64,000 bases of DNA from Xenorhabdus bovienii SS-2004 (GTDB taxonomy: Bacteria; Pseudomonadota; Gammaproteobacteria; Enterobacterales; Enterobacteriaceae). The stretch is from contig NC_013892.1 of assembly GCF_000027225.1 (NCBI RefSeq), positions 3,658,001 through 3,722,000 of the forward strand. The letters run 5' to 3'. This document shows, one piece after another, positions 1 through 64,000 of the stretch (the first letter of the stretch is position 1; each line of letters begins with the position of its first letter). The notes beneath the pieces were generated by a model. That model worked only from the letters and a program-made list of their open reading frames with translations, was not told the DNA's origin and ran no database searches. A program made the position numbers and the translations under genes.

Positions 1-191
1 AAAAAAAGGCCTGGCAAACATTGATCAATGGCATATTCAAAACGTTCTTCTTGACCACTAGTAGACCAAGATATACTTATCTTATCATAAGATAATGAAT
101 TTTTTAGTTCCACTAACTCTCGAATATCTAATTCAAATCCATTTATATTCAATAGCCTTTCCCAAGATTTATTTTGTGTTACTGAATGCAT
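1..191 (-). CDS. Unrecognised protein, N-terminal part (runs off the left edge)
   Basis: An open frame reads leftwards from an ATG at 191 for 63 codons to the window edge. It begins MHSVTQNKSWERLLN and includes ISWSTSGQEERFEYAID. A GAGG/AGGA ribosome-binding stretch lies just upstream. It starts 38 bp after the stop of the amidotransferase fragment on the same strand, so it looks like the next gene of that operon. Too little is visible to assign a family. AT-rich composition matches the neighbouring operon genes. Confidence 0.6.
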   Translation of the reverse strand, partial: MHSVTQNKSWERLLNINGFELDIRELVELKNSLSYDKISISWSTSGQEERFEYAIDQCLPGLF

Positions 192-1079
192 ATCCTATAC
201 CTCGTTACAATTCAAAAATTCATAATGAACTAAGATATGAAATCGAAATATCCTGATGCTGTATAATCTTTTCCTAGTTTTTTAAACCTTTCATCAGGTA
301 AATGATATCCATTATTTAAATATTTATTTGCAAAATGAAAAGAACTTTTATCGTTCAAACCAATACTTTCTAGCATCCTGAGCACATCTTTAGGAATTTG
401 CAGATCGACACTATTGACATAATCAATTAATATATTCTTTACACCACTGCCATCTGGCATTCTAATTTTAGGCCTGTCAATAATGTAATCCGGCAGAAAA
501 TCTCGGAACGCTTCTCTAAGTATATATTTTTCAACTCCATTATTTATCTTCAATGATTCATGAAGGCTTAATGCATAACGTACCACTTGATTATTCATAA
601 AGGGTACTCTTGCTTCTACAGAGTTACGCATACTAGCGCGATCAACACGCTGCAAATCAGTACGATGTAAATTATTTAATCTATAAAGTGAAAGCTCATC
701 AATAGAAGGATATGTTTTGAATAAATCATAGCCGCAAAAAATCTCGTCACTTCCTTCTCCACATAAAGCCACTTTGAAACCAAGCTTATTAGCAATAAAA
801 TAACCAAAATTTGCTATAATAGAGTCTACTGAGTCTATTTTTTCGAAGAATTCTCCATAATATACTGCGCTATCAATATCATCAATTAAATCTTGCTCTG
901 TAAATGTATATATTATCTGACGTATTTTATTTTCTTCACAAAATTTCTTTGATATTTTGATATCGTCTGAACCAGGTAAACCAAACGAAATTGCAGTAAC
1001 ATTAGAATGATATTTATTTGCTAAAGCCAATACAATAGCACTGTCTATTCGGTCATGTATTAAATGATTAGATTAGGTA

Positions 1080-1571
1080 TTAAAAATAATGTTCACGTTC
1101 AATAAAGGTTCCTATCACTTTATCGTGCATTTCTTCCGATTTTGAATACCCAATGGTTTTTCTATTCAGCCTTTTGATTCGGGTACGATGCGTTAAATTC
1201 GTTCTCTCTATACGCTGAGTAAACGCCTTTCCAGTCAAGTGCTCTTCCTCGGGAAGTGGGTCATAAACAACATAGTCATCCGTGCAGTAAAACCGAATAG
1301 TAAAGGAAGATAAGAGGGTAAGCAGCTTGTCTAACGTTTTTCGACTGCGATCGCCAAAAACATGAGCCACTATTCGCTTCAGGCGGGGTTCCCAAGCATA
1401 CCAAAGCCAGCGTTGGTTTTTCTTATTGCCGACAAACGACCATTGCTCGTCGATTTCACAGACAATCTGGATGCCACATTCCGCAAGGGGAAGTGTCGTT
1501 ACGTTTCGGGGTCTGAGGTTTTTAATGTTTTCATGACGGTGGCGGTGGCGACTTTCAGGATCCGAGCGGTG
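1080..1571 (-). CDS. insB: IS1-family InsB transposase domain (made by -1 frameshift from insA)
   Basis: InsB lies in the -1 frame relative to insA and lacks a convincing start of its own, as in other IS1 elements. Translated from the overlap it contains EIDEQWSFVGNKKNQ and YCTDDY (the two DDE aspartates). It ends RIERTNLTHRTRIKRL…HDKVIGTFIEREHYF. The first in-frame ATG is at 1370, inside the catalytic domain. The upstream boundary given is the start of the open -1 frame and is approximate. Confidence 0.8.
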   Translation of the reverse strand, partial: HRSDPESRHRHRHENIKNLRPRNVTTLPLAECGIQIVCEIDEQWSFVGNKKNQRWLWYAWEPRLKRIVAHVFGDRSRKTLDKLLTLLSSFTIRFYCTDDYVVYDPLPEEEHLTGKAFTQRIERTNLTHRTRIKRLNRKTIGYSKSEEMHDKVIGTFIEREHYF

Positions 1572-1774
1572 TCACGAATTCCCCCGTTATTCATCGCGAT
1601 ATCGATAATCTGTTCTTTAACGCCGGGTTTGCAGGCCTGATAGGTATACGCCAACTGAAAGACCTTACAGCAGCTATAACAGCGATAACGAGGATGTCCG
1701 CCATTTCCTTTCCCATGTCCTTTGACCTGTTCTGATTTGTGGCAATAACGGCAATAGACATCAACTTTGGCCAT
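1499..1774 (-). CDS. insA: IS1-family InsA regulator/DNA-binding protein
   Basis: A 91-residue InsA. An N-terminal zinc-ribbon-like region (CRYCHKSE, then CYSCCK) is followed by a helix-turn-helix (GIRDTARILKVATATV). InsA binds the element ends and represses. The transposase proper is made as an InsAB fusion by -1 frameshifting at an A-rich stretch near the 3' end of insA. It differs from copy B at about one residue (QIIDIAM versus QIVDIAM). Confidence 0.9.
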   Translation of the reverse strand: MAKVDVYCRYCHKSEQVKGHGKGNGGHPRYRCYSCCKVFQLAYTYQACKPGVKEQIIDIAMNNGGIRDTARILKVATATVMKTLKTSDPET

Positions 1775-2579
1775 ACTTCATCCTTAAAAAGCCGGAAGCA
1801 TATCACAGCAACTAACCATTTAATACATGACCGTCTATTCCACCACTAAACATAACAGCAACCGGCAGATCAGTGTCAACTTGAGACTCAACCGCCTCTT
1901 CCATCAACTTACGAACTTTTTGTTTTGCTACAAGATAACAATCCTTGCTTTTTTCTATAGATTTATCATAACGAGTATACTTATAAAGCTCATTACCATC
2001 ATAAAGACTCCCAGGCTCAAGTGTCTTAACTTCAACATCAAGTGCTAGAAAAGATTTCATTTCTGATGCCACATACCAAACATCATTCTTTTTTGCATAG
2101 TAAAGAGGCTTTATACCCACGTGATCTCTACCGATCAGAAACTTTGATTTTCTATTATCATATATGACAAATGCAAACATTCCATCTAGCATATTTACAA
2201 ATTCTAAATCATATTCAATATATGCCTTTAATATTACCTCTGCATCTCCATATCCTTTAAATTCGTGTCCTCTTTTGATAAGTTTTTCACGTATTTTTTT
2301 ATAATTGAATATTTGCCCATTAAGGATGACATGAATATCCCTTTCTTCGTCTGAAACAGGTTGAGTCGCGGTTTCTCTCTCGACAATTGCCAAGCGATTT
2401 GTGGCAAGCCCAACGTATTCTTTAACTAGGTGTTCATTAAAACGAGATAAATCTCCTCGATGTTTAATCCTTTCTATCATAGAGAAAAGCTTATTATCCA
2501 ATTGTTCAATTAAAATTTTTTTTGTCGTAAAAATTGCTGCAATTCCACACATAAAATATTTTCCTTTACTAAAATAGGA

Positions 2580-3917
2580 TTATTTTAATTTAGCCAGCTC
2601 ATTAACTTTCGCACCTAAGGAACGAATTTCAGAAAAATATTCTGGGTAAGTTTGCCCTACATGAAATGGTTCTTTTATAATAACAGGCTCACTACAATGA
2701 AGGCCTATTGTTGTGAGCCCCATAATAAGTCCATGATCGTAATGTCCATCTAGAACCACCCTGCCTTTATATCCTTTGGGGTTCCCATGGATAATGAGTT
2801 GATCATGTTTTTCATCTGATTTTACCCCTAGTTTTGATAATTCTTTTCTAAAATCAGATATCCGATCAGACTCTTTATAACGGATATGCTCAATGTTATA
2901 AAAAATACTTGTACCAGAGGCTAATGAAGCTCTAGCCGCTAATGCGGGAACTGCATCAGGGGCCAAAGAACCGTCAAAATCTAAAGGACGAATTTCTGTA
3001 CTCCCTCTAATTATTATCGTTTCATTCCCAATAAATTCGATATTAGTCCCTGTATCGATTAGATATTGAATCACAGCACCATTTCCCAGTTCTTCTTCGA
3101 AGAAACCATTCAATTGAACTTCTGATTCTAGGGAGCCACAAAGCGCAAGGATTGCAGCAGTGCTAGCTGGATCAGAACCTACTGTAAAATCACTTGCCTG
3201 CAATCGACATCGACCATGTACAAAAAATTCACGAAAATCACTATCATATTCGATTCTAATACCCGCTTTCTTAAGGTTATTAATTGTTGTGTGAACCATT
3301 GATGGAGCTGTTATTTTGTCGACTACCTTTATAGTTAAGTCATTATCCATCACTGCTCCAAGATATAGTAATCCACTTAAAAATTGTGAGCTTTTTCTAC
3401 AAGATACCTCTGTATAATCATTTAACTTTCTATCAGACTTAATCCTGATAGGAAGTCGATGCTCTTCTCCCAATGCTCTACATTGAACATTCAACATACA
3501 TAGCGCATTAACCATTTCTGTTTGAGAACGAAATCCAAGAGAGGCGTGATAATCGGTTATAAATTTTGTCTCTGGTAAGAAACCCGCTACCCCCATCAAC
3601 AACCTCAATACTACCCCTGAGTTACCTGGATTGAACTCTAAAGGCTGGTTGATAGAACTCACGTCAATTCCATTTACTATCAAATTACCTTTATCTTCTT
3701 TGAAAACAGCCCCCAATCGCTCACAATTAGATTTCATCGCTATGGTATTAAAACCAGTAGCAATATTTCTGATAATACTTTTTCCAGAAGTAATGGAAGA
3801 AGTTAGAAGGGCTCGAGTTGAGGAACTTTTAGAAGCTGGTAAGTTAAGTGTACCCTGTAAACGTTTCGAATAAATCACCTCAACAAATTTACTATCTTTA
3901 TCAATTCTTTTAGACAT
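2580..3917 (-). CDS. EPSP-synthase-like enolpyruvyl transferase, paralogue 1
   Basis: 445 residues, the usual EPSP-synthase length, with the two-domain family signature. Visible motifs in order: PASKSSSTRALL (phosphate/PEP-binding Lys, Ser, Arg), NPGNSGVVLRLLMG, SSQFLSGLL, GSDPASTAAI, APDAVPAL (catalytic Asp) and RYKESDRI (catalytic Glu). It departs from true AroA in the C-terminal part: DHGLIMG replaces the DHR motif, and VGQTYPEYF replaces the V-x-K-S/T-F-P lysine motif. EPSP synthase transfers enolpyruvate from PEP to shikimate 3-phosphate. This protein may use another acceptor. It ends 27 bp before the amidotransferase start and follows paralogue 2 by 26 bp, so all are one operon. The DNA is more AT-rich than the core genes, suggesting acquisition. 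Confidence 0.8.
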   Translation of the reverse strand: MSKRIDKDSKFVEVIYSKRLQGTLNLPASKSSSTRALLTSSITSGKSIIRNIATGFNTIAMKSNCERLGAVFKEDKGNLIVNGIDVSSINQPLEFNPGNSGVVLRLLMGVAGFLPETKFITDYHASLGFRSQTEMVNALCMLNVQCRALGEEHRLPIRIKSDRKLNDYTEVSCRKSSQFLSGLLYLGAVMDNDLTIKVVDKITAPSMVHTTINNLKKAGIRIEYDSDFREFFVHGRCRLQASDFTVGSDPASTAAILALCGSLESEVQLNGFFEEELGNGAVIQYLIDTGTNIEFIGNETIIIRGSTEIRPLDFDGSLAPDAVPALAARASLASGTSIFYNIEHIRYKESDRISDFRKELSKLGVKSDEKHDQLIIHGNPKGYKGRVVLDGHYDHGLIMGLTTIGLHCSEPVIIKEPFHVGQTYPEYFSEIRSLGAKVNELAKLK

Positions 3918-3943
3918 TTTTCACCCTCAAAGAAATAATTTAA

Positions 3944-5245
3944 CTATTTAATATGAACGCCTAAATTCCTCAGCGTATCGATATAATCGGGAAATCCATC
4001 ATTTAATTTATCTATATCGTATATTATGGATTCTTTCTCAGCACCGAGCGATGCTATGAGATTAGCAGCACAAATTCTATGGTCACCGTAACTTTTAAGT
4101 TCAACTCCTCCATTCAACGGTCCTTTTCCTTCAATATATATTGACTCAAACATTCCTACTCTATCGAATATTAGAACACTACTCCCTCCCATTGTTCTTA
4201 TATTTTCATTAACAATAAATGCTCGTTGACTTTTATGATTATTTATTCCCCTTACCCCACTAAAAATTTTTTTTCCTTTCAAATTAGATGAAGCAGCAAT
4301 TATGTTTACGGCTACGGAAGGAAGCTCTTTCAATGAAAATTCACCATCCCATAACCTAATCGACTGCCTGAATATTCTCAAATTATTCCAATTTGAATCA
4401 TACTTAATAATTAGACCTATACTTTGATAAAATTTAAATAAATCACGTTCATTTATTGTGTCATTAAAATAATAATTTCTTATCAATACATCACTAACAC
4501 CTTTTGAGCTTAATATAGAAGATGCTATATAGCTTAATGATGTGAAATCAGAGGGTATTTTTATTTCAATATCTTTAGGTATATATTTAGTTACTTTAAA
4601 GTGCTTTTGTTCATATGTAACCATGCTCCCTAGAAGGGACATTGATTTTATCGTCATATCAATATAGCCCATTTTACTGCCGTCCATAACTATAGGGACT
4701 ATATTTTGTTTGCTGAAAGGAGTGACAAATAGAGCAAACGTAATGAACTGAGTGCTATTCAAAACAGTCAATGGTTTTTTTATATTAGTTTCACTCTTAG
4801 TGATTATAATCTTTTCATTTTCAATACGTTCAATATGAATATCTAAATAATTACAGAAATCTTCGTCAAACACACTCTCTCTATTAAATAAAGATTCATT
4901 GCATTTTATTACTATTTTTTCATTATCAATGAGAGATGCTAAAGCTGCGCACATTCTGAATAACATACCTGAACCACCTGCATATATCTCCCCATTATAC
5001 GATAAATTTCTACCTACACCACGAAGTAACAGTGTTGTTCCATCTTTATGCAATATTTCTAGACCAAATTTTTTCAGAGCATTAATTTGATTTTCAGTTT
5101 CTACATTCCAAGATATATTAACAATTTTCGTTGTATTTTCATTCAGTAAAGCTAGTAATAATGCACGCTGAATATGAGGTTTAGATGATGGTATAAAAAC
5201 TTCACCAGTCAGGCCAAAACTCGGAAAAACAGTAACCTTGCTCAT
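3944..5245 (-). CDS. EPSP-synthase-like protein, paralogue 2, catalytic acids replaced
   Basis: 433 residues with the enolpyruvyl-transferase fold pattern: PSSKPHIQRALLLAL near the N-terminus, YAGGSGMLFRM, LNSTQFITFALF, PSDFTSLSYIASSI and SYGDHRICAANLIAS. The two acidic residues central to EPSP synthase appear lost. The PDAxP motif reads KELPSVAVN, and the KESDR motif reads HKSQR. DHRI is kept, and the C-terminal lysine motif reads NDGFPDYID. Paralogue 1 has kept the acids but lost DHR, so the two have diverged in complementary ways. It could be a partner subunit, an enzyme with different chemistry, or decaying. It is the first gene of the minus-strand operon. Confidence 0.72.
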   Translation of the reverse strand: MSKVTVFPSFGLTGEVFIPSSKPHIQRALLLALLNENTTKIVNISWNVETENQINALKKFGLEILHKDGTTLLLRGVGRNLSYNGEIYAGGSGMLFRMCAALASLIDNEKIVIKCNESLFNRESVFDEDFCNYLDIHIERIENEKIIITKSETNIKKPLTVLNSTQFITFALFVTPFSKQNIVPIVMDGSKMGYIDMTIKSMSLLGSMVTYEQKHFKVTKYIPKDIEIKIPSDFTSLSYIASSILSSKGVSDVLIRNYYFNDTINERDLFKFYQSIGLIIKYDSNWNNLRIFRQSIRLWDGEFSLKELPSVAVNIIAASSNLKGKKIFSGVRGINNHKSQRAFIVNENIRTMGGSSVLIFDRVGMFESIYIEGKGPLNGGVELKSYGDHRICAANLIASLGAEKESIIYDIDKLNDGFPDYIDTLRNLGVHIK

Positions 5246-5699
5246 ATTTTCCCTTTTTCCTAAATGAAAGTTTTAAATATTTATATAATCACGGATCATC
5301 ACTTTATAACACGCCATGGCTCTTTAAATAATTAATATAAATTTACAATCATGGCGAATAATCCTACATTGAACAATTTATAAAATATATTTAACACGAA
5401 TTATTAAGTATGTTTATCCTTAAGATAAATAGCTTAGAGTTCACAACTCTTATGACTATACAGTCACAAATTCATTTCTTACCAATCCAAAGTAATTAAT
5501 AAAGTAAGCTAATTATATTCTTTCTAAAATACTATCCAATGATTTTACTTTCCTGAATTTTCCTCATAAAGACGATAAGCGGCTGGAAAAAAATTCCAAA
5601 CTCATCATTGTGAACCCGTATTAAGAGCTTTGTATATCGACAATCCTTCCAGAGATCAAAGAATTTGCTAGCTTTACCAAAAGAAACTGATGTCATTGA
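5246..5699. other. AT-rich intergenic region upstream of the enolpyruvyl-transferase operon
   Basis: About 450 bp without a supportable gene. It lies upstream of the minus-strand operon and should hold its promoter. I see no promoter strong enough to mark. The right-hand part (from about 5560) may be eroded IS256-family DNA continuing into the recognisable remnant at 5700. Confidence 0.5.
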
Positions 5700-5930
5700 A
5701 TCCCTGAACAGTATCCGTCATGCCATCAAGAAACGTCAAAGCTTCCCATCAGATGATTCAGTGAAAAAAGGTAGTTTGGCTGACCATTCAGGGCGCATCC
5801 AAAAAAGTAGACAATACTGCTCAGTGGCTGGCGTATAACGATGATCCGCTTCATGATGGAATTCGGTGACAGCCTAAACGGCCACTTTTAAATGAGATGG
5901 AGATTCCACAAAATCGTAAATAGGGTCTCA
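5700..5930 (+). pseudogene. IS256-family transposase remnant (C-terminal fragment and element end)
   Basis: Translated piecewise in shifting frames the + strand gives IESLNSIRHAIKKR, FPSDDSVKK, VVWLTIQGASKK and RFMMEFGDSLNGHF followed by a stop at 5889–5891. These match the conserved C-terminus of IS256-family (mutator-type) transposases. At least two frameshifts separate the blocks, so it is dead. The sequence after the stop, ending agggtctc near 5930, looks like the terminal inverted repeat of such an element. The 5' part is missing. Confidence 0.72.
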
Positions 5931-5989
5931 AAATCCCCTAATATTCTGTTTAACTCCCCTCCAATATTCGGTAATGACTCCAAAGGGTT

Positions 5990-6394
5990 GTAATGATGTT
6001 TTTCAATATATGCGCCAATGAGTTTTTCGTGGATTTCCATCGAACGTGAGTAACAAATGGTTCTTCTTCTCGCCAACCTCTTGATATGAATTCGCAGGTT
6101 GAGATTATGCCGCTCTATACGTTGGGTAAAAATTTTGCCTACCAGATATTTTTCCGGCATAACTTCCCCAGTTATCGGTCGTGATGAAACGAATATTAAA
6201 AGGCGCCAATAAGTTGAGCAATTTTCGGCAGGTTGCATCTGTTCGGGGGTCAAAGACATGGGCGATGATTTTTTTCCTTTTAGTATCAAAATTATACCAA
6301 AGCCAATGACGTTGTTTTTTATTGCCTATCAAAGACCACTGCTCATCCAATTCACAGATAAGTGTGATATCGTCATAAGCGATCTGTCACGATG
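5990..6394 (-). pseudogene. insB: IS1-family InsB, frameshifted
   Basis: The first half (MDEQWSLIGNKKQRHWLWYN to RFITTDNWGSYAG) and second half (EKYLVGKIFTQRIERHNLN to EKHHY) of InsB lie in different frames. An indel lies near 6160–6180. The second frame then reads through the element end without its own stop. The DDE domain is therefore broken. Confidence 0.8.
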
Positions 6395-6673
6395 TTACTT
6401 GTTTTGGCGAGAGTTTTTTAATGTCCGCATCACCGTATTGATACCGAGACCTAATATACGGCCTGTGTCTCTCACGCCAGAGCCATTCATTGCCATATCC
6501 ACAATTTTTTCTTTCATACCCGGTTTATGGCCGTTGTAACGATAGTTGAGTTGAAAGGTTCTTTGGCAACCTTTGCAATAGTAGCGAGGGAAGCCAGCCT
6601 TACCTGTTCCGTGTTTGCGTACAGGTTCTGCTTGGTCGCAATATCGACAAGTCACTTCTATCGTAACAGTCAT
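6395..6673 (-). CDS. insA: IS1-family InsA protein
   Basis: 92 residues with the InsA layout: CRYCDQAE and CKGCQRTF zinc-ribbon cysteines, then GSGVRDTGRILGLGINTV as helix-turn-helix. It belongs to a different IS1 subtype from the 782-bp copies. It is open, but its partner insB is frameshifted, so the element is probably not self-mobile. Confidence 0.85.
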   Translation of the reverse strand: MTVTIEVTCRYCDQAEPVRKHGTGKAGFPRYYCKGCQRTFQLNYRYNGHKPGMKEKIVDMAMNGSGVRDTGRILGLGINTVMRTLKNSRQNK

Positions 6674-7060
6674 GATGATATCCCATTAAAAAGTACAAGA
6701 ATATCAAATTAACGCTTTGAAGTCATGACCAGAATATCTGGGTTAGATTGGCTGACATTGGCAAGCCTAAGAGATTCAGAAAATATGATTATGAGTTATG
6801 ATGAGGTTGATGATGAATTAGCTGGTATTACAATGTGGGGAAAATTGACAGAATGGTTTGAAAAATCAGGGTATGAAAAAGTATTTAGTAATGTCGGCTT
6901 ATCCCATTCTAATATAGATGACATAGTAACTCTTAGTGATTACTATAACAAAGGATATCATGTTGTTACTTTGATTTCAGCAGGAATGTTATCAGATTTT
7001 GGGGTCATGTATTAAATGGTTAGTTGCTGTGATATGCTTCCGGCTTTTTAAGGATGAAGT

Positions 7061-7336
7061 ATGGCCAAAGTTGATGTCTATTGCCGTTATTGCCACAAAT
7101 CAGAACAGGTCAAAGGACATGGGAAAGGAAATGGCGGACATCCTCGTTATCGCTGTTATAGCTGCTGTAAGGTCTTTCAGTTGGCGTATACCTATCAGGC
7201 CTGCAAACCCGGCGTTAAAGAACAGATTGTCGATATCGCGATGAATAACGGGGGAATTCGTGACACCGCTCGGATCCTGAAAGTCGCCACCGCCACCGTC
7301 ATGAAAACATTAAAAACCTCAGACCCCGAAACGTAA
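7061..7336 (+). CDS. insA: IS1-family InsA
   Basis: 91 residues, the same protein as in copy A apart from one Ile/Val difference. It has a zinc-ribbon CRYC/CYSCC pair and a helix-turn-helix. A stretch ttaaaaac at 7310–7317 lies where both the insA frame and the -1 frame are open. It is the likely slippage site for making InsAB. Confidence 0.9.
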   Translation: MAKVDVYCRYCHKSEQVKGHGKGNGGHPRYRCYSCCKVFQLAYTYQACKPGVKEQIVDIAMNNGGIRDTARILKVATATVMKTLKTSDPET

Positions 7337-7755
7337 CGACACTTCCCCTTGCGGAATGTGGCATCCAGATTGTCTGTGAAATCGACGAGCAATGGTCGTT
7401 TGTCGGCAATAAGAAAAACCAACGCTGGCTTTGGTATGCTTGGGAACCCCGCCTGAAGCGAATAGTGGCTCATGTTTTTGGCGATCGCAGTCGAAAAACG
7501 TTAGACAAGCTGCTTACCCTCTTATCTTCCTTTACTATTCGGTTTTACTGCACGGATGACTATGTTGTTTACGACCCACTTCCCGAGGAAGAGCACTTGA
7601 CTGGAAAGGCGTTTACTCAGCGTATAGAGAGAACGAATTTAACGCATCGTACCCGAATCAAAAGGCTGAATAGAAAAACCATTGGGTATTCAAAATCGGA
7701 AGAAATGCACGATAAAGTGATAGGAACCTTTATTGAACGTGAACATTATTTTTAA
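7264..7755 (+). CDS. insB: IS1-family InsB transposase domain (-1 frame)
   Basis: The -1 frame relative to insA is open from 7264 and ends at 7755. It contains EIDEQWSFVGNKKNQ, YCTDDY and RIERTNLTHRTRIKRL, the DDE transposase core of IS1. The first ATG (7465) is inside the domain. Expression therefore depends on frameshifting, as in IS1. Confidence 0.82.
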   Translation, partial: HRSDPESRHRHRHENIKNLRPRNVTTLPLAECGIQIVCEIDEQWSFVGNKKNQRWLWYAWEPRLKRIVAHVFGDRSRKTLDKLLTLLSSFTIRFYCTDDYVVYDPLPEEEHLTGKAFTQRIERTNLTHRTRIKRLNRKTIGYSKSEEMHDKVIGTFIEREHYF

Positions 7756-8013
7756 TACCTAATCTAATCATTTAATACATGACCGATTTTGGTGACATAG
7801 AAACATCAGGAAAAAATCATTGGATAGTTTGGGAAGGAGTAGTAGAAAACTATGAGAAAGAAAATATCACAAATAATTCAGATCTGAATCAATATGTAAA
7901 TTTAAATCTGTTTTCATGGGGTAAAGTGGAACATCAAATTAAAATAAACAAATCATTAGATTATGTACTCAACCATATTTTTGGAGGGTTGGTTTTTAAC
8001 CCAATGAAATAAC

Positions 8014-8403
8014 ATGAAAAAAATATTAATTGTTTTTATTTTTTTACTTTATGGTTGTGGTAATCCAACGCCAAAAGTTTTACCAAAATCAGAGTTTCTT
8101 CCTGATGCAGTGATAAATGAACCATATCAGGCATCAATTACCATCACAGGAGGTGCATTGAATGAAAAAAGCGTTTGGGTAAAAATTCATCCTACTGGCT
8201 CAGGACTAACATGGAATCCAAAAGATAGTTCTTTCCTATGGGGTGGAAAAAAAGAAATAAGAAAAGATTACCATCATATAAATATAACAGGTACCCCAAA
8301 GAAGATAGAATTGATAAAAATTGAAATAGTAGGGTTTACTTTAGGTACAATGTACGCAGGGAAAGAGTTCAATAAAAATTATACTATAAAAGTAAGGGAA
8401 TAA
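8014..8403 (+). CDS. Small exported lipoprotein, candidate immunity protein
   Basis: 129 residues. A short signal with a lipobox (FIFLLYGC) predicts acylation at Cys15 and membrane anchoring. The rest (INEPYQASITITGGALNEK onwards) looks like a small beta-sandwich with no family I can name. It starts 1 bp after the stop of the broken effector candidate, implying co-translation. A periplasmic lipoprotein is a plausible neutraliser of a toxin acting in the periplasm. This role is inference from position only. Confidence 0.6.
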   Translation: MKKILIVFIFLLYGCGNPTPKVLPKSEFLPDAVINEPYQASITITGGALNEKSVWVKIHPTGSGLTWNPKDSSFLWGGKKEIRKDYHHINITGTPKKIELIKIEIVGFTLGTMYAGKEFNKNYTIKVRE

Positions 8404-8416
8404 TTGTCACTATAAG

Positions 8417-8444
8417 AATGGCGATTTAATTCGCCATTTTTTAT
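8417..8444 (+). terminator. Rho-independent terminator after the lipoprotein gene
   Basis: Stem AATGGCGA/TCGCCATT with a 6-base loop, followed by a T-run. Confidence 0.8.
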
Positions 8445-8532
8445 ACTTTCTCAACATAATCAGGATTCTTTCTTATTATTTTTCATGGTGCTAAAAACTT
8501 TTTTTGCAAAAATAAATTAACTACAAAATACC

Positions 8533-8702
8533 ATGAAAAAATTACTCGAACTACGTCATACGTCAACAAAAATCCGATTTACCCCATCAAATGCACTCGC
8601 TTCTCACCAAAGCGAAAAACGAAAAACGTTCACTCACCAGCGATGAGGCCAAAGAGTTCGACGAACTGCGCAGCCAGTCCGACACGCTGAATACGGAAGG
8701 CA
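8533..8702 (+). pseudogene. Phage major capsid protein, N-terminal fragment (frameshifted)
   Basis: Starts MKKLLELRHT. After a frameshift it reads RQQKSDLPHQMHSLLTKAK and then EKRSLTSDEAKEFDELRSQ. This is the coiled-coil scaffolding-like N-terminus typical of HK97-type capsid proteins. It ends abruptly where portal-protein sequence begins. Confidence 0.65.
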
Positions 8703-9146
8703 CTGGAAGCCCTCGAACGTTATAAAGGTGCGCGTAATGCCGGAAAAAAGCCGATCCTTGAAGGTGCGATGGAATACCAGCAGTTAGGCATGAGTAACCA
8801 AGATGCCGAATGGCTGGTCTCCCGCCGTTTTACCATTGATGATATCGCCCGCATGTTCAATGTCAGCCCGATCTTTTTGCAAGAATATTCAAACAGCACT
8901 TACAGTAATTTTAGCGAAGCGTCTCGCGCTTTTCTGACTATCACCATGCGCCCGTGGCTTGCCAACTTTGAACAACAAATCAAGGCCGCCTTGCTGATGA
9001 CTTTGCCGAAGCGGGGGATTCGTTATCAGGTGGAATTTGATACTGCCGACTTACTGCGTGCCAATCCGAAAGAACGTTTTCAAAGTTATGAGACGGCGAT
9101 TAAATCCGACGTCATGACGACACCCGGTAGTGCTAATCCTGTCTGA
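8703..9146 (+). pseudogene. Phage portal protein, C-terminal fragment (HK97 family)
   Basis: The frame reads ALEALERYKGARNAGKKPIL, then MEYQQLGMSNQDAEWLVSRR, FTIDDIARMFNVSP, TYSNFSEASRAFLTITMRPW and a stop at 9146. This is the conserved C-terminal half of HK97-family portal proteins. The N-terminal half is absent. It is joined directly to capsid N-terminal sequence, although portal normally precedes capsid in these phages. An internal rearrangement or deletion has therefore occurred. Confidence 0.75.
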
Positions 9147-9187
9147 ATCGCCACCATCAATTTTAATTAATGGAAGGGGTAGCAGGA

Positions 9188-9443
9188 ATGAATAACGTTA
9201 GAAATGACTGGCATCAAGCCGATATTATTGCTGCATTACGTAAGCGTGGTACAACCTTAGCAGCTGTTTCTCGTGAAGCAGGACTCACTGGCAAATGCTC
9301 TCAGCAGACCGTGGCCGAAAGGCGAATGGATAATTGCTAACTATCTCGAAATACATCCCTCTGAAATCTGGCCTAGCCGTTATTTTGATTCTTATACCGG
9401 AGAATTATTAGAAAGGAAAGTTCGCGATAAATCATCAAAATAA
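9188..9443 (+). pseudogene. Ner/Nlp (SfsB)-type DNA-binding regulator, frameshifted
   Basis: An ATG behind an AAGGGG/AGGA ribosome-binding stretch starts MNNVRNDWHQADIIAALRKR…VSREAGL. The frame then shifts to NALSRPWPKGEWIIANYLE, followed by HPSEIWPSRYFD, ending at 9443. This is the winged-helix layout of Mu Ner and E. coli Nlp/SfsB. About a dozen bases seem deleted around the serines of the recognition helix. In E. coli sfsB sits next to murA. Here the only such sequence is this broken copy inside phage debris. Confidence 0.75.
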
Positions 9444-9775
9444 TCATTCTAATGCCAGAAAAACATCAGGGAAATAGTCACCTCATTTCATTGCTCACAG
9501 AATATTATTGGCGTTGATGGGGTGACACTATCGGTGATATTATTACGAAAAGGTCAGATGATAACCGTTACAGGGAACTCTTCTGATTGGTAGAAATATA
9601 GTTAGCCGTCACTTCAGCTTCTCAATAACTTTCGACGAAATGCTTCGCAACCCTCTATTGCTATGAATACGCTTCGATTTTAAACATCTTCATTTTTCTT
9701 TCTGGTACTTATGCTTTGCAACGTGTCTTTATGTTGAGGAATTTTTGGTGGGGTAATCGGTGGGGTAATCCTAAA
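9444..9775. other. Phage-scar non-coding region with a 12-bp tandem repeat
   Basis: No gene I can support. Short open stretches are present but none is recognisable. The sequence ggtggggtaatc occurs twice in tandem at 9747–9758 and 9759–9770, just before the fis terminator. It could be a relic of a prophage attachment site, but there is no second copy in the window. Confidence 0.45.
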
Positions 9776-9815
9776 CAAAAAAAGCACTTCCCCTAAAAGA
9801 GAAAGTGCTTTTATA
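9775..9815 (-). terminator. fis operon terminator
   Basis: Stem AAAAGCACTT/AAGTGCTTTT with a run of T on the minus-strand side, 25 bp after the fis stop. Confidence 0.85.
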
Positions 9816-9837
9816 ACAACATGATCTAAGACTAGGA

Positions 9838-10134
9838 TCAGTTCATGCCGTATTTTTTCAGTTTCTTACGCAGAGTACCACGGTTGATTCCCATCATCAG
9901 GGCTGCACGGGTCTGGTTGCCACGGGTGTATTGCATCACCATGTCCAACAGTGGCTGTTCTACTTCAGCCAGTACCAGCTCATACAGGTCATTAACATCT
10001 TGACCGTTCAGTTGAGCAAAATAGTTCTTCAGTGCTTGTTTAACTGAGTCACGTAGAGGTTTTTGAGTTACCTGATCTTGTGAATTTACAGTAGCAACGG
10101 TTAGTACATCAGAATTTACGCGTTGTTCGAACAT
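9838..10134 (-). CDS. fis: DNA-binding protein Fis
   Basis: 98 residues, the exact length of enterobacterial Fis and near-identical to it in the C-terminal half. Residues 1–25 form the beta-hairpin arms. The rest is helical and ends in a helix-turn-helix ([20 protein letters not shown], about 73–92). Fis is a nucleoid protein that bends DNA, activates rRNA/tRNA promoters and assists recombination. It follows dusB by 7 bp, in the conserved dusB-fis operon, and is expected to peak on growth upshift from the stringent-type promoter upstream of dusB. Confidence 0.98.
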
Positions 10135-10141
10135 AGTTCTG

Positions 10142-11125
10142 TCAGCTCTTTTCTTTATTTACGCAAAAATTTTCGAAGTATGCCTCCAACGCCTCCAGCT
10201 GTTCGCTGGCATCCTCAATGGCGTTGAATGTGCGCCGAAACTGGTCATCAGGAGCATGTTCCTTGAGGTACCAAGATACATGCTTACGTGCAATACGAAC
10301 TCCTTTGCCTTGACCGTAAAAGTCATGCAGTTCTCGTACATGCTCGCTCATTAAATGCTGCACGTCGCCAAGAGGCATCGGTGGCAGCAATTCTCCTGTT
10401 TCCAGATAATGCTGGATTTCCCGAAAGATCCAGGGTCTTCCCTGAGCAGCGCGGCCTATCATCAGGGCATCAGCCCCGGTGTATTCAAGCACTGCTCTGG
10501 CTTTAAGCGGGTCAGTAATGTCGCCATTAGCAATAATTGGAATGGCAACAGTCTGCTTAACTGTCCGAATGTTGTCGTACTCGGCCTCACCATTAAACAG
10601 ACAGGATCGCGTCCTGCCATGTATTGTAAGAGCCTGAATACCGCAACGCTCAGCCAATTGGGCAATTTCTACACAGTTACGCTCTTCCGGTGACCATCCA
10701 GTGCGAATTTTCAGTGTGACAGGTACATCAACTGCATTGACTACCGCAGAAAGGATTGCTTGAACCAATTCCGGGTAACGCAGTAATGCAGAGCCTGCCA
10801 GCTTACGATTCACTTTTTTAGCTGGGCACCCCATATTGATATCAATGATCTGAGCGCCATTGGCAACGTTGATTCTCGCTGCCGCCGCCATCTCATCAGG
10901 ATCACTGCCGGCAATTTGTACAGAACGCACTCCAGATTCGTCGCGATGAACCATACGCAGCCGAGATTTATCTGTCTTCCAAACCTGTGGGTTGGAAGAA
11001 AGCATTTCTGATACTGTCATTCCTGCACCCATGTCATAGCATAGCGATCGAAACGGGCGATCTGTTATGCCAGCCATAGGAGCTGCAATAAGACAGTTTT
11101 TCAACTGGTATTGTCCGATACGCAT
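10142..11125 (-). CDS. dusB: tRNA-dihydrouridine synthase B
   Basis: 327 residues from [10 protein letters not shown]; the open frame extends 7 codons further upstream to a TTG, but this ATG matches the E. coli start. An FMN-binding TIM barrel with [12 protein letters not shown] at the start, [11 protein letters not shown] (catalytic Cys region), [15 protein letters not shown] and ANGDITDP. The enzyme reduces specific uridines of tRNA to dihydrouridine using NADPH. It is the first gene of the dusB-fis operon, so its translation probably influences fis output, as in E. coli. Confidence 0.96.
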
Positions 11126-11161
11126 AGGCGAAGAAAGAGTGGCCAACTGTGATTAACTAAG

Positions 11162-11197
11162 GGCGCGTATATTACGCATTTTTCACAAGATATGAAA
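11162..11197 (-). promoter_or_regulatory. dusB-fis promoter with GC-rich discriminator
   Basis: On the minus strand TTTCAT (-35, 11197–11192) and TAATAT (-10, 11174–11169) are separated by 17 bp. They are followed by ACGCGCCCTT. This is the layout of the E. coli fis promoter, whose GC-rich discriminator makes it sensitive to ppGpp and supercoiling. The AT-rich DNA upstream (to about 11300) would carry Fis sites; I did not map them individually. Confidence 0.75.
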
Positions 11198-11413
11198 GGC
11201 CAAACTTTGAGCGAATCGATATTTATAACGGAATTTTTCCAGTTGATTTTTTTAAAGTTTGTTAATTACTCTTAAATAACATCAAGTTAGATATTATTTA
11301 AGAAATTTATCGTTACCTGTATTTATCATGATGAAGAGCGCGGATTACCACCAATTAACCCCCTAGGTGATCATTTTAGTGGATAATCTCGTTTTTCAAT
11401 AGGCATCAAGTGA

Positions 11414-12295
11414 TTATTTTTTAATCCCAGTAATGCGGCACCACTCTTCCTGTTCTGCAATCGGATCGATAATAAATTCATTGTTATAGGCTTGGACAAC
11501 GCCTTCTGCCTGACTTGCCAATACGCCAGACAAACCCAAGAATCCACCAGATTTAGGCAGTGAGCCAATGATCGGCGCGAGTTCACGCAATGGGCCAGCC
11601 AAAATATTGGCAATGACGATATCACACTTGAGGTCTGCTGGCTGATTTTTCGACAAATAGAGTGTTAGTTGTGCAGATACACCGTTGCGTTCCGCATTAT
11701 CCCGGCTTGCCTGAATCGCCTGTGGATCGATATCAATGCCGATGGCCTGTTTTGCCCCGAGTTTCAGGGCGGCGATAGCCAAAATGCCAGAGCCGCAGCC
11801 GAAGTCGATAACCGTTTTTCCTGTCAGGTCAAGGCCGTCCAGCCATTGCAGGCACAGGGAAGTCGTTGGGTGAGTACCGGTGCCAAATGCCAGACCTGGA
11901 TCAAGCATCACATTGACGGCATCCGGTTCTGGCACTTCTCGCCAGCTTGGGCAAATCCACAAGCGGTTGCCGAAACACATGGGATGGAAGTTATCCATCC
12001 ATTCACGTTCCCAATCTTTATCTTCCAACTGCTCGATTTTATGAAGGAACCCTTTGCCAAGCTGTGGAACCTGCTCCAGTTGGCCGACTACGGCTTTCAT
12101 ATCCATTTCTGCATCATACAACCCGATAACATCGGTATCGCCCCATAAGCGGGTTTCTCCCGGCAGAGGCTCAAAAATCGGTGTATCGTGGCTGTCCTGA
12201 AAGGTTACTGACACCGCGCCGCTTTCCATCAACTCGTCACCGAGGGCTTCGGCCTGTTGTCCCGTGGTGTTTAATCTTAATTGTATCCAAGGCAT
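11414..12295 (-). CDS. prmA: Ribosomal protein L11 methyltransferase
   Basis: 293 residues from [11 protein letters not shown], behind AAAGAGAA; an upstream in-frame ATG adds 8 residues but lacks support. It has an N-terminal L11-recognition domain and a linker. The class I SAM-binding domain has [17 protein letters not shown] and [20 protein letters not shown], then IANILAGPL as the NPP-like motif. It trimethylates amino groups on L11. It is downstream of panF in the conserved yhdT-panF-prmA order. Confidence 0.97.
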
Positions 12296-12348
12296 AAAAA
12301 TTCTCTTTCTGTGAATCATTTTCTTATGGAAATGAAATTATATCGCCG

Positions 12349-13794
12349 CTATTGAGATGCGGCGATCTGTTGGTATTTACGGCTGCCAATCATATTCCCT
12401 ATCCCGAAGGCCAGTAAACTGAATAACAACGATGGTACTATCGGATGGAAGCCAAAAATCTGGATATTGAAACTGGCCAGCAATGTATAGCTAGTCGCAC
12501 CGATGAGCATTGAGCCAATGGCACCATATGCATTAGCTTTTTCCCAGTATAGCCCCAGCACCAGTGGCCAAAGGAATACCGCTTGCAACCCGCCAAACGC
12601 CAGTAAATTCAGCCAAATAAGCATTTCAGGTGGGCGCCATGCGGCCAGCAGCAGCAGCATCCCCAAAAATAGAGTGGAGTAGCTGGAAATGCGAGAAAGT
12701 TTTTTCTCTTGTCTGATTTGCTGGGGGAACAGATTTAAATAGAGATCTTTGACGATAGTAGCCGAAGATTGCAGCAATTGGGCATTAATTGTTGACATAA
12801 TCGCGGCCATCGGTGCCGCCAGAAAAATACCCGCAGCGACAGGCGGCAGTACGGTGATCATCAAAGTTGGGATCACTTGGTCCGGGATGGTCAGATCAGG
12901 AATAATCGCTCTTCCCAAAGCCCCCGCAAGGTGCATACCGAACATCAGGATTGCCATCACGATAGTACCGATGATAATACCGCGATGGACAGCTTTGCTG
13001 TCCCGATAGGAAATACAGCGAACAGCGGTATGTGGCAGCCCTATAACACCAAAGCAGACAAGTACCCAGAAAGACGTCATAAATGGCCCTGTAAGGATGT
13101 TATCAGCACCGTGGGGTGAAACCAGATTGGGATCAATGGCGCGCAGTGTGGCAATAGCTTCTGACAAGCCCCCGGCTTTGTAGATGATACCTGCCAGCAA
13201 TAATACCGTTCCCAGCAGCATGACCAGCCCCTGTAAGGCATCGTTGAGGACACTGGCTCTGAACCCGCCAAATGCCGTGTAAAGCGCGATTGAAATGCCA
13301 AAAATCAGCAATCCGGTATCGTAGGGGATACCTGCGGCTGTTTCCAGCAAACGAGCACCGCCAACAAATTGTACGGTCATCGCCCCGACAAAGGCGACCA
13401 GCAGGCTCAGGCTGGCAAACCAGACCAGAAAACGGCTCTGATAGCGGGCATACAGCATGTCGTTCAAGGTGACGGCGTTGTAGCGACGGGCGAGGATGGC
13501 AAATTTTTTCCCCAGCACGCCGAGGGAGAGCCATATCGCGGGCAATTGGATCAGGGACAGCAGAACCCAGCCGATACCGTACTTATAAGCTGCACCGGGG
13601 CCGCCAATGAAGGAACTGGCGCTGATGTAGGTTGCCGTGATGGTCATGGCGAGTACAAAACCGCCCATTGAGCGATTGCCGAGAAAATACTCATTCAAAA
13701 ATTCGCCTGTTTGACGGCGACGGTAAGCATAGATTGACAGCAGGAAAACCAACGCCAAATACCCTACCAGAGGTAAGATCACTTCAGTTTGCAT
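12349..13794 (-). CDS. panF: Sodium/pantothenate symporter
   Basis: 481 residues starting MQTEVILPLVGYLALVF; the GGAGG is 6 bp before this ATG, while another ATG 6 bp upstream would abut it. It is a member of the SSS (sodium:solute symporter) family with about 12–13 transmembrane helices. Motifs include ATYISASSFIGGPGAAY and TAFGGFRASVLNDALQG. It imports pantothenate, the precursor of coenzyme A. It overlaps the yhdT end by 11 bp, indicating translational coupling. Confidence 0.97.
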   Translation of the reverse strand: MQTEVILPLVGYLALVFLLSIYAYRRRQTGEFLNEYFLGNRSMGGFVLAMTITATYISASSFIGGPGAAYKYGIGWVLLSLIQLPAIWLSLGVLGKKFAILARRYNAVTLNDMLYARYQSRFLVWFASLSLLVAFVGAMTVQFVGGARLLETAAGIPYDTGLLIFGISIALYTAFGGFRASVLNDALQGLVMLLGTVLLLAGIIYKAGGLSEAIATLRAIDPNLVSPHGADNILTGPFMTSFWVLVCFGVIGLPHTAVRCISYRDSKAVHRGIIIGTIVMAILMFGMHLAGALGRAIIPDLTIPDQVIPTLMITVLPPVAAGIFLAAPMAAIMSTINAQLLQSSATIVKDLYLNLFPQQIRQEKKLSRISSYSTLFLGMLLLLAAWRPPEMLIWLNLLAFGGLQAVFLWPLVLGLYWEKANAYGAIGSMLIGATSYTLLASFNIQIFGFHPIVPSLLFSLLAFGIGNMIGSRKYQQIAASQ

Positions 13795-14026
13795 TATCAT
13801 CCTCCAATGGAACTTCTTTGAATATAAACTTCACCATCAACCAGCAGAGGATGATAAATAAGGCTGGGAGCAGCAGGCAAGCCAGTTCAAACCAGCGGGG
13901 TAATCCAGTTAAGCCGATGGCATCACTGGGTAAATAGGCACACAGTAACCAACCAACAAGATAAGCCAACGCCAGGGATACTGCCCAGCGCGCTTCTTTG
14001 TGGGATTGAACAAATCGTCTGTCCAT
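13784..14026 (-). CDS. yhdT: YhdT family small membrane protein
   Basis: 80 residues with two predicted membrane helices (LALAYLVGWLLCAYL and LACLLLPALFIILCWLMV) and an acidic C-terminus (VPLEDDNAN). It matches E. coli YhdT in length and ends. Its function is unknown. It is always found just before panF and may be an accessory to the symporter. Confidence 0.9.
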   Translation of the reverse strand: MDRRFVQSHKEARWAVSLALAYLVGWLLCAYLPSDAIGLTGLPRWFELACLLLPALFIILCWLMVKFIFKEVPLEDDNAN

Positions 14027-14768
14027 CCGTTCTCCGGGTAACTTCTATGAAACAATATGAGGAGAATTGTACGGTAATGTACAGATTTATTCAGGAGAAA
14101 AATGTGCCGTGAAAAATCAGAGTAAAAATCAAAAAAAATGTTTTAATTTTCAACAAAATAATATTTTATTGAAATCAGTATTTATTTTGTCTTTTTGTTA
14201 ACAATGGTGGAATGAATTTAATTATTGATAATAAAAAGATTTAGTTTTAAATGTAAAAAAGCGTTTTTTATTAATTATGGGTTTTTATGAGTGCTTTTTT
14301 TTCCATTTTTTGCCAAGGATTGAAACGAAAAACAGATTACATTTTGACGAGAAATGTTAACTCAAAATCGCTATTTTGATAAGAAATGATGAAAGTTTTA
14401 TTGTTTAATTTGTTTTTAATTTATTGATTTTTTTAATTAAATTAAAATTTATTTTGGAGAAATATAATTGTTTTTATTTTTCTCTGGAATGTCATTTGAT
14501 TTTTATTTGGTTTTTAATTAAAAGTGATGGAGAAGGTTTTTTTATATTTTGGCAACTTTTCATTATTTAGCTGAATTATTTTTCGTGTTAGAAAGTTTGA
14601 TAAGTCTTTTATCTTGCCTATTAAATGACTTGACCATCATTGATGGAAAAATTATCTGGTTCATCTGACTTCATTTAAAGTCTATTAGATTATAGAAAAT
14701 AGGCGTGAATGTTATCAACGCATGACATTGCTTGAGGTCAATAGTGTTAATTTCAAGGGTTGGTAAAC
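14027..14768. other. Long AT-rich divergent intergenic region
   Basis: 742 bp with very high A+T and no supportable gene. It separates the divergent yhdT and inverse autotransporter genes and must hold both promoters. The length and base composition would suit H-NS-type silencing of the autotransporter; that is inference. An AAGGG ribosome-binding site is at 14755–14759. Confidence 0.6.
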
Positions 14769-17700
14769 ATGCTAAAAGAACAAAACAGGCAGCGGACAGA
14801 TAAACAACGTCATCGGATTAAGCTGGTGGCTTGGGTGAATATTTTTTCCCAGGTTGTATTTCTGATGGCGGGTACTTTTACTCCTGTGCTGGCGGCTGCC
14901 AAAACGCATCCGGTTGCACAGGAAGATCGTTCCCTCAGCAAACCGATGACGAAACTGGAAGGGGGGGGTGAAACTGACCTCACAAAACCGCTCTCCAGTA
15001 AAGCGTTGGCGGATCGTTTGAGGCAAATTTCCGCCACTGAACCTTCTGAAAATACCACTGAACGCTGGCTGGCGAATGCAGCTTCCCATGCGGCGGGGAT
15101 GCTGAAAAACAACAATATTGTGGACAGCGCTAAACGTCAATTACACGGTCTGGCCGTCAATGAAGCCAATCAGGCTGTGCAAAACTGGCTGCAACGCTAT
15201 GGCACGATCAAATTGCAGGCTAATGTGGATGATCGTGGGCGCTTAGAAGGCAGTCAGTTTGATATGTTATTACCGCTCTATGATCGCGAAAAACAGATGG
15301 CCTTTACCCAGTTTGGTCTGCGTCGTATTGACAACCGTACTACCGTCAATGTTGGTCTGGGGCAACGTCATTTTCTTAATACCGGCATGTTTGGCTATAA
15401 CGCTTTCGTTGACCATGACATTACCCGTGATCATACTCGTTTCGGCATTGGTACCGAGTACGCCCGTGATTTTATGAAATTCGGGGCGAATGGCTATTTC
15501 CGGGCTAGTAGCTGGAAAGATGGCCAAAAAATGAAAGATTACGAAGAACGTCCGGCCAATGGTTTTGATTTGCGTGCAGAAGGTTACATTCCTGCCTATC
15601 CGCAATTAGGGGGTAAGCTGATCTATGAGCAATATTTTGGTGATGAGGTTGGCCTGCTGAGTGAAGAACGTCGACAAAAAAATCCGTCCGTTTTTACTGT
15701 GGGTGCCAGCTATACCCCGATCCCGCTGGTGACATTGGGCATTGACCGTAAACAAAGTGCGCAGGGCCACGGTGAAACTCTGGTTAATTTTGGCCTGAAC
15801 TATGTACTTGGGACGCCGTGGTCAAAACAGATTGACCCGGATGCGGTAGCCTTTAAACGTAGTTTGCAAGGTGGGCGTTATGATTTGGTCGAACGTAATA
15901 ATCAAATCGTACTGGAATACCGGAAAAAAGAGCTGATACGCCTGAGGATGGAAAAACAGATTAGCGGGCACGGCGGACAAGTCATGTCGTTGAATGTTAA
16001 TGTCAGTAGTAAATATGGACTGAAAGAAATTGTCTGGGATATGGCAAATCTGGTGGCTGGCGGCGGCAAACTGGAGAAACCGGATACGCCAGTGCGGGGG
16101 GGAGAGCATTATCGGCTGACTTTGCCACCGTTCCATAACAAGGGCAACAATACCTACATCCTGTCCGGGATTGCCTATGACAATCAGGGCAATGCTTCTG
16201 AACGGGCGGAAACACAGATACAGGTGATCTCTTTAGCTATCGATCTTAAAGACTCGGGGTTTGAGCTGCCTCATCAATCAATGGCAGCAGATGGAAAAAC
16301 CCAAACCATACTCCGGTTGAGGCTGATAGGCAACAATGGCAAACCCGTCACTGGTGTCGCAGGTAATATCACGTTCATATCTGATCTCAATAGCCTGAGA
16401 GGCGAAGGTAAAAACCCTATATTGGGCACCGAAGTTAAAGAAGTATCGGAAGGGAGCGGTATTTATGAAGTTACCGCCACGGCTGGCACCAAACCTGGCG
16501 AATGGAAAATCATTGTCACGGTGGATGACAAGCCACTGAAACATGGTACGGAAATTCAGTTTGATGTTGCCAATGCGCCGACAATCAGCGATCTCATCGT
16601 CGCGGGGGTCATAGAACAGAGTAAAAAACTCAGTGCGACCTACCAGTTTAATGCCAATGGGGGTAATGATACAGACCACTCCTTCTTTGCCTGGGGAGCA
16701 GAAAGCACTACCGCAGACAAAGTAACGTCACTAGCCAAAGCGACGGGCATTGAAGAAACCGTACCCCCTCCCAATGAAATCCAGAATGGGATTACGTCCT
16801 CAGGTAACGTGAAAGAAAAAGGTCTTGTACCTGAATACACCATTCCACAGACCGCAGTGGGTAAAGTACTGGAACTGTCAGTACTGGCTTCCAACGCAAT
16901 ACAAATTTCTCACTTCCCCCCAGAAACCGTCGTTCTGCGCAAAGGAATGCAGGGGAATAAGACGACAGGCGGCAATAGCGAAGGCGGAGTCACTAACCCA
17001 GATGCCGCCCCGGTTATTACCAAACTGACGCTGAGTGGTGATTTGGAAGTTGGAAAACGCCTGACAGCCACTTACCAGTTTGACGGTAATAGCGGTAATG
17101 ACACTGATGACTCAAAATATACGTGGCATGATAAGAATGCACTGGTTACTGATGACCAGTTGAAATCTGTACCTGCCGTCAGTAAGGATAGTAAGACGAA
17201 AACGGGGACATTAACTCGGGATCTGAAACAAGAAGATGCTGGTAAAATGTTGGCGATTTCTGTTAAACCGATTAACGGTGAAGGCATAGCGGGTCAACTG
17301 CGTACCGTGGATACCAGCATGAGTGAACAGGACGGTAATAAAACCCTTACTCCTCCGGGAGATAAGCCGGGTAGCATTTTTGATCCGGCAGGCAAGCCTG
17401 CCATCAATGAGCTTAAGCTGGAAGGTATTCTGGAGAAGGGAAAAACACTAACGGCAAAATACGTCTTTGAGTCGGGAGCAGGTGATATAACGGATAAGTC
17501 GGGGTATACATGGTGCCGCAAGCAGTTGAATGGCCAGCCCGATGGCACAACCTGTCAGGCCGGTATTGGCCCCGATAGAGCCGGTCAGGTCAGTGAAGTG
17601 GATTATTTACTGGAGGCTAAAGATGTCAACCGGATCGTGGAATTTTCGATTCGGGCAGAAAATGCTTTGGGCGTGAAAGCGGATGATACCCGGACGATCA

Positions 17701-20405
17701 ACACCAGTAGCGAAGGCGGAGTCACTAACCCAGATGCCGCCCCGGTTATTACCAAACTGACGCTGAGTGGTGATTTGGCAGTTGGAAAACGCCTGACAGC
17801 CACTTACCAGTTTGACGGTAATAGCGGTAATGACACTGATGACTCAAAATATACGTGGCATGATAAGAATGCACTGGTTACTGATGACCAGTTGGAATCT
17901 GTACCTGCCGTCAGTAAGGATAGTAAGACGAAAACGGGAACATTAACTCGGGATCTGAAACAAGAAGATGCTGGTAAAATGTTGGCGATTTCCGTTAGAC
18001 CGATTAACGGTGAAGGCATAGCGGGTCAACTTCGTACCGTGGATACCAGCATGAGTGAACAGGACGGTAATAAAACCCTTACTCCTCCGGGAGATAAGCC
18101 GGGTAGCATTTTTGATCCGGCAGGCAAGCCTGCCATCAATGAGCTTAAGCTGGAAGGTATTCTGGAGAAGGGAAAAACACTAACGGCAAAATACGTCTTT
18201 GAGTCGGGAGCAGGTGATATAACGGATAAGTCGGGGTATACATGGTGCCGCAAGCAGTTGAATGGCCAGCCCGATGGCACAACCTGTCAGGCCGGTATTG
18301 GCCCCGATAGAGCCGCTCAGGTCAGTGAAGTGGATTATTTACTGGAGGCTAAAGATGTCAACCGGATCGTGGAATTTTCGATTCGGGCAGAAAATGCTTT
18401 GGGCGTGAAAGCGGATGACACCCGGACGATCAACACCGGTAGCGAAGGCGGAGTCACTAACCCAGATGCCGCCCCGGTTATTACCAAACTTACGTTGAGC
18501 GGTGATTTGGCAGTTGGAAAACGCCTGACAGCCACTTACCAGTTTGACGGTAATAGCGGTAATGACACTGATGACTCAAAATATACGTGGCATGATAAGA
18601 ATGCACTGGTTACTGATGACCAGTTGGAATCTGTACCTGCCGTCAGTAAGGATAGTAAGACGAAAACGGGAACATTAACTCGGGATCTGAAACAAGAAGA
18701 TGCTGGTAAAATGTTGGCGATTTCTGTTAAACCGATTAACGGTGAAGGCATAGCGGGTCAACTTCGTACCGTGGATACCAGCATGAGTGAACAGGACGGT
18801 AATAAAACCCTTACTCCTCCGGGAGATAAGCCGGGTAGCATTTTTGATCCGGCAGGCAAGCCTGCCATCAATGAGCTTAAGCTGGAAGGTATTCTGGAGA
18901 AGGGAAAAACACTAACGGCAAAATACGTCTTTGAGTCGGGAGCAGGTGATATAACGGATAAGTCGGGGTATACATGGTGCCGCAAGCAGTTGAATGGCCA
19001 GCCCGATGGCACAACCTGTCAGGCCGGTATTGGCCCCGATAGAGTCGGTCAGGTCAGTGAAGTGGATTATTTACTGGAGGCTAAAGATGTCAACCGGATC
19101 GTGGAGTTTGTGATTCGGGCAGAAAATGCTTTGGGCGTGAAAGCGGATGATACCCGGACGATCAACACCAGTATGAAGTGGGAGGAAGGAAACCATACCG
19201 GTGGCGGAAATGATCAAGGCAGTGTTATTGATCCGGACAAAGATCCTGTTATTACTCATCTGGCATTAATTGATCCATTGGTGATAGGTAAAAAAATAAC
19301 GGCGACCTATTCCTTTGACGATAACAATGGTTATCCGGATGATGAATCCCTTTATGCGTGGGGAGTGTATGAACCCGGAGAGGATGATCCGACAATACAG
19401 GCTATAGAAAATTCCAATGATGCCATAGACAAAAGCGGTTATATCCCGGAATCTTTCGGACTGACCGATCAACATGCAGGTAAAATCATTGCATTGACTG
19501 TCAGGCCAAAGAATAGCAAAGGGAATATAGGAAGTATTGTCCGGGCGCAGGGTACGGTACTGGGGATCGCGGAGAATTTTGATGTGACATGGAATGTGGG
19601 CACTGAGGAGGATTTAAGCAATGGAAAGAAAGCGCCTAAAGTGAAGAGAGAAGAACCCATCACACTTACCGTAAAAACCCTGAAAAGTGGCAATGCCATA
19701 AGGGGAGTGCCGATTAAGGTTGAACTGGGGAAAGCCACTGGCCGAGCCAAGACGGAGCGGGTCGATCCTACTGTGCAGTTGGAAATTACCGGCAAAACTT
19801 ACAAGAGTGGTGACACTTATATGGGTTTTACCGACAAAAATGGTGAATTAATAATGACGGCCACTGATAGGAATAGTATCGGTTTAAAAACTTCCGTGTC
19901 GATAACGGTGAATGAAGGTACGGGTGCTAAAACTGAGACTAAAACACAGGATGTTATTTTTACTGTGATTACCAGTCCTGATACAGATTTGGCCAATTAT
20001 TGGGGGCATATGGTTGAGGAGCTCCCGATCAATGCGGGCAAATTTTCACGGCCATTATTGAGCAAAGAAGTACAAAAATACTATCCAAATCTCTCAACTG
20101 GGATTGTTCAGGAAAATAATGAAGATTGGTCAGCATACAATTATGAAAATTTTAAAAATTTATGTCAGGCGAAAGGAAAGAGAGCACCACAAATAGGTGA
20201 ATTGCAAGAATTGGGAGGTTTGGTACAGGATAAATATCAATTTACTCCCACATACGGTTGGCCCACTGTGTCGAGCCGTTCTTGGTATCGTTCAGACACC
20301 GATGCCCCCAACCAAGGACCACATTTGAAGTCAAGCTACGCCTTGGATAATTTTAAAATAGGTAAGAATGGACCAAGTGATATAAATATGGTTTCTTGTA
20401 TTTAA
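14769..20405 (+). CDS. Inverse autotransporter adhesin (intimin/invasin family) with Ig-like repeats
   Basis: About 1878 residues from ATG 14769, 9 bp after AAGGG; the frame also has a TTG at 14760 that would abut it. A long signal peptide (KLVAWVNIFSQVVFLMAG, ending near VLAAA) leads to the outer-membrane beta-barrel at about 145–355. Barrel motifs are SQFDMLLPLYD, NVGLGQRHFLNTGMFGYNAF, FRASSWKDG and FGLNYVLGTPW. Ig-like passenger domains follow. Three nearly identical 244-residue units span about 737–1468, with divergent related units on both sides. The C-terminal 140 residues (DLANYWGHM…GELQELGGL…SRSWYRSDTD…SCI) resemble the lectin-like tip of invasins, with two cysteines. Such proteins export their C-terminus and bind host cells or surfaces. 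It sits alone between yhdT and accC, where E. coli has no gene. Confidence 0.93.
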   Translation: MLKEQNRQRTDKQRHRIKLVAWVNIFSQVVFLMAGTFTPVLAAAKTHPVAQEDRSLSKPMTKLEGGGETDLTKPLSSKALADRLRQISATEPSENTTERWLANAASHAAGMLKNNNIVDSAKRQLHGLAVNEANQAVQNWLQRYGTIKLQANVDDRGRLEGSQFDMLLPLYDREKQMAFTQFGLRRIDNRTTVNVGLGQRHFLNTGMFGYNAFVDHDITRDHTRFGIGTEYARDFMKFGANGYFRASSWKDGQKMKDYEERPANGFDLRAEGYIPAYPQLGGKLIYEQYFGDEVGLLSEERRQKNPSVFTVGASYTPIPLVTLGIDRKQSAQGHGETLVNFGLNYVLGTPWSKQIDPDAVAFKRSLQGGRYDLVERNNQIVLEYRKKELIRLRMEKQISGHGGQVMSLNVNVSSKYGLKEIVWDMANLVAGGGKLEKPDTPVRGGEHYRLTLPPFHNKGNNTYILSGIAYDNQGNASERAETQIQVISLAIDLKDSGFELPHQSMAADGKTQTILRLRLIGNNGKPVTGVAGNITFISDLNSLRGEGKNPILGTEVKEVSEGSGIYEVTATAGTKPGEWKIIVTVDDKPLKHGTEIQFDVANAPTISDLIVAGVIEQSKKLSATYQFNANGGNDTDHSFFAWGAESTTADKVTSLAKATGIEETVPPPNEIQNGITSSGNVKEKGLVPEYTIPQTAVGKVLELSVLASNAIQISHFPPETVVLRKGMQGNKTTGGNSEGGVTNPDAAPVITKLTLSGDLEVGKRLTATYQFDGNSGNDTDDSKYTWHDKNALVTDDQLKSVPAVSKDSKTKTGTLTRDLKQEDAGKMLAISVKPINGEGIAGQLRTVDTSMSEQDGNKTLTPPGDKPGSIFDPAGKPAINELKLEGILEKGKTLTAKYVFESGAGDITDKSGYTWCRKQLNGQPDGTTCQAGIGPDRAGQVSEVDYLLEAKDVNRIVEFSIRAENALGVKADDTRTINTSSEGGVTNPDAAPVITKLTLSGDLAVGKRLTATYQFDGNSGNDTDDSKYTWHDKNALVTDDQLESVPAVSKDSKTKTGTLTRDLKQEDAGKMLAISVRPINGEGIAGQLRTVDTSMSEQDGNKTLTPPGDKPGSIFDPAGKPAINELKLEGILEKGKTLTAKYVFESGAGDITDKSGYTWCRKQLNGQPDGTTCQAGIGPDRAAQVSEVDYLLEAKDVNRIVEFSIRAENALGVKADDTRTINTGSEGGVTNPDAAPVITKLTLSGDLAVGKRLTATYQFDGNSGNDTDDSKYTWHDKNALVTDDQLESVPAVSKDSKTKTGTLTRDLKQEDAGKMLAISVKPINGEGIAGQLRTVDTSMSEQDGNKTLTPPGDKPGSIFDPAGKPAINELKLEGILEKGKTLTAKYVFESGAGDITDKSGYTWCRKQLNGQPDGTTCQAGIGPDRVGQVSEVDYLLEAKDVNRIVEFVIRAENALGVKADDTRTINTSMKWEEGNHTGGGNDQGSVIDPDKDPVITHLALIDPLVIGKKITATYSFDDNNGYPDDESLYAWGVYEPGEDDPTIQAIENSNDAIDKSGYIPESFGLTDQHAGKIIALTVRPKNSKGNIGSIVRAQGTVLGIAENFDVTWNVGTEEDLSNGKKAPKVKREEPITLTVKTLKSGNAIRGVPIKVELGKATGRAKTERVDPTVQLEITGKTYKSGDTYMGFTDKNGELIMTATDRNSIGLKTSVSITVNEGTGAKTETKTQDVIFTVITSPDTDLANYWGHMVEELPINAGKFSRPLLSKEVQKYYPNLSTGIVQENNEDWSAYNYENFKNLCQAKGKRAPQIGELQELGGLVQDKYQFTPTYGWPTVSSRSWYRSDTDAPNQGPHLKSSYALDNFKIGKNGPSDINMVSCI
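16977..19172 (+). repeat. Three tandem 732-bp repeats within the adhesin gene
   Basis: Units start at 16977, 17709 and 18441, each beginning SEGGVTNPDAAPVITKL. Each unit holds two Ig-like modules: KRLTATYQFDGNSGNDTDDS, and INELKLEGILEKGKTLTAKY with its WCRKQ…GTTCQ cysteine pair. The units differ at only a few residues (for example Glu/Ala after GDL, KSV/ESV, VKP/VRP, AGQ/AAQ/VGQ). This implies recent duplication or ongoing gene conversion. Copy number could change by recombination, altering adhesin length. Confidence 0.95.
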
Positions 20406-20467
20406 ACAAGAAACTTTGTTTACGATTTTATTAAGGTGAGCGCTTAGGCCGTCATCGAGTTCAGTTA

Positions 20468-20502
20468 TAAAAAAATCCCACCTTTTAAAGTGGGATTTTA
20501 AT
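20468..20502 (-). terminator. Bidirectional terminator between the adhesin and accC
   Basis: Stem AAAATCCCAC/GTGGGATTTT with A/T runs on both sides. It can serve accC on the minus strand and the adhesin gene on the plus strand. Confidence 0.85.
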
Positions 20503-20540
20503 CATTCAAAGCAACAACGTCTGAACATCAGTAAGAAATC

Positions 20541-21890
20541 TTACTTCTCCTGCAAACCCAGTTTCTTCTCCAGATAGTGGATATTGGTTCCGCCTTTCTG
20601 GAAATTCTCGTCATTCATAATCGCTACTTGCAGATCGATATTGGTCTTGATGCCATCGATGATCAACTCGGCCAGTGCATTCTTCATGCGAGCAATTGCC
20701 ACTTCACGGGTTTCGCCGTACGTGATCAGCTTACCGATCATGGAATCATAGTAAGGCGGTACAGTATATCCTGCATAGATATGGGATTCCCAGCGCACGC
20801 CGAACCCGCCCGGAGAGTGGAAATGGGTAATTTTGCCCGGGCTTGGCAGGAAGGATTTTGGATCTTCTGCATTGATACGGCATTCGATCGCATGACCTTC
20901 GATCACGATATCTTCCTGTTTGATGGACAGTGGCAGGCCAGAGGCAATGCGCAACTGCTCTTTAATCAGGTCAACGCCAGTAATCATTTCTGTGACGGGG
21001 TGCTCAACCTGAATACGGGTGTTCATCTCGATAAAGTAGAACTCACCATTTTCATACAGGAATTCAAACGTACCTGCCCCGCGATAACCGATTTCGATAC
21101 AGGCATTGGCACAGCGCTCGCCGATAGTGCGACGCAATTCTGCTGAAATACCCGGTGCAGGTGCTTCCTCTACCACTTTCTGGTGACGGCGCTGCATGGA
21201 GCAGTCACGTTCAGCCAGATAGAGAGCATGACCCTGACCATCTGCCAGTACCTGAATTTCAACGTGACGTGGGTTCTCAAGGAATTTCTCCATGTATACC
21301 ATGTCATTGTTGAAAGCGGCCTTGGCTTCTGCACGGGTCATAGCGATGGATTGTTCCAGATCTTTGTCGCTGCGTACAACGCGCATACCGCGACCACCAC
21401 CACCACCTGATGCCTTGATGATCACCGGATAGCCAATGCGTTTCGCAATGGCTTTATTTTTCTCGGTATCATTCCCTAATGAGCCGTCAGAACCGGGAAC
21501 ACAGGGAACACCGGCTGTTTTCATCGCGTTAATGGCGGAGACTTTATCCCCCATCAAGCGGATGGTTTCTGCTTTAGGGCCAATGAAAACAAAACCAGAA
21601 CGTTCTACTTGTTCAGCAAAATCGGCGTTTTCAGACAGGAAGCCATAACCGGGATGGATTGCCTGAGCACAGGTAATTTCTGCCGCAGAAATAATGGCAG
21701 GAATGTTCAGATAACTTTTTGCTGATGCCGCAGGACCGATACAGACGGTTTCATCCGCCAGCAAGACGTGTTTCAGATCACGATCTGCCGTAGAGTGCAC
21801 CGCAACGGTTTTGATCCCAAGCTCTTTACAGGCTCTCAGGATACGCAGTGCAATTTCACCACGGTTAGCAATGACAATTTTCTCAAGCAT
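20541..21890 (-). CDS. accC: Acetyl-CoA carboxylase, biotin carboxylase subunit
   Basis: 449 residues, standard length. An ATP-grasp enzyme starting [17 protein letters not shown], with the glycine-rich ATP lid ([15 protein letters not shown]), the [13 protein letters not shown] segment, and the active-site stretch [16 protein letters not shown]. It carboxylates biotin on AccB with bicarbonate and ATP, the first half of malonyl-CoA synthesis. The accB stop is 11 bp upstream, in the conserved accB-accC operon. Confidence 0.98.
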
Positions 21891-21901
21891 GGAACGCCTC
21901 G

Positions 21902-22354
21902 TTATTCGATGACGACCAGTGGCTCGTCAAATTCAACAGGTTGACCGTCTTGTGCCAGAATTGCTCTAACCACGCCGGTTTTGTCAGCTTCGATTTGGTT
22001 CATCATTTTCATTGCTTCAACGATGCACAGGGTATCGCCCTGATTAACACGCTGGCCAATTTCGATGAAAGCTTTTGCATCTGGACTTGGTGAGCGGTAG
22101 AACGTGCCGACCATTGGGGAGCAGACGGTATGACCGATAATTTCCGCTGGTTTTTCAGCAGCAGGAATGGCTGGTGTGGCGGCTTGCACTGACTGTTGAA
22201 CAGGCGCTGAAATATATTGCTGAGTCATTGGCATGTGCTGGGCTGCTGCTATACGGCTGATACGTACTGATTCTTCACCTTCAGAAATTTCCAGTTCAGA
22301 AATGCCGGATTCTTCAACCAGCTCGATCAATTTTTTTATTTTACGAATATCCAT
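21902..22354 (-). CDS. accB: Biotin carboxyl carrier protein of acetyl-CoA carboxylase
   Basis: 150 residues. The N-terminal [17 protein letters not shown] helix is followed by a Pro/Ala-rich linker (about 40–70) and a biotinyl domain with VEAMKMMNQ, biotin on Lys116. The 'thumb' region [16 protein letters not shown] is present. It carries carboxybiotin from AccC to the AccA/AccD transferase. It is 18 bp downstream of aroQ and co-transcribed with accC. Confidence 0.98.
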
Positions 22355-22372
22355 GAATGTGGTTCCGTACTC

Positions 22373-22834
22373 TTAGGTAAATGAGTTGAATGTTGACAAG
22401 CGGTTGACCGCTGCCTGTAATGCGAAACTATAACCATCGGCACTCAATCCGCAGATCACGCCAACGGCAATATCAGAAAGATATGAGTGATGGCGGAATG
22501 GCTCGCGGGCATGCACATTGGAGAGGTGAATCTCAATAAATGGGATATCAACCGCTAGAAGTGCGTCGCGTAGTGCCACGCTGGTATGTGTGAATGCCGC
22601 AGGGTTAATCAGAATAAAATCGGTATCGCCCCGCGCCGTATGAATTCTCTCAATCAATTCAGATTCTGCATTGGATTGCAGATGGGATAATTCGACTCCC
22701 GATTGGTGAGCTTCTTTTGACAGTTTGCTGACGATATCATCAAGCGTTAACTTGCCGTAGGTCTCTGGCTCTCGCGTTCCCAACAGGTTCAGGTTGGGGC
22801 CATTCAAGAGTAAAATGCGAAACTTGTCTGCCAT
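22373..22834 (-). CDS. aroQ: 3-dehydroquinate dehydratase, type II
   Basis: 153 residues, a dodecameric type II enzyme: [20 protein letters not shown] places the catalytic Tyr at 26, [16 protein letters not shown] gives the substrate loop, and [14 protein letters not shown] puts the catalytic His at 103. It converts 3-dehydroquinate to 3-dehydroshikimate in the shikimate pathway. E. coli uses the unrelated type I AroD instead. Placement just upstream of accB is common in other gamma-proteobacteria. Confidence 0.97.
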
Positions 22835-22973
22835 TGTGCGGGTATCTCCGGCAATCTGTCAACAATCGACCAAGATAACTCGATGTCAACGGTTTGTCAT
22901 CTTTTTCTGCTACCATTATTTGTAAATTTGGCGATAAAGCCCGACATTATAAACATATCGTGGCATTTAGCAG

Positions 22974-23963
22974 CTAAATACTGGTCTTATCAGCTACCTT
23001 TACCAACGTTCTGCCAGTCATTTGGTTGTTTATCAGTTTATTGGCGTATTCGACCACTTGATCTAATGAAATTTCAGTGGTGGCCTGTTGATAAAAGGCG
23101 TCAGGTAATAATTTCTGTAACCTTTGCCAAATATCAGAGCGTTTTACGGCAGGCACGGTGACTGATGAAATACCCTGTAAGCGAACATTGCGCAGAATAA
23201 ACGGCATCACTGTCGTGGACAGTTGGCTGTCACTCGCCATGCCACAAGCAGCGACGGTGCCGTTGTAATGCACCTGTGCCAGCAGGGTTGCCAGTACTGT
23301 GCCACCGATGGTATCAATGACGCCGGCCCAGCGCTGTTTCTCCAGCGAACGCGATGGCTGATTAAAATCAGTGACAGGCAGGATCGTCTTTGCACCCAGT
23401 GAAAGTAAATAATCTTGGTTTTCGGTTTTGCTGCTGATGGCGACGACGGAATATCCCAGTTGTGACAGCAGGGTAATTGCTGTGCTGCCGACCCCTCCAC
23501 CGGCACCAGTAACAGCAATTTCTCCACTTTCCGGTGTCACTCCTCCTTGCTCCAGCGCCATGATACATAACATGGCGGTAAAACCGGCTGTGCCGATGAT
23601 CATGGCTTGTCTGGCGCTTAATCCCTGTGGCAACGGTGTCAGCCATTCACCAGAAACTCTGGCCTGTTCTGCCAGCCCGCCCCAGTGATTTTCACCTACG
23701 CCCCAGCCCGTCAGCAAAACGTGTTGGCCGATATGAAAGCGGGGATTTTCAGAATGATGGACAACACCAGAAAAATCGACTCCCGGCACCATCGGAAATT
23801 GACGGATAATTTTGCCTTTCCCAGTAATAGCAAGGGCATCTTTGTAATTGAGTGTTGACCAGTGGATATCTACAACGACATCGCCAGAGGGCAGTTGCGA
23901 GGTATCAATATTTTGAATAGAGGCTGATAATGTCTCGTGTTGTTCAAGTAATAAGGCTTTCAT
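22974..23963 (-). CDS. acuI: Acrylyl-CoA reductase, YhdH/AcuI family quinone-oxidoreductase-like
   Basis: 329 residues from the second of two adjacent ATGs (MKALLLEQ), behind AGAGAG. A medium-chain dehydrogenase/reductase without zinc ligands. It has NYKDALAITGKGKI near the N-terminus, VPGVDFSGVV, GENHWGGLAEQAR, the Rossmann motif VTGAGGGVGSTA and VIDTIGG. The family reduces acrylyl-CoA to propionyl-CoA with NADPH, a detoxifying step. It is 139 bp upstream of aroQ, same strand. In E. coli csrD separates this gene from mreB; here it is missing. Confidence 0.93.
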   Translation of the reverse strand: MKALLLEQHETLSASIQNIDTSQLPSGDVVVDIHWSTLNYKDALAITGKGKIIRQFPMVPGVDFSGVVHHSENPRFHIGQHVLLTGWGVGENHWGGLAEQARVSGEWLTPLPQGLSARQAMIIGTAGFTAMLCIMALEQGGVTPESGEIAVTGAGGGVGSTAITLLSQLGYSVVAISSKTENQDYLLSLGAKTILPVTDFNQPSRSLEKQRWAGVIDTIGGTVLATLLAQVHYNGTVAACGMASDSQLSTTVMPFILRNVRLQGISSVTVPAVKRSDIWQRLQKLLPDAFYQQATTEISLDQVVEYANKLINNQMTGRTLVKVADKTSI

Positions 23964-25657
<1,694 letters not shown>

Positions 25658-25765
25658 ACGTAACTCTGCGAGCTGGGGGGCGGTTATGTGTTATCGGGGC
25701 CTCCTTGCTGTTTGTTCGGGAGTTTGATCGTTTATGACACAACACAGCTTAACAATGCGCAATTT

Positions 25766-26800
25766 ATGAAGCCGATTTTCAGCAGTGGATCTTCTCTGCA
25801 AGTACGACTCTTTTTAGCTGTTATTATTGCCATTATTCTGGTTGTGGTAGACAGCCGTTTCGGTTTTTTTAATAAAGTCCGTAGCTATATGGATACGGCA
25901 GTCAGTCCTTTTTATTTTCTGGCCAATGGGCCACGCCAATTTCTGGATGGCATCTCTGAATCTCTGGCTACCCGTAAGCATCTTGAGATGGAGAATAATA
26001 CCCTACGCAATGAGCTGCGGTTACAGAGCAGCAAACTTCTCTTGCTGGGGCAACTGAAACATGAAAACTCCCGTCTGCGTGAATTACTGGGATCACCGGT
26101 GCGTCGTGATGAACACATGATGGTATCGCAGGTGATTTCGGGTGGCATTGATCCTTATCGAGATCAGATAGTCATTGATAAGGGGGCTAAAGATGGCGTG
26201 TATGAAGGGCAGGCTGTCATCAGTGATCGGGGGGTTGCTGGTCAAGTCATTTCAGTGAGTCATTTGAGCAGTCGGGTATTGTTAATTTGTGATCCGACTC
26301 ATGGGTTGCCTGTTCAGGTCATGCGCAATGATCTCCGTATGATTGCCGCCGGAGCCGGATGTACGGAAGATCTGCATCTGGAGCCGATGGCAAGTGATAC
26401 CGACATTCGTGTTGGTGACGTACTGGTGACATCGGGTCTGGGTGGGCGTTTTCCCGAAGGGTATCCGGTAGCGGTGGTGTCTTCCGTCAAAATAGACAAT
26501 CAGCGGGCTCATGTGGTCATTCGTGCACGCCCACTGGCTGAATTACGACGCCTGCGCTATCTGCTGTTGTTGTGGGGATCAGATAACGATCCGTCGGAAC
26601 CGTTGCCGCCTTCCGCAGTACATCGCGCAGCAAATGAACGCTTGATGCAGATGTTACCTGAGGTACTGCCGAATCCACTTGAAGAAAAACCGCAGCTTCC
26701 GACGCAGGATTCAGGTGAAGGAAAAAAAGGCAATATAGAGGGGAATAAAACACTGTCTGTAACAAAGCCCTCGTCTTCAGCTACAGGAAATCGTCAATGA
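25766..26800 (+). CDS. mreC: Rod shape-determining protein MreC
   Basis: 344 residues from [17 protein letters not shown], the conserved start; an upstream GTG in frame at 25688 would add 26 unconserved residues. One membrane helix ([15 protein letters not shown]), a coiled coil (about 70–110) and two beta-domains in the periplasm ([38 protein letters not shown]). The C-terminus is a low-complexity Pro/Ser/Lys tail. It links MreB to PBP2 and RodA. It overlaps mreD by 4 bp. Confidence 0.97.
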
Positions 26801-27285
26801 ATCAATATCGTAGTCGAGGGCGCTGGGTCATCTGGTTATCTTTCCTGATTGCAATCGTATTGCAGATTATGCCGTGGCCGGAGCAGTTCTATATGTTCCG
26901 GCCTACCTTGCTGGTGCTGTGCTTAATTTACTGGCTGCTTGCGATCCCTCATCGCGTCAGTGTGGGTACGGGCTTTGTATTGGGCATCATTACTGACTTA
27001 TTACAAGGCAGTGTTCTCGGTGCACATGCTTTGGCTTTCAGCATCATTAGTTTTCTGGTGGTGTTCAAATTTCAGTTAATTCGTAATATGGCGCTCTGGC
27101 AGCAAGCACTGGTTGTCGTGGCGCTTTCAACGCTGATGAATCTCTGTATTTTTCTGGCTCATGCTTTGATACCAAAGACGCTTTTCCATCCAGAAGTGTT
27201 CTGGAATGGCCTGGTCAATGGTATTCTCTGGCCTTGGCTATTCTTATTAATGCGGAAAATCCGTCGTCAATTTTCAGTTCGTTAA
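26797..27285 (+). CDS. mreD: Rod shape-determining protein MreD
   Basis: 162 residues, an integral membrane protein with about five to six helices (ending [20 protein letters not shown]). It starts within an ATGA overlap with mreC, so it is translationally coupled. It is the third component of the MreBCD elongation complex. A 72-bp gap separates it from maf. Confidence 0.96.
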
Positions 27286-27357
27286 AGGCAGTTTCCTGTT
27301 TTTAAATGGACTGATATTAATAGCCTCCAATGCAATATGCTTTAAGGATGACTCACG

Positions 27358-27945
27358 ATGAAAACCCTTTATTTAGCTTCTGGCTCACCAAGGCGACGTG
27401 AGCTGGTGGGAATGTTAGATTTTAATTTTGAGATTCTGACACCACAGGTCGAAGAAAAATGGCAGGAAGGGGAATCACCGCAGCAATATGTCAGCCGACT
27501 GGCCAGAGAAAAAGCACAGGCGGGCGTGGCAATAGCACCGAATGACTTTCCTGTTCTGGGTGCGGATACTATTGTTGTATTGAATAACCGTATTCTGGAA
27601 AAACCGCGTAATCCACAACATGCTGCTGAAATATTGAGTGCTTTGTCCGGACAGAGTCATCAAGTTATGACGGCTGTAGCTTTATCGAACAGTCAGCACA
27701 CCCTGAGTGAGATAGTCATTACAGATGTGATATTCCGCCAGTTATCCCAACAGGAAATACAGGAATATATTGCAACTGGGGAGCCGATGGATAAAGCCGG
27801 CGCTTATGGCATTCAGGGTAAGGGCGGTTGTTTTGTCAGAAAAATTAATGGCAGTTACCATGCTGTTGTCGGCTTACCACTGGTGGAAACATGTGAATTA
27901 ATCACACGATTTTTAGTATTAGCTGATGGGAAGCATTATTCATGA
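27358..27945 (+). CDS. yhdE: Maf-family nucleoside triphosphate pyrophosphatase (dTTP/UTP type)
   Basis: 195 residues. The Maf signature [13 protein letters not shown] is at the N-terminus, followed by [27 protein letters not shown] (catalytic Asp) and [16 protein letters not shown]. The YhdE branch hydrolyses dTTP, UTP and modified pyrimidine nucleotides, a house-cleaning function. It overlaps rng by 4 bp. Confidence 0.95.
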
Positions 27946-29411
27946 CAGCAGAGTTATTAGTCAATATCACGCCATCCGAAACGCGGGTTGCTTATATTGA
28001 TGGCGGTATTTTGCAGGAAATACATGTTGAACGGGAAGCGAGAAGAGGCATTGCCGGAAATATTTACAAAGGTCGGGTGAGCCGGGTTCTGCCCGGAATG
28101 CAGGCGGCTTTTGTTGATATCGGGCTGGAGAAAGCCGCCTTTCTTCATGCTTCGGATATTGTGCCTCACACCGAATGTATTGCGGGTGAAGAGAAGAAGA
28201 ATTTCCAAGTCAGAGATATAGCCGAGTTGGTTCATCAAGGGCAGGATTTGATCGTGCAGGTGGTGAAAGATCCCCTCGGCACAAAAGGTGCCCGATTGAC
28301 GACAGATATTACCCTGCCATCCCGTTATCTGGTGTTTATGCCGGGAGCCTCTCATGTTGGTGTTTCACAGCGGATAGAGAGTGAAGAAGAACGCGACCGC
28401 CTGAAATCCATCGTGATGGATTACTGTAATGAGCATGGTGGGTTTATTATCCGTACGGCCGCCGAAGGTATAGGAGCAGAAGAGCTCGTACAGGATGCCG
28501 CATTTTTGCAGCGCCTGTGGGGTAAAGTGATTGAACGTAAGAAACGTAATATCACCAAAAATAAAGTATACGGTGAACTGGCACTGGCACAGCGTGTTCT
28601 GCGTGATTTTGCGGGCGCTCCCCTTAATCGTATTCGGGTTGATTCCCGTCAGACATTCCTTCAATTACAGGAATTCATCGACGAATATATTCCTGAAATG
28701 AACGCCAAGTTGGAGCTTTATCAGGGAAACCAGCCTATATTCGATATTTATGATGTTGAAAATGAAATTCAGCGCGCGCTGGAACGTAAAGTAGAATTAA
28801 AGTCGGGTGGTTATCTGATTATTGATCAAACGGAAGCCATGACGACAATAGATATTAATACTGGCGCTTTTGTCGGGCATCGTAATCTGGAAGAAACGAT
28901 CTTTAATACTAATATTGAAGCCACTCAGTCGATTGCCCGTCAGCTAAGGCTGCGTAATTTAGGTGGGATCATTATCATTGATTTTATCGATATGGGTAAT
29001 GAAGAACACCGTCGCCGTGTGCTGGCTTCTTTAGAACAGGCATTGAGCAAAGACCGGGTGAAAACAACCATTAATGGTTTTTCCCAGCTTGGTCTGGTGG
29101 AAATGACCCGCAAGCGGACACGGGAAAGTATCGAACATATTTTATGTGATAACTGCCCGACTTGTCAGGGACGTGGCACGGTAAAATCCGTTGAAACGGT
29201 ATGTTATGAAATTCTGCGTGAGATTGTGCGTGTTCATCGCCTCATTGATGCAGATCGTTTTCTGGTTTATGCCTCTCCTGCTGTGAGCGAAGTCCTGAAA
29301 GGGGATGAATCTCACGCCTTGGCTGAGGTGGAAATTTTTGTGGGCAAACAGGTTAAGGTACAGACAGAACAACTCTACAGTCAGGAGCAATTTGACGTTG
29401 TGATGATGTAA
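27942..29411 (+). CDS. rng: Ribonuclease G
   Basis: 489 residues, standard for RNase G. An N-terminal S1-like domain ([20 protein letters not shown] and [11 protein letters not shown]) is followed by the RNase H-like/DNase I-like catalytic part. That part has [12 protein letters not shown] and IIIIDFIDM (metal-binding aspartates) and the CDNCPTC zinc link near residue 405. It matures the 5' end of 16S rRNA and turns over some mRNAs. It lies in the mre–maf–rng–yhdP order typical of Enterobacterales. Confidence 0.98.
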
Positions 29412-29459
29412 AACCACCGGGTTTGCAGAGAAATAACGCTGACAACCAAGGAGAAATGC

Positions 29460-32400
29460 GTGAGGCGACTGCCGGGGATATTATTAGCGACAGCCGCAAT
29501 AGTCGTTATCATTGTGGCTTTGCTTGTCAGCGGGTTACGTTTTTTCCTGCCACATATCAATGATTATCGTCAGCAAGTGGCGGAAAAAATTGCTGCCGTG
29601 ACGGATATACCTATCCATATAGGTTATATCAACGGCCATTGGGAGTCATTTGGCCCCAGTTTGGAAATCCGTGATATCAGCGCCAAAACAAAGGATGCGA
29701 GTTTTCAGGCTAAAAAGGTAACGCTTTCCCTGAATGTCTGGCGTTCGCTTTTACAATGGCGCTGGCATTTCCGTGACTTGTCTTTTTATCAACTGGAAGT
29801 CAATTATGTTAAGCCCCTGTCTAGCGGGAAAAATGAAAATCTACTTTCTGAGCCAGACAGCCTCTCTTCCTTTGTTCTTGAACAACTGAATCATTTTGAT
29901 TTGTATGACAGCCGCTTGACCTTCCAGACGCCATCAGGTGAAAAAGCACAACTGATACTGCCACAACTGACATGGCTGAATAAAGACGATCGCCATCGAG
30001 CACAGGGAAGCGTCAATCTTTCTTCGATTAATGGTCAGGAAGGCGTTGTTCAGGTGAAATTTGACCTGAAAGATATTAATGGGGTTCTGGATAATGGGGT
30101 TATTTATTTACAGGCTGATGATATTGATATGCGGTTGTGGTTAAGCCGTTGGTTAAGAGATAACACAGGGCTGGAAAGCAGCCGTTTCAGTCTGGCGAGC
30201 TGGATTACCCTGAAAGGGGGAAGAATTGACAGCGGGCGTCTGCAACTGAAGCAGGGAGAAGCCAACTGGTATGTTGGTAGTGAAAAACACCAGCTTGCGG
30301 TCAATGACCTCATTCTGCAAATGTGCCGGCAGGGAGAAGGCTGGCTGTTTAATATCCCAAATCTGGCAAATCTGAAAACCAATGGTCAGCAGTGGCCAGT
30401 AGGACGTATTGCGGCACTGTATGTCATGCAGGCGGACAAATACCAAGGAAAAGATCACTGGCGTCTCCGTGCTGAAAATATTCAACTTGAACGTCTAAAT
30501 GGAATATTGCCATTATTCTCTTCTGTAACCCCGAATGTTGTCAAAGGTTGGCAGCATCGGCAGCTGAAAGGAATACTCAACCACTTTGCCCTTGATATTA
30601 CGCCTGAATTACCGGATAGCTCAATGGGAATTGCCATCAAATGGCAGGATGTTAGCTGGTTACGCTGGCAGGATCTGCCTTCTGTCAACCATTTCAGTGG
30701 AACGCTGAGTGGCAGTAAGCAGTGGGGAAATCTGAAATTTGAGCTGAAAAACAGTACCGTTGATTATCGTAGCTTGTTTCAGACACCATTCGACATTACG
30801 AGTAGTAAAGGTCATTTTACCTGGAGAAATGACCGTCATGGGTTGAAAGTGTGGGGGCGGGATCTGGATTTACAGGCCAAATCATTATGGTTCAATGGGG
30901 CTTTTAACTATTTGTTACCCAAGAATGAGCCGCCTGTGCTGGAAATGCTCGCTGGAATTCGTGTTGATGATGCGGGAGAGGCATGGCGTTATTTTCCCAG
31001 GTCACTGATGGGAGCATCATTGGCGGACTATTTGACCCACTCCCTGATTAAAGGAAAGATCGAGAATGCCACTCTGCTCTTTCAAGGCAATCCCCACGAT
31101 TTCCCGTTTAAGCAGAACAATGGCCAATTTCAGGTTTGGGTTCCTTTGCGCCATGCAACCTTTCAATATCAACCTGACTGGCCTGCCTTGTTTGATTTTG
31201 ATATCGATCTGAATTTCCAAAATAACGGATTGTGGATGCAGGTACCGAAAGCGAAGTTGGGAAAAGTCGATGCCACTCAACTGACCGCTGTGATCCCCGA
31301 TTATGGAAAAAATAAGCTCTTGATTGATGGCAAATTATCGGGGAGTGGTAAAAATATCCACGATTATTTTAAACACAGCCCATTGGCGGAGTCTATCGGC
31401 AGTACGCTGGATGAGTTGCAACTCGATGGCAAAGTTGATGGTAAGCTCCATCTGGATATTCCCTTAGAGGATGGCAAAGTCAATGCGAGTGGAGAGGTCG
31501 TATTGCAAGATACCACACTGTTCATCAAGCCATTGGATAGCAAAATGGAACATGTGAGTGGGAAATTTCGCTTTGATAATGGCAAACTGCAAAGTGATAC
31601 ATTATCCGCTCAGTGGTTGGGACATCCTCTGTCCCTACGGTTTACCACGCAGGATTTACCGAAACATTATCAGGTGGATGTAGATCTGAATGCGCAGTGG
31701 GCTGCCGGGAAATTACCGGAAGTTCCCGCCGAAATTCGCCGTCAACTATCAGGAACGTTGGATTGGCAGGGGAAAGTGAACATCGCTATACCTGCACAAA
31801 ACACATCTTCACACACTAAACAGCAACAAAATGGCGTGAAATACCGTGTTTCGATCAATGCAGATTTGTCACATATCAACAGTAAATTGGCTGCATTGGA
31901 CACCGGGTTGCTACGGGAATGGCAGGGTATTGATGTTCTTGCTGAGGGGAACACGAACCAAATGCAGATTAAAGGTTCACTGGGAAAACAATATGCGTTC
32001 AATACCCAATGGCAATTGGGAAAAACGCATGCCCGACTGCAACGCGGTATTATAAATAGCGAGGGTAATGGCATCCCCATACTACCCGAGAAGCCGCTGC
32101 TGGCGTTAAATCTGCCTGAGATTGATGGCGAAAAGTGGTTGCCGCTGATAGCGCCATTGATGTCTGGCTCATCAGAAAATGATGGCCTGTTATGGCCGAA
32201 AATGTTCGAAATTTCCATGCCGTCACTGAAGATTGGCGGTCAGCGCTGGAATCAACTCGTCTTCAATATTGTTCAACAGGCCGATGGCATGAAGGTCAGC
32301 GCGACGGGAGAAAAGCTCAAAGGTAATCTGTTGATTTACCGTCATGAGCCGTGGCAAGCCTCAATCGATTACCTTTATTATGATCCGCAATTTCCTGAAG

Positions 32401-33296
32401 ATTCATCGGCTGGCTCCAATACGTTAACGTCAGACACCTCAGAGGCCAAAAAATACGGCTTGCGCCATTGGCCGTCACTGAATGTTAAGTGTGCAGAGTG
32501 CTGGGTTGCCGGGCTGAAACTCGGCAAAGTATCCGGAACGGTGATGCCGGAAGGTGATTCACTGGTTTTGACAAATGGACGACTGGAGAACCGTGCAGGT
32601 AAATTGACATTGTCTGGGCGCTGGGGGGAAAACGATATTGGAAATTATACTCAGGTCAAAGGGCAATTATCGGGACAAAGATTCGATGAGATGGCGGCTT
32701 ATCTGGGGTTTATTGTCCCAATAGTCGATGCGCCGTTTAAATTTGATTTCGATCTGGGTTGGCGGGGGACTCCGTGGAATCCTGAGATTAAAACGTTAAA
32801 TGGTACACTGACGGGTGAGACGAAAAAAGGCGCTATAGCCAAATTGGGTGGTGGCCGGGCGGGGCAATTATTAAGACTGATCAGTTTTGATTCATTGCTG
32901 CGTAAATTACAATTGGATTTCAGTGACACATTCAGTAATGATTTCAACTTTGATTCCATTCGTGGTGACACAACGATAAAAAATGGCGTCATGTATACCG
33001 AAAACTTCCATATTGATGGGCTGGCGGCGGACATCGATGCAGAAGGTCAGACAGACTTGGTTCGTCGACAAATCAATATGGAGTTGGTGATTACACCGGA
33101 AATCTCGACAACGGTTGGTGTGGCGACGGCTTTTGCGGTTAATCCTGTGGCAGGTGCTGCTGTTTTTGCAGCGACAAAAGTGTTGGGACCTCTGTGGAGT
33201 AAAATATCGGTCATTCGCTACCGGCTCACGGGGAGCTTCGAACAACCTAAAATTGATGAAGTTTTACGTCAGCTTAAGGAGAATAAAGGGTCATGA
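29460..33296 (+). CDS. yhdP: YhdP, AsmA-family envelope lipid-transport protein
   Basis: 1278 residues (E. coli 1266). It begins at a GTG, 6 bp after AAGGAG. One N-terminal membrane helix (LLATAAIVVIIVALLVSGL) is followed by a very long beta-rich periplasmic body and a C-terminal AsmA-like stretch (GDTTIKNGVMYTENFHIDG). YhdP, with TamB and YdbH, moves phospholipids to the outer membrane. It overlaps the next gene by ATGA. Confidence 0.95.
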   Translation: MRRLPGILLATAAIVVIIVALLVSGLRFFLPHINDYRQQVAEKIAAVTDIPIHIGYINGHWESFGPSLEIRDISAKTKDASFQAKKVTLSLNVWRSLLQWRWHFRDLSFYQLEVNYVKPLSSGKNENLLSEPDSLSSFVLEQLNHFDLYDSRLTFQTPSGEKAQLILPQLTWLNKDDRHRAQGSVNLSSINGQEGVVQVKFDLKDINGVLDNGVIYLQADDIDMRLWLSRWLRDNTGLESSRFSLASWITLKGGRIDSGRLQLKQGEANWYVGSEKHQLAVNDLILQMCRQGEGWLFNIPNLANLKTNGQQWPVGRIAALYVMQADKYQGKDHWRLRAENIQLERLNGILPLFSSVTPNVVKGWQHRQLKGILNHFALDITPELPDSSMGIAIKWQDVSWLRWQDLPSVNHFSGTLSGSKQWGNLKFELKNSTVDYRSLFQTPFDITSSKGHFTWRNDRHGLKVWGRDLDLQAKSLWFNGAFNYLLPKNEPPVLEMLAGIRVDDAGEAWRYFPRSLMGASLADYLTHSLIKGKIENATLLFQGNPHDFPFKQNNGQFQVWVPLRHATFQYQPDWPALFDFDIDLNFQNNGLWMQVPKAKLGKVDATQLTAVIPDYGKNKLLIDGKLSGSGKNIHDYFKHSPLAESIGSTLDELQLDGKVDGKLHLDIPLEDGKVNASGEVVLQDTTLFIKPLDSKMEHVSGKFRFDNGKLQSDTLSAQWLGHPLSLRFTTQDLPKHYQVDVDLNAQWAAGKLPEVPAEIRRQLSGTLDWQGKVNIAIPAQNTSSHTKQQQNGVKYRVSINADLSHINSKLAALDTGLLREWQGIDVLAEGNTNQMQIKGSLGKQYAFNTQWQLGKTHARLQRGIINSEGNGIPILPEKPLLALNLPEIDGEKWLPLIAPLMSGSSENDGLLWPKMFEISMPSLKIGGQRWNQLVFNIVQQADGMKVSATGEKLKGNLLIYRHEPWQASIDYLYYDPQFPEDSSAGSNTLTSDTSEAKKYGLRHWPSLNVKCAECWVAGLKLGKVSGTVMPEGDSLVLTNGRLENRAGKLTLSGRWGENDIGNYTQVKGQLSGQRFDEMAAYLGFIVPIVDAPFKFDFDLGWRGTPWNPEIKTLNGTLTGETKKGAIAKLGGGRAGQLLRLISFDSLLRKLQLDFSDTFSNDFNFDSIRGDTTIKNGVMYTENFHIDGLAADIDAEGQTDLVRRQINMELVITPEISTTVGVATAFAVNPVAGAAVFAATKVLGPLWSKISVIRYRLTGSFEQPKIDEVLRQLKENKGS

Positions 33297-34141
33297 AAAA
33301 CGTCAATGTTGCACTTTTACAATTATGCAGTGGTGCGAACATCAAACATAATTTAGCGCAAGTTGAACAGCAGATTAAACAACTGCCGGATACGGTAAAA
33401 TTGGTTCTGACCCCGGAAAATGCGTTACTGTTTGCAGACGCTGATACCTATCGCAAGTATGCAGAAGAACAGGGAAGTGGCCCATTACAGCAGGCTGTGA
33501 GTGAAATAGCACAGCGTTATGGTGTCTGGTTGCTGATTGGTTCAATGCCGATGATCAGCCGGGAAGATCCGACTCGCATCACGAGCAGCAGCCTGTTGTT
33601 TGATGATCAAGGGGAAATCCGTGCACGCTATGACAAAATCCACATGTTTGATGTCAATATCAACGATGAACATGGTGCCTACAGTGAATCCTCTGTTTAT
33701 CAGCCCGGGGAGCACATTACCGTTGTCGATACGCCTGTTGGCCGTTTGGGGATGGCTATCTGCTATGATCTGCGCTTTCCTGGACTGTTTCAGGCACTGC
33801 GTGAACAGGGGGCGGAATTGATATCTGTTCCTGCTGCTTTCACCCGTCTGACAGGTAAGGCACACTGGGAACCTCTCCTGAGAGCACGGGCAATCGAGAA
33901 CCAGTGCATCATTCTGGCACCCGCACAGGTTGGGGTGCATGGTACTCGCAGAACATGGGGGCATTCAATGGCGGTGAGTGGCTGGGGGGAAGTTATCAAG
34001 AAAAATCCTCTGACCGTCAGTGCATTACAGCTCAACATCCGGCGGGATAGTTTGACTCACATGCGTGAGCAGATCAAAGTCGCGAAACATAATCGATTCC
34101 GTCCACAACTGACTTCTTTGATAAAAAAGAATACAAATTAA
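33293..34141 (+). CDS. Carbon-nitrogen hydrolase (Nit1/deaminated-glutathione amidase type)
   Basis: 282 residues of the nitrilase superfamily with the Glu-Lys-Cys triad visible: TPENALLF (Glu42), RYDKIHMFD (Lys115), AICYDLRFP (Cys157). The ENQCIILAPAQVG and GHSMAVSGWGEV segments fit the Nit1 branch, which hydrolyses deaminated glutathione to 2-oxoglutarate and Cys-Gly. Substrate is inferred from family. It overlaps yhdP by 4 bp and precedes tldD by 18 bp, so the three form one unit. Confidence 0.88.
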   Translation: MKNVNVALLQLCSGANIKHNLAQVEQQIKQLPDTVKLVLTPENALLFADADTYRKYAEEQGSGPLQQAVSEIAQRYGVWLLIGSMPMISREDPTRITSSSLLFDDQGEIRARYDKIHMFDVNINDEHGAYSESSVYQPGEHITVVDTPVGRLGMAICYDLRFPGLFQALREQGAELISVPAAFTRLTGKAHWEPLLRARAIENQCIILAPAQVGVHGTRRTWGHSMAVSGWGEVIKKNPLTVSALQLNIRRDSLTHMREQIKVAKHNRFRPQLTSLIKKNTN

Positions 34142-34159
34142 GGTAAAAGAGTAATTACT

Positions 34160-35605
34160 ATGAGTTTAACTTTTGTCAGTGACTATTTACTGGCTGCTAA
34201 TAACCTGAATCACCAGGATTTATTTTCTGTATTGGGACAATTGGCAGAGCGCCGTCTGGATTACGCCGATCTCTACTTTCAATCTAGCTACCACGAAGCA
34301 TGGATTTTGGAAGACCGCATTATTAAGGATGGCTCCTATAATATCGATCAAGGTGTAGGAGTTCGAGCGATCAGTGGAGAAAAAACCGGCTTTGCCTATG
34401 CGGATCAAATCACGCTGAATGCCTTGCAACAAAGTGCTCAGGCAGCACGCAGTATCGTACGGGAAGCGGGTAATGGTACCGTGCGTACATTGGGGGCGGT
34501 GACACATAAAGGGCTGTACCCAGCAATAGACCCCTTGCAGAGTATGAGCCGGGAAGAAAAAATTGCCTTGCTACACCGGGTTGATCAGATTGCGCGTGCT
34601 GAAGATCCCCGTGTACAGGAAGTGAATGCCAGCCTGACAGGGGTTTATGAACAAATGCTGGTCGCGGCGACTGATGGTACGTTGGCCGCAGATATTCGCC
34701 CATTAGTACGTCTCTCTGTCAGCGTACTGGTTGAAGAAGATGGCAAGCGTGAACATGGTTCCAGCGGAGGAGGGGCGCGTTATGGCTACGAATACTTCCT
34801 GCAAACGGCTGACGGAGAGGTTCTGGCAGAACAGTTTGCCCGTGAAGCGGTTCGTATGGCACTGGTCAACCTTTCTGCTGTTGCGGCTCCTGCGGGCACA
34901 ATGCCCGTCGTACTGGGCGCTGGCTGGCCGGGTGTTTTACTGCATGAAGCAGTGGGTCACGGTTTGGAAGGCGATTTTAACCGTCGTGGTACTTCGGTCT
35001 TCTCCGGCCAGATCGGGGAGCAAGTTGCCTCTGAACTGTGTACCGTGGTCGATGATGGCACGATCGAAGGGCGTCGTGGTTCATTATCTGTTGATGATGA
35101 GGGCGTACCGGGGCAGTACAATGTACTGATTGAAAACGGCATTCTGAAAGGTTACATGCAGGACAAGCTTAATGCGCGCTTGATGGGTGTGGCTCCGACC
35201 GGTAACGGTCGCCGTGAATCCTATGCACACCTGCCGATGCCGCGAATGACCAACACTTATATGTTGGCGGGAAAATCTACACCGGAAGAAATTATCGCCA
35301 GTGTTGATAGTGGTCTGTATGCACCGAATTTCGGTGGTGGTCAGGTGGATATCACTTCCGGAAAATTTGTATTCTCAACATCGGAAGCTTATTTGATTGA
35401 AAACGGCAAAATTACCAAACCGGTGAAAGGTGCCACACTGATTGGTTCAGGCATTGAAGCTATGCAAAAAATATCGATGGTTGGTAATGATTTGGCTCTT
35501 GATAAGGGTGTCGGAGTGTGTGGTAAAGAAGGACAGAGTGTACCAGTGGGTGTCGGGCAGCCAACATTGAAACTGGATAATCTGACCGTGGGGGGAACCG
35601 CTTGA
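34160..35605 (+). CDS. tldD: Metalloprotease subunit TldD
   Basis: 481 residues. It carries the zinc-binding motif [11 protein letters not shown] around residue 262, which is absent from its partner PmbA/TldE. The rest is conserved end to end ([35 protein letters not shown]). The TldD–TldE heterodimer degrades unfolded peptides, trims microcin B17-like peptides and removes the CcdA antitoxin. The partner gene pmbA is only 3.2 kb downstream. Confidence 0.98.
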
Positions 35606-35649
35606 TAATTTGTTGAGTGATATAATAATAAACTAAACGTGAGGTCATT

Positions 35650-36126
35650 ATGAAAAAGAGCATACTAGCAGGTATCTTATTGATTTTGGCTTTTGTATCT
35701 ATCACTTTTGCCCAAGGCTCTGAGTCGGTTGGCGCAGAAAAATCACAGCAAAATACAGAGGTATTGGAGAGCGTATCTTCTGAACCGATTGGCGTTCTGA
35801 CTAAACCGAAACGTGTTGCGCAGTATCTCCGCGAACATAACAATAGCAGACTTCCCGATTATTACCTCACGAAGGCACAGGCACGTAATCTTGGTTGGGA
35901 TGCCCGTAAAGGCAATTTATGCCAAGTCTCGCCGAATACGGCGATTGGCGGAGATCGGTTTTCCAATCGTGAAAATAAGCTACCGAAAAAACGTGATCGC
36001 CAGTGGTTTGAAGCGGATGTGAATTATAGCTGTGGGCACCGAGGCAGTGATAGATTGCTCTATTCTAATGATGGCCTGATCTATCTGACAGTGGATCATT
36101 ACAACACGTTTAAAAAATTGGAGTGA
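35650..36126 (+). CDS. Secreted barnase-type ribonuclease
   Basis: 158 residues. Signal peptide (MKKSILAGILLILAFVSITF-AQG), a variable linker, then a microbial RNase N1/barnase domain. It has LPDYYLTKAQARNLGWDA, GDRFSNRENKLPKK, and the catalytic residues: Glu in WFEADVNY, Arg in GSDRLLYS, and His in VDHYNTF. It would cleave RNA outside the cytoplasm. Its inhibitor barstar follows immediately (4 bp gap), protecting the producer. Confidence 0.92.
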   Translation: MKKSILAGILLILAFVSITFAQGSESVGAEKSQQNTEVLESVSSEPIGVLTKPKRVAQYLREHNNSRLPDYYLTKAQARNLGWDARKGNLCQVSPNTAIGGDRFSNRENKLPKKRDRQWFEADVNYSCGHRGSDRLLYSNDGLIYLTVDHYNTFKKLE

Positions 36127-36130
36127 TGAT

Positions 36131-36400
36131 ATGAAAAAAGTGGAATTTGATTTTGACCGTATCCCTGACGTAGAAACCTTCTATTGCGAATTTAAGGAGA
36201 GTTTCGATATTGGTGATCATTTTGGTGCAAACTTGGACGCCCTGTGGGATGCGGTAACGGGGGGCATTGGGTTGCCGGTTGAGATTAGTTTTATCCACTT
36301 TTCGTCGCAAAAACGAGTGTATTTTGCGGCTTTAGTTTTACTGTTTGAAGAAGCCGAAGAAGAATTGGAAGGGGAATTGCAGTTTAACATCGTAGGGTGA
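36131..36400 (+). CDS. Barstar-family RNase inhibitor
   Basis: 89 residues matching barstar: the helix FGANLDALWDAVTGGIGLPV carries the acidic residues that plug the barnase active site. The C-terminus is acidic (EEAEEELEGELQF). It forms a toxin/inhibitor pair with the preceding secreted RNase. E. coli keeps only the barstar homologue YhcO near tldD, so this pair looks like the complete version. Confidence 0.93.
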   Translation: MKKVEFDFDRIPDVETFYCEFKESFDIGDHFGANLDALWDAVTGGIGLPVEISFIHFSSQKRVYFAALVLLFEEAEEELEGELQFNIVG

Positions 36401-36448
36401 ATTTTCCTTTCTTGTTCGTGAATTTGGTTTTTCTGTTATATGATCGTG

Positions 36449-36480
36449 AGCACCTGAGGAATCCCTCAGGTGCTCTGTTC
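36449..36480 (+). terminator. Terminator hairpin after barstar
   Basis: An 11-bp perfect stem AGCACCTGAGG/CCTCAGGTGCT with a 4-base loop, followed by a pyrimidine-rich stretch. Confidence 0.75.
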
Positions 36481-36599
36481 TACTTCTTATTGAGCAAAGA
36501 AAATCGTATAACCTGTTTTTATAGAGAAGACGAAAATATGTTATCAAGTGGAAAAATGTTTTTTAAATTATCATTAAAATGATAAAAACATCAGATGTA

Positions 36600-37702
36600 T
36601 ACGCAATTAACTTGAAGATGCGGGTTTTAAAATCTGGAAGTTATCAGTCAACCGAGTGGTGAGTTCTTTCGCTTTTTCTGGCAATGTGACATGAAAAAAG
36701 TGGCGCAGCGTTTCACGGAATGTTTTGGTATCCGGAAAATAGACATTGTTTCGTACCTGCTCATTCACATACTTCCATAATCGCTCAATCGGGTTGAGAT
36801 TAGGGCTGTAAGGCGGCAGGTAGTGCAACTCAATATTCAAAACCTCGGCAAAAAATTGGACGACTCCGGAACGGTGATAACCCGCACCATCCAGAATAAT
36901 GTGGATTTTTTGCGAAAGTGGATAGGTTTCCCGGATTGAGCCGAAAAAAAGGACGACATTTTTCGCGTTAATCGTCGGATATTCACGAACAATAGTCTCT
37001 TCAATCCGTTGTAAATTAAGGGCACCCATGATGTTGAGTCGAGTACGACTGCCTGTGGTTTCAACCACTTTGACGTGCTTCCGCCCGCTCTTCATCCAGC
37101 CATAACTTAATTTTGTGGACAGGGTCGGGTGAACCGCATCAATAAATAAAATAGGCGCATTCTGGCCACATTCTTCTTTCAGCGCGTTGTAGGTTTCAAT
37201 AAACTGTTGCTGTTTATCCGCATCAAATTTATGCGGAGCACCCATTGGCTTCTTGTAGCTGAAACCTTGACGGTGAAGCCATTTCGTCATTCCTGCGACA
37301 GTGAAAGTCACCTGCCATCGTGCCCGAACATAGGCCACAATTTGTGCGGTAGTGTGCATCAAATTTGCCATCAGATACTCAACTAATTCTGTTGTTTGTT
37401 CGGCAGACAAACGGCTTTCAGAGCCCCCATTTTCAGGGGCGAGTTTTTCCTCAGAGAAGTAATCTTTCAGATGGCGGCTCACCGTACTTTCATGGATCCG
37501 CAAAGCCTGAGCAATCATCTGGGCAGTCCAGCCTTCTGAGGCCAAAAGCACGGCCTTGATGCGGTCACGTACTCGTCCATCGCGAGTCGTATCATGCATC
37601 AATTCGAGGGCGTCTTTTTGGGCATCTGTTAGATTAATTTTCATGGGCGCAATCATGATCTGATACAAATGAAAAATCAAGCATCTTCAATGACGACGGG
37701 TA
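36600..37702 (-). mobile_element. IS630-family insertion sequence (about 1.1 kb)
   Basis: Imperfect inverted repeats at the two ends both start TATAC and share TTGAAGATGC at the same spacing. TA dinucleotides at 36598–36599 and 37703–37704 fit the TA target duplication of the IS630/Tc1 group. It carries one transposase gene. Confidence 0.8.
36607..37644 (-). CDS. IS630-family transposase
   Basis: 345 residues from MKINLTDAQKDALELM. The frame is open further upstream but that part extends into the inverted-repeat region. An N-terminal helix-turn-helix (AQALRIHESTVSRHL) and a winged-helix region lead to a DDE domain: LFIDAVHP, IILDGAGYHRS and YSPNLNPIERLWKY. It appears intact. Its stop lies inside the terminal repeat. 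Confidence 0.92.
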   Translation of the reverse strand: MKINLTDAQKDALELMHDTTRDGRVRDRIKAVLLASEGWTAQMIAQALRIHESTVSRHLKDYFSEEKLAPENGGSESRLSAEQTTELVEYLMANLMHTTAQIVAYVRARWQVTFTVAGMTKWLHRQGFSYKKPMGAPHKFDADKQQQFIETYNALKEECGQNAPILFIDAVHPTLSTKLSYGWMKSGRKHVKVVETTGSRTRLNIMGALNLQRIEETIVREYPTINAKNVVLFFGSIRETYPLSQKIHIILDGAGYHRSGVVQFFAEVLNIELHYLPPYSPNLNPIERLWKYVNEQVRNNVYFPDTKTFRETLRHFFHVTLPEKAKELTTRLTDNFQILKPASSS

Positions 37703-38020
37703 TATTTATATTTTTGATATTAAATAGTTTTTACCCATCTATCTTTTTATATTTATATTTATATTTATATTTATATTTATATTTATAAATAAACATTATT
37801 CAATATGTTTATTATTTTATTATTTTATTATTTTATTATTTTATTATTTTATTATTTTATTATTTTATTATTTTATTAGATTTTTAACATAAATAAATTG
37901 AATGCAACTAACCATGAATATAGATGCTTGGTTTTGTGACTTCATAGAGGTGATGAAGATGAAATGGCGGAGAGGAAAGAAAATACCGCCAGTTCTTAAA
38001 GAAATGGCGGTGGGAACACG
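37703..38020. repeat. AT-rich region with two microsatellites
   Basis: No gene. About 6–7 copies of the hexamer atattt (about 37749–37789) are followed by about 9 copies of the octamer ttattatt/attatttt (about 37808–37878). Both could change length by slippage. The darP terminator stem (ACCGCCA 37985–37991 / TGGCGGT 38005–38011) closes the region. Confidence 0.85.
37983..38013 (-). terminator. darP terminator hairpin
   Basis: Stem ACCGCCA/TGGCGGT read on the minus strand, followed by ATTTTCTTTCC, 9 bp after the darP stop. Confidence 0.6.
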
Positions 38021-38560
38021 TTAAGCTGATTCAGACAGATCTTTCAGATACTGGAAAATCTGACGGTAGGATTTTGGTGGCTTATTAGCCGCCTTCTCTT
38101 TTTTGGCGTTGCGAACCATCGTCCGCAGTTGCTGGCGATCCAGATGTGGATATAATGCAACCACTTCTGCCAGAGCGCCATCTGAATCTTCGAGCAGTTT
38201 GTCACGTAATTCTTCCAGCTTGTGGAACAGCACTACCTGCTGGTTGTGACGGTTATTCAGTTTATCCAGTGCAATAGTAATCGGTTCCGGATCGCGGGAA
38301 CGCAACATTTTGCCAATTAACTGCAACTGGCGGCGACGGCCTTCACGCTTGATTCTCTGTGCCAACTCAATGGCTGCCAGCAGGTCGTCATCCAGCGGAA
38401 TGCGTTCCAGTGCGTTTTTACTCAGTTCAACCAGCTCCATTCCCAGCTTTTTCAGTGCTTCAGAATCTCGCTTAATTTCACTTTTACTGACCCAGATTAT
38501 CTCATCGTCTTCCTCTTCAGCAGGATAATTGTCAAGCCAATCTTCAGGCTGCTTTACCAT
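38021..38560 (-). CDS. darP: Ribosome-associated protein DarP (YjgA)
   Basis: 179 residues, alpha-helical, with an acidic N-terminus ([20 protein letters not shown]) and a basic C-terminus ([20 protein letters not shown]). It assists late 50S ribosomal subunit assembly. It is divergent from pmbA, as in E. coli where yjgA and pmbA are also neighbours. Confidence 0.95.
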
Positions 38561-38758
38561 AATTTTTTTCCTTCCAAAAAGGCCGGATAAGGTGCATTTT
38601 GGAACATGACCAATCGTCCGGTGGGTGTTAACATCCTAATATTGTGTATTGTAACTGGGAAAATTGCCTGATTACCACTCGGCATTGACGTTGTGGACGA
38701 ATGTGAGGCGCTTTTTCTGATAAATTATCTCTTTAGTTCATTGGATTACGGTTAATTA

Positions 38759-40102
38759 ATGATAGTCACTAATCAATATATCGCAGAACAGCGCAAGCAA
38801 TTGGAAGATGCGGTCTCCCACGCTCTCGAATTAGCGAAGACCGGTTCTGATGCTGCGGAAGTCGCGGTCAATAAAACGACGGGGATTAGCGTCAGCACCC
38901 GTTTCAGTGAAGTCGAAAATGTTGAGTTTAACAGCGATGGTGCGCTGGGGATCACTGTTTATCATCAGCAGCGCAAAGGCAGCGCTTCTTCAACCGATCT
39001 CAGCCCAGAGGCAATAGCCCGCACCGTGCAGGCCGCGATTGATATCGCCCGCTATACATCACCTGATCCTTATGCAGGCCCGGCGGATAAAGATCTACTG
39101 GCATTCGCAGCGCCGGATTTGGATCTCTTCCACCCGGCTGATTTGGATACGGATATCGCCATTGAGTTGGCTGCCCGTGCTGAACAAGCCTCATTGCAGG
39201 CAGATCAACGTATCACCAATACCGAAGGCGGCAGTTTTAGCAGCCATTATGGTATCCGGATATTTGGCAATAGTCACGGTATGCTGCAAAGCTACTGCTC
39301 AAGCCGCCATTCTCTGTCTAGCTGTGTGATTGCTGAACAAGATGGCAATATGGAACGTGATTATGCTTATACCGTCAGCCGCCGTTTTGATGAATTGCAA
39401 TCACCGGAATGGGTTGGGCAGGAGTGTGCTCGCCGTACTCTTTCTCGTCTGGGCGCACGTAAGTTACCGACCATGAAAGCACCTGTCATTTTCTCTGCGG
39501 AAGTGGCCACAGGACTGTTCGGTCACCTGGTCGGGGCGATCAGCGGCAGCAGCATTTATCGCAAATCTTCTTTCCTGCTGGATAGCTTGGGCAAGCAGAT
39601 TTTACCTTCGTGGCTGACGATTGAAGAGCAGCCGCATTTGCTCAGAGGTCTGGCTTCAACACCTTTTGACAGTGAAGGGGTACGTACTGCACCGCGTGAT
39701 ATTATCAAAGAGGGTGTGTTGCAGACGTGGCTGCTGACTTCCTATTCAGCCCGTAAACTGGGCATGGTGAATACGGGGCATGCAGGTGGTATTCATAACT
39801 GGCGCATTGCGGGTCAAGGACAGGATTTTGCAGCTTTGTTGCGTGAAATGGGAACGGGGCTGATTGTTACTGAACTGATGGGGCAAGGTGTCAGTGCGGT
39901 TACCGGCGATTATTCTCGTGGTGCATCCGGTTTCTGGGTTGAAAATGGCGAGATCCAGTATCCAGTCAGTGAAATCACCATTGCAGGCAATTTGAAAGAT
40001 ATGTGGGCGAATATGGTGACCGTCGGTGATGATATCGAAACACGCAGTAATATTCAGTGTGGTTCGGTATTGCTGCCGGAAATGAGTATCGCCGGTCAAT
40101 AG
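38759..40102 (+). CDS. pmbA: Metalloprotease subunit PmbA (TldE)
   Basis: 447 residues. It is a homologue of TldD lacking the zinc motif, with [24 protein letters not shown] N-terminal features and the C-terminal [19 protein letters not shown]. It forms the heterodimeric TldD/E protease. It reads away from darP, which is divergent and 198 bp away. Confidence 0.97.
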
Positions 40103-40117
40103 GGATACTCAATCAAC

Positions 40118-40152
40118 AACAGCCAGTTTGGATTTTACTGGACTGGCTGTGA
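40118..40152. terminator. Terminator hairpin between convergent pmbA and rnk
   Basis: Stem CAGCCAGT/ACTGGCTG within 50 bp of the pmbA stop and just before the rnk stop. It can serve both genes. Confidence 0.65.
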
Positions 40153-40153
40153 G

Positions 40154-40564
40154 CTAGCGATGATATTCACCTGCGGCTTCGGGCTGATAAATAATTTCTA
40201 ATACTTTGATCCGGGTTTTTTCACTGTTTGGTAGTTGCCAGGTTATCTCATCATTCACCCGCAGGCCCAAAAGAGCAGCCCCTAAAGGTGCCATGACAGA
40301 CAGGTGCTTGGTACTATCCTGTAGAGACGCTGGATACACAAGAGTGCGTACACGCTCTTCATTGCTGCCCAAATCAATAAAACGAATTTCACTGTTCATT
40401 GTGACAACATCCGGCGGAATTTCGACCGGAGGCACAATTTCAGCTCGATCCAACTCCGAATTCAGCGCCTCTGCAATGTGGGTATTGGCAAAGGCGGGTT
40501 GTTCCAACAGCAAATCTAAACGTTCCGCATCGAGTTCGTTAATAATAATTTTTGGTTTTTTCAT
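40154..40564 (-). CDS. rnk: Nucleoside diphosphate kinase regulator Rnk
   Basis: 136 residues from [17 protein letters not shown], behind GGAGCG; an upstream start adds 12 unconserved residues. An N-terminal coiled-coil hairpin is followed by a GreA-like C-terminal domain ([18 protein letters not shown]). Rnk is an RNA polymerase-binding anti-Gre-like factor that also affects NTP balance. It ends EAAGEYHR, close to E. coli. Confidence 0.93.
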
Positions 40565-40590
40565 ACCACGCTCCAAATTAGGCTCAATAC

Positions 40591-40630
40591 AAAATAACAC
40601 CCCGCATCACAAGGAGGGGGGTGTTATTTT
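40591..40630. terminator. Strong hairpin between bsr and rnk
   Basis: A 13-bp perfect stem AAAATAACACCCC/GGGGTGTTATTTT with A/T flanks. It is probably the terminator of bsr on the minus strand, placed immediately before rnk. Confidence 0.7.
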
Positions 40631-40769
40631 CAAAGTAATAAAATTGATATTAGGCTGTTCTGACGTGAAAATAAAGAGATCATGATCACGAACTGTTTTG
40701 TGCTGTTAATGGAACAGGGCTAATCCACACAAAATGGAAGAACAGCCCGATATCATTTTGAGCCGTGGA

Positions 40770-42002
40770 TTATGCGCCTGTAATGGTGATCCTTGGGTTG
40801 GTTTCTCCCCAGATGGAAGAGAATTCAACAATATGCATTCCGCCCCATTTTTGAATGTCAGATTGGGTAATTTCTTCTTTGCCTTGTTTACCGAAAATGA
40901 CCACTTCATCACCGCTCTTCACATCAGGCAAATCAGTTACATCGACCATGACGGTATTCATGGAAACGAGGCCGACAACAGGTGCGCGGTGACCGTTGAT
41001 CAGAACAAACGCTTTGTTGGACAGACTGGAACTGAAACCGTCAGAGAAACCTATCGGCAGGTTAGCCAGTTTGGAATCACGTTTCAGGATGTAGGTGTTG
41101 TCGTAGCTGACACCATTACCTTTAGGATAGGGTTTAACAGAAGCAACGCGGGTTTTTACCTGAATCAGCGGCTTGAATTCTGGATATTCAGGGTTCAGGA
41201 TGCCGTACAGTGCACTGCCGACACGCACCATGTCGAATTGTGCTTCAGGTACGCGAATTGACGCATAAGAGCTCGAAGCGTGCAGAATGATCTCGTTTCT
41301 TTTCAGATTGGCGGTTTTGATCAACCAAGCCGTTTGTTCTTTGAAATCGTTCACGCCTTCGCGGATCGCATCCAGATCTTTGAGGGCATAATGGCTCATC
41401 ATGCCGACCAGCTTCAGGTTAGGCAATTGAGCAATTTTCAGCGCTTCTTGTTTACCCTGCTCAGTTTTCATTTCCAGCCCGTTACGGCTCATGCGACCCG
41501 TGTTCAGAACTAAATGGACACGGATTGCTTTGCCGTGTTTTTTGGCAAGAGCATCAATAGTTTTAGCATGTTCTAGATCGCCGACCATTTCTTCCATGTC
41601 ATAGCCCAGCGTACTCTCAATTTCAGTCACAGCCGCTGCACGGATGCGCATCAATTGCCCTTTGAAGCCGCTTTCACGCACGATGCGAGCTTCTTCATTG
41701 CTGGTAATTCCTACACAAGGCATGCCTGTCTTGATGACAGATGGCATCAGTAAATCGATACCATGACCGTAGGCATCACCTTTCAGAACTACACACACTT
41801 TGGTGTCTTTCGTCAGTTTACTTTGCAGTGTGTGGATATTATTTTCGAAAGTCGTCGTGTTGATTTCAACCCAAGCGTTGTTGGTAGCCGCAACGTGTTC
41901 TGCCTGAGTATTGTCTAAAGAAAGCGTAGGGGCGGCTTGAGCAGTGCCTTGGCACAGGGTCACGCCAAGAAGAAATGCCAGTGTAGTTTTATTAAAACGC
42001 AT
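40770..42002 (-). CDS. bsr: Periplasmic broad-specificity amino-acid racemase
   Basis: 410 residues. A cleavable signal peptide (LAFLLGVTLCQGTAQAA) distinguishes it from cytoplasmic alanine racemases. A fold-type III PLP enzyme: VVLKGDAYGHG (PLP Lys74), NTGRMSRNGL, SSSYASIRVPEAQFDMVRVG, and the C-terminal beta-domain with GFSDGFSSSLSN and VSMNTVMVDV. Bsr enzymes make D-Met, D-Leu, D-Arg, D-Lys and others in the periplasm, which modify peptidoglycan and act as signals. It has GGAGA before the ATG and is monocistronic. Confidence 0.9.
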   Translation of the reverse strand: MRFNKTTLAFLLGVTLCQGTAQAAPTLSLDNTQAEHVAATNNAWVEINTTTFENNIHTLQSKLTKDTKVCVVLKGDAYGHGIDLLMPSVIKTGMPCVGITSNEEARIVRESGFKGQLMRIRAAAVTEIESTLGYDMEEMVGDLEHAKTIDALAKKHGKAIRVHLVLNTGRMSRNGLEMKTEQGKQEALKIAQLPNLKLVGMMSHYALKDLDAIREGVNDFKEQTAWLIKTANLKRNEIILHASSSYASIRVPEAQFDMVRVGSALYGILNPEYPEFKPLIQVKTRVASVKPYPKGNGVSYDNTYILKRDSKLANLPIGFSDGFSSSLSNKAFVLINGHRAPVVGLVSMNTVMVDVTDLPDVKSGDEVVIFGKQGKEEITQSDIQKWGGMHIVEFSSIWGETNPRITITGA

Positions 42003-42441
42003 GAAGTAATCTCCGGTTTAATATTTGAACTGAAAAAATGATCCGTGTGTAAATACCCCGTAATGATAAATTTTTTATTAATTAATTTCATATAGTTAAA
42101 TTTTATTTGGGGAACTTTGATTGTAATAGGAATACTATTTGTAAATAGGCAATACTATAAGCTAAATTTATACTTTAAAATATTAATGATCTTCTATGGA
42201 TGATGACAGACAGAAGGAATAATGAGAGGAATATGGCGTGATTATGGGTTAATTTTCACCCTTGATATCCATTGTTGAATACTGATAATTATTTATTAGA
42301 CAGTGGTATTATTTGAACGATATATAGTCGTAAATGGCAGGAACTGAGAAAAAACGATATTTAGCTTAAGAAACGGCATCTTATAGTGAGATGATTCAGT
42401 GTTTAAAAGGAAGGAAAAGGCAGGAAAGAGTAGGGAAATGT
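42003..42441. other. Intergenic region between npr and bsr
   Basis: 439 bp, AT-rich, upstream of bsr and downstream of npr, both on the minus strand. It should hold the bsr promoter and the end of the rpoN–npr transcript. I see no gene or clear terminator. Confidence 0.5.
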
Positions 42442-42714
42442 TTATTCTTCATCAAATCCGGCATTAAATAACTCAATAATGGCGGCCAGTGCCTGCTGCT
42501 CATCCGACCCGGTCGCCTCAACTTCAATGTAACTGCCTTGTTCGGAATCCAGCATAAGCATGGCAATCACACTGTGGGCTTCGGCTTGAATATTGCTGCT
42601 GTTGCGCAGAATGACCTGCGATTGAAACTGCTGCACAAGGTCATGCAATTTCATTGCAGGTCGGGCATGCATACCAAGCCGATTTTTAATTTCAAGCTGC
42701 TTTTTGACTGTCAT
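42442..42714 (-). CDS. ptsO: Nitrogen-PTS phosphocarrier NPr
   Basis: 90 residues, HPr-like, with the phosphorylatable His16 in [11 protein letters not shown] and the regulatory region [14 protein letters not shown]. It takes phosphate from EI-Ntr (PtsP) and passes it to PtsN. It is the last gene of the rpoN–hpf–ptsN–rapZ–npr cluster, 17 bp after rapZ. Confidence 0.97.
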
Positions 42715-42731
42715 GCTCTGCCATTATTGTA

Positions 42732-43583
42732 TTATTTACGTTTTTCCAGTGTGCGGTGACGTGATTGCACGTTTTTGCCACGGGAACGGAAGTAGTCCGC
42801 TAATTGTTCAGCGACGTAGACGGAACGGTGTTTACCCCCCGTACAACCAATTGCCACGGTGAGATAGCTGCGGTTATTGGTTTCGAGCATCGGCAGCCAG
42901 AGTTCAAGATAGCTGCGGGTCTGGTAAATAAAATTGTGTACTTCTGTGTGGCGATCCAAAAAGGCAGCCACAGGGCGATCTAAACCGGTCATTGGCCGCA
43001 GTTTAGGATCCCAGTGTGGGTTTGGCAGGAAACGCACATCGAAAACATAATCGGCATCAATCGGAATACCATGCTTAAAGCCGAAAGACTCAAACACCAT
43101 CGTCAGTTCGCGTTCGCGTTTGCCCAGTAGACGCGTTCTGAGCATTTCTGCCAATTCATGCACGGACATTTCAGAGGTGTCGATGATCAAATCTGCCCGT
43201 GAACGCAGGGGTTCCAGCAGGTCACTTTCTTGATCAATAGCGCTTTCCAGCGACAGATTTTTGCTTGATAGTGGATGCAGGCGACGTGTGTCACTGTAGC
43301 GGCGGATCAGGGTGTTGCGATCCGCATCAAGAAACAGTAATTGTGGCGAGAACGTGTCCGGCAGTTTCGTCAGAGCTTCTTCGAAAATTTCTGGCGACTC
43401 CGGCATATTTCTCACGTCTATGCTGACCGCCGCTGAAATACCGCGTTCAGCTAATGTGCCTGCCAGTTCCGGCAGTAAGACCACCGGCAGGTTATCGACA
43501 CAATAGAATCCCATATCTTCCAGCGCACGCAGGGCAACGGATTTACCGGAGCCGGAACGACCGCTGACTATCATCAGCACCAT
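42732..43583 (-). CDS. rapZ: RNase adapter protein RapZ
   Basis: 283 residues. A Walker A motif SGRSGSGKS (8–15) and a P-loop kinase-like N-terminal domain are followed by a C-terminal RNA-binding domain. The latter has [20 protein letters not shown] and [19 protein letters not shown]. RapZ delivers the small RNA GlmZ to RNase E and so controls glucosamine-6-phosphate synthase for cell-wall precursors. It is co-transcribed with ptsN and npr. Confidence 0.97.
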
Positions 43584-43663
43584 AAGATGACTCCCCTTTA
43601 ATATCTCAGCGGTTCTAATAAACCGCTGCTGTTTTGTTGCTTTCCAATAATTCTAATCGCTAT

Positions 43664-44131
43664 TTATTCAGTTATGATTTTATATAGCTCTTCGTCACTT
43701 TGTGCTGAACGCAGACGGCGGCAGAGATTCTTATCTGCAAGACGCTTTGCAATCAATGATAGTGAATGTAAATGGGTCTGACACTGGTCAGACGGCACCA
43801 ATAAAGCAAACAGCAAGTCAACAGGTTGATTATCGATGGCATCGAAGGCAATAGGCTGTTCCAGATTCAGAAACACGCCAACGGCATTATGTGAACACTC
43901 TTTATCCAGTTTGCCGTGAGGAATGGCAATCCCGTTGCCGATACCTGTGGTGCCCACTTTTTCGCGGGAAAGAATAGCCTCGAATACGGCATTTTCCGGT
44001 AATCCAAGCTGTTTTGATGCCAGTTCACTGATAATCTCTAAGGCGCGCTTTTTACTCGAACAAGGTACGTTGTTGCGTGTACATTCGGGCGAAAGTACCG
44101 AACTTAGTGGTAAATCTGTTTCGTTGTTCAT
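43664..44131 (-). CDS. ptsN: Nitrogen-PTS enzyme IIA (PtsN)
   Basis: 155 residues from MNNETDLPLSSVL, which aligns with the E. coli start; the frame extends to a GTG 4 codons earlier. Phosphorylated His72 is in GIAIPHGKL, and DAIDNQPVDLLFALLVP is the EIIA-type core. The unphosphorylated form regulates potassium transport and stress functions. Confidence 0.96.
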   Translation of the reverse strand: MNNETDLPLSSVLSPECTRNNVPCSSKKRALEIISELASKQLGLPENAVFEAILSREKVGTTGIGNGIAIPHGKLDKECSHNAVGVFLNLEQPIAFDAIDNQPVDLLFALLVPSDQCQTHLHSLSLIAKRLADKNLCRRLRSAQSDEELYKIITE

Positions 44132-44154
44132 TTCTTTAATCACTTAGGGCCTGT

Positions 44155-44188
44155 AATACCGGATGCCTGACTGGAGGCATCCGGTATT
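44155..44188. other. Perfect 14-bp stem-loop between hpf and ptsN
   Basis: AATACCGGATGCCT/AGGCATCCGGTATT with a 6-base loop, in the 146-bp gap inside the rpoN–hpf–ptsN–rapZ–npr gene run. No T-run follows on the minus strand. It may be an RNA-processing or stability element or a REP-like repeat rather than a terminator. Confidence 0.7.
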
Positions 44189-44277
44189 GATGCACTGTTT
44201 ATACCTTTCACCTGAATCTATTGGGTATGTAAGTAGAACAGTGATGAGTTTATGACAGCCCCGTTGCCAGAAAGCTG

Positions 44278-44565
44278 TTAATGTTGTCTCAACTTACTTT
44301 TGTGTTTGGTCAATTGACGTGCCAGCTTATCTGCCAGTGCATCAATCGCCGCATACATGTCTTCATGCTCTGAGCTTGCATGCAACTCACCTCCATTGAC
44401 ATACACCGTGGCTTCAGCGATTTTCTGCACTTTCTCCACTCGGAGTATGACCTGAATGAGGTTAATTTTATCGAAATATTGATCCAGTTTGCCGTATTTT
44501 GTATTCACAATGTTGCGTAATGCATCAGTGATTTCAATATTGTGGCCTGTGACATTGAGTTGCAT
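44278..44565 (-). CDS. hpf: Ribosome hibernation promoting factor (short HPF)
   Basis: 95 residues from MQLNVTGHNIEITDAL, behind AGAAGGAAA; the upstream in-frame start adds 9 unconserved residues. The beta-alpha-beta fold of the HPF/YfiA group is evident (ILRVEKVQKIAEATVYVNGG; SSEHEDMYAAIDALADKL). It dimerises 70S ribosomes in stationary phase. It is 23 bp after rpoN. Confidence 0.97.
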   Translation of the reverse strand: MQLNVTGHNIEITDALRNIVNTKYGKLDQYFDKINLIQVILRVEKVQKIAEATVYVNGGELHASSEHEDMYAAIDALADKLARQLTKHKSKLRQH

Positions 44566-44588
44566 AGTGTTTTCCTTCTCTGTGTGGT

Positions 44589-46028
44589 TCAAACCAGTTT
44601 TTTGCGTTGGTTTGAAGGCGGGATGGATAACGACTCTCTATATTTTGCGACAGTTCGACGCGCGACTTGAATGCCCTGTTCGGCCAGAATGCTGGTCAAT
44701 TTGCTGTCACTCAGTGGCTTGGCCGGGTTTTCTGCCGCGACCAATTTTTTCACCAGTGCCCGTATCGCAGTAGAAGAGGCTTCACCTCCGCTATCGGTAT
44801 TGACATGGCTGGAGAAAAAATATTTCAATTCAAAAATGCCCCGTGGGCTATACAGATATTTCTGTGTTGTCACACGGGAAATGGTGGATTCGTGCATTTC
44901 AACCTGATAGGCGATATCTGCCAGTACTAGCGGTTTCATGTGCTCTGCACCATATTCAAAAAAATCTTGTTGCCGTTCAACAATGCAACTGGCAACTTTC
45001 AATAACGTGTCATTACGGCTTTCGAGGCTTTTTATCAGCCATTTGGCCTCTTGCAGATTATTGCGAATGAACAGACTGTCGCTTTCACTATGGGCCTGTT
45101 GCCCCAATGCTGCGTAGTGTTGATTGATGCGCAGACGGGGGATGCTATCGGTATTCAGTTTGACTTGCCAGCTTTCATTCTCTTTATGAGCAAGCACATC
45201 AGGAATAACATACTCGGATTCACCTGCATTGACCACTAATCCGGGTTTGGGTTCCAATGATTGAATAATATCGATGGCTTCTTTCAGGGCATTTTCCTTT
45301 AATTTGCTCTGACGTAACACATTACGAAAGTCTCGATTGCCCAATAGCTCAAGGTATTTGCTGACAACCAGTTTGGCTTCGTTCAGATAAGGTGTTTTTG
45401 TCGGCAGCATCGAAAGTTGAATAAGCAGGCATTCACGCAAATCGCGGGCGGCGATACCAATCGGATCGAAATGCTGTATGCGTTTGAGTACGATTTCCAC
45501 TTCTTCTAGCGTCAGCTCATTATCGCCAATGCTGGCAAGGATCTCTTCGATTGAAACTGTCAGATAGCCTGAATCATCAATCGCATCAATGATGGAGGTG
45601 GCGATGGCAGAATCCGTTTCAGTAAACGGTGTCAACCCTGCCTGCCACATCAGATAGTCTTGCAGTGTCTGAGTGGTTTCACCCTGATAAACGGGAAAAT
45701 CCTCAGCACTGTAATCGCTGTTTGTCCCCGAAGGAGTGCCAGCCGTGTAAATTTCATCCCAACTGGCATCCAATGGCAGTTCTTCCGGTATATTCTTCTG
45801 TTCAAGCGCTTCGCGGGTATCCATCACCTCAGTTACCGCATCAGGAGATTCCTGACTGTCGATTTCCTCATGAGGATCATCCTGTTCAAGCAGTGGGTTA
45901 GCTTCCAAAGCCTGCTGGATCTCTTGTTGAAGTTCAAGCGTAGAAAGTTGCAACAAACGGATAGCTTGCTGGAGTTGTGGCGTCATCGCCAGTTGCTGAC
46001 TGAGCCTGAGTTGCAAACTTTGCTTCAT
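44589..46028 (-). CDS. rpoN: RNA polymerase sigma-54 factor
   Basis: 479 residues. Region I is Gln/Leu-rich ([19 protein letters not shown]). An acidic region II (about 50–110) follows, then core-binding and helix-turn-helix parts, ending with the RpoN box ([12 protein letters not shown]). It directs transcription of nitrogen, phage-shock and flagellar or metabolic genes with enhancer-binding proteins. It lies downstream of lptB, as usual. Confidence 0.98.
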
Positions 46029-46093
46029 AGCATTACCACTTTCTCCTGAATTTCTCTGGAATTTCTCCTGAATGACGCCTGACAGAATCAGGA

Positions 46094-46819
46094 TTAAAGA
46101 CGGAAACCCTCACCCAGATAAACGCGTTTGACCTGCTCATTGTTGAGAATATCTTCCGGTGAGCCGTGGGCAATCAACTGGCCTTGGCTGACGATATAGG
46201 CGCGTTCGCAGACATCCAGTGTTTCACGGACATTGTGGTCTGTAATCAGAACTCCCAGCCCATAGTCCCGCAGATGTTGAATGATCTTTTTGATATCGAG
46301 TACGGAGATGGGATCGACGCCAGCAAAAGGTTCATCCAGCAGAATGAATTTCGGGTTGGCGGCCAGAGCACGGGCAATTTCCACACGACGGCGTTCACCA
46401 CCGGAAAGTGACTGTCCCAGATTGTCACGCAGATGGGAAATATGAAACTCTTCCATTAATTCTTCTGCCCGCTCTTTTCGTTGCTCTTGCGTGATATCCT
46501 TGCGGATCTCCAAGACTGCCATCAAATTGTCAAATACGCTCAGACGACGGAAAATGGAAGGTTCTTGTGGCAAATAGCCTATTCCCCGGCGGGCGCGTTC
46601 ATGCAGAGGCAGCAGGCTGATGTCTTCATCATCAATAGTAATGGTGCCAGTATCACGTGGCACAATGCCGACCACCATGTAGAAGGTCGTGGTTTTACCT
46701 GCCCCATTGGGGCCAAGCAAACCCACGATTTCGCCTGATTTGACGGTCAGACTGACGTCCTCAACGACCCTGCGACCCTTATAAGCCTTTGCCAGATTTT
46801 CTGCGTTTAAAATTGCCAT
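46094..46819 (-). CDS. lptB: LPS export ABC transporter ATPase LptB
   Basis: 241 residues with Walker A (GPNGAGKTT), the signature [16 protein letters not shown], Walker B ([10 protein letters not shown]) and H-loop (VLITDHNV). It powers LptFG to extract LPS from the inner membrane. It is 6 bp after lptA in the kdsD–kdsC–lptC–lptA–lptB cluster. Confidence 0.98.
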
Positions 46820-46825
46820 ACGTCG

Positions 46826-47371
46826 TTATTTACTCTTGTTGTTAACACTGATGCCTTTTTCCTGTAGCTGGGAAGGCAACAGGACGGTAGTAACACGTTT
46901 ACCTTTATCACTAAAGGCTTCCATTTGCTGTGTTGGCACCAGATAGGTGATTTTATCGCCTTTGATGTTACTGTCGAGTTGTTCAAGATAGGCATTACCT
47001 GTCAGCGTCATCAGCTCTTTATCCATCTCATAGCGCATTTTTGAGGCATGCCCTTTGATGGGTTTGCCGTCATCTTGTAACTGATAGAAAGTCGCCGGAT
47101 TACCGTAGGCTTCAATAACCGTTTTTTTCGCATCCCCTTCTGGGCGAGTGACGACGACTTTATCCGCATGAATGTCGATTGAGCCTTGTTTTACGCTGAC
47201 ATTATCCGTAAATGTGGCTACGTTCCCCGTTAAATCCAAAGATTGCCTGTCAGAATTAAGGGTAATGGGCTGTTTCGTATCTTCTTTCAATGCCAGTACG
47301 GGCAGGCTGACTGCAAACAGGGTACTGGCAATAACGGTATTACGGATTAGGTTGTTCATTTGGGATCTCAT
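46826..47371 (-). CDS. lptA: LPS transport periplasmic protein LptA
   Basis: 181 residues. Signal peptide (NTVIASTLFAVSLPVLA), then the OstA/LptA beta-jellyroll (ITLNSDRQSLDLTGNVATF, DIHADKVVVTRPEG). It forms the periplasmic bridge that carries LPS. Its start overlaps the lptC end by 32 bp. Confidence 0.97.
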   Translation of the reverse strand: MRSQMNNLIRNTVIASTLFAVSLPVLALKEDTKQPITLNSDRQSLDLTGNVATFTDNVSVKQGSIDIHADKVVVTRPEGDAKKTVIEAYGNPATFYQLQDDGKPIKGHASKMRYEMDKELMTLTGNAYLEQLDSNIKGDKITYLVPTQQMEAFSDKGKRVTTVLLPSQLQEKGISVNNKSK

Positions 47372-47927
47372 AGTGAGTCGTCACCTTTTCAATCAATTCA
47401 GCAGTTTTGTTTCGCAGATTGCCACGCATTTTCATGCCAACAGATTTCAGGCCGACACCAATCAGAGTGACTTGGTCGTCGGATAAGATATCTTGAGACA
47501 CCAGATTGACGGTCGCATTTTCTGTTGTGATCCGTTGCAGTTGTGAGGCATCGGTCAGGCTATCCAGCTGGACATCGCCGTACAGATAGAGCATTTTATC
47601 GTTGGTCAGCTTTGCTTTATTTGCGCGTACTGTCCATGTCGGTGTTTCGGAAGTGCTATTGGAGGCAAAGGTTGTCAATATGGGTTTAGTAAACCAAGTC
47701 AGTTTGCTTTCCGTATAGTTCTGTACATCATCTGCCACCAGTTTGTAAGCCAGCTTGCCCTCGGGATCATAGACAAAAGAAGTGGCTTCCTGTGTTTGAT
47801 AAGTGGGATACCCATCATCCACAATTGGTGATGAGGCGTTTTCGTTTAAATTGGATAAATTCCAGCCAATCAGCGCAAGCGCGATCAATGCCAGTGTTCC
47901 GATCAGCCAGGATTGAATTCTGCTCAT
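47340..47927 (-). CDS. lptC: LPS export protein LptC
   Basis: 195 residues from MSRIQSWLIGTLALIALAL; the frame continues upstream into kdsC but only this ATG fits the family. One N-terminal membrane helix, then the LptC beta-jellyroll (YKLVADDVQNYTESKLTWF). It receives LPS from LptBFG and passes it to LptA. Confidence 0.96.
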   Translation of the reverse strand: MSRIQSWLIGTLALIALALIGWNLSNLNENASSPIVDDGYPTYQTQEATSFVYDPEGKLAYKLVADDVQNYTESKLTWFTKPILTTFASNSTSETPTWTVRANKAKLTNDKMLYLYGDVQLDSLTDASQLQRITTENATVNLVSQDILSDDQVTLIGVGLKSVGMKMRGNLRNKTAELIEKVTTHYEIPNEQPNP

Positions 47928-47946
47928 TCTCTTTTCAATTTTAGTC

Positions 47947-48510
47947 TTATATTGATAACCCTTTGGCACCTTCCAGCTTATTCTGAGCGAAAAGTACCAA
48001 ATCACAAAGCTCCCTGACTGCACCACGGCCACCTGCAATCTGAGTCACATAATCTGCTCTTGGCAGCAGCAGTGGATGGGCATCAGAAACCGCAACAGAT
48101 AACCCAACTTGTGCCATTACAGGCCAGTCGATAAGATCATCACCAATATAAGCGACCTGTTCTGGCTGTAACGTTAGTTTATCTAACAGTTCCTGATACG
48201 CCAAAACCTTATCGCTCTGTCCTTGGTAAAGATGTGTAATACCCAGTGTTTCTGCGCGATCTTCCAGCAACTTAGCTTTACGGCCAGTAATGATGGCGAC
48301 TTCAATGCCTGAGGTAATCAGACAACGGATGCCGTAACCATCACGAACGTTAAAGGCTTTCAGTTCTTCACCCTGGTTGCCCATATATATCAGGCCATCT
48401 GACATCACACCATCAACATCACAAATCAGTAGACGGATTTTACTGGCTCTTTCGATAATTTCTTCGTTGACCGGGCCATAACAGGTGTCCAGATACGTTT
48501 TCTGACTCAT
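47947..48510 (-). CDS. kdsC: 3-deoxy-D-manno-octulosonate 8-phosphate phosphatase
   Basis: 187 residues, a HAD phosphatase with the nucleophile motif LLICDVDGVMSDG, ITGRKAKLLEDRAE and GDDLIDWPVM. It makes Kdo for the LPS core. It is 19 bp upstream of lptC. Confidence 0.97.
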   Translation of the reverse strand: MSQKTYLDTCYGPVNEEIIERASKIRLLICDVDGVMSDGLIYMGNQGEELKAFNVRDGYGIRCLITSGIEVAIITGRKAKLLEDRAETLGITHLYQGQSDKVLAYQELLDKLTLQPEQVAYIGDDLIDWPVMAQVGLSVAVSDAHPLLLPRADYVTQIAGGRGAVRELCDLVLFAQNKLEGAKGLSI

Positions 48511-48611
48511 TCAGGAATTCTCTTAAGGTTTATACCACAGCTGCTTATACCATTACCTGTGCTTTATACATACTCTACCCTTCATCTTTCTCTGTTGGGT
48601 ATATACCGACC

Positions 48612-49580
48612 TTATACTACACCCGCCTGTAAGAGGTCGTGCATATGCAGTACGCCGAGCAATTTGTCACCGTCAGTGACCAGCAAGGACGTGATGTGGC
48701 GTGACTGCATCAGGTTCAGGGCATCAACGGCCAGTGTATGGGGCTTGATGCGGACACCGCCGATAGTCATAACATCAGAGATGTTTGCATGGTTTAAATC
48801 GATTCCCATATCGAAAACACGGCGCAAATCCCCGTCAGTGAAAATTCCTTTGATCTGCATATCGTCATCGCAGATGACGGTCATTCCCAGTTTCTTGCGG
48901 GTGATTTCAACCAAGGCTTCACGTAGTGTCGCGGTATAAGGAACACGGGGAATATCATCACCGATGGTCATTAAGTCACTGGTCAGTAACAGAAGTTTGC
49001 GTCCCAGCGTGCCACCCGGATGGGAAAGGGCAAAGTCTTCAGCGGTAAAACCTCGAGCTTGTAAGAGCGCAACGGCCAGAGCATCTCCCATAACAAGTGT
49101 TGCTGTCGTGCTAGTGGTGGGCGCTAATCCAAGCGGGCAGGCTTCCTGTGGTGTTTTGATGCACAGATGGATATCGGCAGCTTTCCCCATGCTACTGTTT
49201 GGGTTGTTTGTCATACAGATAAGCGGAACTTTTTGCCGTTTGAGGACGGGGATCAAGGCAACGATTTCATTGGATTCACCGGAATTGGAGATTGTCAGCA
49301 CGATGTCTTTTGATGTCACCATACCGAGATCACCGTGGCTGGCTTCACCGGGGTGGACAAAGAAAGAGGGCGTGCCAGTACTGGCAAATGTGGCGGCAAT
49401 TTTTCGTCCAATATGACCGGATTTTCCCATCCCCATGACAATGATTTTTCCTTCACAACCAAACATCAACTCACAGGCTCGGCTGAAATCTTCATTAATA
49501 TATTGTTCCAGTTCTGCCAATCCGTCGAGTTCGACCTGTAATACTTTTTTACCTGATTGTTGAAAATCTATCTTAGACAT
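48612..49580 (-). CDS. kdsD: D-arabinose 5-phosphate isomerase
   Basis: 322 residues from MSKIDFQQSGKKVLQVELDG; the frame extends 8 codons earlier. A SIS domain (VMGMGKSGHIGRKIAATFA, SNSGESNEIVALIP) is followed by two CBS domains at the C-terminus (ITRKKLGMTVICDDDMQIKG). It converts ribulose 5-phosphate to arabinose 5-phosphate, the first Kdo precursor. The 101-bp gap to kdsC is longer than other spacings in the cluster. Confidence 0.97.
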   Translation of the reverse strand: MSKIDFQQSGKKVLQVELDGLAELEQYINEDFSRACELMFGCEGKIIVMGMGKSGHIGRKIAATFASTGTPSFFVHPGEASHGDLGMVTSKDIVLTISNSGESNEIVALIPVLKRQKVPLICMTNNPNSSMGKAADIHLCIKTPQEACPLGLAPTTSTTATLVMGDALAVALLQARGFTAEDFALSHPGGTLGRKLLLLTSDLMTIGDDIPRVPYTATLREALVEITRKKLGMTVICDDDMQIKGIFTDGDLRRVFDMGIDLNHANISDVMTIGGVRIKPHTLAVDALNLMQSRHITSLLVTDGDKLLGVLHMHDLLQAGVV

Positions 49581-49604
49581 TTCTACTTCCCACGTCATCG
49601 GCAA

Positions 49605-50582
49605 TTAATCAGTACCGTAATAATTAGAAACAAAAAGTACGAAAAAATAAGCGATAAAACAGCCCAGTAACAGGATGCCGTTTAATCGGTTCAATCGATG
49701 CTTTCTCCCCAGACAGAATATCGTGAATAACACACTGGCAGCCATCATGACCCAGAAGTCCCGGGAAAAGGCCTGAGGTGAAATAACGCCGGGTGAAAGT
49801 ATACCGGGGATACCCAATACCAGAGTGATGTTGAAAACATTTGAGCCGATGATATTGCCCATCGCCATATCATTCTCGCCTTTAATGGCCGCAGCAATTG
49901 AAGTAGCCAGTTCAGGCAGGCTGGTGCCTACCGCCAGAATTGTCAGGCCAATAATCAGCTCACTGATGCTATAAATACGTGCAATCACAGCCGCATTGTC
50001 AATCACCATGCGGGTAGAAATGGGGAGGATAATCAATCCTAAAACAACCCAGAGAAGTGCGATGCCTTTGTTGCCTTCGACAGGTAATTCTGCATCTCGT
50101 TCCTGCATATAGCTGTCTAGACCATCATCTTGGGAAACTGTTGTCATTTTGATCATTATGACGATAAAAAACAAGGCGGTAAGTAACAGGACGATACCGT
50201 CCAGGCGGTTCAGGTAGCTGTCTGCCAGAATATAGCCTACAAATGCAGTAATCAGCAACATCAGCGGCAATTCCCGCCTCAGGATATCTGATTTCACTGT
50301 GATCGGTCGAATGAGTGACGCAGCGCCAGTAATCAGTAGCAGATTGGTAATATTGGAACCAATGGCATTGCCTACAGCTATGTTCGGTAGCCCATCTTGA
50401 GCTGCTGTGATAGATACCATCAACTCTGGCAGTGAAGTGCCGATTCCCATAACTGTCAATCCGACGATATAGGGGGGTATTTTCAGTGAGCGGGCAAAAA
50501 CCGCAGCACCATATACTAATCTATCAGATCCATACACCAGTAAAATCAACCCGGTAATGAACAGAGCAATAGTCAGAAACAT
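49605..50582 (-). CDS. yrbG: Calcium/sodium antiporter, CaCA family YrbG
   Basis: 325 residues with about ten helices arranged as two inverted halves. Each half has an alpha-repeat: MGIGTSLPELMVSITAA and AVGTSLPELATSIAAAIKG, with GNAIGSNITNLLLI and GNIIGSNVFNITLVL. These are the signature motifs of cation/calcium exchangers. It is 24 bp upstream of kdsD and divergent from mlaF. Confidence 0.95.
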   Translation of the reverse strand: MFLTIALFITGLILLVYGSDRLVYGAAVFARSLKIPPYIVGLTVMGIGTSLPELMVSITAAQDGLPNIAVGNAIGSNITNLLLITGAASLIRPITVKSDILRRELPLMLLITAFVGYILADSYLNRLDGIVLLLTALFFIVIMIKMTTVSQDDGLDSYMQERDAELPVEGNKGIALLWVVLGLIILPISTRMVIDNAAVIARIYSISELIIGLTILAVGTSLPELATSIAAAIKGENDMAMGNIIGSNVFNITLVLGIPGILSPGVISPQAFSRDFWVMMAASVLFTIFCLGRKHRLNRLNGILLLGCFIAYFFVLFVSNYYGTD

Positions 50583-50813
50583 GGGGTGTTCCTTAAATAA
50601 AATTTATTCCGAACATGATGCTAATAATGGTTGATTTTTAAACATGAAATGTTTATTCAGCTAGACTTATATATTCTGACGGTCAAGCGATAAAAAGTAA
50701 AATTTGTCACAACTTTGCTAACGCAAATTTGGCAATTTTTTTGTAGTATGCATGACTGATTATTTAAAAACAGTAAGAAACAAGTTTTATTAACGGTTAG
50801 GGGCTATCAAATA

Positions 50814-51617
50814 ATGAGTCAACAAACAGCAAATCTTATTGAGATCTGCGGCATGTATTTCACTCGTGGTCAACGCCCGATTTTTTCTGATATTAATCTG
50901 ACCGTTCCAAAAGGAAAAGTGACTGCCATCATGGGGCCTTCAGGCATAGGGAAAACCACCTTGCTACGCCTGATTGGTGGGCAGATCCGCCCTGAACGCG
51001 GCGAGATCTGGTTTGATGGCGATAATATTCCGGCATTGTCCCGCCAACGTCTCTATGCTGCCCGTAAGAAAATGAGCATGTTATTTCAGTCAGGTGCGCT
51101 GTTTACGGATCTGAATGTCTTTGACAATGTCGCCTTTCCTTTGCGTGAGCATACCCAATTGCCCGAAGCGTTGATTCACACTACGGTGATGATGAAACTG
51201 GAGGCTGTTGGGCTGCGTGGTGCTGCGCACTTGATGCCATCGGAATTGTCTGGCGGTATGGCTAGGCGCGCTGCATTGGCGAGAGCGATAGCACTCGATC
51301 CCGATCTCATTATGTTCGATGAACCTTTTGTTGGTCAGGATCCCATTACGATGGGCATTCTCGTCAAATTAATTGATGAGCTTAACCATGCGCTCGGTGT
51401 CACCTGTGTTGTAGTTTCCCACGATGTACCTGAAGTATTGAGTATTGCTGATTATGCTTACATTGTGGCTGAGAAGACGGTCATTGCAGAAGGTACACCG
51501 GAGCAGTTAAGAATGAATCAGGATCATCGGGTACGGCAATTCCTTGATGGCATTGCTGATGGGCCAGTGCCTTTCCGTTTCCCTGCGGGGGATTACAAAA
51601 CTGAGTTATTAGGATAA
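50814..51617 (+). CDS. mlaF: Phospholipid ABC transporter ATPase MlaF
   Basis: 267 residues. Walker [10 protein letters not shown], signature [16 protein letters not shown], Walker [15 protein letters not shown]-loop VVVSHDVPE. It drives the MlaFEDB complex in the inner membrane, which maintains outer-membrane lipid asymmetry. It starts the operon, with AGGGG before the ATG, and is divergent from yrbG with 231 bp between. Confidence 0.98.
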
Positions 51618-51621
51618 TGGA

Positions 51622-52410
51622 ATGTTGATGTTAACACGGGCACTGGCTGCGCTGGGTAAACGTGCGATCGAGGTTGCAGCCTCATTCGGCCGTGCCGGCT
51701 TTATGCTTTTCAGTGCAATCATTGGTAAGCCAGAACTCGCCAAACAATGGAAATTATTATGTCAGCAGCTGTATAGCGTCGGTGTTCAGTCACTGCTGAT
51801 TATCGTGGTTTCCGGCTTGTTTATCGGTATGGTTCTGAGTTTACAGGGCTATCTGGTTTTAACGACATTCAGTGCTGAGGGCAGTCTGGGCATGATGGTG
51901 GCTCTGTCACTGTTGCGTGAATTGGGGCCAGTCGTCACGGCACTGTTGTTTGCGGGTCGGGCGGGTTCAGCGTTGACCGCAGAAATTGGTTTGATGAAAG
52001 CCACAGAGCAGATTTCCAGCTTGGAAATGATGGCGATTGATCCGCTGCGTCGGGTAATTGCTCCGCGTTTTTGGGCTGGTTTTATCAGTATGCCTTTACT
52101 GTCGCTGATCTTTGTCGCGGTTGGAATCATCGGAGGCGCGATAGTGGGCGTGGATTGGAAAGGCATTGATGCCGGCTTTTTCTGGTCTTCGATGCAATCG
52201 GCGGTGGATTGGCAAAAAGACTTGCTCAACTGTTTTCTTAAGAGCGTAGCTTTTGCCATTACGGTCACATGGATTGCATTGTTCAATGGTTATGACGCTA
52301 TCCCTACATCAGAAGGGATCAGCAGGGCGACGACGCGTACAGTAGTTCATGCGTCTTTGGCAGTATTGGGTTTGGATTTTGTGCTGACAGCACTGATGTT
52401 TGGGAACTAA
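51622..52410 (+). CDS. mlaE: Phospholipid ABC transporter permease MlaE
   Basis: 262 residues, a MlaE/permease protein with about five to six helices. It contains the conserved [16 protein letters not shown] stretch and [20 protein letters not shown]. It is 4 bp after mlaF and 4 bp before mlaD. Confidence 0.97.
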
Positions 52411-52414
52411 TTCG

Positions 52415-52921
52415 ATGCAAAACAAGAAAAATGAAATTTGGGTTGGGTGTTTTGTCTTGATTGCACTGGCTGCAATCGTCTTTTTATGTTTGAAAGTAGC
52501 TGATGTTCGGTCATTTGGCAGCCAGACAACCTATCGCGTATCTGCGGCATTTGACAATATTGGTGGACTGAAAGTGCGTTCACCAGTAAAAATTGGTGGA
52601 GTTGTGATTGGTCGTGTAGAGCGAATCTGGCTCGATCACAAAACCTATACTCCACAGGTTGAACTGGAACTTTTCACTCAATACGACAATATTCCAAGTA
52701 CCAGCTCGCTTTCTATTCGGACATCAGGACTATTGGGCGAGCAATATGTTGCAATGAATGTGGGTTTTTATGACCCTGATATGGGGGTATCCATGTTGAA
52801 AGGGGGAGATCGTATTGAGGATACCAAGTCTGCAATGGTACTTGAAGATTTGATCGGTCAGTTCTTATATAAAAGCGGTGACAGTGGTCAGGCGAAATCT
52901 GATTCGGCACCTGCACATTAA
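52415..52921 (+). CDS. mlaD: Outer-membrane lipid asymmetry protein MlaD
   Basis: 168 residues from MQNKKNEIWVG. One N-terminal helix (GCFVLIALAAIVFLCLKVAD) and an MCE domain (YRVSAAFDNIGGLKVRSPVK, GVVIGRVERIWL, then TSGLLGEQYVAMNVG). It forms the hexameric lipid channel ring on MlaE. An open frame runs 5 codons earlier but lies inside mlaE. Confidence 0.97.
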   Translation: MQNKKNEIWVGCFVLIALAAIVFLCLKVADVRSFGSQTTYRVSAAFDNIGGLKVRSPVKIGGVVIGRVERIWLDHKTYTPQVELELFTQYDNIPSTSSLSIRTSGLLGEQYVAMNVGFYDPDMGVSMLKGGDRIEDTKSAMVLEDLIGQFLYKSGDSGQAKSDSAPAH

Positions 52922-52954
52922 TCTGCAATCCACGGCTTAGGAGAAATAGCATTT

Positions 52955-53584
52955 ATGTTTAAGCGATTACTTATGGTTGCGCTGCTGGTGGTTGCACCAT
53001 TGGCCAGCGCAGTTGATCAAACCAACCCTTATGCATTGATGAAAGATGCAGCAGAAAAAACTTTCACCCGTTTGAAGAATGATCAGCCTCAAATTCAGGC
53101 AAACCCAGAAGTTCTGCGTCAGATTGTGCGTGAAGAATTATTGCCTTATGTGCAGGTAAAATACGCAGGGGCACTGGTTCTTGGAACTTACTACGGGCAG
53201 GCTACGCCTGAACAGCGCGAAGCCTATTTCAAGGCTTTTGAATCTTATTTAGAGCAGGCATATGGTCAGGCTCTGGCGATGTATCATGGCCAGAACTACC
53301 AGATTGCGCCAGAACAGCCATTAGAGGGCAAGACGATAGTGGCTATCCGGGTCACTATTACTGATGAAAATGGTCAGCCGCCTGTTCGCTTGGATTTTCA
53401 GTGGCGTAAAAATAGCAAAACAGGTTACTGGCAGGCTTATGACATGATTGCGGAAGGCGTAAGCATGATCACGACCAAGCAGAATGAATGGGCAGATATC
53501 CTGCGCCAGAAAGGGATTGATGCTCTGACAGAACAGTTGAAAATCAGTGCGAAAACGCCAATCACTTTAGAAAAGAAAAAGTGA
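52955..53584 (+). CDS. mlaC: Periplasmic phospholipid-binding protein MlaC
   Basis: 209 residues. Signal peptide ([16 protein letters not shown]), then the MlaC/Ttg2D fold ([58 protein letters not shown]). It shuttles lipids between MlaA and MlaD. It is 33 bp downstream of mlaD. Confidence 0.97.
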
Positions 53585-53585
53585 C

Positions 53586-53921
53586 ATGGAAAACCGGGAA
53601 ATAAGCCAATCGTCTGATGACGGAAAGATAAGTTGGGAACAAACGGGAAGTACACTATTTCTTCACGGTACACTGGATCGTGACAGTTTACTTCCGCTTT
53701 GGCAGCAAAAAGGCAGCGTTATGGCTGAGATCGAAAATATTGATGTTTCTCGGCTTGAGCATGTGGATTCCACAGGGCTGGCGTTGTTTGTCCACTTAAA
53801 AGGAGACATGCAGCAACGTGGCAAACGATTAACATTTTCTGGCATAAGTGAACGTCTAGAGACATTGATAGCACTTTATGGCTTGCAAAGTCTCATTGCT
53901 GCTGACACGCCAGATATGTAA
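53586..53921 (+). CDS. mlaB: MlaB, STAS-domain subunit of the Mla transporter
   Basis: 111 residues. A STAS domain with VSRLEHVDSTGLALFVHLKG around the usual phosphate-site Ser. It stabilises MlaF. The gene starts 1 bp after mlaC. Confidence 0.95.
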   Translation: MENREISQSSDDGKISWEQTGSTLFLHGTLDRDSLLPLWQQKGSVMAEIENIDVSRLEHVDSTGLALFVHLKGDMQQRGKRLTFSGISERLETLIALYGLQSLIAADTPDM

Positions 53922-53941
53922 TTCCCTTTTCCCATAATTAT

Positions 53942-53978
53942 CGCCCTTGTAAGTCATCCTCTTACAAGGGCGTTTTTC
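53942..53978 (+). terminator. mla operon terminator
   Basis: A 12-bp stem CGCCCTTGTAAG/CTTACAAGGGCG followed by TTTTTCTT. Classical intrinsic terminator. Confidence 0.93.
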
Positions 53979-54052
53979 TTGGTTTAAGAGTCGTCTGGTT
54001 TCCATTAGGATAGGCGATTACTATTATTTTTAACGACGTATGTGAGCAAATT

Positions 54053-55623
<1,571 letters not shown>

Positions 55624-55637
55624 ACTGAATTCATATC

Positions 55638-55664
55638 ATCCTTCGCCCAGTCTGGGCGAAGGAT
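55638..55664. terminator. Hairpin after murA
   Basis: A 12-bp perfect stem ATCCTTCGCCCA/TGGGCGAAGGAT with a 3-base loop. The T-run is weak; it may serve convergent murA and degS. Confidence 0.65.
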
Positions 55665-55743
55665 TGAATAAGCGAAAAGCAGCGGAGTTATCGGCTATAC
55701 TCTTCATCTTGCAAGCTGCCGCAGACGTTAAATACTAAATTCT

Positions 55744-56802
55744 TCAGCCGTCAAATTCTTCAACCATAACCTTGAAGGTGAGGGATTGACCATCACGCAG
55801 CACAGTGATGGGAACCATACTGCCAGGGCGAATGTCAGTGACTTGATCCATCGTCTCTGTCGGAGAAATCGCAGGTTGGTGATTGAAATTAGTAATGATA
55901 TCTCCCACTTTGATCCCCACTTTTTGAGCCGGGCTTCTCGGTGCAACTTCAAAAACCCGCAACCCCGGCATTTGGTTTATGTTGCTGTCTGACGAGCGAA
56001 TACGGGGCAAATCTTGGACAGTGATACCAATATATCCCCTGATGACCCGCCCATCACGGATGAGTTTATGCATGATTTTTGTGGCAAGCTCAGTGGGAAT
56101 GGCAAATCCCAAGCCTTCAGGCGTGACACCAAATTCTGACTTATCAAACGTCAGCGTATTAATCCCGACTAATTCCCCCAGCGTATTGACCAGTGCACCG
56201 CCGGAACTTCCCTGATTAATTGAGGCATCTGTTTGCAGAAAATTCTGGCGACGTGTAGGGCTTAGGCTAACACGCCCTGTCGCACTGATAATACCTTGAG
56301 TGATGGTTTGTCCTAAATTGTAAGGATTGCCGATTGCCAGCACGATATCTCCCACATGGGCAACTCGATTGGGATTTATCGGGATTACTGGGAGATTTTT
56401 ACCATTGACCTTTAAAACCGCCAGATCGGTTGGAGCATCCGAGCCAGCCAGCAGCGCCTCATAGAATCGTCCATCTTGTAATGCAACAATAATAGAGTCG
56501 GCTTCATTGATGACATGTTTGTTAGTGAGGATATAGCCCTGTTCATTCATGATAACGCCAGAACCCAAGGGAAGAAGTTCCCGGCCTTCATGAGAAAAAC
56601 TACCCAGATTACTGCTGTAGATATTGACAACAGCAGGAGCTGCTCGACGAACTCCTTGATTGAAACTGTATGGTTTGTCGTTGCGGCTGCTATCACTCAG
56701 GAGATGTTTTAACCCATTGGGACGTAGTGAAGGTATGGTAACCAATAAGATTGCAGCAATGAGCAATCCTATCGATATGGAGCGCAATAACTTGATCAGC
56801 AT
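55744..56802 (-). CDS. degS: Inner-membrane regulatory protease DegS
   Basis: 352 residues. An N-terminal membrane anchor (SIGLLIAAILLVTIPSL), a trypsin-like protease domain with His96 (TNKHVI), Asp126 (PTDLAVLKV) and Ser200 (INQGSSGGAL), and one PDZ domain (GIKVGDIITNFNHQPA). It cleaves RseA when outer-membrane porins misfold, turning on sigma-E. Confidence 0.97.
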   Translation of the reverse strand: MLIKLLRSISIGLLIAAILLVTIPSLRPNGLKHLLSDSSRNDKPYSFNQGVRRAAPAVVNIYSSNLGSFSHEGRELLPLGSGVIMNEQGYILTNKHVINEADSIIVALQDGRFYEALLAGSDAPTDLAVLKVNGKNLPVIPINPNRVAHVGDIVLAIGNPYNLGQTITQGIISATGRVSLSPTRRQNFLQTDASINQGSSGGALVNTLGELVGINTLTFDKSEFGVTPEGLGFAIPTELATKIMHKLIRDGRVIRGYIGITVQDLPRIRSSDSNINQMPGLRVFEVAPRSPAQKVGIKVGDIITNFNHQPAISPTETMDQVTDIRPGSMVPITVLRDGQSLTFKVMVEEFDG

Positions 56803-56847
56803 GGCATTATTCAGTAATAAATAAGTTAAAGAAGCATAGCACAGAAG

Positions 56848-56879
56848 CTAACAGACACAGCTTATGCTGTGTCTGTTAG
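56848..56879 (-). terminator. Hairpin between degQ and degS
   Basis: A 14-bp perfect stem CTAACAGACACAGC/GCTGTGTCTGTTAG with a 4-base loop, 32 bp after the degQ stop. Without a clear T-run; it probably attenuates read-through from degQ into degS. Confidence 0.65.
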
Positions 56880-56911
56880 TAATACTAGAACGCGTTTTTA
56901 TATTCAATTGG

Positions 56912-58294
56912 TTAATTACGCAATAACAAGTAGATATTATCGTCACCACGTAAAATGTTCAGGGCAATAACAGGCGGTTTTGCCTCAAGCAGTTTACGCA
57001 GCTCGTTGATATTCCGAATTCGCTCGTTATTGGCGCCTACAATAAAATCATCATTCTGTAAGCCAGACATTGCGGCAGGTGAATTCTGGGTAATTTTATC
57101 TACTTTCACACCTTGCGTGTTTTTCACTGTACTGTTGCTCAGAATGGCACCTTGCAGGGCAACGCTCAAGTTTTCAGCCTTAGTTTCTTGGGCTACATTA
57201 TTTTCTAGTGTTACGATCACTTCCATTGGCCTTCCTTTACGCAGAAGGCCGATTTTGATTGCTTTACCGGGAGCGGTTGTACCAACCTTCGCACGCAATT
57301 CAGCAAAGCTGGTGATTTTTTTGCCGTCAACGGAGACCAGCACATCCCCTGGCTTGATGTCAGCTTTAGCCGCCGCTGATTTAGGAATGACTTCGCTGAC
57401 GAATGCCCCTTGTTGAGTATCAACGTTGAGTGCCTTGGCGACATCTGCTGTCATTTCGGTTCCCTTGATACCGAGAAGGCCGCGTTTGACTTCACCGTGG
57501 GCAATGAGCTGATCTGCGAGGTTGCTGGCCATGTTACTTGGGATGGCAAAACCGATGCCGATGTTACCGCCGCCGGGAGCGAGGATCGCAGTGTTAATGC
57601 CGATCAATTCCCCTTTCAGGTTGATCAATGCTCCCCCTGAGTTACCACGGTTGATGGAAGCATCGGTCTGGATGAAATTTTCCAAACCTTCCAGATTCAG
57701 GCCACTGCGGCCAAGGGCAGAGATAATCCCCGATGTTACGGTTTGCCCCAGCCCGAATGGGTTGCCGATGGCGACGGAATAATCCCCTACACGCAGTTGA
57801 TCAGAATCAGCGAATTTAATGGCTGTCAGGTTCTTGGCATCTTGCAGCTGTAAAAGTGCGATGTCAGTCTGTGGGTCACGCCCGATGAGTTTTGCGGAAT
57901 ATTCACGGCCATCGTTTAATTGAACCCGAATTTTATTGGCTTTCTCAATAACATGGTTATTGGTCAGCACATACCCTTTATTGGCATTGATAATAACCCC
58001 AGAGCCTAATCCTTTGAATGGACGGCTTCTTTGCTCCTGTGGAGGAAAACCTGGTCCAAAGAAAAATTGAAAGTCTTCTGGTAACTGAAGCTGCTGCTGA
58101 TTTTGAACTTCTGTGCCCGAGACATGCACAGTCACTACGGAAGGAAGAACTTTTTCCAGCATTGGCGCGAGGCTCGGTAATTCCTGAGAAGCCACTGCGG
58201 CAGGTAAAGCTGCGTTACCTACCATTGGAGCTGAAGCCAAAGATAATCCAATACTGATCGCAAGTGCACTGAGCAATGTGTTTTTTCTTTTCAT
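56912..58294 (-). CDS. degQ: Periplasmic serine endoprotease DegQ
   Basis: 460 residues from MKRKNTLLSALAISIGL. Signal peptide ends near VGNAAL. Triad His114 (TNNHVIE), Asp144 (PQTDIALLQL), Ser219 (INRGNSGGAL), then two PDZ domains (about 265–350 and 370–455). It degrades unfolded envelope proteins. The degP paralogue is not in this window. The frame runs upstream of this ATG but that part is not a signal peptide. Confidence 0.96.
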   Translation of the reverse strand: MKRKNTLLSALAISIGLSLASAPMVGNAALPAAVASQELPSLAPMLEKVLPSVVTVHVSGTEVQNQQQLQLPEDFQFFFGPGFPPQEQRSRPFKGLGSGVIINANKGYVLTNNHVIEKANKIRVQLNDGREYSAKLIGRDPQTDIALLQLQDAKNLTAIKFADSDQLRVGDYSVAIGNPFGLGQTVTSGIISALGRSGLNLEGLENFIQTDASINRGNSGGALINLKGELIGINTAILAPGGGNIGIGFAIPSNMASNLADQLIAHGEVKRGLLGIKGTEMTADVAKALNVDTQQGAFVSEVIPKSAAAKADIKPGDVLVSVDGKKITSFAELRAKVGTTAPGKAIKIGLLRKGRPMEVIVTLENNVAQETKAENLSVALQGAILSNSTVKNTQGVKVDKITQNSPAAMSGLQNDDFIVGANNERIRNINELRKLLEAKPPVIALNILRGDDNIYLLLRN

Positions 58295-58582
58295 TGAATA
58301 CGTTCTCTTAATACCTAAGCCAGAAAGGGAAATCGTACTTAAAAGACCTATCCTGTCAGGAAATTTCATTTTCCTTGGGAATTACGCTTATTGGGATAGG
58401 TTTTAAGCATAATTGTTTCGATGCTGTTATGACTCTCAATTATTCAGCAAAGTTCACTAACAATGTTGTTTTACCGTGTTTCTTTACAGGTATTTACGTG
58501 AATTAAAATTAAAAAACAAAACTCTTTAATGCCAGGAAAGCCAATGAGCCGTGGTATCAACAGGTTACCACGGCCTGAGAAT

Positions 58583-58987
58583 TTACTGTTTTTTATCTTG
58601 AATCGGGCGGAATAGGCCGGATGCTCCCTCAGAATAGTCCCGTGGAGGCATACTGGAGGTGATTTTACTTTTACCGACTTCAGATTCAGTCAGGCGATAA
58701 TTGAAGGGATTATCCTGTATTGGCATGTTTGGCATCAGTTCGTTGGAACTTTTGGCCATGTGCTGATACAGCTGGCGATAATCGCGTGCCATATTATCAA
58801 GTAATTCAGCACTGTGAGCAAAATGGCTGACCAGCTCCTTACGATACTCTTCCAACTCTGCCCGATTCTTCTCCAGTTCGGCCTGTGCTGCATTTTGCTG
58901 ACGCAGTCTCGAACTGCCAAAGCGGACAGCCAGTGCGCCAACGATAAAACCAATAATTAATCCAATCAGTGCATATTCCCAAGTCAT
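58583..58987 (-). CDS. zapG: ZapG/YhcB inner-membrane division and envelope protein
   Basis: 134 residues from MTWEYALIGLIIGFIVGALA. One N-terminal helix, a long coiled coil (NAAQAELEKNRAELEEYRKE) and a flexible tail. YhcB coordinates peptidoglycan, lipid and division functions. It lies between degQ and zapE, as in E. coli. Confidence 0.95.
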   Translation of the reverse strand: MTWEYALIGLIIGFIVGALAVRFGSSRLRQQNAAQAELEKNRAELEEYRKELVSHFAHSAELLDNMARDYRQLYQHMAKSSNELMPNMPIQDNPFNYRLTESEVGKSKITSSMPPRDYSEGASGLFRPIQDKKQ

Positions 58988-59302
58988 GGCAACCCCTTTA
59001 TTAACTTCAGTGTTCGGCAATAGTGTTCCACTATGTCTCAATACCATTGCTATCACTATAACCGCTAATTAAGTCAGAGTGGAATATTGATTATTAATTA
59101 ATTTATATGCCACTTGATGTGTCAATTTTATACAAATTTGCGATGATACGCCGTGAATTATTGGCGGAATTGAGAGAGGATATGGAAAAAAGTATGAAAG
59201 ATGGGAACAAATATAACGAACTCAGACAGAAAAGATGAGCGCGATTTTTACCAGTACAATGAATCGTGCTGAGAACAAAAATTTTTAAGGATTGTCATTT
59301 TG
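58988..59302. other. Divergent zapG–zapE intergenic region
   Basis: 315 bp between divergently transcribed zapG and zapE, AT-rich, presumably with both promoters. I see no additional gene or clear regulatory motif. Confidence 0.5.
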
Positions 59303-60430
59303 ATGTCACCGATTATACCTTCGTCTCTCTATCAATCTGCACTGTCAGAAGGCCAGTACCAACCTGATGAAGTGCAGCGTAATACCGTTGCCCGCCTGGA
59401 TATCATTCATCACGATCTTGGTCATCGCTCTCCGGAGCAGGCTTTACCTTCAAGTGGACTGAAAAGCCTATTGGGCAGGTTATTTGGCGGCTTATCAACA
59501 GAGCAGCCGCGACCGATTCAGGGGCTTTATATGTGGGGCGGCGTCGGACGTGGAAAAACATGGTTGATGGATATGTTTTTCCAGAGCCTGCCAACTGACC
59601 GAAAACTGCGTCTCCATTTTCATCGTTTTATGTTGCGGGTACATGAAGAATTAACCGCTTTGCAGGGGCACGAAAATCCCTTGGATGTGATAGCGGATGG
59701 TTTTAAGGCGCAAACTGATGTGCTCTGTTTCGATGAGTTTTTTGTTTCGGACATTACAGATGCCATGATCCTCGGTACCTTGCTGGAAGCTCTGTTTAAG
59801 CGAGGAATTACCTTGGTGGCAACATCAAATATTCCACCCGATGAATTGTACCGAAATGGCTTGCAGCGCGCGCGGTTCCTGCCAGCCATTGAGCAAATTA
59901 AAAAATACTGCGATGTGATGAATGTGGATGCGGGTATCGATTATCGGTTGCGCACGCTGACTCAGGCACATCTTTATCTCACGCCCTTGTCGGAAGATAA
60001 CCGACAGGAAATGCATCGCATGTTTCAGCGTCTGGCAGGACGGAAAGGAGAGCCGAATCCGGTATTGGAGATTAACCATCGCAGTATGCCTGCCATCAGC
60101 AGTGTTGACGGGGTGCTGGCCATCACTTTCAAAACCTTGTGTGAAGATCCCCGCAGTCCGTTGGATTACATTGCGTTGTCGAAGCTTTATCATTCTGTCC
60201 TGCTGCATGATACGCCAGCTATGACTGCATTGGATGAAAGCGCAGCCCGGCGTTTTCTTGCATTGGTGGATGAATTCTATGAACGCCATGTAAAACTCAT
60301 CATCAATGCTGAAGCGCCGATGGAGCAGATTTATCAAGGGGAATTACTGACATTTGAATATCGGCGTTGTCTGTCCCGCTTGCAGGAGATGCAAAGTGAG
60401 GAATATTTAAAACTTCCTCATTTGCCCTGA
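59303..60430 (+). CDS. zapE: Cell division ATPase ZapE
   Basis: 375 residues from ATG 59303 (MSPIIPSSLYQ); an in-frame TTG lies directly before it. AFG1-type AAA ATPase with a P-loop (GGVGRGKTWLMD), Walker B (LCFDEFFVSDITD) and a sensor-1 region (LVATSNIPPDELY). It associates with the Z-ring under stress. An AAGGA lies upstream. Confidence 0.96.
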   Translation: MSPIIPSSLYQSALSEGQYQPDEVQRNTVARLDIIHHDLGHRSPEQALPSSGLKSLLGRLFGGLSTEQPRPIQGLYMWGGVGRGKTWLMDMFFQSLPTDRKLRLHFHRFMLRVHEELTALQGHENPLDVIADGFKAQTDVLCFDEFFVSDITDAMILGTLLEALFKRGITLVATSNIPPDELYRNGLQRARFLPAIEQIKKYCDVMNVDAGIDYRLRTLTQAHLYLTPLSEDNRQEMHRMFQRLAGRKGEPNPVLEINHRSMPAISSVDGVLAITFKTLCEDPRSPLDYIALSKLYHSVLLHDTPAMTALDESAARRFLALVDEFYERHVKLIINAEAPMEQIYQGELLTFEYRRCLSRLQEMQSEEYLKLPHLP

Positions 60431-60522
60431 TATCTGACTTTGATCAGTAAGAAAAATCGAGATTGTCGTTATCTGGCAGGATAATTATTGAATTGGGGGT
60501 CGATTTTTTATGATGACTTCTC

Positions 60523-61126
<604 letters not shown>

Positions 61127-61138
61127 TCGGGATTATAG

Positions 61139-61534
<396 letters not shown>

Positions 61535-61901
61535 TTTGTTGCCACGGCTGTGGCGATGGGTTAAAGTTGAAACCCGTCATTTATATGGCGGGTTTTTTTA
61601 TCATCTGATTTTCCTTTCTTTGGTGAATAGCCTTTTTTCCCAAAAAATAGCGTATTACAGAAATAAATAACTAGATTCTGATATTTCATCATTAATTCTC
61701 AATGTACTTCCCCACAAAATGTGCAAAATCTGGTAGACTAGTAATAATTTTTTGCCTTATCCATGAATGAGCCTGATTTGGCAGGGGTTTCAATATACCC
61801 TCGGATAATAAGTGCGAAACAGGATGAGAATATGAGCGAGAATAGCCGTTTTTCACTGAAGGGCTGTTCGTTCCTTTGTTTAGATAAACTTGGAGGTTTT
61901 C
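61535..61901. other. Intergenic region between rpsI and sspA, with terminator
   Basis: 367 bp. A terminator (stem AACCCG/CGGGTT plus T7, about 61570–61600) ends the rplM-rpsI operon. The rest should hold the sspA promoter. No gene seen. Confidence 0.65.
61570..61600 (+). terminator. rplM-rpsI operon terminator
   Basis: AACCCG…CGGGTT followed by a run of seven T. Confidence 0.85.
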
Positions 61902-62543
61902 ATGGCTGTCGCTGCCAACAAACGTTCGGTAATGACTCTGTTTTCCGGCTCGACCGACATTTTTAGCCATCAAGTGCGAATTGTGCTGGCGGAAAAAGGG
62001 GTCAGCGTTGAGATTGAACACGTTGAAGCAGGTAATTTGCCTCAGGATTTGATTGATCTGAATCCTTATCAGACGGTTCCTACTCTCGTTGATCGTGAAT
62101 TGACTCTGTATGATTCTCGCATCATTATGGAATATCTGGATGAGCGTTTTCCCCATCCACCACTCATGCCTGTATATCCGGTTGCACGTGGTAGCAGCCG
62201 TTTGATGATGCATAGAATTGAAAAAAACTGGTATTCCCTGATGTATAAAATTCAGGGAGGAAATACTCAGGAAGCTAATGCTGCACGGAAACAGCTTGCA
62301 GAAGAATTATTGGCCATGGCGCCTGTTTTCAGAGATATGCCTTTCTTCATGAGTGAAGAGTTCAGTCTGGTGGATTGCTACCTTTCGCCTCTGCTGTGGC
62401 GTTTACCTGTATTAGGTGTAGAGTTATCTGGGCCAGGTGCAAAAGATATCCAGATTTATATGCAGCGTGTATTTGAACGTGACGCATTTTTGGCTTCACT
62501 GACGGAAGCAGAACGTGAAATGCGTTTACCATCACGGAGCTAA
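61902..62543 (+). CDS. sspA: Stringent starvation protein A
   Basis: 213 residues from MAVAANKRSVMTLFSGSTD, 5 bp after GGAGG. A glutathione-transferase fold protein without transferase activity that binds RNA polymerase. It is needed for stationary-phase acid tolerance and phage P1 late genes. It precedes sspB by 3 bp. Confidence 0.97.
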   Translation: MAVAANKRSVMTLFSGSTDIFSHQVRIVLAEKGVSVEIEHVEAGNLPQDLIDLNPYQTVPTLVDRELTLYDSRIIMEYLDERFPHPPLMPVYPVARGSSRLMMHRIEKNWYSLMYKIQGGNTQEANAARKQLAEELLAMAPVFRDMPFFMSEEFSLVDCYLSPLLWRLPVLGVELSGPGAKDIQIYMQRVFERDAFLASLTEAEREMRLPSRS

Positions 62544-62546
62544 TTT

Positions 62547-63029
62547 ATGGAGATGATTCAAATGTCTCCCCGTCGTCCTTATTTATTGCGGGCGCATTAT
62601 GAATGGCTGCTGGATAATGAAATGACTCCGCATCTTGTCGTGGATGTCACCCTGTATGGGGTGAATGTCCCGATGGAATATGCGAACGATGGGCAAATCA
62701 TCCTGAATATTTCGCCGAGGGCTGTTGGCAATCTGGAATTGACTAACGATGAAGTTCGGTTCAACGCCCGTTTTGGTGGTGTAGCGCGTCAAGTCTCTGT
62801 TCCAATGGCGGCAGTGATTGCGGTTTATGGTCGTGAAAATGGCGCAGGAATGATGTTTGAGCCAGAATCTGCCTATCAGGCGGGCTCCACACCAGAAGAT
62901 TCTGATGTTCCTGTAGCGGATAATCTGGTGCTTATCAGTGACGCTAAGATTGCTCGTGATAATGACTCATCGGATGACGAACCTCCCCAACCTCCAAAGG
63001 GTCGTCCAACTTTGCGTGTTGTAAAATAA
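62547..63029 (+). CDS. sspB: ClpXP adaptor SspB
   Basis: 160 residues. A conserved folded domain (SPRRPYLLRAHYEWLLDNEM, DEVRFNARFGGVARQVSVP) that binds ssrA tags, an acidic linker (about 115–148), and the ClpX-tethering tail GRPTLRVVK. It delivers ssrA-tagged proteins to ClpXP. Confidence 0.98.
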   Translation: MEMIQMSPRRPYLLRAHYEWLLDNEMTPHLVVDVTLYGVNVPMEYANDGQIILNISPRAVGNLELTNDEVRFNARFGGVARQVSVPMAAVIAVYGRENGAGMMFEPESAYQAGSTPEDSDVPVADNLVLISDAKIARDNDSSDDEPPQPPKGRPTLRVVK

Positions 63030-63060
63030 ACAGGCAACCAGGTACAGTTACAATATAAAA

Positions 63061-63095
63061 AATAAAGGAGATTTTGGTCTCCTTTATTATTTTTA
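63061..63095 (+). terminator. sspAB terminator
   Basis: An 11-bp stem AATAAAGGAGA/TCTCCTTTATT followed by ATTTTTA. Confidence 0.9.
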
Positions 63096-63144
63096 GTCGT
63101 ACCCGCTTTTATAGAGGCACTCGCCTGAGAGTCAAAAATAGGTA

Positions 63145-63645
63145 CTATAAAGTTTGATCTAGTCTCCACAGGCAATTTTCTATATTTTCCTTATTTTTTC
63201 CGGAATTCGATTTTTTGGCTGCATTCAGGCTGTTAGACAGCTTTTCAATAAAACTTGTCCTTTCGCCCAAGCCTTTTAAAGTTGACGGTATATCGCAGAT
63301 CTGATCTGATGAGAATGAATTATATTTTTTCGACAGCGATAAGACTTCTACGGGGTTATTAATTAAGGCAAAAGATAAAGAGCGAAGGAGTTGTTTCGAA
63401 AATTCGGAATGCATATTGGGGGATAACGTAAATGCAACTCTCAGCCACTGACTTTCACCTGTTGTAATGTTATAGGCGACTTCATCCCTTTTTCCACTTT
63501 CTCCTAATTCCGCAACAACGGCATTTACACCTCTTTCCCGCACTTGTTGCAGGATTTCCGCTTGTGTCGATAAATGAGCAATTGAGGGTGAGCTCATTAT
63601 TAAAGATATGAAAGAGAATAAGAATATCTGTGTGAGTAAGCGCAT
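63145..63645 (-). CDS. Unrecognised exported protein
   Basis: 166 residues. A typical signal peptide (TQIFLFSFISLIMSSPSIA) precedes a soluble domain with ERGVNAVVAELGESGKRDEV, ESQWLRVAFTLSPN, and two cysteines (SDQICDIP; IENCLWRL) that could pair. I do not recognise the family. It lies alone between sspB and gltD, convergent with sspB. Confidence 0.75.
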   Translation of the reverse strand: MRLLTQIFLFSFISLIMSSPSIAHLSTQAEILQQVRERGVNAVVAELGESGKRDEVAYNITTGESQWLRVAFTLSPNMHSEFSKQLLRSLSFALINNPVEVLSLSKKYNSFSSDQICDIPSTLKGLGERTSFIEKLSNSLNAAKKSNSGKNKENIENCLWRLDQTL

Positions 63646-63960
63646 CTATTTATTCCAGTCATTGTCAATGAATAGTTATTACTTAATTAACTATTATTTA
63701 ATTTTTGTTTGGATATCGTTTAACTAATTACACTAAAAAAACCGTCTTCTCTTTGATAAGAGGAATAAGATTTTTTGCTGTATTAACACAGTAGATTAAA
63801 TCTGAATATTTACCTTTAGGGTATAAGAGTAGTCGCATAAAGCAAAAAAATACAACTAATGTGGGAGTAAAAAGTGATAAAAGTGAACTTGTCTCTGAAT
63901 TTTTGAAATTTTCTCCGGTCAAAAGACCGGAGAAGTAATTGAAGAAACAGTGAATAGGGA
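63646..63960. other. Intergenic region between the exported protein and gltD
   Basis: 315 bp, AT-rich, with no gene I would support. A hairpin TTCTCCGGTC/GACCGGAGAA at about 63910–63934 lies 27 bp after the gltD stop and is the likely end of the gltBD transcript. The promoter of the exported-protein gene should also be here. Confidence 0.6.
63910..63934 (-). terminator. Terminator hairpin after gltD
   Basis: A 10-bp stem TTCTCCGGTC/GACCGGAGAA with a 4–5 base loop, read on the minus strand after gltD. Confidence 0.65.
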
Positions 63961-64000
63961 TTAAACCTCGAGATAGTCGAGAATACCGGATGCCGCCTTT
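63961..64000 (-). CDS. gltD: Glutamate synthase small subunit, last codons
   Basis: Reading leftwards from the right edge, the minus strand gives KAASGILDYLEV and a TAA stop at 63963–63961. This matches the conserved end of GltD (…GRKAADGIMNWLEV in E. coli, from memory). gltBD lies near sspAB in E. coli too. Only 12 residues are visible. Confidence 0.7.
   Translation of the reverse strand, partial: KAASGILDYLEV

What the first reader, a model, noticed from the sequence alone, without database searches (positions are those of the whole stretch)
1..5245. Unusual operon: two divergent EPSP-synthase paralogues with an asparagine-synthetase-like amidotransferase
Four consecutive minus-strand genes with 26–38 bp spacing (paralogue 2, paralogue 1, amidotransferase, unknown gene) form an AT-rich accessory operon. 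Seen: family motifs and spacing. Known: EPSP synthase and MurA are the usual enolpyruvyl transferases, and class II amidotransferases make amides. Inference: enolpyruvyl- or carboxyvinyl-type chemistry followed by amidation in a specialised metabolite pathway continuing left of the window. I cannot match it to a known product.
Basis: partly seen in the sequence, partly recalled or inferred. Interest (0 to 1): 0.75.

Follow-up and report, generated by a model that had tools for sequence, protein, structure and literature searches.

The report
Repurposed shikimate-enzyme pair in biosynthetic operon
An insect-associated bacterium carries a broken copy of a gene cluster, found intact in unrelated bacteria, in which two relatives of the glyphosate target enzyme have lost parts of their normal active site and sit beside an amide-forming enzyme, most likely to make an unknown small molecule.

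Summary
Window 1-5245 (minus strand) has two EPSP-synthase homologues, c0 (3944-5245) and c1 (2580-3917), then an asnB-type gene cut by an IS (1051-1832), then the start of an NRPS gene (A-PCP-TE) that runs off the window. The ordinary aroA lies elsewhere in the genome.

The order c0-c1-asnB is kept in 15 of 16 non-redundant loci of other genomes: Xenorhabdus, Photorhabdus, Rahnella, Burkholderia and a Streptomyces plasmid. Partners vary: A-PCP-TE, or RidA + ATP-grasp ligase + EamA, or both.

Neither homologue has a normal EPSP-synthase active site. c1 keeps the shikimate-3-phosphate side and the acid/base pair but lost R386 and K411. c0 lost D313, E341 and K411 but keeps R344 and R386. 16 of 16 ordinary AroA controls keep all of these. 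Both genes are under purifying selection.

Best reading: the core of an uncharacterised specialised-metabolite pathway. "Specialised" is supported; "enolpyruvyl transfer" is not. The product is unknown. In this strain the operon is damaged (IS in asnB, NRPS in two frames), and c0-c1 were copied to a second locus as a 6,734-bp IS-flanked unit.

The parts
1833..2552 (-). 5' part of the asnB-type amidotransferase gene (glutaminase domain and start of synthetase domain), interrupted at 1832/1833; the ORF reads on to 1812 inside the IS
230..1050 (-). 3' part of the same asnB-type gene; ORF 230-1030
1..191 (-). start of the NRPS gene (adenylation domain); ORF continues to C1:3656332; a second ORF with PCP-TE at C1:3655391-3656395
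1051..1832 (.). 782-bp IS copy (left) inside asnB, flanked by 8-bp repeats at 1043-1050 and 1833-1840
7003..7784 (.). 782-bp IS copy (right), inverted relative to the left one, flanked by its own 8-bp repeat
1051..7784 (.). 6,734-bp IS-flanked unit carrying c0, c1 and the asnB 5' part; identical copy at C1:1718773-1725506, flanked there by one 8-bp repeat
5888..6673 (-). ORFs of another IS-like element upstream of c0 (type judged by eye from similarity of its ORFs to those of the 782-bp IS; boundaries not determined)

Best explanation
The genes are the conserved core (c0, c1, asnB) of an uncharacterised specialised-metabolite pathway. Shown: c0 and c1 have the EPSP-synthase fold (models and profiles), are each under purifying selection, are kept together in order with an asnB-type gene across several genera and two phyla, and neither has a normal EPSP-synthase active site. 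Inferred: c1 still holds a shikimate-3-phosphate-like acceptor and does acid/base chemistry on it with a partner less anionic than PEP. c0, which keeps the two arginines that hold a carboxylate but has lost both acid/base residues, does a different second step. The amidotransferase uses glutamine to turn a carboxylate (not aspartate) into an amide. The resulting amino-acid-like unit is then loaded on an A-PCP-TE protein, or joined to an amino acid by an ATP-grasp ligase, and exported by MFS or EamA. In this strain the path is interrupted by the IS in asnB and by a frame change in the NRPS gene; c0 and c1 are intact and present twice because an IS-flanked unit was copied from here to a second locus.
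For: Order and strand c0-c1-asnB in 15 of 16 non-redundant loci of other genomes. Partners: A-PCP-TE, LysR, MFS in X. bovienii T228 and Rahnella; RidA, ATP-grasp, EamA in 12 of the 15. c1 residues: G or A at 386 and Q at 411 in 14 of 14 rows; c0: P23, G94, S313, K341 in 15 of 15 rows and H340 in 14 of 15 (two rows of each set are this genome's identical copies). 16 of 16 AroA controls from related genomes keep D313, K340, E341, R344, R386, K411. c1 with its relatives is one side of a branch (24 rows, 100/99), c0 with seven relatives and P0023 another (19 rows, 100/99). AlphaFold pLDDT 91.1 and 92.4, best-ranked hits EPSP synthases. dN/dS 0.13-0.15 (c0), 0.09-0.10 (c1), 0.13 (asnB, T228 against X. 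khoisanae). Patchy presence of c0: 3 of 30 Xenorhabdus, 7 of 12 Photorhabdus, 4 of 65 Burkholderia genomes. Transposon geometry.
Against: c1 scores 297.5 bits, just above the NCBI cut-off (287.25) for true AroA, and keeps D313 and E341, so EPSP-synthase activity is not excluded. Loss of K411 alone is not diagnostic: 6 of 29 R386-bearing relatives have V or T there. The AroA controls come from one bacterial family only. R386 is also replaced in five relatives with a different set of letters that I do not count as c1 (P0151, P0157, P0159, P0161, P0162), so the change is a little wider than the pathway. No substrate or product is known. The NRPS was not matched in the fetched flanks of the 7 Photorhabdus loci and of three Burkholderia loci, and the ATP-grasp set not in X. 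bovienii T228 or within the Streptomyces stretch, so no downstream step is universal. Roles of single residues are recalled from work on E. coli AroA, not tested. Hafnia has c1 and a c0 in two pieces, with no asnB in the last 1.4 kb of its contig.
Confidence: 0.6

Rival explanations
1. c0 and c1 are target-resistant AroA copies that protect the producer from an EPSP-synthase inhibitor made by the cluster.
For: In the Streptomyces microflavus plasmid a third aroA lies at the end of the cluster. It keeps D313, E341, R344, R386 and K411 but has S94 and H340, and could be a resistance copy.
Against: c0 and c1 themselves lack catalytic or PEP-binding residues and come as a pair in 16 of 16 loci (one c0 broken). 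No further ordinary aroA was matched in the fetched flanks of the proteobacterial loci (with the Streptomyces third AroA among the queries).
Confidence: 0.1
2. c1 is still a PEP-dependent carboxyvinyl transferase with a changed acceptor (as MurA is), and c0 is an inactive helper subunit of c1.
For: c1 keeps K22, R124, D313, E341, R344; c0 is the more diverged and lacks acid/base residues.
Against: R386 and K411 are lost in 14 of 14 c1 rows. A c0-type active site also occurs in a separate Xenorhabdus operon in which no c1 or asnB was matched, which argues that this type works by itself.
Confidence: 0.2
3. The cluster makes a surface sugar: enolpyruvyl ether plus amidated uronic acid, as in some O-antigen loci.
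For: asnB-type amidotransferases amidate uronic acids in some O-antigen clusters (recalled); AT-rich accessory DNA.
Against: The recurring partners are NRPS, ATP-grasp, RidA, EamA, LysR and MFS. A glycosyl transferase is annotated only on the other strand beyond the Streptomyces cluster.
Confidence: 0.03
4. In this strain the operon is only decaying mobile cargo without function.
For: IS in asnB, NRPS in two frames, c0-c1 duplicated as an IS-flanked unit.
Against: c0 and c1 remain intact and constrained, and the gene set is intact in other species. True at most for this strain.
Confidence: 0.35

Closest known systems
EPSP synthase (AroA, PF00275, TIGR01356)
   Same: Fold, length, shikimate-3-phosphate-side residues of c1 (K22, S23, R27, S169, S170, Q171, K340)
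   Different: c1 lost R386 and K411, c0 lost D313, E341, K411; genes sit in an NRPS operon; a separate ordinary aroA exists
AroA homologues recruited in natural-product clusters (EvoMining; arsenolipid pathway of Streptomyces)
   Same: Asparagine synthase and AroA are named among the most expanded enzyme families in the earlier EvoMining analyses that led to the arsenolipid enzymes (PMC6939163, passages seen)
   Different: Here two paralogues occur together with asnB; no arsenic gene is named in the annotated Streptomyces stretches; the arsenolipid paper itself was not held
Asparagine synthetase B (1CT9)
   Same: Glutaminase domain with Cys after the start Met, SGG(I/L)DS and GEGSDE motifs; best solved-structure hit
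   Different: Shorter C-terminus; the E. coli TTIRAS stretch is replaced by one without arginine; below the NF006949 cut-off (352 against 499 bits) though above TIGR01536 (337 against 267)
Indigoidine-type single-module NRPS (A-Ox-PCP-TE; name and architecture recalled)
   Same: The Streptomyces cluster's 1287-aa NRPS aligns over 97% of its length, at 38-39% identity, with stretches of S. clavuligerus and S. lavendulae plasmids
   Different: The X. bovienii T228 protein is A-PCP-TE, 933 aa, without the insert; the insert of the Streptomyces protein matched no Pfam family
ATP-grasp L-amino-acid ligases (DdaF, BacD)
   Same: ATP-grasp_4 match, LAL_C2 below its cut-off, weak similarity to DdaF and BacD models
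   Different: Far below the DdaF and BacD cut-offs (54.6 of 840 and 18.1 of 850 bits); not matched in X. bovienii T228

Membership tests
EPSP synthase (AroA) | EPSP-synthase fold over full length | tested here: met
   PF00275 and Foldseek hits for both
EPSP synthase (AroA) | TIGR01356 equivalog cut-off 287.25 bits | tested here: inconclusive
   c1 297.5 (met), c0 141.3 (not met)
EPSP synthase (AroA) | PEP-binding and acid/base residues R124 R344 R386 K411 D313 E341 (roles recalled) | tested here: not met
   c1 lacks R386, K411; c0 lacks D313, E341, K411; 16 of 16 controls of one family keep all six; K411 varies in 6 of 29 wider relatives
EPSP synthase (AroA) | complements an aroA mutant | not testable with these tools
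   bench test proposed
MurA | TIGR01072 cut-off 392.7 bits | tested here: not met
   44.4 and 41.4 bits
Asparagine synthetase B | class II glutaminase plus ATP-PPase domain | tested here: met
   T228 homologue, PF13537 and PF00733; here split by the IS
Asparagine synthetase B | aspartate-site arginine in the TTIRAS stretch (role recalled) | tested here: not met
   no arginine in the aligned stretch in 6 of 6 cluster members printed, of 16 aligned; the exact column differs
Indigoidine-type synthetase | A-Ox-PCP-TE architecture | tested here: not met
   T228 protein is A-PCP-TE, 933 aa; the Streptomyces relative has a long insert between AMP-binding and its C-terminal part, not identified by any profile
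IS-flanked composite transposon | two copies of one IS bounding the cargo and one target duplication around the whole unit at the new site | tested here: met

The most novel reading that the evidence does not exclude
c0 and c1 are two new catalytic types of the enolpyruvyl-transferase fold that no longer transfer enolpyruvate. With a dedicated amidotransferase they turn a shikimate-3-phosphate-type precursor into an amide-bearing amino acid warhead, possibly one that inhibits the shikimate pathway itself, which is then peptide-linked; the pathway is shared by actinobacteria and proteobacteria, among them insect symbionts.
Probability: 0.3. Interest if true: 0.85.

Novelty: new variant of a known kind. 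Interest (0 to 1): 0.6.

Why it matters
EPSP synthase is the glyphosate target and one of the best-studied enzymes. A conserved pair of homologues with two different, clade-wide active-site changes would show what else this fold can do and would mark an uncharacterised family of metabolite clusters. It also warns that such genes are named '3-phosphoshikimate 1-carboxyvinyltransferase' in public records (names seen) although key residues are missing.

Tried and rejected
Rejected: housekeeping shikimate context (separate aroA); MurA-type enzyme (scores); surface-sugar locus (no such genes among the recurring partners). The Paenibacillus plasmid hit beside a shikimate kinase is a different type with R386 and K411 kept. 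The asnB relatives on S. cellulosae and Tistrella plasmids lie in other contexts. Class- and phylum-wide samples found c1 at E <= 1e-60 in no other genome (1 of 369 and 1 of 398, the one being this genome). A scan of viral contigs with c1 found no relative. Literature searches gave listings in which I saw no description of this cluster; two searches listed no paper. The main text of the Xenorhabdus/Photorhabdus BGC survey PMC9177418 has no occurrence of shikimate, carboxyvinyl, asparagine synth, ATP-grasp or indigoidine (term search; supplements not read). The paper looked at for active-site residues (PMC10305266, passages) is a docking study, so the roles of single residues rest on recall. 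Reading the A-domain specificity by eye (a Gln/Glu-like pattern) was not run as a test and is not used as evidence. In the tree three rows that I had labelled c0-like beforehand (P0199, P0200, P0201) fell outside the c0 clade, and the program warned of long branches and of unusual composition in several c0 rows.
Full report
Observation. The window lies at C1:3658001-3722000 of a 4,225,498-bp single-contig genome. The size matches Xenorhabdus bovienii SS-2004 as I recall it, and the nearest c0 protein is from X. bovienii (98%). On the minus strand are c0 (3944-5245), c1 (2580-3917), asnB in two pieces (to 2552 and from 230) and the start of an NRPS gene at 191. Gaps are 26, 27 and 38 nt. GC is 0.32-0.37 over 1-6000, against 0.39-0.50 over the rest of the window.

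Left of the window. The operon continues with an adenylation-domain ORF (C1:3656332-3658191), a PCP-TE ORF (3655391-3656395) and a formyltransferase-like gene (3653603-3655312), all on the minus strand; then come a LysR gene (plus) and an MFS gene (minus). In X. bovienii T228 (L044) the same genes read as c0, c1, a 510-aa AsnB, one 933-aa A-PCP-TE protein, the formyltransferase-like protein, LysR and MFS; the domains were typed on these T228 proteins. So in the window strain asnB is cut by the IS and the NRPS lies in two frames.

Transposon. Window 1051-7784 (6,734 bp) is 100% identical to C1:1718773-1725506. It is bounded by two inverted 782-bp copies of one IS (99.7% alike). In the window each IS copy has its own 8-bp target repeat; at the second locus one 8-bp repeat surrounds the whole unit. 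The window locus is therefore the likely donor, and c0, c1 and the asnB 5' part were copied as a composite unit next to another gene with an adenylation domain. A third, single IS copy lies at C1:1696822-1697603.

Families. c1 scores 297.5 bits against TIGR01356 (aroA; cut-off 287.25), c0 141.3. The genome has two further, stronger PF00275 matches, which by their sequence are its ordinary aroA (C1:835578-836819) and murA (C1:3712379-3713578). A database search with c0 gives 22 proteins at 45-98% identity, some of them fragments (Xenorhabdus, Photorhabdus, Burkholderia, Paraburkholderia, Hafnia and unnamed), then a drop to 24%. c1 has a wider family, with Streptomyces, Nonomuraea, Nocardia, Kitasatospora, Sphaerisporangium, Phyllobacterium and Arenibaculum at 43-49% (only the 7,992 candidates sharing most words were scored, best 120 of 125 listed).

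Neighbourhood in other genomes. One scan of genome contigs gave 13 loci; a Streptomyces microflavus plasmid and two Burkholderia-genus genomes add three. Of these 16 non-redundant loci, 15 hold c0-c1-asnB in this order and on one strand (in X. khoisanae the asnB runs off the contig, and in Streptomyces the c0 relative is about 26% identical). The exception is Hafnia, with c0 in two pieces and no asnB in the last 1.4 kb of the contig. RidA, ATP-grasp and EamA accompany the core in 12 of the 15: Rahnella, seven Photorhabdus, four Burkholderia-genus loci. A-PCP-TE is matched in T228, Rahnella and B. catarinensis, and in Streptomyces as a 1287-aa protein with a long insert between the AMP-binding match and its C-terminal part. 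The Streptomyces NRPS aligns over 97% of its length, at 38-39%, with S. clavuligerus and S. lavendulae stretches; I recall that such proteins are indigoidine synthetases. An MFS relative (51%) and a third aroA also lie in that region. Presence is patchy: c0 is in 3 of 30 Xenorhabdus, 7 of 12 Photorhabdus and 4 of 65 Burkholderia genomes.

Active sites. In E. coli AroA numbering (the motif positions of this genome's AroA fit it), all 14 c1 rows keep K22, S23, R27, N94, R124, S169, S170, Q171, D313, K340, E341, R344 and H385. They have G or A at 386, Q at 411, H at 336 and M at 200. All 15 c0 rows keep K22, R27, R124, S169, Q171, Y200 and R344, and have P23, G94, T170, S313 and K341; H340 in 14; H385, R386 and D411 in the 14 that reach there. 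Two rows of each set are this genome's identical copies. As a control, 16 of 16 ordinary AroA from genomes of the same family keep D313, K340, E341, R344, H385, R386 and K411. Against a simple reading: in the wider set, 29 relatives keep R386, but 6 of these have V or T at 411, and five relatives with a different set of letters also lack R386. Which residue does what is recalled from studies of E. coli AroA.

Tree. In a 63-row tree, c1 is one side of a branch (24 rows, 100/99). Another branch (19 rows, 100/99) holds the 11 c0 rows, seven relatives (Streptomyces, Amycolatopsis, Nocardia, Kitasatospora, Sphaerisporangium and two unnamed) and P0023. In that set 19 of 19 have P23, G94, H340, K341, R344 and R386, and none has D313 or K411. 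The tree program warned of long branches and uneven composition.

Structure and selection. AlphaFold models (pLDDT 91.1 for c0, 92.4 for c1) match solved EPSP synthases best. dN/dS is 0.15 (c0) and 0.09 (c1) against T228, and 0.13 and 0.09 against X. khoisanae, where synonymous sites are near saturation; asnB gives 0.13 between T228 and X. khoisanae. Both genes are kept by selection although the normal active site is gone.

Amidotransferase. The intact relatives have a glutaminase domain and an ATP-PPase domain. The aspartate-site stretch of E. coli AsnB (TTIRAS; role recalled) is replaced in 6 of 6 printed cluster members by one without arginine. It is therefore likely to amidate something other than aspartate. 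This is inference.

Mechanism proposed. c1: shikimate-3-phosphate-type substrate with acid/base chemistry and a partner that carries less negative charge than PEP. c0: a different step on a carboxylate-bearing intermediate without the usual acid/base pair. AsnB: amide formation. Then loading on A-PCP-TE, or ligation by ATP-grasp, and export. Only the gene set, fold, residue changes and selection are shown; the chemistry is inferred and the product unknown.

Known or new. PMC6939163 (passages seen) says that the most expanded families in earlier EvoMining work were asparagine synthase, a DAHP aldolase and AroA, which led to arsenolipid enzymes. I saw no description of this pair in the searches listed under Tried and rejected; the library lacks most subscription papers.

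A second operon. Five of 30 Xenorhabdus genomes carry another EPSP-synthase homologue related to the c0 type. In three (L056, L077, L078) it is followed by PhyH, a ThDP enzyme, an MFS and an SDR gene; in L078 the homologue itself lies in two frames and its letters were not read. Two more (L075, L076) are seen only up to PhyH because the loci are short. The c0-type letters were read in L056, L070/L077, L075 and, for the part present, L076. No c1 or asnB was matched beside it in those loci. The c0 type thus occurs without c1.

Noticed in passing
L056 1979-7956; L077 6756-12756; L078 7369-13335; L075; L076: A separate Xenorhabdus operon: EPSP-synthase homologue with c0-type active-site letters, PhyH dioxygenase, ThDP enzyme, MFS, SDR. 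The L056 homologue passes the TIGR01356 cut-off (290.3 bits) although D313, E341 and K411 are missing.
   Followed up: partly
window 1051-7784 and C1:1718773-1725506: 6,734-bp IS-flanked composite unit, identical in both places, with target repeats pointing to the window as donor.
   Followed up: yes
C1:1714952-1718362 (L010 8952-12362): The second copy of c0-c1 landed beside another gene with an adenylation domain (1136 aa), followed by ORFs that look like GMC oxidoreductase, thioesterase and acyl-CoA dehydrogenase (judged by eye).
   Followed up: no
L047 22894-24216: Third aroA at the end of the Streptomyces microflavus cluster, 366 bits against TIGR01356, with S94 and H340 but R386 and K411 kept; supply of EPSP or self-resistance are both possible.
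   Followed up: no
L048 14427-16305: Paenibacillus plasmid with a shikimate kinase gene next to a c1-related AroA (36%) that keeps R386 and K411 but has N at 23 and V at 200.
   Followed up: no
C1:1698946-1699464: A further asnB-like stretch with internal stops about 1.3 kb from the third IS copy.
   Followed up: no
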